A stretch of DNA of 64,000 nt, taken from positions 1,178,001 to 1,242,000 of the forward strand of contig NZ_QURO01000004.1 in assembly GCF_003426945.1 (NCBI RefSeq), written 5' to 3'. This document shows positions 1-64,000 of the stretch, piece after piece. The notes below the pieces were generated by a model. It made no database searches. It was given only the letters and a program-made list of their open reading frames with translations, and was not told the origin of the DNA. The stretch is from Thermus sediminis. Lineage in GTDB: Bacteria; Deinococcota; Deinococci; Deinococcales; Thermaceae. A program made the position numbers and the translations under genes. Position 1 is the first letter of the stretch. Every line of letters begins with the position of its first letter.

Positions 1-1
1 C

Positions 2-1168
2 GCACTTCTTCAGGTTTCCGACAGAAAGGGGGCCACAGCTCAAAAGTCGGTCCTAGTCCGGGTCCACCCCAAGAAAGACTTCACCCTCAGCCTGAACCCC
101 ACGAGCCTCACCGTCCCGCAAGGGGCTAGCGGCGCCACCACCCTGACCCTCGCCCCGAAGGGCGGGTTCACCGGCACCGTGAGCCTAAGCCTGGTGGGGG
201 CTCCCAGCGGCATCACCCTCTCCCCCACGAGCGTGAATGTTACCGGCTCCAGTCCTGTGATCCAGACCCTCACCCTTACCGTGGGAAGCGGGGTGGCCCC
301 GGGGACCTACAACCTCCAGGTAAGGGCCTCCTTGGGAAGCCTCTCCAAGACGGCCAACCTGGTCCTCAACGTCACCACCCCGACCAATCCAGACTTCACC
401 ATGGTCCTGGAAAGCAACCACCTCACCGTCACACCTGGGGGCACTGCCCAAGTGCGCTTGGCCGTGACGGGAAACGGTGGGACCCTAAGCCTTCGCCTGG
501 TGGACAGCAACAACGCCCCCTTTGCCTCGGTCAGCCTCTCCCCTTCCACTGCCCCTATACCCTCTGCTCCCATGCTAGAGTTTTCCGCTAGCCCTTCCTT
601 GGCCCCAGGCACCTACCCATTGAAGGTCCAGGGGACCAGCAACGGCGTCACCAAGGAGGCCCCCCTTACCCTCGAGGTCCGTACCTCTTCCACCGTCAAC
701 CTGAGGATCCTCAAGGCGGAATGGGGGCAGACTGTTCTCAAAGAGAACCTCCGCCTGGTGGCGGGGAAGGAAGCCCTCCTTCGGGTGCACCTTTTGGCAA
801 GCCCCTCGGCCATCTCCCTAAGCCAGCCCCTTAGCGGGGCGGTCTACCTGGGTAGCGCCTTCCAGGGGAACCTCAGCTTCACCTGCCCCAACCCCATCCC
901 CACAAGCACCGTCCAGGGGGACCTTTCCACCACCTGCAACGCCACCTTACCCGGCAACTGGGTAGCCCCAGGCCTCAGGGTGGAACTCAGGGCTGATCCC
1001 AACAACGAGGTAGCCGAAAGCAACGAAGCCGACAATGCCCTTACCCTGAGCCCCTCCATGGGGGCGGGCACCGTCCTCCACCTCACCGTGGTGCCCGTGC
1101 TCCACCAGGGGCAAACCGCCTCCATCCCCGGCTTCGCTCAGACCCTCTGGCGCATCTGGCCTCTATAG
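2..1168 (+). CDS. N-terminal part of interrupted secreted metalloprotease (Ig-like and CARDB-like domains), partial
   Basis: The reading frame is open from the left edge of the window, so the true start and any signal peptide lie outside it. The visible protein has repeated beta-sandwich-like segments, each introduced by DFTL or DFTM (around 80 and 400 in the DNA), typical of exported Ig-like domains. A CARDB-like segment follows, ending with DPNNEVAESNEADN. Translation stops at a TAG at 1166-1168. The same frame then continues without another stop into the catalytic half that starts near 1250, so the two pieces look like one gene split by a single in-frame stop. Substrate unknown. It could also be a sequencing error or a genuine two-piece arrangement. 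Confidence 0.7.
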   Translation, partial: ALLQVSDRKGATAQKSVLVRVHPKKDFTLSLNPTSLTVPQGASGATTLTLAPKGGFTGTVSLSLVGAPSGITLSPTSVNVTGSSPVIQTLTLTVGSGVAPGTYNLQVRASLGSLSKTANLVLNVTTPTNPDFTMVLESNHLTVTPGGTAQVRLAVTGNGGTLSLRLVDSNNAPFASVSLSPSTAPIPSAPMLEFSASPSLAPGTYPLKVQGTSNGVTKEAPLTLEVRTSSTVNLRILKAEWGQTVLKENLRLVAGKEALLRVHLLASPSAISLSQPLSGAVYLGSAFQGNLSFTCPNPIPTSTVQGDLSTTCNATLPGNWVAPGLRVELRADPNNEVAESNEADNALTLSPSMGAGTVLHLTVVPVLHQGQTASIPGFAQTLWRIWPL

Positions 1169-1249
1169 GCCATTTCATCCTCTACCCGAGCCCCCTACAC
1201 CTTCTCGGGGACCCTAAGCCCCAACGACGGCAACTCCTGGAGCCAGCTT

Positions 1250-2170
1250 TTGGGAGAGTTGCGAATCCTTCGACAAGCGGACGGAAGCGGGCGCTACTAC
1301 TACGGGTTCGTGAGGGTCACCTACACCTCCGGCATCGCCGGGATAGCCTACCTCCGCCACCCCGTGGCCGCGGGGTGGGACCATGCGGGGAGCGCCCCCC
1401 TTGTCATGGCCCACGAACTCGGGCACAACTTCGGCAGAGAACACAGCCCCTGCGGCTTTCCCCCGGGAGACCCCTCCGTGGATCCCAACTACCCCTACCC
1501 CAACGGAAGAATCGGGACCTGGGGGTACGACCTAGAGAGCAAAACCTTGCGCAACCCCAACGGGCACTACGACCTCATGAGCTACTGCTCCCCTCAGTGG
1601 GTCTCTGACTACACCTACGAGGGCGCCCAAAGCTTCCTGGAGCAAAACCCTCCCAGGCCCCTATCCCTGCCCCAGGAAGGCCTCCTCTTCTCCGGACGCA
1701 TCCAGGGGGATGAGGTGGTCTTCAACCCGCCCCTCAGGCTAGCGGTGGCCCTAGAGGGGATGCCTTCTCCCTACCGCCTCAGGGCCGATGGCGTGGAGGC
1801 GGAAGTCTACGTCTTGGAGGACTCTCATGGGACCCTTCACTTCCAGGCCTGGCTTCCCTTGAGGGAGTGGGGTCGTGTTGGCCTCTGGCGGGATGGGGGC
1901 CTCCTCAAGGAGATGGTGGCCGAACCTAGGCCCCTCGCGGAGCCGGAGGTGGAGCTCCGGGAGGAAGGGGGCCTCCTCCAGGTGCGCTGGAGGGGCTATC
2001 CCTACCTCTCCCTGGTCCATGTGGCGGAGGACGGTACCCGCACCACCCTGGGCCTCTGGCACCAAGGCGGAGAGGCCCGCTTCCCCACGGAGGGCCTCCC
2101 CCCGGGTGGGCGGTTTGAGGTCCAGCTCTCCGATGGCCTAAGCGTCCGCCTTTTCCTCTTCCCCCGGTAG
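1250..2170 (+). CDS. Catalytic part of interrupted metzincin-type zinc metalloprotease
   Basis: The protein carries the extended zinc motif HELGHNFGREH at about residues 55-65 of this piece, with three zinc-binding His and the catalytic Glu, followed by a YDLMSYC segment at about 107-113 that fits the Met-turn. This identifies a metzincin endopeptidase, probably secreted or cell-surface bound in view of the Ig-like upstream half. The C-terminal 150 residues look beta-rich and may be a further surface domain. A TTG at 1250 is the first usable start, but the frame runs back without a stop to the TAG at 1166-1168, and residues encoded in 1169-1249 probably belong to the ancestral protein. There is no clear ribosome binding site before 1250, so independent translation is doubtful. 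Confidence 0.75.
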   Translation: MGELRILRQADGSGRYYYGFVRVTYTSGIAGIAYLRHPVAAGWDHAGSAPLVMAHELGHNFGREHSPCGFPPGDPSVDPNYPYPNGRIGTWGYDLESKTLRNPNGHYDLMSYCSPQWVSDYTYEGAQSFLEQNPPRPLSLPQEGLLFSGRIQGDEVVFNPPLRLAVALEGMPSPYRLRADGVEAEVYVLEDSHGTLHFQAWLPLREWGRVGLWRDGGLLKEMVAEPRPLAEPEVELREEGGLLQVRWRGYPYLSLVHVAEDGTRTTLGLWHQGGEARFPTEGLPPGGRFEVQLSDGLSVRLFLFPR

Positions 2171-2362
2171 GAAGAAGCGCCCCTCTTGGTAGAGGAGGCG
2201 CCCCTCCCGGCGAAGGCGTACCAAGAGAGCGAAAAGGCTAGCCTTGGAGAGGCCAGGGTAAGAGGGCTTCAAAAGGGCGTGGAGCTCCTCCAGGGAGCGG
2301 GGCTCCCTCAGAAGGCGGAGCAAGTGGGCTTCTAGACGCTTTCCCCGCACAGGCCTCATCAT
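2138..2362 (-). CDS. Small winged-helix-like protein, hypothetical
   Basis: A 74-residue basic protein starts at the first of two adjacent Met codons (2362 or 2359). The pattern of a leading helix, a two-helix core and a C-terminal basic hairpin (LRREGRLLYQEGRFFLPG) suggests a small winged helix, so DNA binding is possible; this is an inference from pattern only. The open frame extends further upstream, but that extension runs antisense through the tRNA-Arg gene and is rejected. The stop overlaps the end of the convergent protease gene by about 30 bp. The start abuts the tRNA promoter on the other strand. Confidence 0.5.
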   Translation of the reverse strand: MMRPVRGKRLEAHLLRLLREPRSLEELHALLKPSYPGLSKASLFALLVRLRREGRLLYQEGRFFLPGEEEKADA

Positions 2363-2391
2363 TGACAAAAGGAGGCTTCCCGTGCTAAGTT
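2362..2391 (+). promoter_or_regulatory. Promoter of tRNA-Arg
   Basis: A perfect TTGACA -35 lies at 2362-2367. An extended -10 (TGC followed by TAAGTT, 2383-2391) follows after an 18-bp spacer. The predicted start of transcription is about 6 bp before the mature tRNA end at 2404. Confidence 0.6.
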
Positions 2392-2403
2392 GGGGTTTAG
2401 CTT

Positions 2404-2480
2404 GGGCCCGTAGCTCAGTTGGATAGAGCGGCTGACTACGGATCAGCAGGTCAGGGGTTCGAATCCTCTCGGGCCCGCCA
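2404..2480 (+). tRNA. tRNA-Arg (anticodon ACG)
   Basis: A complete cloverleaf is visible. The acceptor stem pairs 2404-2410 (gggcccg) with 2470-2476 (cgggccc). The anticodon stem gctga/tcagc encloses the loop ctacgga, giving anticodon ACG (read as ICG). The T arm contains ggttcgaatcc. CCA is encoded at 2478-2480. Confidence 0.97.
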
Positions 2481-2524
2481 AAAGCCTCCGGGACCTCCCG
2501 GGGGTTTTCCCCTACAATGGGGCC

Positions 2525-3088
2525 ATGAAGATCTACACCAAGACGGGGGACGCAGGGGAGACCGGCCTTTACGGGGCCGAGCGGGTGGTGAAGGCCCACC
2601 CCCGGGTAGAGGCCTACGGCACCGTGGACGAGGCGAATAGCGCCCTCGGCCTGGCCCGAAGCCTCCTCCCCAAGGAGCACCTGGACCTTCAGGATCTCCT
2701 GGAGCGTCTCCAGAATGCCCTCTTTGACCTGGGGGCGGACCTGGCTACCCGCATAGGCAGCCCCTACGAGAAAAACATCGCCCGTATGGACGCTGAGGAC
2801 GTAGAAGCCCTGGAGAGGGCCATAGACCGCTACCAGGAGGAGAGCCCCCCCTTCCGGGGCTTCATCCTCCCCGGGGGGCATCCTGCGGCGGCGGCCTTGC
2901 ACCTGGCCCGCACCATGGTGCGACGGGCGGAGCGGAAGGTGGTGGCCCTAAGCCGCGAGGAGCCTGTGAACCCGGAGACCATCCGCTACCTGAACCGGCT
3001 TTCCGACCTCCTCTTCGTCCTGGCCCGGGTGGTGAACGCTCGGGAAGGGGTGCGGGAGGAAGGGTGGCTGGTAAAGAAGCGCCGCTAG
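2525..3088 (+). CDS. Cob(I)alamin adenosyltransferase, PduO type
   Basis: This 187-residue protein transfers the adenosyl group of ATP to cob(I)alamin to make coenzyme B12. Family hallmarks are the N-terminal TKTGDAGETGL segment (residues 4-14, ATP-binding loop), the YGTVDEANSALG segment, and the C-terminal RRAERKVVAL and NRLSDLLFVLAR helices of the PduO-type helical bundle. The length is normal for the family. The ATG is preceded at a 6-nt distance by a -10 box TACAAT (2513-2518), so the mRNA is predicted to be leaderless. The gene converges with, and slightly overlaps, the next reverse-strand gene. No other cobalamin gene is present in the window. Confidence 0.92.
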   Translation: MKIYTKTGDAGETGLYGAERVVKAHPRVEAYGTVDEANSALGLARSLLPKEHLDLQDLLERLQNALFDLGADLATRIGSPYEKNIARMDAEDVEALERAIDRYQEESPPFRGFILPGGHPAAAALHLARTMVRRAERKVVALSREEPVNPETIRYLNRLSDLLFVLARVVNAREGVREEGWLVKKRR

Positions 3089-3360
3089 GGCCAGGGCTTT
3101 CCGTAGACCCGAACCTCGGCCCCGGGGAAGGCGTTTTCCAACAGATCTTTTAGGAAAAGGGCGGCAGAGGGTAGCAGCCCCCCGCAGGGGCCTTCCATAT
3201 AGAGGAAAAGGTACCGGGGCCGCCTGGGAGATTGGGAAAAGCCCAGGCATCCCTCGTACTCGGGAAAGTATTCGTAGAATAGATCCAAGAGATCCGCCAT
3301 CAGGTCCCGGGCCTCGGGTAGGGCCTCCAGGGAACCCTTGGGCTTGACCCAGAAGGTCAT
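3085..3360 (-). CDS. Hypothetical protein, 91 aa
   Basis: I do not recognise a family. The start at 3360 is preceded by GGAGGT at a 9-nt spacing; the longer open frame upstream lacks support and would run through the operator of the divergent exporter gene. The protein has a mixed charged N-terminal half and short aromatic strands (YLFLYMEG), with no membrane segment and no metal-binding motif, so it is probably cytoplasmic. It is divergent from the natA-like gene and shares its 80-bp intergenic region, so the palindromic operator there could affect both. Confidence 0.6.
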   Translation of the reverse strand: MTFWVKPKGSLEALPEARDLMADLLDLFYEYFPEYEGCLGFSQSPRRPRYLFLYMEGPCGGLLPSAALFLKDLLENAFPGAEVRVYGKPWP

Positions 3361-3406
3361 GGCCTTCACACCTCCATTATCCCCTCCTCGGGAAAGGAAT
3401 GGGCTC

Positions 3407-3434
3407 TTGCAAAATGATATCATTTTGCTATGAT
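3407..3434 (+). promoter_or_regulatory. Promoter of ABC exporter operon, leaderless type
   Basis: TTGCAA (3407-3412), a 16-bp spacer, then an extended -10 TGC-TATGAT (3426-3434). The GTG start of the ATPase gene lies 7 nt after the -10, exactly where transcription should begin. Confidence 0.65.
3409..3428. promoter_or_regulatory. Perfect 20-bp palindromic operator
   Basis: The left half is gcaaaatgat and the right half is its exact reverse complement. It fills the spacer between the -35 and -10 boxes of the exporter promoter. This is the typical position of a repressor site. It is strikingly AT-rich against the surrounding sequence. No regulator gene is adjacent, so the cognate repressor is unknown. 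Confidence 0.65.
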
Positions 3435-3440
3435 AGCCCC

Positions 3441-4160
3441 GTGATCCTAGTTGAGGGATTGAGCAAACGCTACGGCCAAAGGCCCGCGGTGGAGGCGCTC
3501 TCCCTGCGCGTGGAGGCAGGAGAGGTCTACGCCCTTTTAGGCCCCAACGGGGCGGGCAAGACCACCACGTTAAGGATGCTCTCCACCCTGGTGCGCCCCA
3601 CCGCGGGCAGGGCAGAGGTGGCAGGGTTTGACGTCCTGAAGGAGCCCCTCGAGGTTCGCCGCCGCCTAGGCCTGGTGAACGGGGGGATGCGGGTCTACGA
3701 GCGGCTCACGGGGCGGGAGGTGCTGGAGTTCTTCGCCTCCTTCTACAGCCTGAGAGGCCCCGCCTTCCAGGAAGCCTTGCGCTGGGTGGTGGCCCTTTTG
3801 GAGATGGAGGAGACCCTGGAGAAAAAAGTCTTGGAGATGTCCACGGGGATGCGGCAGAAGGTGGTCATCGCCCGGGCCATCCTCCACCGCCCCCCCGTCC
3901 TCTTCCTGGATGAGGCCACCGCGGGCCTGGACGTCTTCGCAAGGCGGGCCCTCCTGGACTTCGTCAAGGGCTACAGGGACCTGGGTAACGCCATCCTCTA
4001 CTCCACCCACGTCATGTCTGAGGCCGAGGAGTTGGCCGACCGGGTGGGCTTTTTGCACCAGGGGCGCCTCATCTACGAGGGAAGTAAGGAGGAAGCTTTG
4101 GCCATGGGGGAAGGAAGCCTGGAGAGAGCCTTTATCGGAAAGGTGAGGGGAGCGGCATGA
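3441..4160 (+). CDS. ABC transporter ATP-binding protein, NatA-like
   Basis: This 239-residue ATPase subunit energises an exporter with the membrane protein that follows. Walker A GPNGAGKTT is at residues 34-42, the signature loop is the variant STGMRQK, Walker B is VLFLDEATAGLD, and the H-loop is STHVMSEAEEL. These features match the NatA/DrrA branch, which exports sodium, drugs or lipids; the substrate cannot be read from the sequence. I chose the GTG at 3441 because the -10 box places transcription initiation on it; a longer in-frame start at 3399 would lie inside the promoter. The stop overlaps the ATG of the permease gene by 4 bp (ATGA), which implies translational coupling. Confidence 0.88.
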   Translation: MILVEGLSKRYGQRPAVEALSLRVEAGEVYALLGPNGAGKTTTLRMLSTLVRPTAGRAEVAGFDVLKEPLEVRRRLGLVNGGMRVYERLTGREVLEFFASFYSLRGPAFQEALRWVVALLEMEETLEKKVLEMSTGMRQKVVIARAILHRPPVLFLDEATAGLDVFARRALLDFVKGYRDLGNAILYSTHVMSEAEELADRVGFLHQGRLIYEGSKEEALAMGEGSLERAFIGKVRGAA

Positions 4161-5335
4161 AACTCGTCTGGCGTATTGCGTGGAAGGAGTTGGTTCAGGT
4201 TTTCCGGGATCGGAAGCTGGTCCTCTCCACCCTGGTCCTTCCCGTCCTCCTCATGCCGGTCTTCATGTTCGGCCCCACGCTCTTCCTCTCCCGCCTCCTG
4301 GAAGGGACCTCCGCCAAAGTCCAAGAGGTGGCGGTGGCTGGGCTTCCCCAAGAGGCCCTGGAAGCCCTCCTCGAGGCCAGCCTGACCCCCAAGCCTCTGG
4401 CAGACCCAGAAAAGGCGGTCCGGGAAGGGGCGTACCCCGCAGGCGTGGTCTACGAGGAGGGCCGCTACCGAGTTTTTGGCCGCCTGGCGGGAGGGCTTTC
4501 GGAAAGCCAGGTGGCGGTGGGCAAGGTACAAGCCGCCCTGCAGGGCCTTAAGGAAAGGAGGGTGGCCGAGGCCCTGGCGCAACAGGGGGTGCCCCCGGAT
4601 CTCCTCTCCCCCTTCCAGGTGGAAACGGTGGACGCCTCGCCCCCCCGGGAGAAGGCGGGAGGCCTCTTGGGCTTCCTCCTCCCCTTCTTCCTGGTGATCT
4701 TCGTCCTCTCCGGGGGGCAGGTGGTGGCGGTGGACGCCACCGCCGGGGAGAAGGAGAAGGGGACCCTCGAGGCCCTCCTCTCCGCCCCCATCCCCCTCTT
4801 TCACCTGGCCTTGGGCAAGACCCTGGCCACGGTGGCCATGGCCCTCCTCTCCGGGGTGGCGGGGCTATTGGGCTTGGCTCTGGGAGGGGTCCTGAGCGCC
4901 CGCATGGGCGGAGCCATCCCTTCCAGAGGGGGTGAGGTCCTCTCCTTGGGAGGGCAGATCCAGATGGACGGGGGAAGCTTCCTGGCCCTCTTCCTCACCG
5001 CCTTTCTCCTAGCCCTCTTCATGGGGGCGGTCATGGTGGCCCTGGGGCTTTACGCCCGGAGCTTCAAGGAGGCGCAAAGCTACATGGCCCCCCTCCAGCT
5101 CGTGGCCCTCCTCCCCCTTCTCTTCCTCCAGTTCCGCGGCTTCTTTGAACTGGCGGTCTGGCACCACCTGATCCCCCTCTTCAACACCGCCCTCCTCATG
5201 GATGCCCTCCTCAAGGGGCAGGCGGAAGGCCTCCAGGTGGCCCTCACCTGGGGTTCCACCCTCCTCTACGGGGCTTTGGCCCTCCTCCTGGCGGTGCGGG
5301 TCTTCGCCCGGGAGGATGTGGTCTTCAGGAACTAA
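4157..5335 (+). CDS. ABC-2 type transporter permease, NatB-like
   Basis: This 392-residue membrane protein has an N-terminal transmembrane helix (residues about 20-45) preceded by the typical [17 protein letters not shown] segment. A large extracytoplasmic domain follows, then about five further membrane helices in the C-terminal half (from about residue 170). A conserved [17 protein letters not shown] segment is seen in the ABC-2/NatB family. It forms the pore partner of the upstream ATPase, with which it overlaps by 4 bp. The downstream SPFH gene follows after 10 bp with a strong AAGGAGG site, so the three genes are probably one transcript. Confidence 0.86.
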
Positions 5336-5345
5336 GGAGGTACCC

Positions 5346-6101
5346 ATGCGGAAGACGGAAGAGTTTTCGGCTTGGCGGATGAGCGGCTTTTTGGGTTTCC
5401 TCCTCCTTCTCGCGTTGGCCTGGCTCCTCCTTGCGGTCTTGGGGCTTTGGCGGGAAAGGGAGCTATTCCACCTCTGGCACCTCCTGCCCTCCCTTCTGGC
5501 CTCCCTCCTTCTAGGAAGTGGCCTCTTCACGGTCCAGCCCAACGAGGCCGTGGTTCTGGTGTTCTTGGGAAGGTACGCGGGGAGTATTCGGGAAGAGGGC
5601 TTCCACTTCGCCAACCCCCTGGCCGGGAGGAAGCGGGTTTCCCTCAGGGTTCACAACCTTACCTCGGATAAGCTCAAGGTGAACGAGGCCCACGGCAACC
5701 CCATAGAGATCGCCGCCGTGGTGGTCTGGCGGGTGGTGGACACGGCCAAGGCCCTCTTTCAGGTGGAGAACTACCAGACCTTCGTAGCCATCCAGTCGGA
5801 GGCGGCCCTGAGGGCTCTGGCCAGCCGCTACCCCTACGACGCCGAGGGGAAGTTCCTAAGGGGGAACCCCGAGGAGATCGCCGAGGAGCTGAAGGCCGAG
5901 GCGCAGGAGAGGCTTAAGGTGGCGGGGGTGGAGGTCCTCGAGGCCCGCCTCACCCACCTGGCCTACGCCCCCGAGGTGGCCCAGGCCATACTCCGCCTGG
6001 ACGAGGGGCGGCAGGCGGCCATGGTCAACGACCTCATGGTGGCCCTGGTCCCCGAGGCCCAGGCCCAGCCCGTGGTGAACGTGGGCACCCTTTACGCCTG
6101 A
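5346..6101 (+). CDS. SPFH/band-7 domain membrane protein
   Basis: A 251-residue protein with two hydrophobic N-terminal segments (residues about 13-35 and 43-60) followed by an SPFH (stomatin/prohibitin/flotillin) domain starting near [16 protein letters not shown] and ending with the [19 protein letters not shown] segment. Such proteins form oligomeric membrane scaffolds; a partner NfeD or FtsH is not present here. The start at 5346 is chosen because AAGGAGG lies 5 nt upstream and because the hydrophobic N terminus begins right after it. It ends soon after the SPFH core, without the long coiled-coil tail of flotillins. It is likely co-transcribed with the exporter genes upstream. Confidence 0.85.
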
Positions 6102-6111
6102 AAGGAGGGAG

Positions 6112-6312
6112 GTGAAGGGCAAGCAAGAGGGGAAAAAGGCCTTTCTCCTTAGACTGGACCCGAGGCTCTACCGGGTCCTGGAGAAGTGGGCCCAGGACGA
6201 GCTCAGGAGCGTGAACGCCCAGATAGAATACTTGCTCAAAGAAGCGGCCAGGAGGGCGGGGAGGTGGAGGGATGAGGGCGAGGCTGGAACCCAAGAGGGA
6301 CGGGAACCCTAA
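6112..6312 (+). CDS. Small ribbon-helix-helix (Arc-like) DNA-binding protein
   Basis: A 66-residue protein whose segment KKAFLLRLDPRLYRVLEKWA followed by ELRSVNAQIEYLLKEAARR is a classical ribbon-helix-helix (Arc/MetJ fold) pattern: a short strand that inserts in the DNA major groove and two helices that form the dimer. It starts at a GTG with AAAGGAGGGAGG directly upstream and sits 10 bp after the SPFH gene. The next gene overlaps its 3' end by 41 bp. No toxin-like partner is seen, so it is more likely a local regulator than an antitoxin. It could be the regulator of its own operon, but this is speculation. Confidence 0.75.
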   Translation: MKGKQEGKKAFLLRLDPRLYRVLEKWAQDELRSVNAQIEYLLKEAARRAGRWRDEGEAGTQEGREP

Positions 6313-6778
6313 GGCGCTCCTTTTCGCCCTCTACCTGGCTTCCCTCCTCGCCCTGGGGTTCTTCGCGACCACGGTGGAGGCTTCGGAAAGACCCTTCCTC
6401 CTCGCCTTGGCGGCCGCAAACGCCCTGTTCATGGGAGCCTTCTTCCTGTGGCTTGGGGGCTTTCCCGAAAAACTCTTCTACGCGCTGGAGGGATCTTTCC
6501 TCAGGGTCCACCACCCCTTCGGCGAAAGAGGGGTGCACCGCTCGGAGGTGGCCTCCATACGGCTTGTGTCCTACGCCCTTCCCTTCCTCGCCCCAAGTCC
6601 CAACACCCAGATGCCAGGCTACTACCGCCTGAACTTCCGGTTAGAGGGCCTTCCTGTAGAGGCCCTGGTGGGGGCAAGACGAGGGGAAGGGGTCCTCCTC
6701 GTCCTCAAGGACGGCACCGGCCTACTCCTGAACCCGGAGGACCCTAAGCCCCTCCTCTCCTGGGAGGAAACGGTGTGA
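6272..6778 (+). CDS. Membrane protein with bacterial PH-like domain, hypothetical
   Basis: A 168-residue protein with two membrane helices (about residues 15-34 and 43-63) and a C-terminal beta-rich part. That part contains EGSFLRVHHPFGERGVHRSE and VLLVLKDGTGLLLNPEDP, which fit a bacterial PH-like fold. The start overlaps the upstream ribbon-helix-helix gene by 41 bp; GGAGGTGGAGGG lies just before the ATG. Function unknown; the neighbourhood (SPFH protein, exporter) suggests a role at the membrane. It ends the rightward cluster that begins with the ABC exporter. Confidence 0.6.
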   Translation: MRARLEPKRDGNPKALLFALYLASLLALGFFATTVEASERPFLLALAAANALFMGAFFLWLGGFPEKLFYALEGSFLRVHHPFGERGVHRSEVASIRLVSYALPFLAPSPNTQMPGYYRLNFRLEGLPVEALVGARRGEGVLLVLKDGTGLLLNPEDPKPLLSWEETV

Positions 6779-6788
6779 AGGCGCTCTG

Positions 6789-7155
6789 CTAGACCCACGG
6801 ACTCTCCTAGCCTTCCGGCCCAACCGCCACTGGCCATTCCCCTTGGCCCTCACCCCCCTCCCCTTCCTGAACCCCTTCTCCTAGGCCTAGCCCCCTTAGG
6901 GGGCCCATGGACGAAGCCAAGGTCAACCTCCTAGCGGCCTCAGGCGGGGAGCTCACGTGGCGGGGCCACCTCTGGGAACGCCTCCGGCGAAAGGACTTCT
7001 GGCCCGCCGCCCTCCTCCACGGCACCCTCAACGGGGTGGCCGGGCTTTCCCTGGTTCTGGTGGAGCGCACGCACGACTTCCTCGTGGGGGTGGTGGGGCT
7101 TCCCGGGCTCTTCCTCCTGGCCCTCTTCAACCTCTGGCTTAGGAGGCAGGTATAG
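6789..7155 (+). pseudogene. Remnant of a CPBP (CAAX/Abi-type) membrane protease gene
   Basis: The frame from 6907 to 7155 encodes 82 residues whose core WPAALLHGTLNGVAG, followed by a hydrophobic helix and a basic end, matches the third conserved motif (HxxxN) and last helix of CPBP intramembrane proteases. The first motif (EExxxR) and most of the membrane helices are missing. A second open stretch at 6789-6881, in another frame, encodes a hydrophobic N-terminus-like peptide (FRPNRHWPFPLALTPLPFL) before running into stops. The simplest reading is a gene that has lost its middle. Assigning 6789-6881 to the same gene is an inference. Confidence 0.45.
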
Positions 7156-7163
7156 TCAGGGAG

Positions 7164-7982
7164 ATGCGCTTCCTCGTCCTAAGCGGCCTCTCCGGAGCGG
7201 GCAAGACCACGGCCAAAGGGTTCTTGGAGGACCTGGGCTACTTCATGGTGGACAACCTTCCCCCTAGCCTTTGGAAGCCCCTTCTGCAGGAACTGGCCCA
7301 AAGGGGGATGGAGCGGGCGGGGGTGGTGCTGGACGCCCGGGCCTTGGCCTTCTTCGCTGACCTGGAGGAGGCCCTAAAGGCCCTCCGGCCCACCGTGGTC
7401 TACCTCGAGGCCCGCCCCGAGGTCCTCCTCCGCCGCTACAACCTCACCCGAAGGCTTCACCCCCTAGGGGCGGGGAACCTCCTCAGGGAGATTGGCCGGG
7501 AGCGGCAGGTGCTTTCCGCCCTCCGGGCCCAGGCCCACCTGGTCCTGGACACCTCGGAGCTCGCCCCAAGGGCCCTCAAAGAGGCCCTGGCCCGCCTCTT
7601 GGGCGAGGAGACGGGCTTCACCCTCCGCCTCCTCTCCTTCGGCTTCAAGTGGGGGCCGCCCCAGGAGGCGGACCTGGTCCTGGACGTGCGCCCCCTGCCC
7701 AACCCCCACTACGACCCCGTCCTCAAGCCCAAGACGGGCCTGGACCCGGAGGTGAGGGCCTACGTCTTCCGGGAGGGGGAGGAGCCCTTCTACCGGACCC
7801 TCCTCACGGTGGCGGGGCTTTCCGCGGAGGGGGCCAGGAAGGAGGGGCGGGCCTTCTACACCGTGGCCTTGGGGTGCACGGGGGGGCGGCACCGGAGCGT
7901 GGCCGTAGCCGAGCGGCTCGCCGAGGACCTTTCGGGCCGCTTCCGGGTGGAGGTGAGCCACCGGGATGTGGAAAGGGAGTGA
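7164..7982 (+). CDS. rapZ: RNase adapter / nucleotide-binding protein RapZ (YvcJ family)
   Basis: A 272-residue P-loop protein. Walker A is GLSGAGKTT (residues 8-16) and Walker B-like strands follow. The C-terminal GCTGGRHRSVAVAERLAEDL segment is diagnostic of RapZ/YvcJ. In Proteobacteria RapZ controls glmS mRNA decay and cell-wall precursor supply; in Firmicutes YvcJ hydrolyses nucleotides, with a role in competence. The exact job in Thermus is not known. A -10 TATAGT at 7151-7156 lies 7 nt before the ATG, so a leaderless mRNA is predicted. The stop overlaps the start of yvcK by 17 bp, reproducing the common rapZ-yvcK pair; the usual third gene whiA is absent. Confidence 0.93.
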   Translation: MRFLVLSGLSGAGKTTAKGFLEDLGYFMVDNLPPSLWKPLLQELAQRGMERAGVVLDARALAFFADLEEALKALRPTVVYLEARPEVLLRRYNLTRRLHPLGAGNLLREIGRERQVLSALRAQAHLVLDTSELAPRALKEALARLLGEETGFTLRLLSFGFKWGPPQEADLVLDVRPLPNPHYDPVLKPKTGLDPEVRAYVFREGEEPFYRTLLTVAGLSAEGARKEGRAFYTVALGCTGGRHRSVAVAERLAEDLSGRFRVEVSHRDVERE

Positions 7983-9186
7983 CCTCTTCCGCCGCCTCCC
8001 CGCCCTCCGCTGGCTCTACCCCGGGATGCGGGTCAAGCGCTACGCGGCCCTGGCCGGCCTAGGGGTCCTGCTCCTAGCCTGGGGCCTCGCCCCTCTCCTT
8101 CCCCCGTTGCCCCAAGGGGCCCTTGGCCCAGCCTTGGCCCTTCTGGGCCTCCTCCTCCTCGTGGGGGGGATAAGGGCCATGAACCGGAGCTTTCTCTCGG
8201 CCCTCATGGAGCCCGAGGAGGTGCCCGAGAGGGTCTACGTGAGGCGGAGGTTGGAGAAGGGCCCAAGGGTGGTGGCCTTCGGCGGGGGAACGGGGCTTTC
8301 CCGGGTCCTAACAGGCCTCAAGGAGCGCACCGCGGGTGCCACGGGGATCGTGGCCGTCACCGACGACGGGGGCTCTACGGGCCGCCTCCGGCTCACCTTC
8401 GGCCTCCCCGCGGTGGGGGATCTGGTGGACTGCCTGGCTGCCCTTTCCGACCACCCCGCCCTGCCCCGGCTCCTGGCCCACCGCTTTGACCGGGGGGAGC
8501 TTGGGGGGCATACCTTCGGCAACCTCTTCCTGGTGACCCTGAACGGGGTGGCAGGGGACTTCGCCGAAGCCATCCTCGAGGCCAACGCCATCCTGAACCT
8601 AAGGGGCCAGGTCCTCCCCGCGACTCCCGAGGCCGTGCGCTTGGGGGCGCGCTTTCGCGGCGGGGAGGAGGTGGAAGGGGAGGTGGCCATCCGTGGGAAG
8701 GGAGGGCGCATCCAGGAGGTCTTCCTGGTCCCCGAACCCCAGGAGGTGATGCCGCAAGCCCTAAAGGCCATCCGGGAGGCGGACCTCCTAGTCCTGGGAC
8801 CGGGAAGCCTTTACACCAGCGTTATCCCCAGCTTCCTTCCCAAGCCCCTTAGGGAGGCCATCCTGAGGGCCAAGGCTCCCCTGGTCTACGTGGTGAACCT
8901 CATGACCGAGCCCGGGGAGACCGACGGTTACACCGCCTACGACCACTACAAGGCCATCGCCTACCACCTGGGCCGCAGGCCTAATGTGGTCCTGGTGCAC
9001 ACCGCCCCCATCCCCGAAGAGGTCCTCTGCCGCTACCGGGCCGAGGGGCGCCACCCGGTGGCCTTTGACCCCAGGCCCTTCGCCGTGGACGGGGTTCGGG
9101 TGGTCCAGGGGGATTTCCGGGAGGAGGGCCCCTTGGCCCAGCACGACCCCAGGAGGGTGGTGGAGGCCCTGCTCAAGCTGGTATAA
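7966..9186 (+). CDS. yvcK: YvcK/CofD-like protein (gluconeogenesis factor) with membrane N-terminus
   Basis: The 2-phospho-L-lactate transferase (CofD)-like core begins near residue 100 with VVAFGGGTGLSRVLTGLK and continues with VTDDGGSTGRLR, the UDP-sugar-binding signatures of YvcK, a protein needed for cell morphology and growth on gluconeogenic carbon sources. At 406 residues it is longer than the usual 320. The extra 85 residues at the N terminus contain two membrane helices (about 28-47 and 52-68), which suggest membrane attachment. It overlaps rapZ by 17 bp. The start at 7966 is supported by the overlap and by the membrane segment that follows it. Confidence 0.92.
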   Translation: MWKGSDLFRRLPALRWLYPGMRVKRYAALAGLGVLLLAWGLAPLLPPLPQGALGPALALLGLLLLVGGIRAMNRSFLSALMEPEEVPERVYVRRRLEKGPRVVAFGGGTGLSRVLTGLKERTAGATGIVAVTDDGGSTGRLRLTFGLPAVGDLVDCLAALSDHPALPRLLAHRFDRGELGGHTFGNLFLVTLNGVAGDFAEAILEANAILNLRGQVLPATPEAVRLGARFRGGEEVEGEVAIRGKGGRIQEVFLVPEPQEVMPQALKAIREADLLVLGPGSLYTSVIPSFLPKPLREAILRAKAPLVYVVNLMTEPGETDGYTAYDHYKAIAYHLGRRPNVVLVHTAPIPEEVLCRYRAEGRHPVAFDPRPFAVDGVRVVQGDFREEGPLAQHDPRRVVEALLKLV

Positions 9187-9193
9187 CCGTAGG

Positions 9194-9892
9194 GTGCTGT
9201 TTCTCTTCCAAGACCCCCTAGGGGACGACCGGGGCCTGGCCTATGGCTACCCCCGGGCCGCCCTCTACCGGGAAGCGGGGGAGGGCTTCGCCGACCTTTT
9301 GGCCGTGGCGGGAGAGGCCCGGGAAGGGCGGCTTATCCTCAGGGTGCGCCTCGCCCGCTACCCCAACCCCCTAGAGGGCCCCTTGGGCTTTAGCTTGGCC
9401 ACGGTGGTCCTCTTCCTGGATACCGAGGAGGGGGGGGAGGAGGCCCTGGTGCCGGGCCTCTCCACCCCCAAGGGAAAGGGGTGGGAGGTGGCCTACCTCC
9501 TCACGGGCTTCGGGGCGGAGAAAAGGGAGCCCGACGGCAAGAGGAACCCCGTCAGGGCCTGGCGGGAGGGGGAGTGGGTCCTCCTGGACACGGGCCTCCC
9601 CCCGGGGCAGTACGGGCTCTACGGGGGGGTGGGCCTCTTTGATCCCTTCTCCCCCTGGTACCTGCGCCCCACCAGCCCCGATGGGGGCCCTTGGACCCTC
9701 ATGGCCCCCCCGGGAAGCCCTCCTCTGGTGGACCTCCTGGCGGAGGACCCCCTGGACCAGGTGCGGGCCTACGAGACCGGGGTGCTTAAACCCCTGAGGC
9801 CCAAGGGGTTTTACCTTGGGCGGGAAAGCCTCTGGGCCTTTGTCCTGGGAGGCGTTTCCCTCATCCTGGCCTTTTTCCTAAGGAAACGCTAG
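9194..9892 (+). CDS. Glucodextranase C-terminal-like protein with C-terminal membrane anchor
   Basis: A 232-residue protein beginning LFLFQDPLGDDRGLAYGYPRA, a pattern shared with the C-terminal carbohydrate-binding-like domain of glucodextranases and related archaeal and Thermus proteins (FxxDPxGDDxGxGxYxYP). The C terminus has one hydrophobic helix (LWAFVLGGVSLILAFFL) followed by KR, so it is probably surface anchored. The start is a GTG 7 bp after the yvcK stop; a longer in-frame start inside yvcK is less likely because homology begins at the GTG. No glycosidase catalytic domain is present. Whether it binds sugar is unknown. Confidence 0.65.
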   Translation: MLFLFQDPLGDDRGLAYGYPRAALYREAGEGFADLLAVAGEAREGRLILRVRLARYPNPLEGPLGFSLATVVLFLDTEEGGEEALVPGLSTPKGKGWEVAYLLTGFGAEKREPDGKRNPVRAWREGEWVLLDTGLPPGQYGLYGGVGLFDPFSPWYLRPTSPDGGPWTLMAPPGSPPLVDLLAEDPLDQVRAYETGVLKPLRPKGFYLGRESLWAFVLGGVSLILAFFLRKR

Positions 9893-9962
9893 GTGCCCAT
9901 GCCGGAGCTTGGCAACACAAAGGCCCGATCCGGGGCAAAGCCGAGGTTCGTTCACCAATACC

Positions 9963-10283
9963 CTAGAGGGGCCTCAGGTCCTCTAGGAGAAGCCAGCCCA
10001 CCTCCGGAGGAAGGGCCTCCAGATGGGCCTTCAGGGCCTCAGCCACCCTCTCCGCCAGGGGCTTTAGGGCCTCTGGGGGCTCTTCGGTGAGGAGGAGGAG
10101 GGTTACCTGGTAGAAGGCCTGGGTGGCTGTGGGGGTGCCGTCCTCAAAGAAGGGGGTGGGCGGGGGAACGGGGTCTATGAGGAGCCTCGCCCCCAGGACC
10201 TCCCCCGGGAGGAGGGCCTTGGGGTCCAGGGTGGCCCCCTTCGGGTGCCAGAGGTAGCCCTGGAAGAGCCTAACCGCCTGCAT
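9963..10283 (-). CDS. Hypothetical protein, 106 aa
   Basis: I do not recognise a family. The protein is short, has no membrane segment, and shows a central strand-rich part (QAFYQVTLLLLTEE) and an amphipathic helix (ALKPLAERVAEALKAHLEAL). It overlaps the 3' end of alr by 14 bp and is therefore read as the last gene of the priA-alr operon. The 70 bp between its stop and the convergent gene at 9892 hold nothing I recognise. Confidence 0.6.
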   Translation of the reverse strand: MQAVRLFQGYLWHPKGATLDPKALLPGEVLGARLLIDPVPPPTPFFEDGTPTATQAFYQVTLLLLTEEPPEALKPLAERVAEALKAHLEALPPEVGWLLLEDLRPL

Positions 10284-11361
10284 GGGCCCACTCTACCCCC
10301 TCCAGGAGGTAGACCCGGGGCAGGCGGCGGGAGAGGTGGACGGCCACCTCGTAGGGGATGGTGCCCCGGGCCTCGGCCCAGGCGAGGAGGCCCGTAGGGC
10401 CGAAGTCCGGGGAGAGGACCTCAAAGACCGCCTCCAGGCCCAGGGGTCCTGGGAGGAGGACCGTGGTCTGGTCCATGGAGATCCGCCCCGCTACCCGGCA
10501 AAGCCCCCCTCCAGGCCCCCTGATGGAGGCCACCGCCCCCCGGGGAAGCCCGTCGGCGTAGCCCACGGGCAGGGTGGCGAGCCACTCCCCGCCCCTGGCC
10601 ACGTACTCCCCCCCGTACCCCACCCGGTCCCCGGGCTTTAGGCGCTTCACCAGGGTGGGGCGAGCGAGGAGGCGGAGGATAGGCCGGAGGCCAAACCTCG
10701 GCACCAGGCCGTAGAGGGCGAGGCCCACCCGGACGTTTTCCCCCCCGTGGAGGAGGAGGCCATAGGAGTTCTCCAGGTGGTAGAAGTACCCTGGGCCCAG
10801 GGCCTCCCGCACCCCCTGGAAGCGGGCCCTCTGGGTCTCCACGAAGGCCTCGTCCTCCCCTGCCGTGGCCAGGTGGCTATAGACCCCTTCCACCCGCACC
10901 CCCAGGGCCTCCACCGCCCTCAAGGCGGAAAGGGCCTCCTCCCAGGGGAAGCCCACCCGGTTCATCCCCGTGTCCACCTTGAGGTGGGCCTTAGGGGTGA
11001 GGCCCAGGGCCCGGGCCCTCCCCGAGAGGGCCTCCGCCGCCTCCAGGGTGGAGAGGGTGGGCGTGAGGCCCCACCTCAGGGCCTCTTCCGCCTCGAGGGG
11101 GTGGAGGCTTCCCAAGAGGAGGACCTCCCCCCTTACCCCCCCCTCTCGCAGGGCCCGCCCCTCGGCGGGGGTGGCCACGGCGAAGCGCCCCACCCCCCTT
11201 GCCTCCAGGAAGCGGGCGAGGGGCAGGGCCCCGTGGCCGTAGGCCTCGGCCTTGAGGACTGGGATCACCTCCCCCCGAGCCCTGGCCTTTAGGAGGCGGT
11301 AGTTGGCCCAAAGGGCCCCCAGGTCCACCTCCATCCAGGCCCGCCAGGGATAGCCCCGCAT
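10270..11361 (-). CDS. alr: Alanine racemase
   Basis: A 363-residue fold-type III PLP enzyme that makes D-alanine for peptidoglycan. The PLP lysine is K37 in PVLKAEAYGHGA. The TIM-barrel segments HLKVDTGMNRVGF and GVYSHLATAGED are present, and the C-terminal domain carries VGYGGEYVA with the catalytic Tyr region, then ATLPVGYADGLPRG and RISMDQ. Length is normal. The start lies 2 bp after the priA stop, so the two are co-transcribed. The downstream hypothetical gene overlaps its end. Confidence 0.95.
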   Translation of the reverse strand: MRGYPWRAWMEVDLGALWANYRLLKARARGEVIPVLKAEAYGHGALPLARFLEARGVGRFAVATPAEGRALREGGVRGEVLLLGSLHPLEAEEALRWGLTPTLSTLEAAEALSGRARALGLTPKAHLKVDTGMNRVGFPWEEALSALRAVEALGVRVEGVYSHLATAGEDEAFVETQRARFQGVREALGPGYFYHLENSYGLLLHGGENVRVGLALYGLVPRFGLRPILRLLARPTLVKRLKPGDRVGYGGEYVARGGEWLATLPVGYADGLPRGAVASIRGPGGGLCRVAGRISMDQTTVLLPGPLGLEAVFEVLSPDFGPTGLLAWAEARGTIPYEVAVHLSRRLPRVYLLEGVEWAHAGG

Positions 11362-11363
11362 GC

Positions 11364-13484
11364 CTAGTCCTCCAGAAGCCCCACGAAGTGGTGGGGGTCG
11401 GGGTCCAGCTTAACCCTCCGCCGGTCCAGGTGGGAGAGGAGCTCCTGAAGACGCTCCGTGCTCCCCCTGAGGAGGAGGTGGTAAACGTAGACCCCCTTGA
11501 CCCGGGGCACGGGGGCAGGGGCGGGCCCCAAGACCTCCTCCTCCCGGGCCACCCCCTTGAGGGCCTCCTTTAGGGCGAAGGCGGCCTCGAGGGCCCGCTC
11601 CTCCTCCCGGTGGCTCACCTCCAGCTTCACCATGCGCACCTTGGGGGGGTAGTGGAGGGCCTCCCGCTGGGCCCTTTCCACCCAGGGGAAGGCCTCCACG
11701 CTCCCCTCTAAAAGCCCCCCGTGGGCAGGGTGGTCCGGGGTATAGGTCTGCAGGAGGATGAGGGGCCTCCGCCCCGGCCTGAGCTCCGTAAGGGCCCAGA
11801 GGAGGCGGTGGTACCGCTCCGAGGCCCGGAAATCGCTCTCGTAGAGGAAGCCGTCCGCGTAGGGCAGGAGGACCAGGGCGAGCTCGGGAAGCGTTGGCCC
11901 CCGCAATATGGCGGTGGTGCCCACCACCACCCCAGGCCTCCCCTCCAGAAGGGGATTCAGGTCGTCCTTCCCCTCCTTGGCGTAGCGGAGGACGGGGAGG
12001 GCGAGGCACCGCTTGAGCTCTTCGGAAAGCCACTCCAGCCCCGGCCCCCTGGGCTCCAAAAGGGGGGAGCCGCACTCCGGGCAGAGGGGGGGCGGGGGTT
12101 CCTCGTGGCCGCACTGGTGGCAGAGGAGCCGCCCCCTCCCCTCCCGGTGGTAGCGCAAGGGGAGGGCGCAGTCCGGGCAGGTGGGCCGGTAGCCGCAGTC
12201 GCCGCAGAGGAGGAGGGCGCTATACCCCTTGCGGGGGGCCAGGACCACCGCCTGCCGGCCCTTTGCCTCCACCTGCCTTAGGAGGGCCAGGGCCCGGCCC
12301 GTGAAGGGGTAGCCCCTCTCCCGCTTCAAATCCAGGACCATCACCCTGGGCCTGGGCACGGGGAAGGTGAGGCCAGGCCTGTCCAGGACCTCCACCGAAG
12401 GCACCAGGGAGAGGTAGGTGAGGGGGATGCCCAGGAGCCTGGCCCTGAGCTCGGCCAAGGGGGGGATGAAGGCCCGGGTGCCCGAGGGGAGCTTGTAGCT
12501 CTCGCTCCCCTCCTCCACCACCACCAGGGAATCCGGGGTAAAGGGGAGAAGAAGCCCCCCATAGGTGGCGAAGAGGAGGCCCTGGGGCCTTCGGAAAAGG
12601 GCCTCCCGCACCCTTGGAGAAAGCCCCCCGTGGTAGGCCTTGGCCTCGGGGAAGAAGGCTAAGAAGCGCAGGAGGAGGCTCACCTCCGGGAAGAGGACCA
12701 GGTGGTTCCCCTGGGCCAAAAGCCCCTTCAGGAGCCGCACCCTTTCGGAAAATCGCCCCCCATTTAGGCGCCCGGGCCTTTCGGGAAGGAAGAGGGGTTC
12801 CACCCCATCCCCCTCCCCCCGGGGCTCCGGGGGGTGGCCGTAGCCCATGTAGCCCTCCTCCAGAAGGCGCTTCACCCGTCTCACCCCAAGCCCCGAGGCC
12901 CGGGCCAGGGCGGAAAGGCTCTCCGCGTGGCCCATCGCCCAAAGGAGCCGCAAGGCCCGGTCCAGCTCGGGGTCGGGATGGGCCTCCTTTAGGGGGATGA
13001 GGGCCGCCTTCCCCTCCTTGAAGGCCACCTCCTCCTCCAGGACCCCCGCTTCCCGCAAGAGGTCCAAAAGCTTGGGGTCGTAGCCCTTGGCCTCCTGCCA
13101 TTCGGAAAGGCCCTCGAGGCCCTGGGGCAGGACCCTGGGGTCGGCGCCGGGGTAGAGGCGGACCCGGTGGGTGAGCTCGGGGAAGGGGGGAAGGAAGTCC
13201 ATGAGGACCTGGCCCAGGGGGGCGAAGAGGTAGCGGGCGGCCTCCTCAGCGAAGCGGATCTCCTCCGGGCGCAGGTAGGGGCTTTGGTCCAGGTAGGCAA
13301 GGGCGTGGCGGAGGCCGGGGCTTGGCCTCACCCGTTCCTCCCCCACCACCACCCCCACCCGCACCTCCCCCCGCCAGGGCACGGCCACCCGAAGGCCCAA
13401 GGGGGCCTCCCCCTCCCGCCCTAGGGGGGGCAGGTAGCTCATGGGGGAAAGGGGCAGGGGGAGGGCCACCTGGAGGGCCCGCAT
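11364..13484 (-). CDS. priA: Primosomal protein PriA with degenerate helicase motifs
   Basis: A 706-residue homologue of PriA, which recognises stalled forks and reloads the replisome. The PriA N-terminal DNA-binding region (RVAVPWRGEVRVGVVV) and the zinc-binding insertion (CGDCGYRPTCPDC then CHQCGHEEPPPPLCPECG) are intact. The helicase motifs are not. Where GxTGSGKT should stand is LLAQGNHLVLFPEVS, and the DEEH box is replaced by VVVEEGSESYK. This agrees with the PriA of Deinococcus, described as lacking ATPase and helicase function. A -10 TATCCT (13496-13491 on this strand) 6 nt before the ATG predicts a leaderless mRNA. First gene of priA-alr-hypothetical. Confidence 0.92.
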   Translation of the reverse strand: MRALQVALPLPLSPMSYLPPLGREGEAPLGLRVAVPWRGEVRVGVVVGEERVRPSPGLRHALAYLDQSPYLRPEEIRFAEEAARYLFAPLGQVLMDFLPPFPELTHRVRLYPGADPRVLPQGLEGLSEWQEAKGYDPKLLDLLREAGVLEEEVAFKEGKAALIPLKEAHPDPELDRALRLLWAMGHAESLSALARASGLGVRRVKRLLEEGYMGYGHPPEPRGEGDGVEPLFLPERPGRLNGGRFSERVRLLKGLLAQGNHLVLFPEVSLLLRFLAFFPEAKAYHGGLSPRVREALFRRPQGLLFATYGGLLLPFTPDSLVVVEEGSESYKLPSGTRAFIPPLAELRARLLGIPLTYLSLVPSVEVLDRPGLTFPVPRPRVMVLDLKRERGYPFTGRALALLRQVEAKGRQAVVLAPRKGYSALLLCGDCGYRPTCPDCALPLRYHREGRGRLLCHQCGHEEPPPPLCPECGSPLLEPRGPGLEWLSEELKRCLALPVLRYAKEGKDDLNPLLEGRPGVVVGTTAILRGPTLPELALVLLPYADGFLYESDFRASERYHRLLWALTELRPGRRPLILLQTYTPDHPAHGGLLEGSVEAFPWVERAQREALHYPPKVRMVKLEVSHREEERALEAAFALKEALKGVAREEEVLGPAPAPVPRVKGVYVYHLLLRGSTERLQELLSHLDRRRVKLDPDPHHFVGLLED

Positions 13485-13501
13485 ACGCCTAGGATAAGGG
13501 G
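13485..13501. promoter_or_regulatory. Divergent overlapping promoters of priA and MFS gene
   Basis: Only 17 bp separate the priA ATG (reverse) and the MFS GTG (forward). The reverse -10 TATCCT occupies 13491-13496 and the forward -10 TAGGAT occupies 13490-13495, so they overlap on opposite strands. Each is followed by exactly 6 nt and then a start codon. No -35 is recognisable on either side. Confidence 0.6.
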
Positions 13502-14551
13502 GTGGGCCTGGCCGTGCTCCTCTCGGGGGTGGCCCTCTACAGTGCCCTCTACGCCGTGGTCCCCCTGCTTCCCCTTTTGGAAGGGCTCTTTGGATCGCCC
13601 CCCGGGGCCGCGGGGCCAGGCATGGGCTTCCCCCTCCTCCTCCTCGTCCTCCTCTCCCCTCTGGTGCCGAGGCTTCCCCTGCCTGCGGGGATGATCCTAG
13701 GCGGGGGGCTCCTCCTGGTGGGGCTTGGGGGGCTTTTGGGGGCCCTTAGCCCAAACCTCTTCCTCTGGACCCTCTCCCGCCTCCTCCAGGGGGTGGGGGC
13801 AGCCCTGGTGCCCGCCCTGGCCATCGCCCTGGTGCCCCTCCTCTTCCCCCAAAGGGCCTGGGAGATGGCCGGGGTCTACATGGCGGGGAACGTCCTAGGC
13901 GGGGGGCTAGGCCGGGTCCTGGCGGGGCTTTTGGCGGAAGGGCTGGGGGTGCGGGGGGCCCTCTTCCTCCTCTCCCTCCCCGCCCTCCTCCTGGGCCTCC
14001 TCCTCCTCCGCGCCCCCTCCCGCCTGCCCCCTTTAGGCCCGCCCCGGTACGATCTCAGGGCCTGGCCCCTCTACCTGGTGGGGGGCATCCTCCTCTTCCT
14101 GAACCTTTTCCTAGCCAACCTCCTCCCCTACCGCCTCCTGGAGATGGGCTTGGGGCCGGGAGAGGTGGGCCTCCTCTACCTGGCCTACCTCTTCGGCATC
14201 CCGGGAAGCGCCCTCTCCGGGCTTCTTTCCCGAAGGATGGGCCCCGTGGCCACCTTCCGCCTGGCCTTTTTAGGGACCATCCTGGGGATGGCCCTCCTCC
14301 TCCTGCCCCTGCCCGGGCTGGCCCTGGGCTTCGTCCTCATGATGGCCGCCCTCTTCACCGCCCAGAGCCTGGCCTCGGGGGCGGCGGGCAGGCGGGGGGC
14401 CGGGGTGAGCGGGGCCTACGTGGCGGGCTTCTACCTGGGGGGCACCCTGGCGGGCCTCCTCTACCCCCTCTTCCTCCAGAGCTTCCCCCTGGCCGTGGGC
14501 TTGGGCGTGGCCCTGGCCCTCCTGGCCCTGGCCTTGGCGCCCGTCAGATAG
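13502..14551 (+). CDS. MFS transporter
   Basis: A 349-residue integral membrane protein made of about 11-12 hydrophobic helices. The segment SRLLQGVGAALVPALAIAL, followed by FPQRAWEMAGVYMAGNVLGG, resembles the conserved loop and motif C region of drug-proton antiporters of the major facilitator superfamily. It is somewhat short for the superfamily (usually about 400). The substrate is unknown; an exporter is the more likely role. It starts at a GTG 6 nt after a -10 TAGGAT shared with the priA promoter region, so it is probably leaderless. Confidence 0.82.
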   Translation: MGLAVLLSGVALYSALYAVVPLLPLLEGLFGSPPGAAGPGMGFPLLLLVLLSPLVPRLPLPAGMILGGGLLLVGLGGLLGALSPNLFLWTLSRLLQGVGAALVPALAIALVPLLFPQRAWEMAGVYMAGNVLGGGLGRVLAGLLAEGLGVRGALFLLSLPALLLGLLLLRAPSRLPPLGPPRYDLRAWPLYLVGGILLFLNLFLANLLPYRLLEMGLGPGEVGLLYLAYLFGIPGSALSGLLSRRMGPVATFRLAFLGTILGMALLLLPLPGLALGFVLMMAALFTAQSLASGAAGRRGAGVSGAYVAGFYLGGTLAGLLYPLFLQSFPLAVGLGVALALLALALAPVR

Positions 14552-14569
14552 ACCTCCACCCGGCCCCTC

Positions 14570-14715
14570 CACGGGGAGAACCAAAAAACAGGCCCCGGGG
14601 CCTTGGCGCGAAGCCCCGGGGCGCCAGCAACCCCCCACCGCCGCGGCTGACAGGCGGGGGAGCCTCCATCCCCCTAGGCGCCCCTTGCTCCCCCCTCCGC
14701 CGAGGAGGCTCATAC
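14570..14715 (+). ncRNA. Structured RNA candidate, possibly S-box (SAM) riboswitch-like, without downstream gene
   Basis: The 262-bp gap between the MFS gene and the nuclease gene holds a strongly structured GC-rich segment. Elements resembling the SAM-I/SAM-IV core appear in order: AGGCCC (14590), GAAGCC (14610-14615), GCAACC (14627-14632), a CCGCC/GGCGG helix (14638-14642 with 14653-14657), then GGGGAGCC. Spacing between the second and third elements is longer than in the consensus. No forward-strand gene follows, only a reverse-strand nuclease gene. It could instead be just a GC-rich terminator region. Confidence 0.25.
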
Positions 14716-14813
14716 TACCCCATGCTGGCCCAAGCCAGGATGGGGGCCCCGGCAGAAGATTCCCGAGAGGCCTTTCTGAGCCGGCAGAGCGAAGGAGTCT
14801 GGAAGAAAGGGTA

Positions 14814-16646
14814 TCAGTGGGGTCCCCCCCGCCTTTCTAGAGCCTTGTCCAGGTCCTGGGGGAAGCGGAGCACACCCTCCCCAGCCTCCCAGGCCATGTA
14901 GACCAGGTTGGAACTTTTGGGCGGAGGAGACCCTTTCCAGGAGCGGGCCACCATGAGCCCCTTAGAGCGGCTCCCTCCCACGGAGGAGACCAGGTTTTCC
15001 ATAAGACGGAGACGGCCCCGCCCCTTGAGGCTTTTCGCATCGGGCTTGCACTCCACGAACCAGAGGGCGCCCCGGTAGAGGGCAAGGCCGTCCACCTCTG
15101 TGGATTGACTTTCCAGAGCCTCCCTGCCCTCCGGGGGCACGAGGTTCCCGCCCATGAGGGCCACCCCGCCCCTCGAGGCCAAGTACGCCTGGAGGTGGGC
15201 GTAGACGAAGTACTCCAAGGGAAGCCCCTTGAGGCTCGGGCGCTCCTCGGGAGGAAAGGACTGGCCAAAGTGCCGGGCCCAGAGGCGGAAGAAGCGGCCC
15301 ACCAGGGGCGAGGCCTCCCAGGAGGCCTGGACCTCGGCCCAGCGCCTCAGGATCTCCTCCGCCGTGGCCAGGACCTCCGGGTCGGGGCGGACGGAGGGGT
15401 ACGCCTCCTTCAGGCGGTAGCCCCGGAGGGCGAGGAGGTCTTCAGGCCTTCCCTCCTCCCAGGGCACCGGGGCCTCCCCCCCTTCCAGCAAGAGGAGACG
15501 GTCCTCCTCCAGGTAGTGGGCCTGGGTACCCTCCCTTAGGGCCAGGTAGAGCCCGAGGGCCATGGCGTGGGTCCCACCGTTCAGGTTGGCGTGCACGGGG
15601 TGGCGCCGCCTGAGGGCCTCCTCCACCACGGGGGAGAGGAGGTCCCGCACCTCCCAAAGGGCCCAGGGCCCGGGGAGGGGGCCAGCGTGCACCCGTACCC
15701 TTTTGCCCTGGAAGAAGGCCCTTGCCCACCGCAGCCGGTCCTTCATCTCGGGCGTGCTGAGGAGGTACACCTCCTTGGGGCGGGCGTAGAGGTAGGCCCC
15801 GTAGAGGGGCGCGGCCTGCTCCGATACCAGGGCGAGAAGGACGGGGCCCCGGGGCGAGGGCAGGGCCCTGGGGGAAGGCTCCGCCTGCAGGAGGGCGTCC
15901 ACTTGCCGCCTTAGAGGAACCCTAGGGTCCACCAGGAAGACTCTGTTCTCCGAAGCCCAGGCCCGCCAGCGGGCAAGGACGTTTCGCCGTTCTGGAGGGG
16001 GGCGGCTTTGGAGGTTGTCCTCGTGGTAGGGTACCACCGGAAGGCAGAGCTGCCCCCCAAGCCCCTGGGCCTCCTGAGCGAAGCCGGCGAAGGCCTCCCG
16101 GCGCATCTCCTTTCTCCGGTTCTCCAGGAAGGGCCTCACCCAGTAGGGCCGGCCCCGGTAGACCACGAAGAGCCCGCCCTCCCGCCGGGGAAGCCTGGCC
16201 GCGCGGGCTCCCCGGGGGAAGGCCGGGGGTGGGCCCACCTCCTCCCACGTTTCCCCCAAGGGCTCCAGGTAGAGCCGGGCGTACTCCTCCAGGGTGAGGG
16301 CCTCTGCCTCTAGGGAAAGGTCCTCCTCCTCCGGCCAGAGGAAGAGGGCCTTGGGAGCCTCGAGGGGGCGGTGGGCCTCGAGGAGGAAGACCCGCGCCCT
16401 GGGCCGCCGCCAAAGCCCAAGGAGGCGCGCCGCCCAGAGCTTGGGACCGCCCGTGAGGTTGACCCAGACCTCGCCCATATCCCCCTCTGGCGCGGCCGCC
16501 TCGGAAAGGGGCCGCTCCTCAAAGGGGATGCCCTTTTCCTCCAACAGGGCAAAGAGGGCGCGGCGCTTGGCCTCGTAGCCCTCGGTCCAAGGTTGGTGGG
16601 TGTAGAAGAGGGCCCTCGCCGCACCTCCTGCCCTTCGCGCCGTCAA
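14814..16646 (-). CDS. can1: Can1-type CRISPR ancillary nuclease (two CARF domains, PD-(D/E)xK nuclease)
   Basis: The protein shows two CARF-type cyclic-oligoadenylate-binding domains in one chain: VNLTGGPKLWA (residues about 62-72) and VLLALVSEQAAPLYG (about 269-283) with ANLNGGTHAMA (353-363). A C-terminal restriction-like nuclease domain carries E478, E517-V-D519-G and E532-C-K534. This order and size match Can1, the monomeric cA4-activated nickase of type III systems described from T. thermophilus. The first canonical start is TTG at 16646, but the in-frame codons upstream to 16706 encode ALYLSLLGNDPAPAYLGLKL. That is the missing first strand and ligand loop of CARF1, so the real start may be a non-standard AUA at 16706. 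The gene lies downstream of the CRISPR array on the same strand; no cas10 or other cas gene is nearby. Confidence 0.85.
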   Translation of the reverse strand: MTARRAGGAARALFYTHQPWTEGYEAKRRALFALLEEKGIPFEERPLSEAAAPEGDMGEVWVNLTGGPKLWAARLLGLWRRPRARVFLLEAHRPLEAPKALFLWPEEEDLSLEAEALTLEEYARLYLEPLGETWEEVGPPPAFPRGARAARLPRREGGLFVVYRGRPYWVRPFLENRRKEMRREAFAGFAQEAQGLGGQLCLPVVPYHEDNLQSRPPPERRNVLARWRAWASENRVFLVDPRVPLRRQVDALLQAEPSPRALPSPRGPVLLALVSEQAAPLYGAYLYARPKEVYLLSTPEMKDRLRWARAFFQGKRVRVHAGPLPGPWALWEVRDLLSPVVEEALRRRHPVHANLNGGTHAMALGLYLALREGTQAHYLEEDRLLLLEGGEAPVPWEEGRPEDLLALRGYRLKEAYPSVRPDPEVLATAEEILRRWAEVQASWEASPLVGRFFRLWARHFGQSFPPEERPSLKGLPLEYFVYAHLQAYLASRGGVALMGGNLVPPEGREALESQSTEVDGLALYRGALWFVECKPDAKSLKGRGRLRLMENLVSSVGGSRSKGLMVARSWKGSPPPKSSNLVYMAWEAGEGVLRFPQDLDKALERRGGPH

Positions 16647-16721
16647 CTTCAGCCCTAGATACGCGGGGGCTGGGTCGTTGCCTAAAAGGGAGAGGTAGAG
16701 CGCTATGGGCCTTTCGGGACC

Positions 16722-16749
16722 AGTATACCGCCGCTCTTTAGGGGGTTAA
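16722..16749 (-). promoter_or_regulatory. Promoter of can1
   Basis: On the reverse strand, TTAACC (16749-16744) and TATACT (16727-16722) are separated by 16 bp. Transcription would begin near 16715, about 9 nt before the AUA at 16706 and about 70 nt before the TTG at 16646. Confidence 0.5.
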
Positions 16750-16867
16750 GCCGCCGCTTCCTTGTTAGAGCCGGCCCTAGTGGCCGCTAACGGGCTCCAC
16801 AGGCCGAGGAAGGGAAGGTCCAGGGCCCACCACGGCCAAGCCAGGGGTTGGCTTGATGGGGAAGACA

Positions 16868-17203
16868 GTATCAATCCCCTTACGGGGCTAAAGGTTCTGC
16901 AACATGGGCATCCCCGCGGCGGCCCTGGATTGGGCCACGAGTCGCAATCCCCTTACGGGGCTAAAGGTTCTGCAACCCGTTTAGTCTACTCCTTTGAAAA
17001 GCGGTTGCGCCCAGAGTCGCAATCCCCTTACGGGGCTAAAGGTTCTGCAACTCTACCTCAGGGTTACCTGGGGCAGCGAGGTTTACTATGAGTCGCAATC
17101 CCCTTACGGGGCTAAAGGTTCTGCAACACCTATCAGTTCTACTGGTCGGGGGAAAACCTTGACCAGTGTCGCAATCCCCTTACGGGGCTAAAGGTTCTGC
17201 AAC
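16868..17203 (-). CRISPR. CRISPR array: 5 repeats of 36 bp, 4 spacers (37-40 bp), type III-like repeat
   Basis: Repeats lie at 16868-16903, 16941-16976, 17016-17051, 17092-17127 and 17168-17203. Spacers are 37, 39, 40 and 40 bp. On the reverse strand the repeat starts GTTGCAGAACC, contains the hairpin CCCC-GTAA-GGGG and ends ATTGCGAC, the 8-nt handle expected for Thermus type III crRNA. The repeat at 16868 differs at its handle end, as expected for the oldest, leader-distal repeat. This and the handle set the direction as reverse strand, with the leader above 17203. The second half of the repeat resembles a known T. thermophilus type III-associated repeat. Confidence 0.95.
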
Positions 17204-17429
17204 TCTACCCCTCTAAGAATCCCGTCCTGGACGGGGCCGCCGGAGGGGGGTTTTGTGAGAAAGATGAAGTTTGGAATATGCATGGGTGGGAAAACGGGGG
17301 TTTTGGGGGGTTTGGCCCCATGGGAAGCTGGAGGAGAAAGGGCGGAGGGGCATGCATAAGCGAATATCGCCGTCCCCGACGGGAAAAACCTGCTTTCAAG
17401 GTCCCCTCCCGGTTGCCCGGGACAAGGGC
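17204..17429 (-). other. CRISPR leader
   Basis: This stretch has no gene. On the reverse strand it lies between a promoter at 17435 and the first repeat, includes runs of pyrimidines and A/T-rich patches unlike the coding DNA around it, and ends with a small GC hairpin (GTCC-AGGAC region, about 17222-17236) before the first repeat. Confidence 0.6.
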
Positions 17430-17438
17430 ATTATAGCA
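17430..17438 (-). promoter_or_regulatory. Extended -10 promoter of the CRISPR array
   Basis: On the reverse strand a perfect TATAAT (17435-17430) is preceded by TGC, an extended -10. Transcription would start near 17423 and run through the leader into the array. A clear -35 is not visible. Confidence 0.55.
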
Positions 17439-17684
17439 CTTCACCGCAACGGTATACCAGGTTCAAAAGTGTTCCAGAAGTGGGCCTGGGAAGGACACTA
17501 TACGCTATAGAAGCGTAAAGAAGTGCCGTTGCATCGTACAAGCCCCAAGTTTGATAGTAACTATTCTTGGTGGAATTAATGGGCGAAAAAGGGCTTTGGC
17601 CCGGGATGGCCTGTCCTAATCTGGAAAAAAGCCTTAAGGCCTGCGCCGTTCCCAAGGGGCCCCGCCAGGGCGTAGCATGGCCCC
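17439..17684. other. Intergenic region between CRISPR promoter and glcE-like gene
   Basis: No gene is supported here. The stretch is more AT-rich than its surroundings. It contains a short inverted repeat CTATA-CGC-TATAG near 17498-17510, and a possible forward promoter TTGATA (17551-17556) with ATTAAT (17575-17580). Short frames across it have no recognisable protein character. Confidence 0.5.
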
Positions 17685-21752
<4,068 letters not shown>

Positions 21753-21761
21753 ACTCTAGGC

Positions 21762-22223
21762 ATGCTCACCTGGGTGGACCTCCTGGCCCTCTTCAGCCTG
21801 GCCCTGGGGATCGCCTTGGGCTACCGAGGGGGGCTTCCCCTGGCCTTCGCGGGGCTTGGGGTCCTCCTCTACCTCCTTCTGGCCCAGCTCTCGCTTTCCG
21901 GGCCCTGGTGGGGTTTGGGCCTTGGCCTCCTCCTGGGGCTCCTGGGGAAAAGCCTACCCCTCCCCCCCCTCTCCCAGGGCCTCGAGGCCTTTTTGGGCAC
22001 CCTGGGAGGCTTCCTCGTGGGGTTTTTCCTGGCCCTAGCCCTCTGGGCGGGATTTCCTTGGGAAGCGGTGGGGGCCACCCTGCGCTACCCCTCGGTGAAC
22101 CTCCCCACCCCCGTCTACCAAGGGGTGAGCGAAAGCCCTTTCGCCCGGGAGGTCTTCCGCTTGGCCTGGCAGACCCCCTGGCTCCGGAAGGCCCTCGCCC
22201 TAGAGGGCCAGCACCCGCGATAG
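21762..22223 (+). CDS. CvpA-like small membrane protein
   Basis: A 153-residue protein with four hydrophobic helices in the first 100 residues and a start MLTWVDLLALFSLALGIALGYRGG that resembles the CvpA family (colicin V production protein). The soluble C-terminal 40 residues are polar. The role is unknown in this phylum; CvpA relatives affect envelope homeostasis. A -10 TAGACT at 21750-21755, overlapping the pheT stop codon, lies 6 nt before the ATG and suggests a separate leaderless transcript. The 3' end overlaps the convergent pfkA by 24 bp. Confidence 0.7.
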   Translation: MLTWVDLLALFSLALGIALGYRGGLPLAFAGLGVLLYLLLAQLSLSGPWWGLGLGLLLGLLGKSLPLPPLSQGLEAFLGTLGGFLVGFFLALALWAGFPWEAVGATLRYPSVNLPTPVYQGVSESPFAREVFRLAWQTPWLRKALALEGQHPR

Positions 22224-23168
22224 GGAGAGGAGGGCCCGCTTGATATCCTTCCTGCGCTCCACAGCCTCCTCGAGGGGGGTGAACTCCACCTCCCCCTCCA
22301 CCTCTCCCACCATCACCCCGCTGGTCCCCCCGGCCAGGGCCTCCACCGCCGCCGCCCCCAGGCGGCTCGCCAGGATGCGGTCCTTGGCCGTGGGGCTTCC
22401 TCCCCGCTGGATGTGGCCCAGGACCGTGACCCTGGCCTCCACCCTTACGTGCTCCTGAATGGCGGAAAGGAGGCCTGCTGCCCCGCCGGGATAGGCCCCT
22501 TCCGCCACCACCACGATGGAGCTGGTCTTCCCCCGCTTCTGGGACTCCAAAAGCCCCTGGGCGATGGCCCTGGGGTCCACGGGCTCCTCGGGCACGGCGA
22601 TCACCTCCGCACCCCCCGCCAGGCCCACGTCCAGGGCGATGAAGCCCGCGTGCCGCCCCATGACCTCGATGAAGAAGACCCGCTCGTGGCTCGCCGCGGT
22701 GTCCCGGATGCGGTCAATGGCCTCCAAGGCGGTGTTCACCGCGGTGTCAAAGCCAATGGTGTGGTCGGTGCCAAAGAGGTCGTTGTCAATGGTGCCCGGC
22801 ACCCCCACCACCGGCACCCTGTGCTCCTCCACAAGGCGCATGGCCCCGCGGAAAGTGCCGTCCCCACCGATGGCCACCAGGCCCCCTATGCCTGCGGCCT
22901 TCAGCTTAGCCACCGCCTTGGCCCGCCCCTCCTCCGTGAAGAACTCCTGGCTCCGGGCGGTGAGGAGGAGGGTACCCCCCCGCTGCAGGATGTTGGCCAC
23001 GTCCCGCACCCCCAGGGGGACCATCTCCCCCTGAATCATGCCCGCGTAGCCCCGGCGAATGCCCACGACCTCAATCCCCAGGGCGTAGGCCTGGCGCACC
23101 ACGGCCCGGATGGCCGCGTTCATGCCAGGGGCATCGCCCCCGCTGGTGAAAACCCCAATACGCTTCAT
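22200..23168 (-). CDS. pfkA: ATP-dependent 6-phosphofructokinase
   Basis: A 322-residue PfkA. It phosphorylates fructose 6-phosphate in glycolysis. The ATP site is TSGGDAPGMN (residues 8-17). GGDGTFRGA and the catalytic PGTIDNDLFGTD segment with the base Asp are intact, as are EVMGRHAGFIA and LGHIQRGGSP. The length and residues are typical of the allosteric bacterial enzyme (G after GGD marks ATP use). Its ATG overlaps the rsmI stop by 4 bp, so it is translated from the same operon. Confidence 0.97.
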   Translation of the reverse strand: MKRIGVFTSGGDAPGMNAAIRAVVRQAYALGIEVVGIRRGYAGMIQGEMVPLGVRDVANILQRGGTLLLTARSQEFFTEEGRAKAVAKLKAAGIGGLVAIGGDGTFRGAMRLVEEHRVPVVGVPGTIDNDLFGTDHTIGFDTAVNTALEAIDRIRDTAASHERVFFIEVMGRHAGFIALDVGLAGGAEVIAVPEEPVDPRAIAQGLLESQKRGKTSSIVVVAEGAYPGGAAGLLSAIQEHVRVEARVTVLGHIQRGGSPTAKDRILASRLGAAAVEALAGGTSGVMVGEVEGEVEFTPLEEAVERRKDIKRALLSLSRVLAL

Positions 23169-23953
23169 CTATCCTCCACGCTTAGGCGGTAGGCCTCGTT
23201 CCGGGGCACCCCCGCCGCCACCAGGGCGCGGAAGAGGGCCTTCCCGGAAAGGCCTTGGGCCTTGAGCGCCTCATGGAGCCTTCTGGCGTCCGGGGCCGGG
23301 GCCTCCTTGGGCCCCAGGACCAGGACGAACTCCCCCTTGGGCTCGGCGAAACGCCCCAGCGCCTCCCCCAGGCTTCCCCGGAAGACCTCCTCGTGGACCT
23401 TGCTGATCTCCCGGGCCACGGCCGCGGGGTGGGCTTCCCCGTAGACTTCTATGAGGTCCTGAAGGGTTTTCCTAAGGCGGTGGGGGCTTTCGTAGAGCAC
23501 CGCGGTCCTCCCTTCCTGGGCCAGGGCCTGAAGCCTTTCCTTGCGCTCCTTTCCCCCCTTGGGGAGGAAGCCCTCAAAGGTGAAGCGGTGGGTGGGCAGG
23601 CCCGAGGCCACCAGGGCGGGGATGAGGGCAGTGGGACCAGGAAGGGCTTCCACCCGCCAGCCCCATTCTAAGGCCAGGCGCACCAGCTCCGCCCCAGGGT
23701 CCGAGATCCCCGGGGTACCCGCGTCCGTGGCGTAGGCCACGTAGGCGTAGGGGGCGAGGAGGTCCTTGGCCCGGCCCACGGTGTGCCCGTCCAGGCGCAA
23801 GGTGGGGGTGGGGATGCCGTAGTGGCGGAGGAGAAGCCCCGTGCGCCGGGTGTCCTCGCAGGCCACCACCTCCGCCTCCTGCAGCACCCGGAGGGCCCTT
23901 AGGGTGATGTCCTCCAGGTTGCCGATGGGGGTGGGGACCAGAACCAAGCGCAT
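23165..23953 (-). CDS. rsmI: 16S rRNA (cytidine(1402)-2'-O)-methyltransferase
   Basis: A 262-residue tetrapyrrole-methylase-fold enzyme that methylates the ribose of C1402 in the decoding centre. Markers are VPTPIGNLEDITLRA at the N terminus, ACEDTRRTGLLL, ATDAGTPGISDPG and LPGPTALIPALVASG. The C-terminal extension with a lysine/arginine-rich helix is also present. It follows the zinc-ribbon gene after 4 bp and overlaps pfkA by 4 bp. Confidence 0.95.
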   Translation of the reverse strand: MRLVLVPTPIGNLEDITLRALRVLQEAEVVACEDTRRTGLLLRHYGIPTPTLRLDGHTVGRAKDLLAPYAYVAYATDAGTPGISDPGAELVRLALEWGWRVEALPGPTALIPALVASGLPTHRFTFEGFLPKGGKERKERLQALAQEGRTAVLYESPHRLRKTLQDLIEVYGEAHPAAVAREISKVHEEVFRGSLGEALGRFAEPKGEFVLVLGPKEAPAPDARRLHEALKAQGLSGKALFRALVAAGVPRNEAYRLSVEDR

Positions 23954-23957
23954 GGGG

Positions 23958-24449
23958 CTAGAGGAGCACGGGCCTAAGCGCCGCCAGAACCTGGCGGAAG
24001 GGGAGCTCGTAGAGGGAGCCCGAGGGCAGGGTGAACTCCAAAAGGTCCCTGGCCCCGGGGAAGAGGATCCGCCGCAGGACGAGGGGGCCCTGGTCGGTCC
24101 CCACGTGAACGGTCAGGTAGTCGGGCTCCAGGTTGGGCTCGTCCTCCGCCTCCCTGGGAGGCTCCCCGCCCACCCCCTCCTCCAGCCGCCCCAGGGCCTC
24201 TAGAAGCTCGGCCTTGAGGAGGCGCACCTCCTCTAAGGTCCCCCCGGAGAAGCGGAGAACCACCTCCTCCCCCTTCCCAAAGGCCTCGAGGCCCCAAAGG
24301 GGCTCCTTTTCCTCCCCAGGCACCTCCACCACCTCCAAGGTGCCGTCGGAAAGGAGGTGGAGGACCGCACCGCAGGCCTCGCAGTCCAAGAGATCCCCTG
24401 CCTCGTACCCCTCCAGGTCCAGGGGCTCGCCGCAAACCGGGCACACCAT
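23958..24449 (-). CDS. Protein with N-terminal LysW-like zinc ribbon, hypothetical
   Basis: A 163-residue protein that starts MVCPVCGEPLDLEGYEAGD and continues LLDCEACGAVL. The two CxxC pairs and the spacing resemble the amino-group carrier LysW of Thermus lysine biosynthesis. The signature C-terminal EDWGE of LysW, whose Glu carries the substrate, is missing, and instead about 110 residues of unknown fold follow. It is therefore unlikely to be an amino-acid carrier; a structural zinc ribbon is more likely. GGGAGGTGG lies 3 nt before the ATG at 24449; a longer start at 24578 is rejected because the ribbon begins at this Met. It sits between ppa and rsmI. Confidence 0.6.
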   Translation of the reverse strand: MVCPVCGEPLDLEGYEAGDLLDCEACGAVLHLLSDGTLEVVEVPGEEKEPLWGLEAFGKGEEVVLRFSGGTLEEVRLLKAELLEALGRLEEGVGGEPPREAEDEPNLEPDYLTVHVGTDQGPLVLRRILFPGARDLLEFTLPSGSLYELPFRQVLAALRPVLL

Positions 24450-24496
24450 GAACCACCTCCCAGGAGGATCCTGCCCCCCAAAGGGGGAGAGGCTCC

Positions 24497-25024
24497 TCAG
24501 CCCGCGTGGCGAGCGATGCAGGCCCGGACCTCTTCCAAGGCCGCCTCCCGGCCCCGCCAGCCCGTCACCTTCACCCACTTGCCCTTCTTGGCCTCGAGGG
24601 CCTTGTAGGTTTCAAAGAAGTGCTGGATCTCCTGCTTTATGCCCTCAGGTATGTCCCCGATGTCCTGGATGTGGTCCAGGCGTTGGTCCTCAGCTGCCAC
24701 CCCGATGATCTTGGCATCGTTTCCCTTTTCGTCCTCCATGAGGAGGAGGCCCACGGGGCGTACCTCCACCACCACCCCGGGCAGAAGGGGGTAGGTGGAG
24801 AGGACGAGCCCGTCCAGGGGGTCCCCGTCCTCCGCTAGGGTGGAGGGGATGAAGCCGTAGTCCCCGGGGTAGAACTGGGCTCCGGGGAGCACCCTATCCA
24901 GCTTGATCACCCCCAGCTCGGGGTCGTACTCGTACTTGTTGCCTGAGCCCCGGGGGACCTCGATGACCATGTGGACCACCTCGGGAGCACCCTTGCCCAC
25001 GGGAAGGCTCTTCAGGTTCGCCAT
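24497..25024 (-). CDS. ppa: Inorganic pyrophosphatase
   Basis: A 175-residue family I soluble pyrophosphatase that hydrolyses PPi from biosynthetic reactions. Active-site segments include GSGNKYEYD, YPGDYGFIPSTLAEDGDPLDGLVL (acidic metal ligands) and DEKGNDAKIIGV. A hexamer is expected by family. The ATG is preceded by GGAGGGG and, just before this, by a perfect TATAAT, giving a very short leader. It heads the leftward group ppa, zinc-ribbon gene, rsmI, pfkA. Confidence 0.96.
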   Translation of the reverse strand: MANLKSLPVGKGAPEVVHMVIEVPRGSGNKYEYDPELGVIKLDRVLPGAQFYPGDYGFIPSTLAEDGDPLDGLVLSTYPLLPGVVVEVRPVGLLLMEDEKGNDAKIIGVAAEDQRLDHIQDIGDIPEGIKQEIQHFFETYKALEAKKGKWVKVTGWRGREAALEEVRACIARHAG

Positions 25025-25033
25025 AGCCCCTCC

Positions 25034-25039
25034 ATTATA
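25034..25039 (-). promoter_or_regulatory. -10 box of ppa promoter
   Basis: A perfect TATAAT on the reverse strand lies 9 nt before the ppa ATG, with GGAGGGG in between. It is at the 3' end of the ugpQ gene, just below its stop codon, so ppa can be expressed independently of ugpQ. Confidence 0.65.
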
Positions 25040-25664
25040 CGAGGGCCTCTGGAATGTCCGTGACCAGGGCGTCCACTCCCCACGCCGCGAGGGCTCCGGC
25101 CCGGGAGCGATCGTTCACCGTCCAGGCCAGGACCCGGTAGCGGCCCTTGAGCCGGCGCACCTCCTCCTCGGTGAGCAGGGCCTCCCAGGGGTGGACCCAA
25201 TCCACACCCAGGCAGGGGGCGAGCTCCAAGGCCTCGGGCTTCTGGTAGAGGAAGCCCAGAGGCCGTACCCCCAGGCGCCCAAGGCGCACCAGGGCCAGGG
25301 GGTCAAAGGAGCTCACCCAAAGGCGCTCCGAGGGGTAGCGGGCGAGGAGGTGGGCCAGGGCCTCCTCCCTGCCGTCGGTCTCGGGGGGGAGGCTCTTCAG
25401 CTCCACGTTGATCCAGATCTGGGGAAAGGCCTGCAAGACGGCCTCGAGGGTGGGCACGTAGGGGGGGAGTTCCTTCAGGACGAGGCTGGCGATGGGAACC
25501 CCCTTCAGGGTGAAGTCGTGGTGGACCACCAAGACCCCGTCTCGGGTCTGGTGCACGTCCAACTCAAAGCCGTCCAGGCCTAACTCCAGGGCTTTCCTGA
25601 AAGCCTCCAGGGTGTTCTCCCTCACCCCCAGGGCAAGGCCGCGGTGACCTAGGCGGAGAGGCAT
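25035..25664 (-). CDS. ugpQ: Glycerophosphodiester phosphodiesterase
   Basis: A 209-residue GDPD-family TIM barrel. It hydrolyses glycerophosphodiesters to glycerol 3-phosphate and an alcohol. The signature GHRG near residue 6, ENTLEAFRKAL and GFELDVHQTRDGVLVVHHD supply the catalytic His pair and metal-binding Glu and Asp. No signal peptide is seen, so it is cytoplasmic. The Met at 25664 is chosen since the GHRG motif follows at once and a -10 TATACT (25677-25672 on this strand) lies 7 nt upstream; a longer start would cross the divergent promoter. Confidence 0.9.
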   Translation of the reverse strand: MPLRLGHRGLALGVRENTLEAFRKALELGLDGFELDVHQTRDGVLVVHHDFTLKGVPIASLVLKELPPYVPTLEAVLQAFPQIWINVELKSLPPETDGREEALAHLLARYPSERLWVSSFDPLALVRLGRLGVRPLGFLYQKPEALELAPCLGVDWVHPWEALLTEEEVRRLKGRYRVLAWTVNDRSRAGALAAWGVDALVTDIPEALV

Positions 25665-25687
25665 GAGAGGGAGTATACAATGGGGCC
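25665..25687. promoter_or_regulatory. Divergent overlapping promoters of ugpQ and the PH-like gene
   Basis: In 23 bp, the reverse -10 TATACT (25672-25677) and forward -10 TACAAT (25676-25681) overlap by 2 bp. They are followed by 7 and 6 nt, respectively, and then a start codon. Both transcripts are predicted to be leaderless. No -35 is evident. Confidence 0.6.
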
Positions 25688-26347
25688 ATGGGCAAGTACG
25701 AGGAAGCCTTTTCCCGCCTGGCAGAGCGGGCCCTGGCACGCTTGGAGGGGCCCGGGGGGTTCCTGGCCGTGACGGAAACCCACCTGGTGTTGGTGGACGA
25801 GACCGGGGTAAAGAGGATGGCGCTTTCCCGCATCCGCCGGGTGGGCCGCGGCGAGGGAGGGAACCTGGTGGTCCAGGGGGAGGAGGAGACCCTTACCATC
25901 CCCCTGAGGGTCTTTCCCCTGGAGGAGCTCAAGGCCTTCCTGGAGGGCCTTAGGCCCCACGTGGCCCGGGCCCGGAAGGCCACCGCCGCCCCGCCGCCAA
26001 GCCCCCAGGCCTCCCCTCTCCCCAGCCCCGAACCCGCTTCCCACGCCCCAAGCGGGGAGGGCCAGAGGGTCCCCATTTGGGAAGAGGAGGCCCCGCCCAA
26101 GCCCGCCTCGGTGGAGCTAGCCCCGGAGCCCAAGGCGGCGGAAGCCCCAGCCGACACCCCCAGACCCAAGGGGGGTGGAAGCCCTTTGGCCCTTCCCCTA
26201 AAGGCCCTCGCCCTCCTCACCCTGGCCTACACCGTGGCCTTCGTGGCCCTGAACCCCGGGGCCGATCCCTGGGCCCTGGCCGGGGTGGTTTTGGGCGGGC
26301 TTGGGCTGGCCTTGACGGAGTGGTCCTTGGCTACCTCCTCGCGGTAG
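25688..26347 (+). CDS. Hypothetical protein with PH-like N-terminus and two C-terminal membrane helices
   Basis: A 219-residue protein. Residues 1-95 look like a small PH-type beta barrel (FLAVTETHLVLVDETGVKRM, LSRIRRVGRGEGGNLVVQG). Residues 100-165 are a Pro/Ala/Glu-rich linker. Residues 170-212 contain two membrane helices. No known function. Placement directly upstream of comEA, with a 28-bp overlap, suggests co-transcription with the DNA-uptake genes. Predicted leaderless from a -10 TACAAT 6 nt before the ATG. Confidence 0.6.
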   Translation: MGKYEEAFSRLAERALARLEGPGGFLAVTETHLVLVDETGVKRMALSRIRRVGRGEGGNLVVQGEEETLTIPLRVFPLEELKAFLEGLRPHVARARKATAAPPPSPQASPLPSPEPASHAPSGEGQRVPIWEEEAPPKPASVELAPEPKAAEAPADTPRPKGGGSPLALPLKALALLTLAYTVAFVALNPGADPWALAGVVLGGLGLALTEWSLATSSR

Positions 26348-26628
26348 CCCTTCTCGGCCTCCTTAGCCTCTGGCCCAAGATCTCCCCCAGGCCTCACCCC
26401 GTGCGGGTGGAGACGCTTGTGGAGGCCGCCTTCACCCCGCCAGCCCCGGAGCCCGTGAGCCTGAACCGGGCCAGCCTCGAGGACCTAGAGGCCCTCCCCG
26501 GGATAGGCCCCGTCCTAGCGAGGCGCATCCTAGAGGGGAGGCCCTACGAAACGGTGGAGGATCTCCTCAAAGTGAAGGGCATCGGCCCGGCCACCCTGGA
26601 GAAGCTCCGGCCTTACGTGGTGCCGTGA
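26320..26628 (+). CDS. comEA: Competence protein ComEA (helix-hairpin-helix DNA receptor)
   Basis: A 102-residue protein with an N-terminal membrane helix (residues about 2-20), a short linker, and a C-terminal (HhH)2 domain: SLNRASLEDLEALPGIGPVLARRIL and VKGIGPATLEKLRPYV. This is the ComEA receptor that binds incoming double-stranded DNA during natural transformation, a process highly active in Thermus. The GTG at 26320 is picked because the membrane helix starts right after it; it overlaps the upstream gene by 28 bp. Its stop overlaps the comEC GTG. Confidence 0.88.
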   Translation: MVLGYLLAVALLGLLSLWPKISPRPHPVRVETLVEAAFTPPAPEPVSLNRASLEDLEALPGIGPVLARRILEGRPYETVEDLLKVKGIGPATLEKLRPYVVP

Positions 26629-28658
26629 GGATGCACCTCGTTTCCCCTGGGGTAGGCTTGGGCCTAGGGGGTCTCCTGGGAGCCTGGGTTCTCCTCTACC
26701 CTCTGGCCCTGGTCCTGGTCCCCTTCCTCCTTTTCTGGCAACGGCTGCCCCTCCTCCTGGGTTTCCTCCTGGTCCTCGGGCGGGGGCTCCTCTTCCCCGT
26801 CCCGGAACCCCCTTACGGCCTGCGGATAGAGGGCACCTTCACCGTCCGGGAGGGGTTTACCGAATGGCAGGGGCACCGCCTGCGCCTGCGGCGCTTTCCG
26901 CCCCTGGAGGACGGGGTTTACCACCTACGGGGGTACCTGGCTCCTCCCGAGCCCCGGCGCAACCCCGGGGGGTTTGACGAGCGGGCCTGGCTCCTGGCCC
27001 AAGGCGTAAAGGGGGTGTTTCACGTGGAACGGGCCCAGCTCCTCTCCCCCCTCCCCAATCCGCGAGCCCCTTTACGGGAAAGGCTGGCCGCGGGCCTCTC
27101 CCCGCCCACCAAGGAGGTTTTGGAGGGCCTGGTCCTGGGCGAGAAGCTGGGCCTCGAGGAGGCCTACAGCCTCTTTCAAAGGGCGGGCCTGGCCCACCTC
27201 CTGGCGGTCTCCGGCCTCCACGTGGGCTTCCTCGTGGGAAGCGCCCTCCTTCTCCCCTTGGGCCGCTGGCGCTACCTCTTGGCCCTGGGCCTCCTCCCCC
27301 TCTACCTCTTCCTGGCGGGCCCCAGCCCCTCCCTGGTACGGGCCAGCCTCATGGCGGGCCTCTCCCTCCTCGGCCTCTTCCTGGGCCTAGGGGCCGCGGG
27401 GGTGGTCCAGGCCCTGGGGGTGGCCCTTTTCCTCCAGCTCCTCCTGAGGCCCGAGGCCCTCCTCAGCCTGGGCTTTCAGCTCTCCTACCTGGCCGTCTTG
27501 GGCCTGGCCCTGGTCCTCCCCTCCCTAAAGCTCCCCCCTGGGTTCCGGGGTTACCTCCTCGGGGGGCTCGCCGCTAGCCTAGCGGTCCAGGCCTTCCTGG
27601 CCCCCCTTCTCCTCCACCGCTTCCACTTCCTCCCCCTCCTCGCTCCCCTCAGCAACCTCCTGGCCCTCCCCCTGGCGGCCCTTCTGGTGCCCCTGGGCTT
27701 CCTCAAGCTCCTCCTGGGAGGGGCCTTGGCCTTCCCCGTGGAGCCTCTGGCCCAGGCCCTCCTGGCCCTGGCGGAACAGGCCTCCCAGGCTCCCCTCTTG
27801 TGGTGGGGAGAGATCTCCCCATGGGGCTTCGCCCTTTACTACCTAGGCCTGCTTCCCCCCCTTTTGGCCCTCCACCGGGTCCTCCCCTGGCGGAAAGCCC
27901 TCCTCCTCGCCACCCTGCCCGTGCTGGCGAGCCTAGCGGCGGGTCTCCCCAAACCCCTGGACCTGTGGCTTTTGGACGTGGGCCAGGGGGATGCCCTCCT
28001 GGCCCGGATGGGCAGGGCCGAGGTGCTGGTGGACGGGGGGAGGCCTTGGCAAGGGGAGAGGGTGGTGCGGGCCCTGAGGGCCTTGGGGGTGGAGGCCCTC
28101 GAGGTCGTGGTGGCCACCCACCCCGACGCCGACCACTACGGGGGGCTTCTCAAGGTGGTGGAGGAGGTCCCGGTGGGCCTCGCCCTCCTCTCCCCCGCCT
28201 TCCCCAAGGACCACCCCCTGGTCCGGGCGCTGGAGGCTAAAGGGGTCGCCACCCTCTACCCCGGGGCGGGCACGGAGATCCGGGTGGGGAAGGGGTGGCT
28301 TCGGGTCCTCTGGCCCGCCTTCTTGAGCGGGGACGACAACTGGGATGGCCTCGCCCTCCTCTTGGAGTTTGGCCCCGCCAGAGCCCTCCTCCTAGCGGAC
28401 CTGCCGAAGGAGGTGGAGGCTAGGCTTTCCGTGGAGGCCCTGGAGGTCCTCAAGGTCAGCCACCACGGCTCCCGCACGGGAACCTCCGAGGCCCTCCTGG
28501 CCAGGACCAGGCCGGGAATCGCCCTCATCGGGGTGGGGAGGAACCCCTACGGCCACCCCCACCCCGAGGTCCTGGGGCGCCTCGAGGCCCACGGGGCAAA
28601 GGTCTACCGCACGGACCGGATGGGGGCGGTCCGGGTGAGCTTCGGCTACGCGTGGTAG
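26625..28658 (+). CDS. comEC: Competence membrane channel ComEC/Rec2
   Basis: A 677-residue polytopic protein. The N-terminal part has membrane helices and an OB-like soluble segment; the middle has the ComEC competence domain ([14 protein letters not shown], then about eight helices). The C-terminal 200 residues form a metallo-beta-lactamase-like domain ([37 protein letters not shown]). It forms the inner-membrane channel for single-stranded DNA import. It overlaps comEA by 4 bp and its 3' end overlaps the convergent parB by 13 bp. A parS-like site lies inside the gene at 27016. Confidence 0.93.
27016..27031. other. parS-like site within comEC
   Basis: TGTTTCACGTGGAACG matches the 16-bp ParB-binding consensus TGTTTCACGTGAAACA at 14 of 16 positions. 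It lies 1.6 kb from the parB gene, in the region where chromosomal parS sites cluster. Confidence 0.65.
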
Positions 28659-29435
28659 CCCAGGCGCTCCAGAAGGGCCGAGAGTTCCTCAGGGGAGCGG
28701 TAGTGGATGACCAGGCGGCCCCGCCTCCCCCCCACCACCTTCACAGGAAGGCCCAGGTGCCGGGAGAGCTCCAAGGAAAGGGGGGAGGGCTCCTTGGGCC
28801 TCCGCTCCTTGCCTAGGCGCTCCCTTAAGGCCTCAGCCTGGCGCACGGAAAGCCCCTTCTCCAGAATTTCCCCCAGGCCCCAGAGCCGGTCCTCGGGCTC
28901 CAGCATGAGGAGGGCCCGGGCGTGCCCCGCCGTGATCTCCCCCACCTCCAAAGCCTCCAGGACCTCCTCGGGCAACTGGAGGAGCCTCAGGGCATTGGCC
29001 ACCGTGGAGCGGGCCTTGCCCACCCGCCGGGCCACCTCCTCCTGCGTCAAGCCCATGGAAAGAAGGGCCTGGTACCCCCGGGCCTCCTCCACGGGGGAAA
29101 GGTCCTCCCGCTGGAGGTTTTCCACCAGGGCCAGTTCCAGGGCCTCCCGGTCCGTGAGGTCCCGCACCAGGGCGGGCACCTCGGAAAGCCCCGCCATTTG
29201 GGCGGCCCTAAAGCGCCTTTCCCCGGCTACCAGCTCGTACCCTTCCCCCTTGGGGCGCACCAGGAGGGGCTGGAGGAGGCCCTTCTCCCGGATGGAGGCG
29301 GCGAGCTCCTCCAGGCTCTCCGGGGAAAACCGCCGCCGGGGCTGGGCGGGGCTAGGGCGGATGGCCGAAAGGGGAAGGCGCACCACCCCGCCGGTCCCCT
29401 TGGGCAGGAGGGCCTCAAGGCCCCTTCCTAGACCG

Positions 29436-29452
<17 letters not shown>
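28646..29452 (-). CDS. parB: Chromosome partitioning protein ParB (Spo0J)
   Basis: A 268-residue CTP-dependent clamp that loads at parS and spreads. The N-terminal CTPase domain has [24 protein letters not shown] (box II) and [16 protein letters not shown]. The central HTH ([27 protein letters not shown]) contacts parS, and the C-terminal part (from about 230) dimerises. Starts at 29452, overlapping parA by 17 bp, so the two are translationally coupled. parS sites lie at 30917, 27016 and 32048. Confidence 0.96.
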
Positions 29453-32723
<3,271 letters not shown>

Positions 32724-32730
32724 CCTGCTT

Positions 32731-32759
32731 TTCACTTTACCAAGCCCCTAGCGTAGAAT
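32731..32759 (+). promoter_or_regulatory. Promoter of dnaA
   Basis: TTCACT (32731-32736), a 17-bp spacer and TAGAAT (32754-32759). Transcription would start near 32766. The -10 overlaps an ATG at 32758, which therefore cannot be the start codon of this transcript. Confidence 0.55.
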
Positions 32760-32784
32760 GTTCCCTCGGACGGTGGGGGTGACC

Positions 32785-34098
32785 TTGACGCACGAGGCGG
32801 TCTGGCAACACGTTCTGGAGCACATCCGCCGCAACATCACCGAGGTGGAGTACCACACCTGGTTTGAGAGGATTCGCCCCTTGGGCATCCAGGAGGGGGT
32901 CTTGGAGCTAGCGGTGCCCACCTCCTTTGCCCTGGACTGGATAAGGCGGCACTACGCCGAGCTGATCCAGGAGGCCTTGGGCCTCCTAGGGGCCCAGGTT
33001 CCCCGCTTTGAGCTACGGGTGATCCCCAACGCCCCGGTCCAGGAGGACATCTTCCAGGCCGCTCCCAAGGCCGAACCCGCCCCGCCCAAACTCAACCCCA
33101 AGTACACCTTTGAGAACTTCGTGGTGGGGCCCAACAACTCCATGGCCCACGCAGCGGCGGTGGCCGTGGCCGAGTCCCCGGGGCGGGCGTACAACCCCCT
33201 TTTCATCTACGGGGGCGTGGGTCTGGGCAAGACCCACCTCATGCACGCAGTAGGCCACTCCGTGGCCAAGCGCTTCCCCCACCTGAGGATCGAGTACGTT
33301 TCCACGGAAACCTTCACCAACGAACTCATCAACGCCATCCGCGAGGACCGCATGGCGGAGTTCCGCGAGCGCTACCGCTCCATGGACCTCCTCCTGGTGG
33401 ACGACATCCAGTTCATCGCCGGAAAAGAGCGGACCCAGGAGGAGTTCTTCCACACCTTCAACGCCCTTTACGAAGCCCACAAGCAGATCATCCTCTCCTC
33501 TGACCGACCCCCCAAGGACATCCTGACCCTCGAGGCCCGCCTGAGGAGCCGCTTTGAGTGGGGCCTCATCACCGATATCCAGCCCCCTGACCTGGAAACC
33601 CGCATCGCCATCCTGAAGATGAACGCGGAGCAACGAGGCCTCCGCATCGGCGAGGACGTTCTGGAGTACATCGCCCGCCAGGTCACCTCCAACATCCGCG
33701 AGCTGGAAGGAGCCCTGATGCGAACCGTGGCCTACGCCTCCTTAAACGGGGTGGAGCTCACCCGCCAGGTGGCCGCCAAGGCGCTTTCCGACATCTTCGC
33801 CCCCCGGGAGGTGGAGGTGGAACCCCAGGAAATCGTGCGGGTGGTGGCGGAGCACTTCGCCCTCCGCCTGGAGGACCTGGTGGGAGGTGGGCGGCGGAAG
33901 GAAGTGGTCTTGCCCCGGCAGATCGCCATGTTCCTGGTGCGGGACCTCACCCGCTCCTCCTTGCCCGAGATCGGCCAGCTCTTCGGCGGCCGGGATCACA
34001 CCACAGTGCTCTACGCCATCCAAAAGGTCCAGGAGCTTTCTGAGAGCGACCGGGAGGTGCAAAGCTTGCTCCGCTCCCTCCGGGAGAAGCTGGGATGA
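32785..34098 (+). CDS. dnaA: Chromosomal replication initiator DnaA
   Basis: A AAA+ initiator that binds DnaA boxes in oriC and unwinds it. Domain I starts [13 protein letters not shown]; domain III has Walker [11 protein letters not shown], Walker [13 protein letters not shown] and the sensor/Arg-finger region; domain IV has the DNA-binding signature [13 protein letters not shown] chose the TTG at 32785 (437 residues) because GGTGGGGGTG precedes it and domain I homology begins there. Upstream in-frame options are ATG 32758, which lies inside the -10 box, and GTG 32773 or 32779. The gene is followed by oriC and dnaN. Confidence 0.96.
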
Positions 34099-34303
34099 GG
34101 GCTGTGGATAACCTGTGGATAACCCTGTGGATAACCCGGCCTCACCTGTGGATAACCCTGTGGATAACCTGTGGAAAACCTGGGGGGGCTTGGGGCCTGT
34201 GGATAACCCGCGGGTTATCCACACCTTATCCACAGGCAAAGCCCACTTTTCCACAAGAGTTATCCACAACCCCTTTTGCGTCTAGGAGGGCTCTTTCTAC
34301 CCT

Positions 34304-34347
34304 TTATCCACATATCCACAGGCCCTACTACTACGGCTACTAATCTT
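34304..34347 (+). other. Basal unwinding element: paired DnaA boxes, GC clamp and DnaA-trios
   Basis: Two close reverse DnaA boxes (34304-34312, 34312-34320) are followed by GGCCC and then CTACTACTAC-GGC-TACTAATC. On the other strand read 3' to 5' this is GAT GAT GAT GCC GAT GAT TAG, the DnaA-trio pattern of Bacillus subtilis, with the same order of elements. Confidence 0.7.
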
Positions 34348-34378
34348 TTTAAGATTTATAAAAGAGTCTTAGTAGTAG
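34325..34378. repeat. Inverted repeat of the trinucleotide tract flanking the AT-rich unwinding region
   Basis: CTACTACTA (34325-34333) and its exact reverse complement TAGTAGTAG (34370-34378) bracket an AT-rich core that itself holds the inverted pair AATCTT (34342-34347) and AAGATT (34351-34356). The right arm ends 6 nt before the dnaN ribosome binding site. Confidence 0.75.
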
Positions 34379-34395
34379 TTAAGAGGAGGACAGCA

Positions 34396-38282
<3,887 letters not shown>

Positions 38283-38328
38283 GGGGTTCCGGAGGAGGGG
38301 AGAGGCTGGCCTGCCTGACCGGGGAGGG

Positions 38329-38526
38329 GGCCAGGGAGCCGCCTCCCGTGGGCAGGAGGATGGGCTTGGGGGTGTGGGTGGAAAGCTCCTGGAGGAGCCC
38401 GAGCCCCTCTTCCGTGGAGAGCTTCCCGGGAAAGGGGTCAGGCTCGGCGGAGGCCGGGCAGTGGAGGCGGGCCAGGGCCGTCTCCCAGGCCGCCAGGAGG
38501 GGAAAGGGGTGGGGGTCTGGCTTCAT
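38329..38526 (-). pseudogene. Truncated radical-SAM gene remnant
   Basis: Sixty-six residues starting at a Met with GGTGGAGGT upstream resemble the N terminus of NirJ/AhbD-like radical SAM proteins: AAWETALARLHCPASAEP followed by GKLSTEEGLGLLQEL and PILLPTGGG. The expected Cx3Cx2C iron-sulfur motif is damaged: only one Cys of the three is left because of a small deletion. After TGGGSL the frame continues as low-complexity nonsense into the end of pyk. The rest of the gene is gone. Confidence 0.6.
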
Positions 38527-38563
38527 ACCTCCACCTTGTCCAAAGGGGGTGGGGCGGATGTCC

Positions 38564-39559
38564 CTAGCGGGGCCGGGTGAGGTGGTAGACGAAGCTCCGG
38601 GCCTCCTTGGGTTCTATCCTGGCCTCGAGCCGGTACCCCTCGGGGAGGAGGGTGGCCCCAGGGAAGTCCAGGCGGAAGGGGTGGGGGAAGGACTCCGAGA
38701 GGAGGAGGACCACGGGGTAGGGGTAGGGGTTCTCCAGGCGGGTCTCCACCCTATAGGTGGCCTCCTCCTTGGTTTCGCCCACCTTCTCCACCCTCCGGGA
38801 AAGCCTGGCCTCCAGGTCCCGCCCCAGCCAGACCTCGGCCCCCTCCCCCTTGGGCGTGGGGGGCATCCTCCCCTGGCCCAGGAGGAAGCCTCCTTCGCTC
38901 ACCTCCAGGACCCCGGGGGCCAGGGGGAAGGGGGCCTGGAAGCGGTAGCCCCTTTCTAGAGGGAGGAGCCTGTCTGTGCGGAAAGGGGCTTGGTAGCGGA
39001 GGAGGCGTTCTGGGGCCACCTCCGCCTTCAGGAAGGGTATCTCGGTGATGCCGGGCGAAAGCCTTGTTGCCCCCAGCTCGTAGCGGAAGAGGCCCAAGGG
39101 GGTGTCTCCCGGGGCTTCCTCCAGGGTGCGGAAGGCCATCTGGGGCGCGGCCCTCCCGGGCGGGCTCAGGAGGGGGGCTTCCCCCGCGAGGAGGGTGAGC
39201 CTTCGGGCCTCCAGGGCCTCCCCCTCGAGGCGGAGCCGGGCCCAGGCGGTGAGGCGGCCCTCCAAAAGGGTGTAGAAGACCTCCCCGGAAAGCCCCGTGT
39301 AGAGGTAGCGCAGGGTGGCCCCTCCCTCCCCCCGGTAGCGGAAGAGGACGGCGCCCCCCTGGTAGACCCTTTCCACCTCCTCCACCCCGAGGAGGCGCAA
39401 GGAGCCCTGGGGGATGCGGGAGAGCTTATCCCCCGCCAGGTAGACCCAGGTGGAGGGGGGGAGGACCACGGGCTCCTTGATCTCGGCGAACCCTGGGTAG
39501 ACCACTACCTCTTGGGCCAGGGCCAGGCTCAGGAAAAGGAGGGCAAGGCTTTTTCTCAC
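38564..39559 (-). CDS. Secreted protein with DUF4139-like C-terminal domain
   Basis: A 331-residue protein with a signal peptide (KSLALLFLSLALAQ, residues 3-16) and a beta-rich body. The C-terminal 100 residues (YRVETRLENPYPYPVVLLLSESFP, then a conserved RIEPKEARSFVYHLT end) resemble the DUF4139 fold found in MuiA-like exported proteins. No catalytic motif is seen. It overlaps the upstream metallo-hydrolase gene by 4 bp and is the last intact gene of the dxs operon. Confidence 0.65.
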   Translation of the reverse strand: MRKSLALLFLSLALAQEVVVYPGFAEIKEPVVLPPSTWVYLAGDKLSRIPQGSLRLLGVEEVERVYQGGAVLFRYRGEGGATLRYLYTGLSGEVFYTLLEGRLTAWARLRLEGEALEARRLTLLAGEAPLLSPPGRAAPQMAFRTLEEAPGDTPLGLFRYELGATRLSPGITEIPFLKAEVAPERLLRYQAPFRTDRLLPLERGYRFQAPFPLAPGVLEVSEGGFLLGQGRMPPTPKGEGAEVWLGRDLEARLSRRVEKVGETKEEATYRVETRLENPYPYPVVLLLSESFPHPFRLDFPGATLLPEGYRLEARIEPKEARSFVYHLTRPR

Positions 39560-40170
39560 ACCCCCAGTCTACGGGCTAGGGCCTCCACCGCTTCCCGGTC
39601 CAGGGGCCCCCCGTGGCCCAGGTAGACCCGGCGCACCCCCAGGTCCAAGATCCTGCGCACCGTGCGCCTTGCCAGCCCGTGGTCCTCGTTGATCCACCTA
39701 GGGGGAAGGCCCTTCCCCCGAAGGGCGTCCCCCGCCAGAAGGACCCCCTCCTTTAGGAGGCCCACCTGGCCCAGGGTGTGGCCGGGGAGGGCCACCACCC
39801 GCCAGCCGAAGACCTCCTCTCCCTCCTCTATGGGCCATAGGGCCTCCTTGGGCAGGAGCGGGGCCAGGTTGGCGAGCTTTCTTCCCAAAAGGGGGATGGG
39901 AAGGGGCGGGCGGGCCCTTTCCCCGGTGAGGTAGGGCCACTCCTCTGGGTGGGCCAGGACGGGGAGGCCAAAGCGCTCCCAAAGGGCCCTGGCTCCCCCC
40001 GAGTGGTCCAGGTGGTGGTGGGTGAGGAAGAGGAGTTTGGGTGGGGCCGTGAGGAGCGCGAGAAGCCGCTTGGCCTCCCAGGGGAGGCCCGCGTCCACCA
40101 AAAAGTAGCCCTCCTCCGCCGGGACGCGGTAGAGGTTGGCGGCGAAGCCCAGGGCCTCAGGCCCGCTCAC
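39556..40170 (-). CDS. MBL-fold metallohydrolase
   Basis: A 204-residue metallo-beta-lactamase-fold hydrolase. Metal ligands are in [11 protein letters not shown] (HxHxDH), [10 protein letters not shown] and LLAGDALRG, with a last His at HGG near the C terminus ([10 protein letters not shown]). The glyoxalase II-like compact size is usual, but the substrate is unknown. It overlaps the 3' end of dxs by 14 bp. Confidence 0.88.
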
Positions 40171-42004
40171 AGACGACGCTTATGCCCATCTCCCTCAGGG
40201 CCTTCCGGATGCCCTCGGGGTCTATCCCCGCCTGGCGGTGGAGGCTGGGGATGGTGCCATGCTCAAAGAAACGGTCTGGCAAGCCCAGGACCCGCACCTC
40301 GGGCCTCAGGCCCATCTCGTTCAGGGCCTCCAGGACTGCGCTCCCGAAGCCGCCCATCCTCTGGTGGTCCTCCACGGTGAGGAGCTTATACCGGGAAAGC
40401 CCCCTCAGGGTCTCCAGGTCTAGAGGCTTGAGGAAGCGGGCGTTCACCACCCCTACCCTGGGGTCCTCCCCGGCGGCCTCGAGGGCGTAGCGGAGCGTCT
40501 TGCCGAAGGCCAGGATGTAGGCCTCCGTCCCCTCCTTGAGGACCTCCCACCTGCCCCAGGCGATCTCCGGCCAGAGGCCCTCCTCCACCCTTTCCACGTT
40601 GTCCCGAGGGTAGCGGATGGCCACCGGCCCCCCCACTTCCAGGGCCTTCCTCAGCATGGCCCTAAGCTCCCGAGCATCCTTGGGGGCGGCGATCTGAAAG
40701 TTGGGGATGGTCCTCAGGTAGGCGATGTCAAAGACCCCGTGGTGGGTGGCCCCGTCCGCCCCCACGATCCCCGCCCGGTCAATGGCGAAGACCACGGGGA
40801 GGTTCTCTATGGCCACATCGTGGATGGCCTGGTCGTAGGCCCGCTGGAGGAAGGTGGAGTAGATGGCCACGATGGGCTTCATCCCCTTCAGGGCCAGGCC
40901 CGCCGCCGTGGTCACGGCCACGTCCTCGCAGATGCCCACGTCCAGGTAGCGCTCGGGGTGCTCCAGGGAGTAGCGCACCAGGCCCGAGCCCTCCCGCATG
41001 GCGGGGGTGAGGACGAAGAGCCTGGGCTCCTGGTAGGCGAGCTCCGTGACCGCATCCCCGAAGGCCTGGCTCCAGCCGTAGCCCTTGGAGACCTTCTCCG
41101 GCTTCTCCGGGTTGAAGCCGGGGGGGCCGTGCCAGTAGATGGGGTCGGCCTCGGCCACCTTGTAGCCCTTGCCCTTCTGGGTGACCACGTGGAGGAGGGT
41201 AGGGCCCTCCAGCTCCTTGAGGTGTTCCAGGATGTGGATGAGGCCCTTGAGGTCGTGCCCGTCCACGGGGCCCACGTAGCGGATCCCCCAGGCGTAAAAG
41301 GGGTTTTCCTGGTTTAGGAGGAGCTTGGCCGCCTCCTTGGCCCGGTCCACCAGGTCAAAAAGCTGGGGGGAGATGCGCTCCAGGATCTGCTTGCCCAGCT
41401 TCTCCGCATCCTGGAACCACTTCCTTATCTGAAGCTCTTTGAAGTACTTGTTGAGGGCCCCCACGTTCTCGGAGATGCTCATCTCGTTGTCGTTCAGGAT
41501 GATGAGCATCCTCTTCTGGAGCTCTCCGATCTTGTTGAGGGCTGCCAGGGCCATCCCCCCCGTGAGGGCCCCGTCCCCGATCACCGCCACCACGTGGTGG
41601 TCCTCCCCCATAAGGTCCCGGGCAAGGGCCATGCCCAGGGCGTTGGCCAAGGAGGTGGAGGCGTGCCCCACGGTGATGGCGTCGTGGGGGGACTCGGAGA
41701 CCTTGGTGAAGCCGGAGAGGCCGCCCTCCTGGCGCAGGGTGTGGAAACGGTCCTTGCGCCCGGTGACCAGCTTGTGGGCATAGGCCTGGTGCCCCACGTC
41801 AAAGAGGATCCTGTCCTTGGGGGAGTGGAAGACCCGGTGAAGGGCCAGGATCAGCTCCACCGCCCCCAGGGAGCTGGCGAGATGCCCGCCGTTTTGCGCC
41901 GTGACCCGGATGATCTCGCTCCGGATCTCCTCCGCCAGCTTCAAGAGCTCTTCCAGACTTAGCCTCTTCAGATCCTCGGGCCTATTTACCTTGTCCAGAA
42001 CCAT
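40157..42004 (-). CDS. dxs: 1-deoxy-D-xylulose-5-phosphate synthase
   Basis: A 615-residue thiamine diphosphate enzyme making the first committed precursor of the MEP isoprenoid pathway. The N-terminal domain has [29 protein letters not shown] and the ThDP motif [15 protein letters not shown]...LNDN. The transketolase Pyr domain carries EGSGLVRY and [14 protein letters not shown], and [15 protein letters not shown] is intact. AGGTGGAG precedes the ATG. ispF of the same pathway is at 49.1 kb in this window. It is the second gene of a leaderless-promoter operon. Confidence 0.96.
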
Positions 42005-42013
42005 GCTCCACCT

Positions 42014-42658
42014 CTAGCGGAAGTTGCGCTCCACCAGGATGCGCCCCTCCCGAGTGCGCACCTCGCCCACCCGGGGGGCAAGCCAGACCTCCCGCACGTC
42101 CTGGCTGCGGCTATCTTGGAAGGTCTGGCGGATCCGGTAGATGCGGAAGGGCCCCGCCGGCACCCGCACCTCCCGCTCCTCCAGGACCTCCATCCCGTAG
42201 TTCAAGGGGCCCTGGGCGAGGGGTTCCCGCCCCGAGGGGGTGAGGAGCTCCACCCGCACGGTGGTGGTGCCGCCCCAGCGGTAGCCGGGGGCGAGAAGGG
42301 CCTCGGGGGGGTATTCCAGGAGCGGGGGGATGAAGACCACCCGGGCCGAGGGTTCCTGGAAGCCCAAGAGCCTCACCCCAAAGGGGCCCACCTGCCGGAA
42401 GTAGACCCGGTCCTCCCCCCGGCCGAAGACGCGGAAGCGGAGGGCCTCCTGGCCTTCAAAGGCCGTTGGGCCTTCCACCCGCATCCGGTAAGGGGGGGAG
42501 GCCAGGGACTCCCCCTCGGGGACGTAGACCCACTCCAGCCCTGTGCTAGCGGGGTAGAAGCCCCTCTCCTCCAGGAGGGGGCGGGCCTCCGGGGTTTGGG
42601 TCACCTGGGGGGCGCAGGCGGCGACGGTTAGGGTAAGGGCCATGAGGTACGGCCTCAT
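42014..42658 (-). CDS. Lipoprotein, hypothetical
   Basis: A 214-residue protein with a short lipoprotein signal (LMALTLTVAAC, predicted lipidated Cys at residue 15) and a beta-rich mature part containing WVYVPEGES, VWLAPRVGEVRTREG and paired strands. It resembles predicted exported lipoproteins of unknown role. A -10 TAAACT on this strand (42671-42666) lies 7 nt before the ATG, so it is the leaderless first gene of the group leading to dxs; the dxs start is 9 bp after its stop. Confidence 0.7.
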   Translation of the reverse strand: MRPYLMALTLTVAACAPQVTQTPEARPLLEERGFYPASTGLEWVYVPEGESLASPPYRMRVEGPTAFEGQEALRFRVFGRGEDRVYFRQVGPFGVRLLGFQEPSARVVFIPPLLEYPPEALLAPGYRWGGTTTVRVELLTPSGREPLAQGPLNYGMEVLEEREVRVPAGPFRIYRIRQTFQDSRSQDVREVWLAPRVGEVRTREGRILVERNFR

Positions 42659-43006
42659 GCTACGGAGTTTACCCCTTGGTTCCCCGTAAGCTGGCCGACA
42701 TTTTCCGGAGGTCCGAGGGGGGTCTTCCTACGCAAAGACGAACCCCCGGAGGGGCTAGCGGCCCCATGGGCCTTGCCATCCCTCTCCCCGCATCCTTCCC
42801 TCCAGGCTGGTCTTAAGCTCCCCTAGCCGGGTATCCTGCTCCACAGTGGGGTGGATGCGCAAGGGGACAGCCGGGGGGATGGTGTGTGTGGAGCCACTTG
42901 GAGAGGGTGGACCTGCCGGTGGTCTGGCCTTACCCTCTGACCTTGGCCCTCTTCCGGGTCTAGCCCTCTTCTCAGCCTCGGCCTGCTTCCAAGGGTAGGT
43001 AAGGGT
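42659..43006. other. Intergenic region, no gene supported
   Basis: These 348 bp hold the divergent promoters of the lipoprotein and the beta-barrel-like gene. A reverse-strand reading frame of 114 codons crosses it but looks like noise apart from a short RLGELKTSLEGRM segment. A forward-frame tail (SHLERVDLPVVWPYPLTLALF, ending at a stop near 42962) looks like the C terminus of a small membrane protein. Both may be traces of decayed genes. Confidence 0.4.
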
Positions 43007-43744
43007 ATGAACAGGCTGGTTTGGCTTCTCTTCTTTTTGGTTCCAATTCTGGCCCAGGGCCGCCTCGAGGCCGGGGCCTACCTCCAGGGCGGGGTCCACC
43101 CCACCCTCGAGGCCGCCTTGGCCCTAGAGGAGGGGGAGGTCCTCCTCCGCCTCCAGCCCGGGCGGGGGGCTTTGGGCTACCTGGGAAGCCTGGCCCTGGG
43201 GCCCCTGGGCTTCCTGGCCTACGGGGTTCAGGGGGAGGTGGGGGAGGGGGGGGTCGGCCTCGCCCTCTTCCTAGAAGGGGGGGCGGGGCCCTTGGCCCTG
43301 GAAGGGAGGCTTTCCTACCGCCCCCAAGGGGCGCTTCCCCTTTTCCCCGAGGAGGGGCTTTACGGTAGGCTTTTCTTCCGCTACCGCTTGGGCCCTAGGG
43401 AGGTGGTGGGCCTGCTCCTGGAGAGGGGGCGGGCCGAGGCCACCTACGCCCTCAGGGAAGGGGCCACCTACACCTTGGGGGTGGGGGCGGAGGGGCCTCC
43501 CTACCTGGTCCTGGGCCTCCGGGGGGAGGTGGGGGAGGGAGGGGAGGTCTTGGACCTCGCCCTGCGCCTGGGGGGACTCAACCGCCTTGAGGGCGGCCTT
43601 TACTTAGGGCAGGCTAGCCTTCTTTTCATCCTCTCCCATCCTCCAGCGGGTAGCCTCACCCTGTGGCTTGGGGACCTGGGCCTCGAGGCGGGCTTCCGCC
43701 AAGCCCCCTACGCCTGGGTCCGCTACGCCTGGAGGTGGCCGTGA
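43007..43744 (+). CDS. Exported beta-barrel-like protein, hypothetical
   Basis: A 245-residue protein with a signal peptide (RLVWLLFFLVPILAQG, residues 3-18) and a mature part made of alternating short strands rich in Gly, Leu and aromatic residues, ending in a Trp (YAWVRYAWRWP). This pattern suggests an outer-membrane beta barrel. No family is recognised. Its stop overlaps the start of the LolA-like gene by 4 bp, which supports a role in the outer envelope. Confidence 0.55.
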   Translation: MNRLVWLLFFLVPILAQGRLEAGAYLQGGVHPTLEAALALEEGEVLLRLQPGRGALGYLGSLALGPLGFLAYGVQGEVGEGGVGLALFLEGGAGPLALEGRLSYRPQGALPLFPEEGLYGRLFFRYRLGPREVVGLLLERGRAEATYALREGATYTLGVGAEGPPYLVLGLRGEVGEGGEVLDLALRLGGLNRLEGGLYLGQASLLFILSHPPAGSLTLWLGDLGLEAGFRQAPYAWVRYAWRWP

Positions 43745-44391
43745 AGCGAGTCTGGAAGGGCGGTTTTCTCGGGCTTTTGCTGATCTCCAACCTAGCTCTG
43801 GCCCAGTCTGCAGCGGAGATCCTGGACCGCGTGGAGAGAAACCTCGCCACCCCCTGGCAGGCGCTGGTTCAGGGCACCTTCCAGGGCCCTTTGGGCCAGG
43901 AGGAGCTGCAGGCCAGGGTCTACGCCATCCCCCAGGAGCGTCTTTTCCGCATAGAGTTCCTAAAGTCCGCCTCCTTGGAGGGCAACTTCACCGTGATCAC
44001 CGAAAGGGAGGTCTGGAACTACCTCTACCTCACCAACCAGCTGGTCATCTCCCCTCGGGAGAGGGCTCAGGTGCAGGGGCTCGGCCTCACTGCCCAGGCC
44101 TTTGGGGACCTTAGGGCCTTGGCCCAGGAGGCCGAACTCCGCCTCGTGGGGGAGGAGCGCCTGCCCGAGGGGCCGGCCTGGAGGCTTCTGGGCCAGGCCA
44201 GGGGGGGCCAGGGCTTCGCCCAGGTGGAGGTCTACGTCCTCAAGGCCGACCCCCGCCCCGTGCGCTTCCTCTTCCGGGACCAAGGGGGGAGGAGCCTGGC
44301 GGACCTGAGGGTAGCGGAGTTCCGGCGGGCTAACCTGGCCCCCGCGGGGCTCAAGCGCTACCCCAGGGACGCCCAGGTGCTCCGCCGCTAG
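43741..44391 (+). CDS. LolA-like outer-membrane lipoprotein-sorting protein
   Basis: A 216-residue periplasmic protein. A signal peptide (FLGLLLISNLALAQ) is followed by AAEILDRVERNLATPWQALVQGTF and RVYAIPQERLFRIEFL, then an REVWNYLYLTNQLVISPRE strand pair, the half-barrel pattern of LolA/LolB and MucB-type folds. It would carry lipoproteins or lipids between membranes. GTG at 43741 overlaps the upstream stop (GTGA); longer in-frame starts lie inside the upstream gene. Converges with cysK with a 4-bp overlap. Confidence 0.72.
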   Translation: MKRVWKGGFLGLLLISNLALAQSAAEILDRVERNLATPWQALVQGTFQGPLGQEELQARVYAIPQERLFRIEFLKSASLEGNFTVITEREVWNYLYLTNQLVISPRERAQVQGLGLTAQAFGDLRALAQEAELRLVGEERLPEGPAWRLLGQARGGQGFAQVEVYVLKADPRPVRFLFRDQGGRSLADLRVAEFRRANLAPAGLKRYPRDAQVLRR

Positions 44392-45302
44392 GGCTCGGCG
44401 TAAAGGGGGGTGGAGAGGTACTTCCACCCCCCGTCGGGGCTGATGCAGGCCACCCGCCTCCCGGGGCCCAGCTCCCGGGCCACCTGGAGCGCCGCCCAGA
44501 CGATGCCCCCTGAGCTCATCCCTAAGAAGAGCCCCTCCTCCCGGGCGAGCCTCCGGGCCAGGGGGAAGGCGTCCTCCTCCCACACCTGGATGACCCTGTC
44601 CAGGAGGGTCAGGTCCAGGTTCTCGGGGATGAAGCCGGGCCCCATGCCCTGGAAGCCGTGCTGCCCCATCTTGCCCCCGGAGAGGACGTTGGAGCGGGCG
44701 GGCTCCACGGCGATGACCCTCACCCCCGGGAGGCGCTCCTTGAGGTACCGCCCCACCCCGGTGATGGTCCCCCCGGTGCCTGAGCCGTAGACGAAGGCGT
44801 CCACACGGCCCTCGAGGGCCTCGTAGAGCTCCGGCCCCGTGGTCTCGTAGTGGGCCCGGACGTTGGCGGGGTTAGCGAACTGGTCGGGCATGAAGGCCCC
44901 AAGCTCCTCCTTGAGGCGGAGGGCCTCCTCCCTTGCGGCCAGCATGCGCCTCTCTGGGTCGGTGAGGACCAGCTCAACCCCGAAGGCCCTCAGGACCCGC
45001 TTCCTTTCCTCGGACATCTGGGCGGGCATGGCGAGGATGAGGCGGTAGCCGCGGCTCGCCGCGACCATGGCCAGGCCGATGCCCGTGTTGCCGCTCGTGG
45101 GCTCCACGATGACCTGGCCGGAGCCCGGGCGCAGGAGGCCCCTTTCTTCCGCATCCCGGATCATGTACCAGGCGGGGCGGTCCTTGATGGAGCCCCCGGG
45201 GTTCAGCCCCTCCAGCTTCACCCAGACCTCGGCCATGCCTGGCTCCACCACCCTTTCCAGCCGGACCACCGGGGTCTTCCCGATCACCCCTTCCACCCGC
45301 AT
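44388..45302 (-). CDS. cysK: Cysteine synthase (O-acetylserine sulfhydrylase)
   Basis: A 304-residue fold-type II PLP enzyme. The PLP lysine is K40 in NPGGSIKDRPA; the substrate loop PTSGNTGIGLA and the phosphate-binding GSGTGGTITG loop follow. It makes cysteine from O-acetylserine and sulfide; a CysM-type or cystathionine-related specificity cannot be excluded. A strong -10 TATAGT on this strand (45315-45310) lies 7 nt before the ATG, with TTTACC upstream at a 16-bp spacer, predicting a leaderless mRNA. Confidence 0.93.
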   Translation of the reverse strand: MRVEGVIGKTPVVRLERVVEPGMAEVWVKLEGLNPGGSIKDRPAWYMIRDAEERGLLRPGSGQVIVEPTSGNTGIGLAMVAASRGYRLILAMPAQMSEERKRVLRAFGVELVLTDPERRMLAAREEALRLKEELGAFMPDQFANPANVRAHYETTGPELYEALEGRVDAFVYGSGTGGTITGVGRYLKERLPGVRVIAVEPARSNVLSGGKMGQHGFQGMGPGFIPENLDLTLLDRVIQVWEEDAFPLARRLAREEGLFLGMSSGGIVWAALQVARELGPGRRVACISPDGGWKYLSTPLYAEP

Positions 45303-45434
45303 ACCCCTAACTATAGGGCTGGGTGGGTTAGGGTAAAAGGCTTGGGGTAAAGGGGAGTCCCCCTTCCCCCTTTTCCCAGGTGGGGGGTCTGGTAGACTGG
45401 GAGGGGCAAGCCCTTAGCTTGCGGAAAGGCGAAC

Positions 45435-45902
45435 ATGAAGGTTGAACAGGACAAGGTAGTGACCATCCGCTACACCCTCCAGGTGGAGGGGGAGGTCTTG
45501 GACCGGGGGGAGCTTTCCTACCTGCACGGGCACGGCCACCTGATCCGGGGCCTCGAGGAGGAGCTAGAAGGCCGCCAGGAGGGCGAGCGCTTCCAGGCCC
45601 ACGTACCCGCGGAGAAGGCCTATGGCCCCCGCGATCCCGAGGGGGTGCAGGTGGTGCCCCTTTCCGCCTTCCCTGAGGACGCGGAGGTGGCCCCCGGGGC
45701 CCAGTTCTACGCCCAGGACATGGAGGGGAACCCCATACCCCTCACCGTGGTGGAGGTCCAGGGGGAGGAGGTCACCGTTGACTTCAACCATCCCTTGGCG
45801 GGGAGGGACCTGGAGTTTGAGGTGCAGGTGTTGAAGGTGCGCGAGGCCACCCCGGAGGAGATCCTCCACGGCCACGTGCACGAGGGTGGCTCCGCCCACT
45901 AG
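45435..45902 (+). CDS. slyD: FKBP-type peptidyl-prolyl isomerase, SlyD-like
   Basis: A 155-residue protein in which an FKBP domain (VVTIRYTLQVEGEVLDRGE, LIRGLEEELEGRQEGE) is interrupted by an insert-in-flap (from AEKAYGPRDPEGVQ to VDFNHPLAGRDLEFEV), the SlyD layout of isomerase plus chaperone. The C-terminal tail HGHVHEGGSAH is His-rich and could bind nickel. A -10 TAGACT near 45393 fits a promoter. Cytoplasmic. Confidence 0.92.
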   Translation: MKVEQDKVVTIRYTLQVEGEVLDRGELSYLHGHGHLIRGLEEELEGRQEGERFQAHVPAEKAYGPRDPEGVQVVPLSAFPEDAEVAPGAQFYAQDMEGNPIPLTVVEVQGEEVTVDFNHPLAGRDLEFEVQVLKVREATPEEILHGHVHEGGSAH

Positions 45903-46011
45903 GCGGGCCAGAGCGGCGAGGGCGCCCAGGCCCAAGGGGTCCGCCGCTCCCGGGGTTTGCCTGGCCGAGGAGAGGGTCCCTCGAGGAGCCCTTTTCCCTT
46001 AGGCTTGAGGC

Positions 46012-46761
46012 ATGCGCATCCTGGTCGCCAACGACGACGGCATCTTCTCTCCCGGCATCAAGGCCCTAGGCCTGGCCATGCGGGCCCTGGGGGAGGTCTA
46101 CGTGGTGGCCCCAGACGTGGAGCAGTCGGCGGTAGGCCACGGGATCACCGTGCGCCGCCCCTTGCGCTTCAAGCACACCGCTAGCGCCGGCTTCGGGGAG
46201 ATCCCCGCCTACCGGGTGGACGGCACCCCCGCGGACTGCGTGGTCCTGGGGGTCCACCTCCTGGGGCGGCCGGACCTTTTGGTCTCCGGCATCAACATCG
46301 GGGTGAACCTGGGCCTGGACCTCACCCACTCGGGCACCGTGGCCGCGGCCCTCGAGGGCACCTCCTTGGGCATCCCCTCCCTGGCCTTCAGCCTGGACAC
46401 CTCCCGCGAGGACCTGGACTTCGCCCAGGCCGCCCTTTGGGCCACACGCCTGGCCCGGTTGGTGGCGGAGAGAGGGCTTCCCAAAGGGGTCCTCCTCAAT
46501 GTGAACTTCCCCGCGGGCACCCCCAAGGGCGCCTTGGTTACCCGCCTCTCCACCCACCGCATTGAGGACACCGTGGTGGAGCGCCTGGACCCTGAGGGCA
46601 GGCCCTACTACTGGATCGCGGGCGTCCCGGTGGGGGAGGAGGAGGAGGGCACGGACCTTTGGGCCGTGCGCCGGGGCTACATCTCCGTGACCCCGGTGAG
46701 CCTGGACTTCACCGCCACCGCTTTTTTACCGGAGGTGGCCCGCTGGCTTCAGGAGCTTTAG
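46012..46761 (+). CDS. surE: 5'/3'-nucleotidase SurE
   Basis: A 249-residue metal-dependent phosphatase that removes phosphate from nucleoside monophosphates. The metal-binding pair is in VANDDGIFSPG (residues 5-15). VAPDVEQSAVGHGIT and LVSGINIGVNLGLDLTHSGTVAAALEG (split by the acceptor loop) are intact, as is NVNFPAG. The ATG has a TAGGCT box 6 nt upstream, possibly a leaderless start. The 3' end overlaps the convergent SAM hydrolase gene by 4 bp. Confidence 0.95.
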   Translation: MRILVANDDGIFSPGIKALGLAMRALGEVYVVAPDVEQSAVGHGITVRRPLRFKHTASAGFGEIPAYRVDGTPADCVVLGVHLLGRPDLLVSGINIGVNLGLDLTHSGTVAAALEGTSLGIPSLAFSLDTSREDLDFAQAALWATRLARLVAERGLPKGVLLNVNFPAGTPKGALVTRLSTHRIEDTVVERLDPEGRPYYWIAGVPVGEEEEGTDLWAVRRGYISVTPVSLDFTATAFLPEVARWLQEL

Positions 46762-47534
46762 AGGAGGCGGACGGGCATCCCCTCCCGAAGGCCCAGGGCC
46801 TCCCGGGCGCTTCCCCGGTTGATGGCGATTTCCAGAAGGCCGGCGCTCCCCAAGTAGGCCAGGGCTTCCCCCTCTTGGGCCTCCCCAAAGGTGCGGAGGA
46901 CCCTAAGCCGCCTCCCCGCCACCTCCACCCACCCCCCCAGGGGGGCGGCGAGGAGGGTGGTGACGGCGTTGCCGAAGCGGTCAAAGGTGAGGACCTCCCC
47001 CAAAGGCCCGGGGCTCAGGACGAGGGGAAGGCGGTTTAGGGTTTCCCCCGGGACCTCGGGGCCCAGGGCCTCCGGGGGTAGGCCCAGGGCCAGGTGGGCC
47101 GCGGCGGGGGCGAAAAGGTCGCGGCCGTGGAAGGTGTGCGCCCCAGGGCGCCAGCCGGGAAGGGGCTTTACCCCCTGGGGCTTGGGAGGGGCGGGATTTT
47201 CCAGAAGAAAGGCCCTTTCTGGCGGGTCCAGGAGCCAGGCCAGGGTGAAGAGGCCGTTGTCGGGGCCCACGTAGAGGCGCCTTCCCCAGGCGGCGATGGC
47301 CCGCCTCGCCGTGCCCGCCCCGGGATCCACCACCGCCAGGAGGACCGCCCCCTCGGGCAGATAGGGGATCGCTTGGAAGAGGGCGTAGGCGGCCCGGCGC
47401 AGGTCCCCCGGGGGCAGGCCGTGGGCCAGGTGAACCACCCGCAACCCAGGGGCCCGGGCCTCCAGGACGGCCTGGACTATGGTGGCGTAGGGGTCCTCCA
47501 GGCCGAAGTCCGAAAGGAAATAGACGGGGCGCAT
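46758..47534 (-). CDS. S-adenosyl-L-methionine hydrolase (SAM hydroxide adenosyltransferase family)
   Basis: A 258-residue member of the former DUF62 family, which splits SAM to adenosine and methionine using water. It starts VYFLSDFGLEDPYATIVQAVL, with VDPGAGTARRAIA, VGPDNGLFTLA, FHGRDLFAPAAAHLA and DRFGNAVTTLL, the conserved active-site Asp, Arg and His region. The length is normal. It lies 3 bp downstream of the TPR-membrane protein gene on the same strand and is probably co-transcribed with it. Confidence 0.88.
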   Translation of the reverse strand: MRPVYFLSDFGLEDPYATIVQAVLEARAPGLRVVHLAHGLPPGDLRRAAYALFQAIPYLPEGAVLLAVVDPGAGTARRAIAAWGRRLYVGPDNGLFTLAWLLDPPERAFLLENPAPPKPQGVKPLPGWRPGAHTFHGRDLFAPAAAHLALGLPPEALGPEVPGETLNRLPLVLSPGPLGEVLTFDRFGNAVTTLLAAPLGGWVEVAGRRLRVLRTFGEAQEGEALAYLGSAGLLEIAINRGSAREALGLREGMPVRLL

Positions 47535-47537
47535 GGC

Positions 47538-48986
47538 CTAAAGGAGGCGGAGCCAGGGGGCAGGCAGAAGGGAGAGCACCACCCCTGCCACCACCCAGCC
47601 CAGAGAAAGCCCCAGGACGCCTCCCATCCGCTCCTTGACCAGGAGGAGCCCTGCTCCCAGGAGGAAGAGGAGGAGCGTGGGCCCGGGGACGGCCAGGGCG
47701 AAGAGGAGGGGGACGAGGTAGGGGGCCAGGTCCCGGTAGCGCTCGCGGAGGACGAGAGGGGCCAAGCCCCGGAAGAAGGGCTCCATGAGGGCCAGGCCCA
47801 GGAAGGCTAAGAGGTTCAGGGGAAGGGTGGGGAGGCTCACGGAATCCCGCGCTGCCCCGTAGGCGAAGAGGAGGAGGACCAGGGCGGGCCCTACCCAGAA
47901 CCCTTCCACAAAGCCCTCGAGGGGGCCCAGGACCTGGGGAAGCCGCCTCCTTTGCCAAAGGAGAAGCCCCAGGAAGAGGAGGAGACCATAGGCGAGGTAG
48001 AAGCTGGGCAGGATCTGGTCCCGCTGGTAAGGGGTGACGAGGGCCAGGGCGTTGGCGAAGAGGGTCTGGCCCAGGAAGGCAGCGAAGCCCAGGGCCAGGA
48101 GGAGGGCGAGGAGGAGGAAGAGGTAGAGGCTCCCCGGCCCCGGCATCGGGTTATCCACCAACTCCACGGTGCGCAGGGGTTCGATGCGGCTTTCTCCCAA
48201 AAGGCTCAGGACCAGAAAGGCCAACAAGGCCAGGAGCCAGGGCCAAGCGTAGGAGAGGAGGAGGCCCGGGAGGTTTTCCAGTCCCGAAAGCTGGGCCAAG
48301 GCTGCCCGCCCCCGGGCCAGGTCCCCCTGGCCCAGGTAGGCCAGGACCAGGGTGGAGAGGGCTTGGCGCTGGAGCTCGGGCCTAGTGGCCAACTGAGGGA
48401 GGAGGTCTTCCAAAAGGGCCGCCGTCTCCTGGGGCCTCCCCGTGAGGAAGAGGAGGCGGCCCCGCTCCAGCTGTTCCTCTAGGGTGAAGCCCAAGGCAAC
48501 GAGGCCCAACTCGGGGTTTCCCAAGGCCAGATGGAGCCGGGAGAGGAGGAGCCGGACCTCGGGGGTGGGGGGCAGGCCTTGGGCCTCCCCCAGGGCCTCC
48601 TCGTAGCGCCTTAGGGCCTCGAGGGCCCTAGCCCTAAGCAGCCTTCCCTCCGGGGACTGGGTCAAGGGAAGCTTGAGCACCTCCCCGGGCCTTCCTCTTA
48701 CGAGGAGGAGCCTGGCTTGCAAAAGCGGGGCCTCCGGGTCCTCCCCCAGCCGCTCCAGGTAGCCCTCCGCCCGGGCGGCCTCCCCTTTTTCTAGATGGAT
48801 CCGGGCAAGGAGGCGGAGGCTAGGCCTGTGGGTGGGGTCGCTCACCAGGGCCAGCTCGCAGGTGGCCTGGGCGCTCTCCAGAGCTCCTTGCGCATACAGG
48901 CGCGCGCAGCGGGCATAGTAATCCTCGGCCCCCTGGGCCAGGCTCAGGAGGCCCAAGAGAAACCCCAACCCCCAGATAAGCCTCAT
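47538..48986 (-). CDS. TPR-repeat membrane protein with degenerate CPBP-like C-terminus
   Basis: A 482-residue protein: signal or anchor helix (LIWGLGFLLGLLSLAQG), four to six TPR-like helix pairs (residues about 20-220, e.g. SAQATCELALVSDPTHRPSL), then about seven membrane helices. Near residue 400 the segment ALMEPFFRGLAPLVLRERY resembles motif 1 of CPBP proteases (ExxxR), but the His of motifs 2 and 3 is missing, so it is probably not a protease. ATG at 48986 is chosen since a -10 TAGACT lies 7 nt upstream; the longer frame adds a low-complexity stretch. Confidence 0.6.
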   Translation of the reverse strand: MRLIWGLGFLLGLLSLAQGAEDYYARCARLYAQGALESAQATCELALVSDPTHRPSLRLLARIHLEKGEAARAEGYLERLGEDPEAPLLQARLLLVRGRPGEVLKLPLTQSPEGRLLRARALEALRRYEEALGEAQGLPPTPEVRLLLSRLHLALGNPELGLVALGFTLEEQLERGRLLFLTGRPQETAALLEDLLPQLATRPELQRQALSTLVLAYLGQGDLARGRAALAQLSGLENLPGLLLSYAWPWLLALLAFLVLSLLGESRIEPLRTVELVDNPMPGPGSLYLFLLLALLLALGFAAFLGQTLFANALALVTPYQRDQILPSFYLAYGLLLFLGLLLWQRRRLPQVLGPLEGFVEGFWVGPALVLLLFAYGAARDSVSLPTLPLNLLAFLGLALMEPFFRGLAPLVLRERYRDLAPYLVPLLFALAVPGPTLLLFLLGAGLLLVKERMGGVLGLSLGWVVAGVVLSLLPAPWLRLL

Positions 48987-49087
48987 GCGTTCTAGTCTAC
49001 TCCGGCCCCCTGCCCTGGACCCGGTGCAATCCCAACGGTCAGGGTCCACGGCAGGCCCAGATCCGAGCCCCCAGCCGGATCGGGACC

Positions 49088-49546
49088 TCAACCCTCCAGG
49101 AGCACCACCGCCCGGGCCTGGACGTGCCTGGGGGCTAGGCCCTCCGAGGTCTTGAAGGTGAGGCCCACCCGGTCCTCGGGGAGGTTCAGGAGGTGGGATA
49201 GGTTTTCTCTTAGGCCCTGGCGGTGGGGGGAGAGCTTGGGCTGGTCCAGGGTGATGACGAGGCTCACCTGGATGAGGCGTCCTCCCCGGGCGGCCACCAG
49301 GCTTAGGGCCTCCTCTAGGAAGACCGCGCTCCGCACCCCCCGCCACCTGGGGTCGGTGTCGGGGAAGAGGAGGCCGATGTCCCCGAGGCCAAAGGCGGAG
49401 AGCAAGGCGTCCGTGAGGGCGTGGAGGGCGGCGTCCCCGTCGGAGTGGGCCTTGGCCCCTAGGGGGCTTGGCAGGAGGAGGCCGCAGAGGTAAAGGGGCC
49501 GCCCCTCCTCAAGAAGATGGCTATCCTCGCCGTAGCCCAGGCGCAT
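49088..49546 (-). CDS. ispF: 2-C-methyl-D-erythritol 2,4-cyclodiphosphate synthase
   Basis: A 152-residue trimeric enzyme of the MEP isoprenoid pathway. The zinc ligands are in GYGEDSHLL (D8, H10) and the HSDGDAALHALTDALL segment, with the GDIGLLFPDTDPRW loop and the C-terminal TSEGLAPRHVQARAVVLLE. Predicted leaderless: -10 TAGAGT (49558-49553 on this strand) lies 6 nt before the ATG. It is divergent from an HD-domain gene; dxs of the same pathway is at 40-42 kb. Confidence 0.95.
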   Translation of the reverse strand: MRLGYGEDSHLLEEGRPLYLCGLLLPSPLGAKAHSDGDAALHALTDALLSAFGLGDIGLLFPDTDPRWRGVRSAVFLEEALSLVAARGGRLIQVSLVITLDQPKLSPHRQGLRENLSHLLNLPEDRVGLTFKTSEGLAPRHVQARAVVLLEG

Positions 49547-49562
49547 GGCTATACTCTAGGGC
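49547..49562. promoter_or_regulatory. Divergent overlapping promoters of ispF and HD gene
   Basis: Only 16 bp separate the two start codons. The reverse -10 TAGAGT (49553-49558) and forward -10 TATACT (49550-49555) overlap by 3 bp on opposite strands and lie 6 and 7 nt from their start codons. No -35 is visible. Confidence 0.6.
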
Positions 49563-50114
49563 ATGCCGAGCTTCCAGGAAGCCCTGGCCCTCATGGAGGC
49601 CTGGACGGAAAGCGACTCCCTTAGGCGGCACATGCGGGCGGTGGAGGTGGCCATGCGGGCCTACGCCCGCCGCTACGGTGAGGACGAGGAGCTTTGGGCC
49701 ATGGCCGGGGTCCTCCACGACATGGACTACGAGAAGCACCCCGAGGCCCACCCTTACCGGGGGGTGGAGGAGCTTAGGCGGCTGGGGTATCCGGAGGAGG
49801 TCCTCGAGGCCATCCTGGGTCACGCCAGCTACACGGGGGTGCCCCGCAGAAGCCTCATGGCCAAGGCCCTCTTCGCCGTGGACGAGCTCACCGGCCTCAT
49901 CACCGCCGCCGTTTACGTGCGCCCCGACCGTTCCATCCTGGGCCTGGAGCTCCCGAGCCTCAAGAAGAAGTTCAAGGACAAGGCCTTCGCCAAGGGGGTG
50001 AACCGAAAGGAGATAGAGGAGGGGGCGAGGGAGCTGGGGGTGCCCCTGGAGGAGCACATCGCCTTTGTCCTCGCCGCCATGAAGGAGAACGCTAGGCCCC
50101 TTGGCCTAGCCTAG
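49563..50114 (+). CDS. HD-domain phosphohydrolase-like protein
   Basis: A 183-residue protein with an HD fold: SLRRHMRAVEVAMRAYARR supplies the first His, AGVLHDMDYEKHPEAHPY the HD pair, and ILGHASYTG and FAVDELTGLI the later metal ligands. It resembles HDIG-type phosphohydrolases; the substrate (nucleotide or phosphate monoester) is unknown. The ATG is 7 nt after a -10 TATACT, so it is predicted leaderless. Confidence 0.82.
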   Translation: MPSFQEALALMEAWTESDSLRRHMRAVEVAMRAYARRYGEDEELWAMAGVLHDMDYEKHPEAHPYRGVEELRRLGYPEEVLEAILGHASYTGVPRRSLMAKALFAVDELTGLITAAVYVRPDRSILGLELPSLKKKFKDKAFAKGVNRKEIEEGARELGVPLEEHIAFVLAAMKENARPLGLA

Positions 50115-50150
50115 TTGCCTTGGGGCCCTTTTCCCGCTAGGGTGAGGGGG

Positions 50151-50471
50151 ATGGCGCTTCCCGACCTCACCCCCTACCTGGGCCAGGTGACCTTTGGCGG
50201 CCTGGCGGGGTACGCGGTGGGCTACGCCCTCAAGAAGGTGGGCCGCGTCCTGGCCATCCTCCTGGGCCTCCTCTTCGTCGCCCTGCAGCTTCTGGCCCAG
50301 GCGGGCTACGTGCAGGTGGACTGGACGCGGATCCAGCAGGACGTGGAGCCCTTCCTGCAACAGCCGGGCCTCCAGAGTCTCTGGGAGCGGCTCCTTTCCA
50401 CCCTCACCCACAACCTTCCCTTCGGGGCCAGCTTCGTGGGGGGGCTTATCCTGGGCCTCAGGGCCGGATGA
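50151..50471 (+). CDS. FUN14-family membrane protein
   Basis: A 106-residue protein with three hydrophobic segments. The pattern FGGLAGYAVGYALKKVGRVLA and a membrane segment followed by AGYVQVDWTRIQQDVE fit the FUN14 family, small Gly-rich membrane proteins of unknown function in bacteria. The ATG at 50151 follows TAGGGT-gaggggg, which could act as -10 box and start or as a ribosome binding site. An in-frame start at 50115 adds residues without family character. Converges with the next gene with a 14-bp overlap. Confidence 0.75.
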   Translation: MALPDLTPYLGQVTFGGLAGYAVGYALKKVGRVLAILLGLLFVALQLLAQAGYVQVDWTRIQQDVEPFLQQPGLQSLWERLLSTLTHNLPFGASFVGGLILGLRAG

Positions 50472-51018
50472 GCCTCTGGGGGGTGGCGATCAGGTCCACC
50501 CGGCGCTCGGGGGCCACGGGGAGCCGGGGGTAGACCATGACCGGGTGGGCCAGGGTGGCGAAGGGGGCTGCCACCTCCAGCCAGGCCTGGGGGAAGCCAT
50601 AGCCCTTCCCCACCCACCCCCCCTCCTCGTCCACGGCCACCGCCCCGACGAGGACCAGGTCAACGGGCTGGTCCCTTAGGTCCACCCGCACCCCGTAGCG
50701 GTAGGCCTCCCGCACCCGCCTAAGCCGCCTCGGGTCCAGGCCCTTTAGGAGCAAAAACTCGCCGGGGCGGTCGGGGTGGGGGAGGAGGAGGGCCTTCCCC
50801 TGCTTCAGCGCCTCCTCCCTGAGGGGTTTGAGGACGGCGTCCATCCCCGCCAGGACGAGCCTCGCCCCCTGGAACTCCGGGGTCTTCATGAGCCTCTCCG
50901 CCGCCCGCCTGGCCCCCAGGAAGTTGGGGTGGTGGCCGTGGGGGGGTGTGGGGTGGAGGGCCAGGTCGTGGCGGGCCAGGAAGTTCCAGACCTCTTCCCG
51001 GAGCTGGCCGAGGGTCAT
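50458..51018 (-). CDS. 5-formyltetrahydrofolate cyclo-ligase family protein
   Basis: A 186-residue protein with TLGQLREEVWNFLARHDLAL, GARRAAERLMKTPEFQGARLVLAG, PLREEALKQGKALLLPHPD and VDLVLVGAVAVDEEGGWVGKGYGF. The last segment matches the NPPTDLILVPGxAFDxxGxRLGxGxGYYD box of the cyclo-ligase fold in simplified form; the usual tyrosine pair is reduced, so the activity may differ (as in MTHFSD-like proteins). I chose the ATG at 51018, which overlaps the stop of a small upstream gene (ATGA); TTG 51027 is less likely. Confidence 0.72.
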   Translation of the reverse strand: MTLGQLREEVWNFLARHDLALHPTPPHGHHPNFLGARRAAERLMKTPEFQGARLVLAGMDAVLKPLREEALKQGKALLLPHPDRPGEFLLLKGLDPRRLRRVREAYRYGVRVDLRDQPVDLVLVGAVAVDEEGGWVGKGYGFPQAWLEVAAPFATLAHPVMVYPRLPVAPERRVDLIATPQRLIRP

Positions 51019-51158
51019 GGGGTCCAAAGGTCCTGTTCCTGGTCCCTCTCCTCCCGGATCTGGCCTAGGGCCTCTTCGGGAGGGATAGGGGTTCGGATCC
51101 TCTGGTTTGGGGCGAAGATAGCCTTAAGGGCCTCTTCCTGGGGGAAGGGCGCTTCCAT
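51015..51158 (-). CDS. Small protein, 47 aa, hypothetical
   Basis: An ATG at 51158 preceded by GGGGAAGGTG opens a 47-codon frame. It begins MEAPFPQEEALKAIF and ends IREERDQEQDLWTP; the stop TGA overlaps the ATG of the cyclo-ligase-like gene by 4 bp, the coupling seen for most neighbours. A -10 TAGACT (51175-51170 on this strand) gives a transcript start near 51163. The product is acidic and helical near its C terminus. It might be an antitoxin-like or regulatory peptide; there is no evidence beyond layout. Confidence 0.55.
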   Translation of the reverse strand: MEAPFPQEEALKAIFAPNQRIRTPIPPEEALGQIREERDQEQDLWTP

Positions 51159-51193
51159 CACCTTCCCCAAGTCTAGCCCTAAACTGGTGGGGT

Positions 51194-54100
51194 ATGGGGT
51201 CCAAGCTCAAGTTCGCCCACCTGCACCAGCACACCCAGTTCTCCCTCCTGGACGGGGCGGCCAAGCTCCAGGACCTCCTCAAATGGGTGAAGGAGACCAC
51301 CCCCGAGGACCCCGCCCTGGCCATGACGGACCACGGCAACCTCTTCGGGGCCGTGGAGTTCTACAAAAAGGCCACCGCCATGGGGGTGAAGCCCATCATC
51401 GGCTACGAGGCCTACGTGGCGGCGGAAAGCCGCTTTGACCGCAAAAGGGGGAAGGGCCTGGACGGGGGGTACTTCCACCTCACCCTCCTCGCTAAGGACT
51501 TCCGGGGCTACCAGAACCTGGTCCGCCTGGCGAGCCGGGCCTACCTGGAAGGCTTTTACGAGAAGCCCCGCATCGACCGGGAGATCCTTAGGGAGCATTC
51601 CGAGGGCCTCATCGCCCTCTCCGGCTGCCTGGGGGCGGAGATCCCCCAGTTCATCCTCGAGGACCGCCTGGACCTGGCCGAGGCCCGGCTTGAGGAGTAC
51701 CTCGCCATCTTCGGCGACCGCTTCTTCCTGGAGATCCAAAACCACGGCCTCCCCGAGCAGCGGAAGGTGAACGAGGTCCTCAAGGAGTTCGCCCGCAAGT
51801 ACGGCCTGGGGATGGTGGCTACCAACGACGGCCACTACGTGCGCAAGGAGGACGCCCGCGCCCACGAGGTCCTCCTGGCCATCCAGTCCAAAAGCACCCT
51901 GGACGACAAGGACCGCTGGCGCTTCCCCTGCGACGAGTTCTACGTGAAGACCCCGGAGGAGATGCGGGCCATGCTCCCCGAGGCGGAATGGGGGGACGAG
52001 CCCTTTGACAACACCGTGGAGATCGCCCGGATGTGCCAGGTGGACCTGCCCATCGGGGACCGGATGGTCTACCGCATCCCCCGCTTCCCCCTCCCCGAGG
52101 GGCGCACCGAGGCCCAGTACCTCAGGGAGCTCACCTTCCTGGGCCTCCTCAGGCGCTACCCCGACCGCATCACCGAGGCCTTCTACCGGGAGGTCTTCCG
52201 TCTTTTGGGAAGGATCCCCCCCCACGGGGACGGGGGGGCCTTGGCGGAGGCCCTGGCCCAGGTGGAGGGGAAGGCCTGGGAGGAGCTTATGGGGCGGCTC
52301 CCCCCCTTGGAGGGGGTCCGGGAGTGGACGGCGGAGGCCATCCTCCACCGGGCCCTTTACGAGCTTTCCGTCATGGAGCGCATGGGGTTTCCTGGGTACT
52401 TCCTCATCGTCCAGGACTACATCAACTGGGCCAAGGCTCACGGGATCTCCGTGGGGCCTGGGAGGGGGAGCGCCGCCGGGAGCCTGGTGGCCTACGCCGT
52501 GGGCATCACCAACATTGACCCCCTGCGCTTCGGCCTCCTCTTTGAGCGCTTCTTGAACCCCGAGCGGGTCTCCATGCCCGACATCGACACCGACTTCTCC
52601 GACCGGGAGCGGGACCGGGTCATCGGGTACGTGCGGGAGCGGTACGGGGAGGATAGGGTGGCCCAGATCGGCACCTTCGGGAGCCTGGCCTCCAAGGCCG
52701 CCCTCAAGGACGTGGCCCGGGTCTTCGGCATCCCCCACAAGCGGGCGGAGGAGCTGGCCAAGCTGATCCCCGTCCAGTTCGGCAAGCCCAAGCCCCTGGA
52801 GGAGGCCATCCGGGTGGTGCCGGAGCTAAGGGCGGAGATGGAAAAGGACGAGAGGGTCCGCCAGGTCATAGAGGTGGCCATGCGCCTCGAGGGCCTGAAC
52901 CGCCACGCCTCCGTCCACGCCGCCGGGGTGGTCATCGCCGCCGAGCCCCTCACCGACCTCGTCCCCCTCATGCGGGACCAGGAGGGCCGCCCCGTGACCC
53001 AGTACGAGATGGGGGCGGTGGAGGCCCTGGGCCTCCTCAAGATGGACTTCCTGGGCCTCCGTACCCTCACCTTCCTGGACGAGGCCAAGCGGATCATCAA
53101 GGAGTCCCGCGGGATGGAGCTGGACTACGACCGCCTGCCCCTGGACGACCCCAAGACCTTTGAGCTCCTCTCCCGGGGGGAGACCAAAGGGGTCTTCCAG
53201 CTGGAGTCCGGGGGGATGACGGCCACGGTGCGGGGGCTAAAGCCCCGGCGCCTGGAGGACATCATCGCCCTGGTCTCCCTCTACCGCCCCGGGCCCATGG
53301 AGCACATCCCCACCTACATCCGCCGCCACCACGGCCAGGAGCCCGTGAGCTACAGCGAGTTCCCCCATGCGGAGAAGTACCTGAGGCCCATCCTGGAGGA
53401 GACCTACGGTATCCCCGTCTACCAGGAGCAGATCATGCAGATCGCCTCCCAGGTAGCGGGGTACTCCCTGGGGGAGGCGGACCTGCTCAGGAGGGCCATG
53501 GGAAAGAAGAAGGTAGAGGAGATGCAAAAACATCGGGAGCGCTTCGTCCGGGGGGCCAAGGAGCGGGGCGTGCCCGAGGAGGAGGCCAACCGCCTCTTTG
53601 ACATGCTGGAGGCCTTCGCCAACTACGGCTTCAACAAGTGCCTGCCCGCAAGGGCCAAGGTGGTGGACTGGCGCACCGGGAAGGTGGTAAGCCTAGGGGA
53701 GATCGTCCGGGGCGAGGCGCAGGGAATCTGGGTGGTCTCCTTGGACGAGGCCCGCCTCCGCCTGGTGCCGAGGCCCGTGGTGGCGGCCTTCCCAAGCGGG
53801 AGGGCCCAGGTCTACGCCCTGCGCACCGCCACGGGCAGGGTCTTGGAGGCCACCGCCAACCACCCCCTTTTCACCCCTCAGGGCTGGCGGCCCCTGGGCG
53901 CCCTGGTCCCGGGGGACTACGTGGCCCTTCCCCGCCACCTGCCCTACCGGCCCTCGGCCCGCCTGGCTCCTTTTGAGCTGGACCTCCTGGGCTTTGCCCT
54001 TTCCGAGGGTAACCTCCGCCACCCCTCGGGCTTTTACCTTTACACCGCTTCGGAAGAGGAGCTTAGGGCCATGCTGGAGGCCCTCGCCTCCTTCGCCAAC

Positions 54101-56143
54101 ACCCGCACCCGGGTGGTCTGGCGAAGAGGGGTGGCCCACCTCTACGTGGGGCGGCGGGACCGGAAGCGGGAGGCGGGAGCGGTGGCCTTCTTGCGGAAGC
54201 AGGGGCTTTTGGGGCTTTCCGCTCGGGAAAAGCGCCTGCCTGAGGTGGTCTACCGACTTCCCCCCGAGGAGGTGGCCCGCTTCCTGGGGCGGCTCTGGAC
54301 GGGGGACGGAGGGGTGGACCCCAGGGGCCGCCTCATCCACTACGCCACCGCCTCCCGGGCTTTGGCGGAGGGGGTGCAGCACCTCCTCCTTAGACTGGGC
54401 CTGCAGAGCCGGCTGGTGGAAAAGCGCTTCGCTCACAAGGAAGGGCGCACCGGGTACGCCGTCTATCTCCTGGGGGGCCTCGAGGCCGCCCGCCGCTTTG
54501 CCCAGGTCATCGGACCCCACCTCATCGGCAAGAGGCGGCAGGACCTGGAAGCCCTCCTGGCCTCCTGGGAGGCGGCGGGCCGGAGCACCAAGGACGTCCT
54601 GCCCCTGGCCTTGCTGGAAGAGGTGAAGGAGGAGGTGGCCCGGGTGGCCCAGGGCCAGGTGGCGGCCTTCCTGAGGGAGGCGGGGCTGGCCGAGGGGCTC
54701 CTACGCCCAGGCAAGGGGAGGCGTGGGCTTTCCAGGGCTACTCTAGAGCGGCTTGCCGCCCTTACGGGAAGCCTAGCCCTCCTGCGCCTCGCCGAGGCCG
54801 AGGTCTACTGGGACCGGGTGGAGGCCATAGAGCCCTTGGGCGAGGAGGAGGTCTTTGACCTCACCGTGGAAGGGACCCACACCTTCGTGGCCGAGGACGT
54901 CATCGTCCACAACTCCCACGCCGCCGCCTACAGCCTCCTCTCCTACCAGACCGCCTACGTGAAGGCCCACTACCCCGTGGAGTTCATGGCCGCCCTCCTC
55001 AGCGTAGAGCGCCACGACTCCGACAAGGTGGCGGAGTACATCCGGGATGCCCGGGCCTTGGGCATCCCCGTCGTGCCCCCGGACGTCAACCGCTCCGGCT
55101 TTGACTTCAAGGTGGTGGGGGAGGAGATCCTCTTCGGCCTCTCGGCGGTGAGGAACGTGGGGGAGGGGGCGGCCCGGGCCATCCTGGAGGAAAGGGAGCG
55201 GGGCGGGCCCTACAGGAGCCTTGGGGACTTCTTGAGCCGCCTTTCCGAGCAGGTGGTGAACAAACGGGCCCTGGAGTCCTTGGTGAAGGCGGGGGCCCTG
55301 GACGCCTTTGGGGACCGGGCCAGGCTCCTGGCCTCCTTGGAGCCCCTCCTCCGTTGGGCGGCGGAGGTTCGGGAGAGGGAAAGGAGCGGCCTGGTGGGCC
55401 TCTTCGCCGAGGTGGAGGAGCCTCCCCTCCTAGAGGCCCCGCCCCTGGACGAGATCACCCGGCTCCGCTACGAGAAGGAGGCCTTGGGCATCTACGTTTC
55501 CGGCCACCCTGTGCTCCGTTACCCCGGGCTAAGGGAGGTGGCGAGCTGCACCCTGGAGGAGCTCCCCGAGTTCGTGCGGGGGCTTTCCGGGAGGCCCAGG
55601 GTCCTCCTCGCCGGGATGGTGGAGGGGGTGGCGCGCAAGCCCACCCGCTCCGGGGGCATGATGGCCCGCTTCACCCTCTCCGACGAGACGGGGGCCCTGG
55701 AGGTGGTGGCCTTCGGCCGGGCCTACGAGGCGGTTTCCTCCAAGCTTAAGGAGGACATCCCCCTCCTGGTCCTGGCGGAGGTGGAGCGGGGGGCGAGCGA
55801 GGGAGGGGGTCTTCGGGTGGTGGCCCAGGCGGTCTGGACCCGGGAGGAGGTGGCCGAGGCTCCCCAGGCCCTGGAGCTAGAGGTGGACCACGCCCTCCTG
55901 GACGAGCAGGGGGTAGCCCACCTAAAAAGCCTCCTGGACGAGCACCCCGGGAGCCTGCCCCTTTACCTCAGGGTCCAGGGGCCCTTCGGCGAAGCCCTCT
56001 TCGCCCTCAGGGAGGCCCGGGTGGGGGAGGGGGTCCTTGACCTTTTGGAGGCCGAGGGCTTTCGCGCCTACCTGGTGCCCGACCGGGAGGTCTTCCTACA
56101 GGGGAACGGGGGTGGACCTAAGGAGGAGGTGGTCCCTTTCTAG
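51194..56143 (+). CDS. dnaE: DNA polymerase III alpha subunit (replicative polymerase) with intein
   Basis: A 1649-codon gene encoding a 1224-residue polymerase plus a 425-residue intein. The PHP domain begins FAHLHQHTQFSLLDGAAKL (metal-dependent proofreading activity known for Thermus). Catalytic Asp are D463 and D465 (MPDIDTDFSD) and D618 (LLKMDFLGL), the same numbers as in T. thermophilus. The thumb and fingers follow, with the FNK-SHAAAYSLLSYQTAYVKAHYP region cut by the intein. The C-terminal OB fold (GMVEGVARKPTRSGGMMARF) contains the ssDNA-binding site. The ATG at 51194 follows TAAACT (51180-51185) by 8 nt. Divergent from the small gene. Confidence 0.96.
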   Translation: MGSKLKFAHLHQHTQFSLLDGAAKLQDLLKWVKETTPEDPALAMTDHGNLFGAVEFYKKATAMGVKPIIGYEAYVAAESRFDRKRGKGLDGGYFHLTLLAKDFRGYQNLVRLASRAYLEGFYEKPRIDREILREHSEGLIALSGCLGAEIPQFILEDRLDLAEARLEEYLAIFGDRFFLEIQNHGLPEQRKVNEVLKEFARKYGLGMVATNDGHYVRKEDARAHEVLLAIQSKSTLDDKDRWRFPCDEFYVKTPEEMRAMLPEAEWGDEPFDNTVEIARMCQVDLPIGDRMVYRIPRFPLPEGRTEAQYLRELTFLGLLRRYPDRITEAFYREVFRLLGRIPPHGDGGALAEALAQVEGKAWEELMGRLPPLEGVREWTAEAILHRALYELSVMERMGFPGYFLIVQDYINWAKAHGISVGPGRGSAAGSLVAYAVGITNIDPLRFGLLFERFLNPERVSMPDIDTDFSDRERDRVIGYVRERYGEDRVAQIGTFGSLASKAALKDVARVFGIPHKRAEELAKLIPVQFGKPKPLEEAIRVVPELRAEMEKDERVRQVIEVAMRLEGLNRHASVHAAGVVIAAEPLTDLVPLMRDQEGRPVTQYEMGAVEALGLLKMDFLGLRTLTFLDEAKRIIKESRGMELDYDRLPLDDPKTFELLSRGETKGVFQLESGGMTATVRGLKPRRLEDIIALVSLYRPGPMEHIPTYIRRHHGQEPVSYSEFPHAEKYLRPILEETYGIPVYQEQIMQIASQVAGYSLGEADLLRRAMGKKKVEEMQKHRERFVRGAKERGVPEEEANRLFDMLEAFANYGFNKCLPARAKVVDWRTGKVVSLGEIVRGEAQGIWVVSLDEARLRLVPRPVVAAFPSGRAQVYALRTATGRVLEATANHPLFTPQGWRPLGALVPGDYVALPRHLPYRPSARLAPFELDLLGFALSEGNLRHPSGFYLYTASEEELRAMLEALASFANTRTRVVWRRGVAHLYVGRRDRKREAGAVAFLRKQGLLGLSAREKRLPEVVYRLPPEEVARFLGRLWTGDGGVDPRGRLIHYATASRALAEGVQHLLLRLGLQSRLVEKRFAHKEGRTGYAVYLLGGLEAARRFAQVIGPHLIGKRRQDLEALLASWEAAGRSTKDVLPLALLEEVKEEVARVAQGQVAAFLREAGLAEGLLRPGKGRRGLSRATLERLAALTGSLALLRLAEAEVYWDRVEAIEPLGEEEVFDLTVEGTHTFVAEDVIVHNSHAAAYSLLSYQTAYVKAHYPVEFMAALLSVERHDSDKVAEYIRDARALGIPVVPPDVNRSGFDFKVVGEEILFGLSAVRNVGEGAARAILEERERGGPYRSLGDFLSRLSEQVVNKRALESLVKAGALDAFGDRARLLASLEPLLRWAAEVRERERSGLVGLFAEVEEPPLLEAPPLDEITRLRYEKEALGIYVSGHPVLRYPGLREVASCTLEELPEFVRGLSGRPRVLLAGMVEGVARKPTRSGGMMARFTLSDETGALEVVAFGRAYEAVSSKLKEDIPLLVLAEVERGASEGGGLRVVAQAVWTREEVAEAPQALELEVDHALLDEQGVAHLKSLLDEHPGSLPLYLRVQGPFGEALFALREARVGEGVLDLLEAEGFRAYLVPDREVFLQGNGGGPKEEVVPF
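53639..54913 (+). mobile_element. DnaE intein (425 aa, Cys to Asn) with LAGLIDADG-type homing endonuclease
   Basis: The intein starts at Cys816 (CLPARAKV) and ends at Asn1240 (EDVIVHN); the next extein residue is Ser. Block B carries TANHPLF with its His, and the C-terminal blocks are VFDLTVEGTHTFVAEDVIVHN. Two LAGLIDADG-like helices (LLGFALSEGN and FLGRLWTGDGG) mark a DOD endonuclease. The acidic residue of the first one is Glu; the second has GDGG, so the nuclease may still be active. Insertion lies in a highly conserved polymerase site, typical of inteins. Confidence 0.93.
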
Positions 56144-56294
56144 GGGCCTTCCAGAGGACCCCTTGGTCCCGATGGCGGCCATTCCAGCCCCCGTATGGGC
56201 CCCAGTACCGCACCCCCTTCTGGGTGTTCCTTCCTGCGCTCCCATCCCTTGCGGGGGAGGCTTCCCTCTGCTCCACATGAGCCCTCAGAGGGTA

Positions 56295-56319
56295 CCCCTG
56301 GGCTTGGGAAGGGGTTTTT
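56295..56319 (+). terminator. Rho-independent terminator after dnaE
   Basis: CCCCT (56295-56299) pairs with AGGGG (56310-56314) and is followed by five T (56315-56319), 150 bp after the dnaE stop. The stem is short, so confidence is moderate. Confidence 0.45.
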
Positions 56320-56329
56320 GACCACCAGG

Positions 56330-56363
56330 AAAAAGCCTAGGGGCTGGGCCAAAGCCCAGCCCC
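56330..56363 (-). terminator. Rho-independent terminator of groEL
   Basis: On the reverse strand a perfect 10-bp stem (GGGGCTGGGC, 56363-56354, with its complement 56349-56340) and 4-nt loop is followed by TAGGC and a run of five T, 20 bp after the groEL stop. Confidence 0.85.
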
Positions 56364-56381
56364 CTTGGCGCCTAACCTAGG

Positions 56382-58025
<1,644 letters not shown>

Positions 58026-58331
58026 TTAGGAAAGGACCGCCAAGAGGTCCCGCTCGGAGAGGATCACGTACTCCTCGCCGTCGATCTCGATCTCCGTGCC
58101 GCCGTACTTGGCGAAGACCACGGTGTCCCCCTCCTTGACCTCGAGGGGCACCCGCTGCCCGTTCTCCAGGATGCGGCCCGTGCCCACGGCGATGACCTGG
58201 CCCTTCTGGGGCTTCTCCTTGGCCGTGTCGGGAAGCACGATGCCGCCCTTGGTCTTGGGCTCCTCCTCGATCCGTTTCACCACCACGCGGTCGCCTAGGG
58301 GCTTGATCACCGTCTTCACCTCCGCAGCCAT
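58026..58331 (-). CDS. groES: Co-chaperonin GroES (10 kDa)
   Basis: A 101-residue heptameric lid of the GroEL chamber. [19 protein letters not shown] and the mobile loop [16 protein letters not shown] are intact, followed by [22 protein letters not shown]. Start at 58331 with GGAGGGAG 6 nt upstream; an in-frame start at 58352 would lie within the CIRCE-like operator. First gene of the groESL operon. Confidence 0.97.
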
Positions 58332-58344
58332 ACGCACTCCCTCC

Positions 58345-58373
58345 TTTGACACTCAAACGGCTAGAGTGTCAAA
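58345..58373. promoter_or_regulatory. CIRCE-like operator of groESL
   Basis: TTTGACACTC (58345-58354), nine bases, then the exact reverse complement GAGTGTCAAA (58364-58373). The 9-N9-9 layout and the ACTC/GAGT core match CIRCE (TTAGCACTC-N9-GAGTGCTAA), the HrcA repressor site, with two symmetrical substitutions per arm. It lies between the transcription start and the groES ribosome binding site. Confidence 0.8.
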
Positions 58374-58382
58374 CCAAGGGTC

Positions 58383-58411
58383 ATTATTCCGGCTTGGCCC
58401 CCTTTTGTCAA
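58383..58411 (-). promoter_or_regulatory. Promoter of groESL
   Basis: On the reverse strand, perfect TTGACA (58411-58406), a 17-bp spacer and AATAAT (58388-58383, 5 of 6). The start is near 58376, right before the CIRCE-like element. The -35 overlaps the stop codon of the upstream methyltransferase gene. Confidence 0.8.
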
Positions 58412-59199
58412 GGGGGTTGAGGGGGATCTTGTGAGGATCGCTGGCGTAGGGCCTCGTAGAGGAGGAGGGCGGCGCTCACGGAAACGTTGAGGCTGTCGGC
58501 CTGCCCCCGCATGGGGATCCGCACCCGGGCGTGGGCCCGCACGAGCCAGGCCTCAGGGAGACCCTGGTCCTCGGCCCCCAGGAGGAAGGCCACGCCCTTT
58601 TTGTAGTCCTCCTCCCAGTAGACCCTCTCCCCCCGGGGGGTGGCGGCCACCAGGGGGAGGCCCTGCGCCTCTAGGAAGCGGGCCGCTTCCTCCTCGGAGG
58701 TGGGGAAGACGGGGAGGCCGAAGACCACCCCCGTGGCGTTGCGGATGGCCTGGGGGCTATAGAGGTCCACCCCCTCGGCCACCAGGACCAGGTCCACCCC
58801 CGCCCCGTCGGCGGAGCGGAGGATGGCCCCCAGGTTTCCCGGTTTCTCCAGGCCCAGGAGGACCAGGACCAGGGGGTCTTTGGGGAGGCGGACCTGGGCG
58901 AGGTCCTTTTGGGGAATGGGGAAGACCCCGATGAGCTGGGCGGGGTTTTCCCGGCTGGAGACCCGCTCCAAAGCGGCCTGGGAAAGGAGGAGCACCTCCT
59001 TGCCCTCCGTGAGGAGGCGCTCCTCGAGGCCCGCCCTGGGCCCCAGGAGGAGGACAAGGGGCTCTAGGCCCGCCCTCAAGGCCCTTTCCACCTCCCGCCT
59101 CCCCTCCACCAGGAAGAGGCCCGTGCGCTCCCGCTCCTTCCGCTCCTTTAGGGCGGCCAAGGCCTTGACCTTAGGGTTCCTAGGGCTAGCGATCCCCAC
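58408..59199 (-). CDS. TrmH-family RNA 2'-O-methyltransferase
   Basis: A 263-residue SpoU/TrmH methyltransferase. The N-terminal substrate-binding part begins SPRNPKVKALAALKERKERE with FLVEGRREVERAL. The knotted SAM domain has LGLEKPGNLGAILRSADGAG (motif 1), LGAEDQGLPEAWL (motif 2) and IPMRGQADSLNVSVSAALLLYE (motif 3). The RNA target (23S rRNA or tRNA) is not determined. It overlaps the GNAT/synthetase gene by 14 bp, so it is the end of that operon. Confidence 0.9.
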   Translation of the reverse strand: MGIASPRNPKVKALAALKERKERERTGLFLVEGRREVERALRAGLEPLVLLLGPRAGLEERLLTEGKEVLLLSQAALERVSSRENPAQLIGVFPIPQKDLAQVRLPKDPLVLVLLGLEKPGNLGAILRSADGAGVDLVLVAEGVDLYSPQAIRNATGVVFGLPVFPTSEEEAARFLEAQGLPLVAATPRGERVYWEEDYKKGVAFLLGAEDQGLPEAWLVRAHARVRIPMRGQADSLNVSVSAALLLYEALRQRSSQDPPQPP

Positions 59200-61426
59200 G
59201 GCCCTCCGCCAGCTTGACCTGGAAGTCCGTCACCTTTGCGCCGGTGAGCTCTAGCTCCAGGCGCTCCACCTGGGGGAACTCCTCCAGGAGCCGGGAGGCC
59301 CTGAGGACGATCTCCCGGTAAGGGGCGGATTCCAGGTGGCCCTCCAAGGGCTTCAGGAACTCCCGGGCATCCCTCTCCGTAAGGGGGGTGAGGCGGAGGC
59401 CCAGGGCCTGCTCCCCCAACGGGGTGGGCAGGAGGAGGGTGAGGACGGGGCCGAAGAGGGGGTGAGGGGCAGCGGTGAGGCGGAGGCGCAGGCCTTCCCC
59501 CTCCCCCAGGGGCAGGCCGAAGGCCAGGAGGAGGGCCCGGCCTTCCTCGGGGCTCAGGGCCTTCTTCCCCTCCAGGAGTTTCCTCGCCTTTTCCACCTGC
59601 AGGTTGGGGAAGTCGGGGAAGAGGAGGGGCTCCTCCCGCCACCTGTGGTAGCCCCAGGCCCGGCTCAGGGCAAGGGCCGCGGACTCGGGGAAGCGGTAGA
59701 GGACCGCCCGGGCCATGAGCCTGACCCTTGGCTCCTCCTGCCCCATGAGGCAGGCCAGGAGGAGCTTCTGGCCTTGGGCCTCCTGGATCAGGGCCAAGAC
59801 CTCTTCCTCCCCAGCGAAGCCCATGGGGACGAAGAGGAGGAAGACGCTGCCCGCTTCGCTCCCCAAGGCCTCCTCCAGGGCCTTTTGGAAGGCCTCGGCC
59901 CGGGCCTCGGAGCCCAGGTCCACGTGCTCCACCTCCATGCCCCCCTCCTTGAGGGCCTCGAGGGCCAGGTTGGAGGGGCCGGAAGCGTTGGAGATGAGGC
60001 GCACTCGCCCGTTTTCCGGGAGGCGGCCCAAGGAGAGAAGGGCGGCCACGTCCAGCGCCTCCTCCAGGCTTCCCACCCGCACCACCCCCGCCTGGGCGAA
60101 GAGGGCCCGCACCAGGGGGTCACGGGAGGGGTGGACGGCCAGGATGGGTTTCTTCTTGCCCACCCTCCGGGCCAGGCGGGAGAAGCGCCTGGGATTGCCG
60201 AAGCTCTCCAGGTAGAGGAGGATGACCCCGGTGGCCTCGTCCTCCTCCCAAAGCTGCAGGAGGTCGTTGGAGGAGATGTCCGCCTTGGCCCCCAAGGAGA
60301 CGAAGGCGGAGACCCCGAGCCCCATGGCCTCGGCGTAGGCCAGAACCGCCCGGCCCAGGGTGCCCGACTGGCTGGAGATGGCCAGGGGTCCTGGCTTGGG
60401 CAGGGGAACCAGGCCCGCCGCCAGGCGGGAGGCGGCGTGGGCTAGGCCCAGGGAGCCCGAGCCCAAGAGGCGCATGCCAAGCCGCCTGGCCTTGTCCGCC
60501 AGGGCCCTGGCCTCTTGGGGGGTGAAGCCCGCGGTGAGGACGATAGCCCCCCGCACCCCCCGGCGGCCACAGGCCTCGAGGGCCTCCAGCACCCGCTCCT
60601 TGGGCACGGCGATCACCGCCAGGTCCACGGGGCCAGGGATGCGCTCCAGATTGGGGTAGGCCAGGAGGGGGCCCACCGTCCCCCCCTCCTGGCCGATGGC
60701 CTCGTTCACTGGGAAGACCGGGCCCTGGAAGCGGCCGAAGATGAGGTTCTCTAGGACGCGGTAGCCGATGCTCTCCGGGTCGCGGCTCGCCCCTACCACG
60801 GCCACCCCCTTGGGGAAGAAGAAGGGGTGGAGGCTAGCAATGGTGGAGACCTTCTCCCGCCACTCGAAGCGCCGGGCCGCCTCCTCCTCCATGAGGATCT
60901 CAAACTCCACCTCCACCTCCCCCCCCTCCCGGTGGGCCTTGACGCGGAAGCCGCTTTCCATAAAGACGTTCAGCATAGGCCGATTTTCCGCCAAGGTGAA
61001 GGCCTGGAAGCGGCGGATCCCCCTCTTGGCGGCGACGAGGGCAAGCCTTTCCAAAAGGAGGGTGCCAAGGCCCTTCCCCTGGTAGGCGTCCTCCACGAGG
61101 AAGGCCACCTCGGCGGTGTCCTGGCCCCTAACCCGCACGTACTCCCCCGTGGCCACCAGCCGGGACGGGTCCCCGGCCAGGACGATGAGGGTCACCTTCT
61201 CCTCGTCGGGCTTGGCGGAGAGGAGGAGCTCCGCTGCCCTCTCCGGGGAGATGGGGGAGAAGAAGCGCATGCGCAAGGAGGCCGGGGAAAGCCGCCTAAG
61301 GAACTCCACGAAGAGGGGGAGGTCCTTCCTCAAGGCCCGGCGGAGGAGGGCGGTGCGCCCGTCCTTGAGGAGGACGGGGCCCTCCTCGAGGCCGTGCTGG
61401 GGGGTGGGGGGCGGGACGTAGCCCAT
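59186..61426 (-). CDS. GNAT acetyltransferase fused to NDP-forming acyl-CoA synthetase-like domains
   Basis: A 746-residue fusion. Residues about 15-185 are a GNAT domain (VAFLVEDAYQGKGLGTLLLERL, acetyl-CoA loop QGKGLG). Residues about 200-330 are a CoA-binding Rossmann domain (PKGVAVVGASRDPESIGYRVLENL). About 335-490 is a succinyl-CoA-ligase-like domain (ISSQSGTLGRAVLAYAEAMGLG) and the rest contains the remaining ligase-like regions. The layout recalls protein lysine acetyltransferases of the Pat/PatZ type in reversed domain order. I chose ATG 61426, 4 bp after the DUF58 stop; TTG 61444 overlaps that gene. Confidence 0.75.
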   Translation of the reverse strand: MGYVPPPTPQHGLEEGPVLLKDGRTALLRRALRKDLPLFVEFLRRLSPASLRMRFFSPISPERAAELLLSAKPDEEKVTLIVLAGDPSRLVATGEYVRVRGQDTAEVAFLVEDAYQGKGLGTLLLERLALVAAKRGIRRFQAFTLAENRPMLNVFMESGFRVKAHREGGEVEVEFEILMEEEAARRFEWREKVSTIASLHPFFFPKGVAVVGASRDPESIGYRVLENLIFGRFQGPVFPVNEAIGQEGGTVGPLLAYPNLERIPGPVDLAVIAVPKERVLEALEACGRRGVRGAIVLTAGFTPQEARALADKARRLGMRLLGSGSLGLAHAASRLAAGLVPLPKPGPLAISSQSGTLGRAVLAYAEAMGLGVSAFVSLGAKADISSNDLLQLWEEDEATGVILLYLESFGNPRRFSRLARRVGKKKPILAVHPSRDPLVRALFAQAGVVRVGSLEEALDVAALLSLGRLPENGRVRLISNASGPSNLALEALKEGGMEVEHVDLGSEARAEAFQKALEEALGSEAGSVFLLFVPMGFAGEEEVLALIQEAQGQKLLLACLMGQEEPRVRLMARAVLYRFPESAALALSRAWGYHRWREEPLLFPDFPNLQVEKARKLLEGKKALSPEEGRALLLAFGLPLGEGEGLRLRLTAAPHPLFGPVLTLLLPTPLGEQALGLRLTPLTERDAREFLKPLEGHLESAPYREIVLRASRLLEEFPQVERLELELTGAKVTDFQVKLAEGRGDR

Positions 61427-61430
61427 GCCC

Positions 61431-62501
61431 TCATTTTCCCCCAAAGGGCTCGTGCCCCCGCACCACCTTAAGCCGCACCCCGGCCGCCGCGAGGAGCCCC
61501 CGGTAGCGGAGGGCCCGCTCCAGGGCGGGGGGCTTGCCGTGGACGGGCCTTCCCCTCTCCCCGGGGAAGAGGAAGTAGCCCTCGGGGAGGAGGATCAAAA
61601 GCCCCTCCCGGGCGCGGCGCGCCCCCCTAAGCGCCGCCTTGAGGAAGGCCTCCTCCGCCGCCTGGGTCAGGAGGACGTAGGTGCTCCCCCAGGGGGCGGG
61701 GGGTGGGAGGAGGGGCGTGGGGCTTGGGGCGAGGCGGGCGAGAAGCTCCAGGGCCCGCCTCAGGTGGGCCTTCCCCCGGCCCAGGGGCAGGACCGCCCCG
61801 GCGGAAAGCCCGTACCGTTCCCCCCTCCTTTCCGCCTCCAGGAGGAGGGCGAGGGCGAGGCTCGCCGCGTGGTCTAGGTAGCTCGGGTGGAGGCTCTCTG
61901 CGTCCAGGTGGAGGAAGAGGCCGCCCTCCAGCCTCCTTTCCACCTCCCGCACCACGGGGCGCCCCAAGCGGAGGCTCGCCTTGCGGGCGAGGAGCCTTAA
62001 AGGGTCCCCGGGGCGGTAGGGGCGGAGGCCCACCGCTTCCAGGGGGTCGGGAAGCCCCCGTGGGGCCCGCCTCCCCTCCAGGAAGAAGGCGGGGGCGGGA
62101 AGGAGGGGGGGAAGGGGCCTTAGGGCGGGGTAGACCAGGGCCTCCCCCAGGGGAAGGGCGAGCCGCCTCTCCCCGAGGCCGAGGACCCCCCGCGCCCGGA
62201 GGTGGAGGGTGGGCAAGGCGTGCGCCCCCCGGCGGCGGTAGCGGTAGGGGAGGGAAAGGCCTAGCCTCGCCCTCCCCCAGGTGAGGGCCAGGACCTCCCT
62301 GGGAGCCAGGCCCAGGGCCGCCGAGCCTCCCACCTCCGCCCGGAGGAGGACGGGGAGGGGGGCGTGGACCTCCACCTCCACCCGCCCCTCCCCCGTCCTC
62401 CCGGGAAAGCCCGGGGGGAACCCGTGGGCCTGGGCCTTCGCCCGAAGCCAGCGGGGGGCCAAGGCCAGGGCGAGGAGAAGGAGGAGGGCGAGGGCTCCCA
62501 T
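61431..62501 (-). CDS. DUF58 domain protein
   Basis: A 356-residue protein with an N-terminal hydrophobic anchor, a beta-rich middle and a DUF58 domain marked by VGLRPYRPGDPLRLLARKASLR, followed by a VWA-like part (GLFLHLDAESLHP, GERYGLSAGAV). DUF58 proteins act with MoxR AAA+ ATPases, here encoded directly upstream. The usual tandem hydrophobic pair at the N terminus is reduced to one helix. It begins right after the moxR stop, and its end is 4 bp from the GNAT fusion start. Confidence 0.85.
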   Translation of the reverse strand: MGALALLLLLALALAPRWLRAKAQAHGFPPGFPGRTGEGRVEVEVHAPLPVLLRAEVGGSAALGLAPREVLALTWGRARLGLSLPYRYRRRGAHALPTLHLRARGVLGLGERRLALPLGEALVYPALRPLPPLLPAPAFFLEGRRAPRGLPDPLEAVGLRPYRPGDPLRLLARKASLRLGRPVVREVERRLEGGLFLHLDAESLHPSYLDHAASLALALLLEAERRGERYGLSAGAVLPLGRGKAHLRRALELLARLAPSPTPLLPPPAPWGSTYVLLTQAAEEAFLKAALRGARRAREGLLILLPEGYFLFPGERGRPVHGKPPALERALRYRGLLAAAGVRLKVVRGHEPFGGK

Positions 62502-63416
62502 CTACCCCGCCTCCACCGGGGCCGGCACCGCCTCCAGGGCCTCCTCCACCAGGCCTTCCGAGGTGAGGCCGGAAAGCTCGGCCTCGAGGGCGAGCAAGAG
62601 CCGGTGGGGGATGGCGGCCCGGAAGGCGGCCTTCAGGTCCTCGGGCAGGGCGAAGCCCCGCCCCTCCAGGAGGGCCAGGGCCTGGGCCAGGCGCTCCACC
62701 TGGAGAAGCGCCCGGGGCGAGGGGCCAAGCCGCACCCCCTCCCGCTTTCGGAGGAAGCGGGCGAGGGCGAGGAGGTAGTCGGTGAGCTCCTCCTCCACCC
62801 GCACCCGCCGCGCCTCCCGCCTCAGGGCCAGGACCTCCTCGGCGTCCGTGACCGGGGCCAGGCCCTCCAGGGGGTCTTGGGCCCTCAGGGCCTCTAGAAG
62901 GGCCTTCTCGTCGGGGTAGCCCAGGGCAAGCCGCGCGGCGAAGCGGTCCCGTTGGGCCACGGGGAGGGGAAAGGTGCCCTCCTCCTCCACGGGGTTCTGG
63001 GTGGCCAGGACGAAGAAGGGCTCGGGGAGGGGGTGGGTTTTCCCCTCCAGGGTCACCTGGCCCTCCCCCATGGCCTCCAGGAGGGCCGACTGGGTGCGGG
63101 GGGTGGCCCGGTTCAGCTCGTCCACCAGGAGGACCTGGGCGAAGAGGGGGCCCCGCTCCCAGACCAGGTTCCCCTCCCGGTAGAGGTAGACCCCGGTGAG
63201 GTCCTGGGGGAGGAGGTCCGGGGTCATTTGGATCCGGCCGAAGGAGAGGCCCAGGACCCGGGCCAGGGCCTTGGCGAAGGTGGTCTTCCCCGTGCCTGGC
63301 ACGTCCTCCAGAAGGAGGTGCCCCCTGGAGAGGAGGGCGGCGAGGGAAAGCCTCAGGGTCTCCTCCCGGAGGAGGACCCGGCCCCTTAGGGCGCTTTGGA
63401 CCTTTTCGTAGAACAT
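62502..63416 (-). CDS. MoxR-family AAA+ ATPase
   Basis: A 304-residue AAA+ chaperone-like ATPase. Walker A is VPGTGKTTFAKAL (residues 39-51), Walker B LLVDELNRATPRTQSALLEAM; sensor 1 ATQNPVEEEGTFPLPVAQRDRFAARL and the MoxR lid follow. MoxR ATPases help insert cofactors or assemble complexes with VWA/DUF58 partners; the partner genes flank it. Overlaps the 3' end of the DUF4129 gene by 31 bp and touches the DUF58 gene. Confidence 0.93.
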   Translation of the reverse strand: MFYEKVQSALRGRVLLREETLRLSLAALLSRGHLLLEDVPGTGKTTFAKALARVLGLSFGRIQMTPDLLPQDLTGVYLYREGNLVWERGPLFAQVLLVDELNRATPRTQSALLEAMGEGQVTLEGKTHPLPEPFFVLATQNPVEEEGTFPLPVAQRDRFAARLALGYPDEKALLEALRAQDPLEGLAPVTDAEEVLALRREARRVRVEEELTDYLLALARFLRKREGVRLGPSPRALLQVERLAQALALLEGRGFALPEDLKAAFRAAIPHRLLLALEAELSGLTSEGLVEEALEAVPAPVEAG

Positions 63417-64000
63417 AGCTCCAGGATACGCAGGGCGAGAGCCTCCGCCTCTTCAGCTTCCTCCGCCTCGGCCCTCCCCCCGTAGCGCACGGGGAGGTAG
63501 AGGGCGGTGAGGCGGGCGAGGGGAGGATGGGCCTCGGGTAAGGCCGCCCCCACCCGCTTCTCGTACTCCACAGGGCCTTCGGCTAGGCGCCGGGGGAGCC
63601 CGGCCGCCTTTAGGGCCTCGAGGGCCTCCAGGTAGGCCCGGCGCACCCGGCTTGCGGGGAGGGACCTTTGCGGAGCCCTAGGGGAGGGGGAAGCCGCTTC
63701 CCCGCCCTTCCCTTCCTCCCCTCCCCGTCCCCGCCAGGCCCAGGCCAAGAGGGCGAGGAGGAGGGCCAGGGTAAAGAGGGCGGAAAGCCCCGCCAAGGCC
63801 ATCCCCACCTCCCCCAGGGCCCTGGGCCCGGGCACCCTCTCCACGGGGCCCTGGGAAGGGGGCAGGGGCGGGGGTGGGCCCACCCCCTGGCTCCCGGCCC
63901 CCTCCCCGCCCCCCAGGCTTCCCAGGAGGAAGAAGAGGCCCAGGAGAAGGGGCAGGGCCAGGAGGAGAGGGAGGAGGTGGAGGCCCCGGAAGAGGGGAGG
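63386..64000 (-). CDS. DUF4129-like membrane protein, 5' end outside the window
   Basis: The frame stays open to the right edge, so the protein is incomplete here. Near the edge it encodes a membrane helix (LLPLLLALPLLLGLFFLLG), then a Gly/Pro-rich linker, a second helix (LSALFTLALLLALLAWAW) and a C-terminal cytoplasmic part with VRRAYLEALEALKAAGLPRR and a PVEYEKRV segment, typical of DUF4129 proteins in MoxR-DUF58 operons. A GTG at 63883 is the first internal start in the window, but the upstream helix shows that the gene begins farther right. Confidence 0.75.
   Translation of the reverse strand, partial: PPLFRGLHLLPLLLALPLLLGLFFLLGSLGGGEGAGSQGVGPPPPLPPSQGPVERVPGPRALGEVGMALAGLSALFTLALLLALLAWAWRGRGGEEGKGGEAASPSPRAPQRSLPASRVRRAYLEALEALKAAGLPRRLAEGPVEYEKRVGAALPEAHPPLARLTALYLPVRYGGRAEAEEAEEAEALALRILELCSTKRSKAP

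Follow-up and report, generated by a model that had tools for sequence, protein, structure and literature searches.

The BUS of B. subtilis consists of DnaA boxes 6/7, a GC cluster and DnaA-trios (PMC6669920, PMC8287927, PMC10721633), for which a published criterion asks that at least three NAN trios lie no more than 16 bp from a DnaA box (PMC8287927). In T. maritima, DnaA-origin complexes need three TAGs for ssDNA binding (PMC10316083). The placing of the second helicase on the strand without DnaA is a stated open question (PMC10201434, PMC13326638); in B. subtilis, DnaD has been proposed to load it on the strand opposite the trios (PMC10201434).

Here we analysed a replication origin within a 64-kb stretch of Thermus DNA (the window), where the order is dnaA-oriC-dnaN and positions 34304-34380 form the unwinding end of oriC (Table 1). 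The best PDB match of the encoded DnaA was B. subtilis DnaA (8btg, E 8.4e-140), and the ssDNA-binding stretches of the two proteins aligned (NELINAIR and NEFINSIR, respectively). Allowing at most one mismatch, 13 DnaA boxes (7 leftward, 6 rightward) are present upstream. Schaper et al. are said to have described in 2000 (J Mol Biol 299:655; cited in PMC7988490) a T. thermophilus oriC at the same dnaA-dnaN locus, AT-rich at one end and containing 13 DnaA boxes; to our knowledge, no mirrored trio tract was described in that study. Across 28 Thermus-type origins (those of 27 genomes of the genus and a single g5 genome), the 13 boxes (34103-34320) hold nearly fixed positions, whereas the position of the right trio tract varies by ~13 nt.

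Table 1. Features of the Thermus origin region, in window coordinates
Feature	Position	Strand	Basis
dnaA, initiator protein DnaA	32758..34098	+	ORF; PDB match 8btg
Seven leftward DnaA boxes, TGTGGATAA type	34103..34206	-	box scan
Four rightward DnaA boxes	34215..34268	+	box scan
Two adjoining rightward DnaA boxes beside trios	34304..34320	+	sequence; Thermaceae conservation
GC cluster GGCCC	34321..34325	.	sequence
Left DnaA-trios; plus strand CTACTACTACGGCTACTA, minus strand TAG triplets	34325..34342	-	sequence; conservation
AT-rich core, 27 bp, 19% GC	34343..34369	.	sequence, computed GC
Right DnaA-trio tract TAG TAG TAG (TAGTAGTAG)	34370..34378	+	phase and substitution pattern conserved
dnaN Shine-Dalgarno sequence AGGAGG	34384..34389	+	sequence
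dnaN, sliding clamp	34396..35544	+	ORF, ATG at 34396; homologues in 50/50 family genomes

A sequence-only reading had proposed a Bacillus-like BUS on the left side, and this is well supported, with two boxes, GGCCC, trios and an AT-rich core following one another in that order. The adjoining boxes are TTATCCACA (34304-34312) and ATATCCACA (34312-34320). From the end of the perfect box (34312) to the start of the left trios (34325) the distance is 12 bp, with the second box in between, which puts three or more NAN trios inside the 16-bp limit. The trios read CTA CTA CTA CGG CTA CTA on the plus strand, the fourth of the six triplets being imperfect, and are accompanied by the GGCCC cluster and, beyond them, by AT-rich DNA (core GC 0.19); in relatives this core contains a quasi-palindrome of the CTTTTAA..TTTAAAAG kind. 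Boxes, GC cluster and left trios are kept in all 27 genomes of the genus and in the g5 genome. The left half is thus well supported as a standard BUS, at which DnaA strand separation is predicted.

Across the AT-rich core lies an exact inverted copy of the left trios with no boxes past it, as the same reading had noted, and this arrangement is real (34370-34378 against the left trios). Counting both strands, TAGTAGTAG occurs three times in the window where 0.06 copies are expected, and two of the three are the left/right pair. The third copy (1294-1302, minus strand) is far from oriC. The comparison of Thermus and Meiothermus origins that had been suggested as a check was run, with origins fetched via the DnaN protein, or via the left motif if elsewhere, and never via the right tract; it found the right tract conserved. 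On the right, 26 of the 28 Thermus-type origins carry a run of three or more in-phase NA(G/A) triplets, drawn from TAG, TAA, CAG, AAG and GAG, whose start is 41-54 nt away from that of the left trios; in the two exceptions (L026, L027) the right side is reduced to TCG TAA TAG CCG. Measured against dinucleotide shuffles, four-triplet scores reached p≤0.05 in 24 of the 28, the window's own tract giving p 0.025 for three triplets and p 0.16 for four. Most other Thermaceae retain a related right tract, shorter and richer in purine (GAGAAGTAG, AAGGAGTAG); 15 of 22 origins reached p≤0.05. In the outer families the tract is mostly degenerate or absent.

Over 115 right-tract triplets from 27 origins, the middle base was A in 111, the third was G or A in all 115, and the first was free; the triplet phase for this count was chosen to fit, the shuffle test being the fair measure. 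A MAFFT alignment of the tract came out ragged, since tract lengths differ, and the counts were made without it. The substitution pattern is the one expected of DnaA-trios: the B. subtilis BUS structure shows DnaA capturing A and G in every trio while leaving the T uncaptured (PMC10721633).

The proximity of the tract to dnaN raises the alternative that it belongs to the dnaN leader, where a purine-rich element next to the ribosome-binding site would serve translation or transcription. In Thermus the tract does abut the Shine-Dalgarno sequence. However, it is kept in the Meiothermus-like genus g4, where dnaN lies about 118-900 bp away, and in the Meiothermus-like genome G042, where the origin is ~12 kb from dnaN, and it therefore belongs to the origin and not to the leader. 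Triplet phase would also be unexpected in a leader, and a promoter scan of 34050-34450 returned no match, making this explanation improbable. The ribosome-binding site alone was likewise considered and is ruled out by the dnaN distance in Meiothermus-like genomes. The separation of the BUS (L072) from dnaN (C2:500568-501644) in G042 is itself unusual. Second, diverged DnaN-like genes, with 35-47% identity to this DnaN, lie away from the origin in G014 (C42:253-1293, L028) and in several Meiothermus-like genomes.

Another suggestion was a hairpin formed by the two tracts, which would hold back unwinding or dnaN expression; a cruciform was considered with it. The tracts do make a 9-bp exact inverted repeat, for which the DNA fold is -8.5 kcal/mol at 37 °C, but the fold has a z of -1.5 and 14 of 200 shuffles were equally good. 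At the temperatures where Thermus grows, moreover, a stem of 9 bp closing a long AT loop would be weak. If the tracts were paired, changes at the right should be matched at the left. When right arms were swapped between Thermus species, mean complementarity was 7.15 for native and 6.80 for swapped pairs (p 0.056), a borderline result that may reflect a weak pairing contribution in Thermus; left/right duplex energy in Thermus gave p 0.29, and swaps in other Thermaceae, Cyanobacteria and Acidobacteriota gave p 0.37, 0.64 and 0.10. With native pairs not significantly more complementary than swapped ones and a fold not clearly above shuffles, the hairpin idea finds no support and we regard it as quite unlikely; nor does restraint of dnaN expression serve as a general reason, since the tract is also kept in origins far from dnaN.

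The arrangement recurs well beyond Thermus. When 84,980 species were scanned for a left BUS with a right TAGTARNAR, 68 loci were returned, from many phyla and groups, including Thermus, Cyanobacteria, Acidobacteriota, Binatia, Rhodothermales, Spirochaetes and others. A second sampling used the left motif alone, avoiding selection on the right tract, with the letters of the right-hand TAGTAR reversed as control (for TAGTAGTAG the reversed form is GATGATGAT). TAGTAR outnumbered its reversed form by 22 to 0 in Thermus-type origins (n=28), by 10 to 0 in Cyanobacteria (n=19) and by 16 to 1 in one Acidobacteriota class (n=30), and showed no excess in the Bacillota sample (4 against 5, n=30). Three-triplet score counts in Thermus-type origins, Cyanobacteria, Acidobacteriota and Bacillota were 15, 8, 13 and 3, where shuffles gave means of 2.9, 1.5, 1.2 and 0.5; the score weights were set with Thermus in view and applied equally to the reversed control. 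Some left-motif matches are probably non-origins, which dilutes these counts. A chance origin of the right tract was considered and is rejected by the shuffle scores, the reversed and shuffle controls, and the excess of copies over expectation in the window.

Some relatives have a DnaA box on the far side as well. An inverted box stands outside the right arm, 68-80 bp from the left box, in five Clostridia-like Bacillota (G746, G770, G591, G641, G114), a cyanobacterium (G154) and Thermogemmatispora (G116). In Thermogemmatispora the BUS pattern was matched on both sides, face to face, giving a double BUS; in G746, G770 and G591 the right arm has a low trio score, and these are double by their boxes more than by their trios. 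The geometry of the double BUS resembles that of Thermus, the right tract ending at a similar distance. The Thermogemmatispora origin (L139 positions 3-76; L201) carries its facing BUS patterns next to densely packed DnaA boxes of both orientations.

In the window's origin the right half has at least three in-phase NAN trios (TAG TAG TAG) and no DnaA box within 16 bp, an adjacent box being absent from all 28 Thermus-type origins. Up to 1.3 kb past the tract, no box with at most one mismatch was found in 24 of the 28, the window included; the other four have a single, non-adjacent box at +133 or about +680. That no box adjoins the right tract in Thermus counts against nucleation of a second trio element there, as published BUS activity requires boxes beside the trios (PMC8287927).

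The suggestion, made in the original reading, that DnaA may be loaded on both single strands is favoured by how the tract is conserved, by its triplet phase and substitution pattern, by its recurrence across other phyla and by the double-BUS relatives. We lean slightly towards a model in which the right tract is genuine and under selection, forming a second, opposite-strand DnaA-trio element that would hold the strand it lies on and guide a second helicase; against it stands the poor right tract of two deep Thermus species and several Thermaceae. From the observed sequence, conservation, phase and recurrence of the tract, we infer binding and helicase steps as follows. DnaA would run from the boxes onto the left minus-strand trios, melting the AT-rich core. 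The exposed plus-strand TAG triplets could then be bound by further DnaA protomers in mirror orientation or, alternatively, by box-array DnaA that folds back onto them; a boxless tract would need either free DnaA or such a loop. The loop is plausible because a distal box is active in either orientation in B. subtilis (PMC6669920). DnaA on the plus strand would keep the bubble open and mark this strand for a second, rightward-moving helicase, the first having been loaded on the minus strand to move leftward. Each strand would thus carry DnaA and receive one helicase, with DnaA doing the job proposed in B. subtilis for DnaD and its recognition element.

The triplets could also be read by proteins other than DnaA. 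Some bacterial primases begin synthesis at CTA or TTA, and CTA on the plus strand at the left and on the minus strand at the right would prime outward both ways, as expected if the triplets were start sites for divergent leading-strand priming. We consider this very unlikely, as the pattern of a middle A, a third G or A and a free first base fits DnaA-trios directly and DnaA boxes lie beyond the tract in double-BUS relatives. Another factor, such as the helicase loader DciA or an ssDNA-binding protein, might bind the right tract in place of DnaA: B. subtilis DnaD has its own strand-specific oriC motif (PMC10201434), and DciA is encoded by the genome of the window and by most tested genomes with a mirrored tract outside Bacillota. 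However, no DciA match was found in several Bacillota with mirrored elements or in Thermogemmatispora, and both the substitution pattern and the double-BUS relatives point to DnaA, so that we judge this alternative unlikely.

If mirrored trios replace DnaD, they are expected in genomes without it. No PF07261 match was found in the genome of the window, the B. subtilis control being positive. Among 27 Bacillota with the left motif, a right-hand TAGTA was present in seven; a clear DnaD (E<1e-6) was found in none of the seven but in 14 of the 20 remaining genomes (Fisher p 0.0019, ignoring kinship). For eight mirrored or double-BUS genomes, picked ahead of the DnaD result, the comparison was 0 of 8 against 14 of 19 (p 0.0006, again ignoring kinship), with weak, short PF07261 matches in three of the eight. 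Many DnaD-less genomes also have no mirrored trios; mirrored trios are not implied by the absence of DnaD. Six Clostridia-like origins (G601 and G764 [L196, L197], G715, G516, G545, G628) carry GATGATGATG-type repeats at the right, often directly before the ribosome-binding site; the TGAT of these repeats fits the TnnT motif of DnaD, and all six genomes have a clear DnaD match.

These results raise a broader proposal, which we offer tentatively as a serious possibility short of an expectation: many DnaD-less bacteria may have a bilateral origin, with convergent DnaA-trio tracts, one per strand, both captured by DnaA to place one helicase each. The full form would be two BUS face to face, and the reduced form, as here, one BUS and a boxless trio tract on the opposite strand. 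If true, this would suggest how DnaD-less bacteria might handle the second strand in a bidirectional start. The opposite-strand tract in these lineages is a sequence-encoded and mutable candidate for second-helicase placement, open to testing in Thermus and in cyanobacteria.

In open-access papers we found no published description of opposite-strand or double DnaA-trios. Judged by its sequence, the left half is already known, as a BUS, and the right half fits none of BUS, eTrio or DnaD element, because it has no adjacent box, lies on the wrong strand for an eTrio and occurs without DnaD. The T. maritima eTrio (PMC10316083) is alike in having three tandem TAGs in the unwinding element that are required for ssDNA binding by DnaA-origin complexes. 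It adjoins the annotated trios and is listed with them in a single 5'-3' sense, whereas the second Thermus tract is across the AT-rich core with its TAGs on the opposite strand, and so falls outside a class defined by three TAGs on the strand of the proximal trios. The DnaD recognition element (PMC10201434) is likewise a strand-specific ssDNA element off the strand of the DnaA-trio filament, with a proposed role in placing the second helicase, but there DnaD recognises the complement of the trios, whereas the Thermus tract is separate, downstream and of DnaA type, in a genome with no DnaD match. With the B. subtilis BUS, the Thermus origin shares an adjoining box pair, a GC cluster, trios opposite the box-sequence strand and then AT-rich DNA; unlike it, the Thermus origin has a further trio tract, on the opposite strand past the AT-rich core, and no DnaD.
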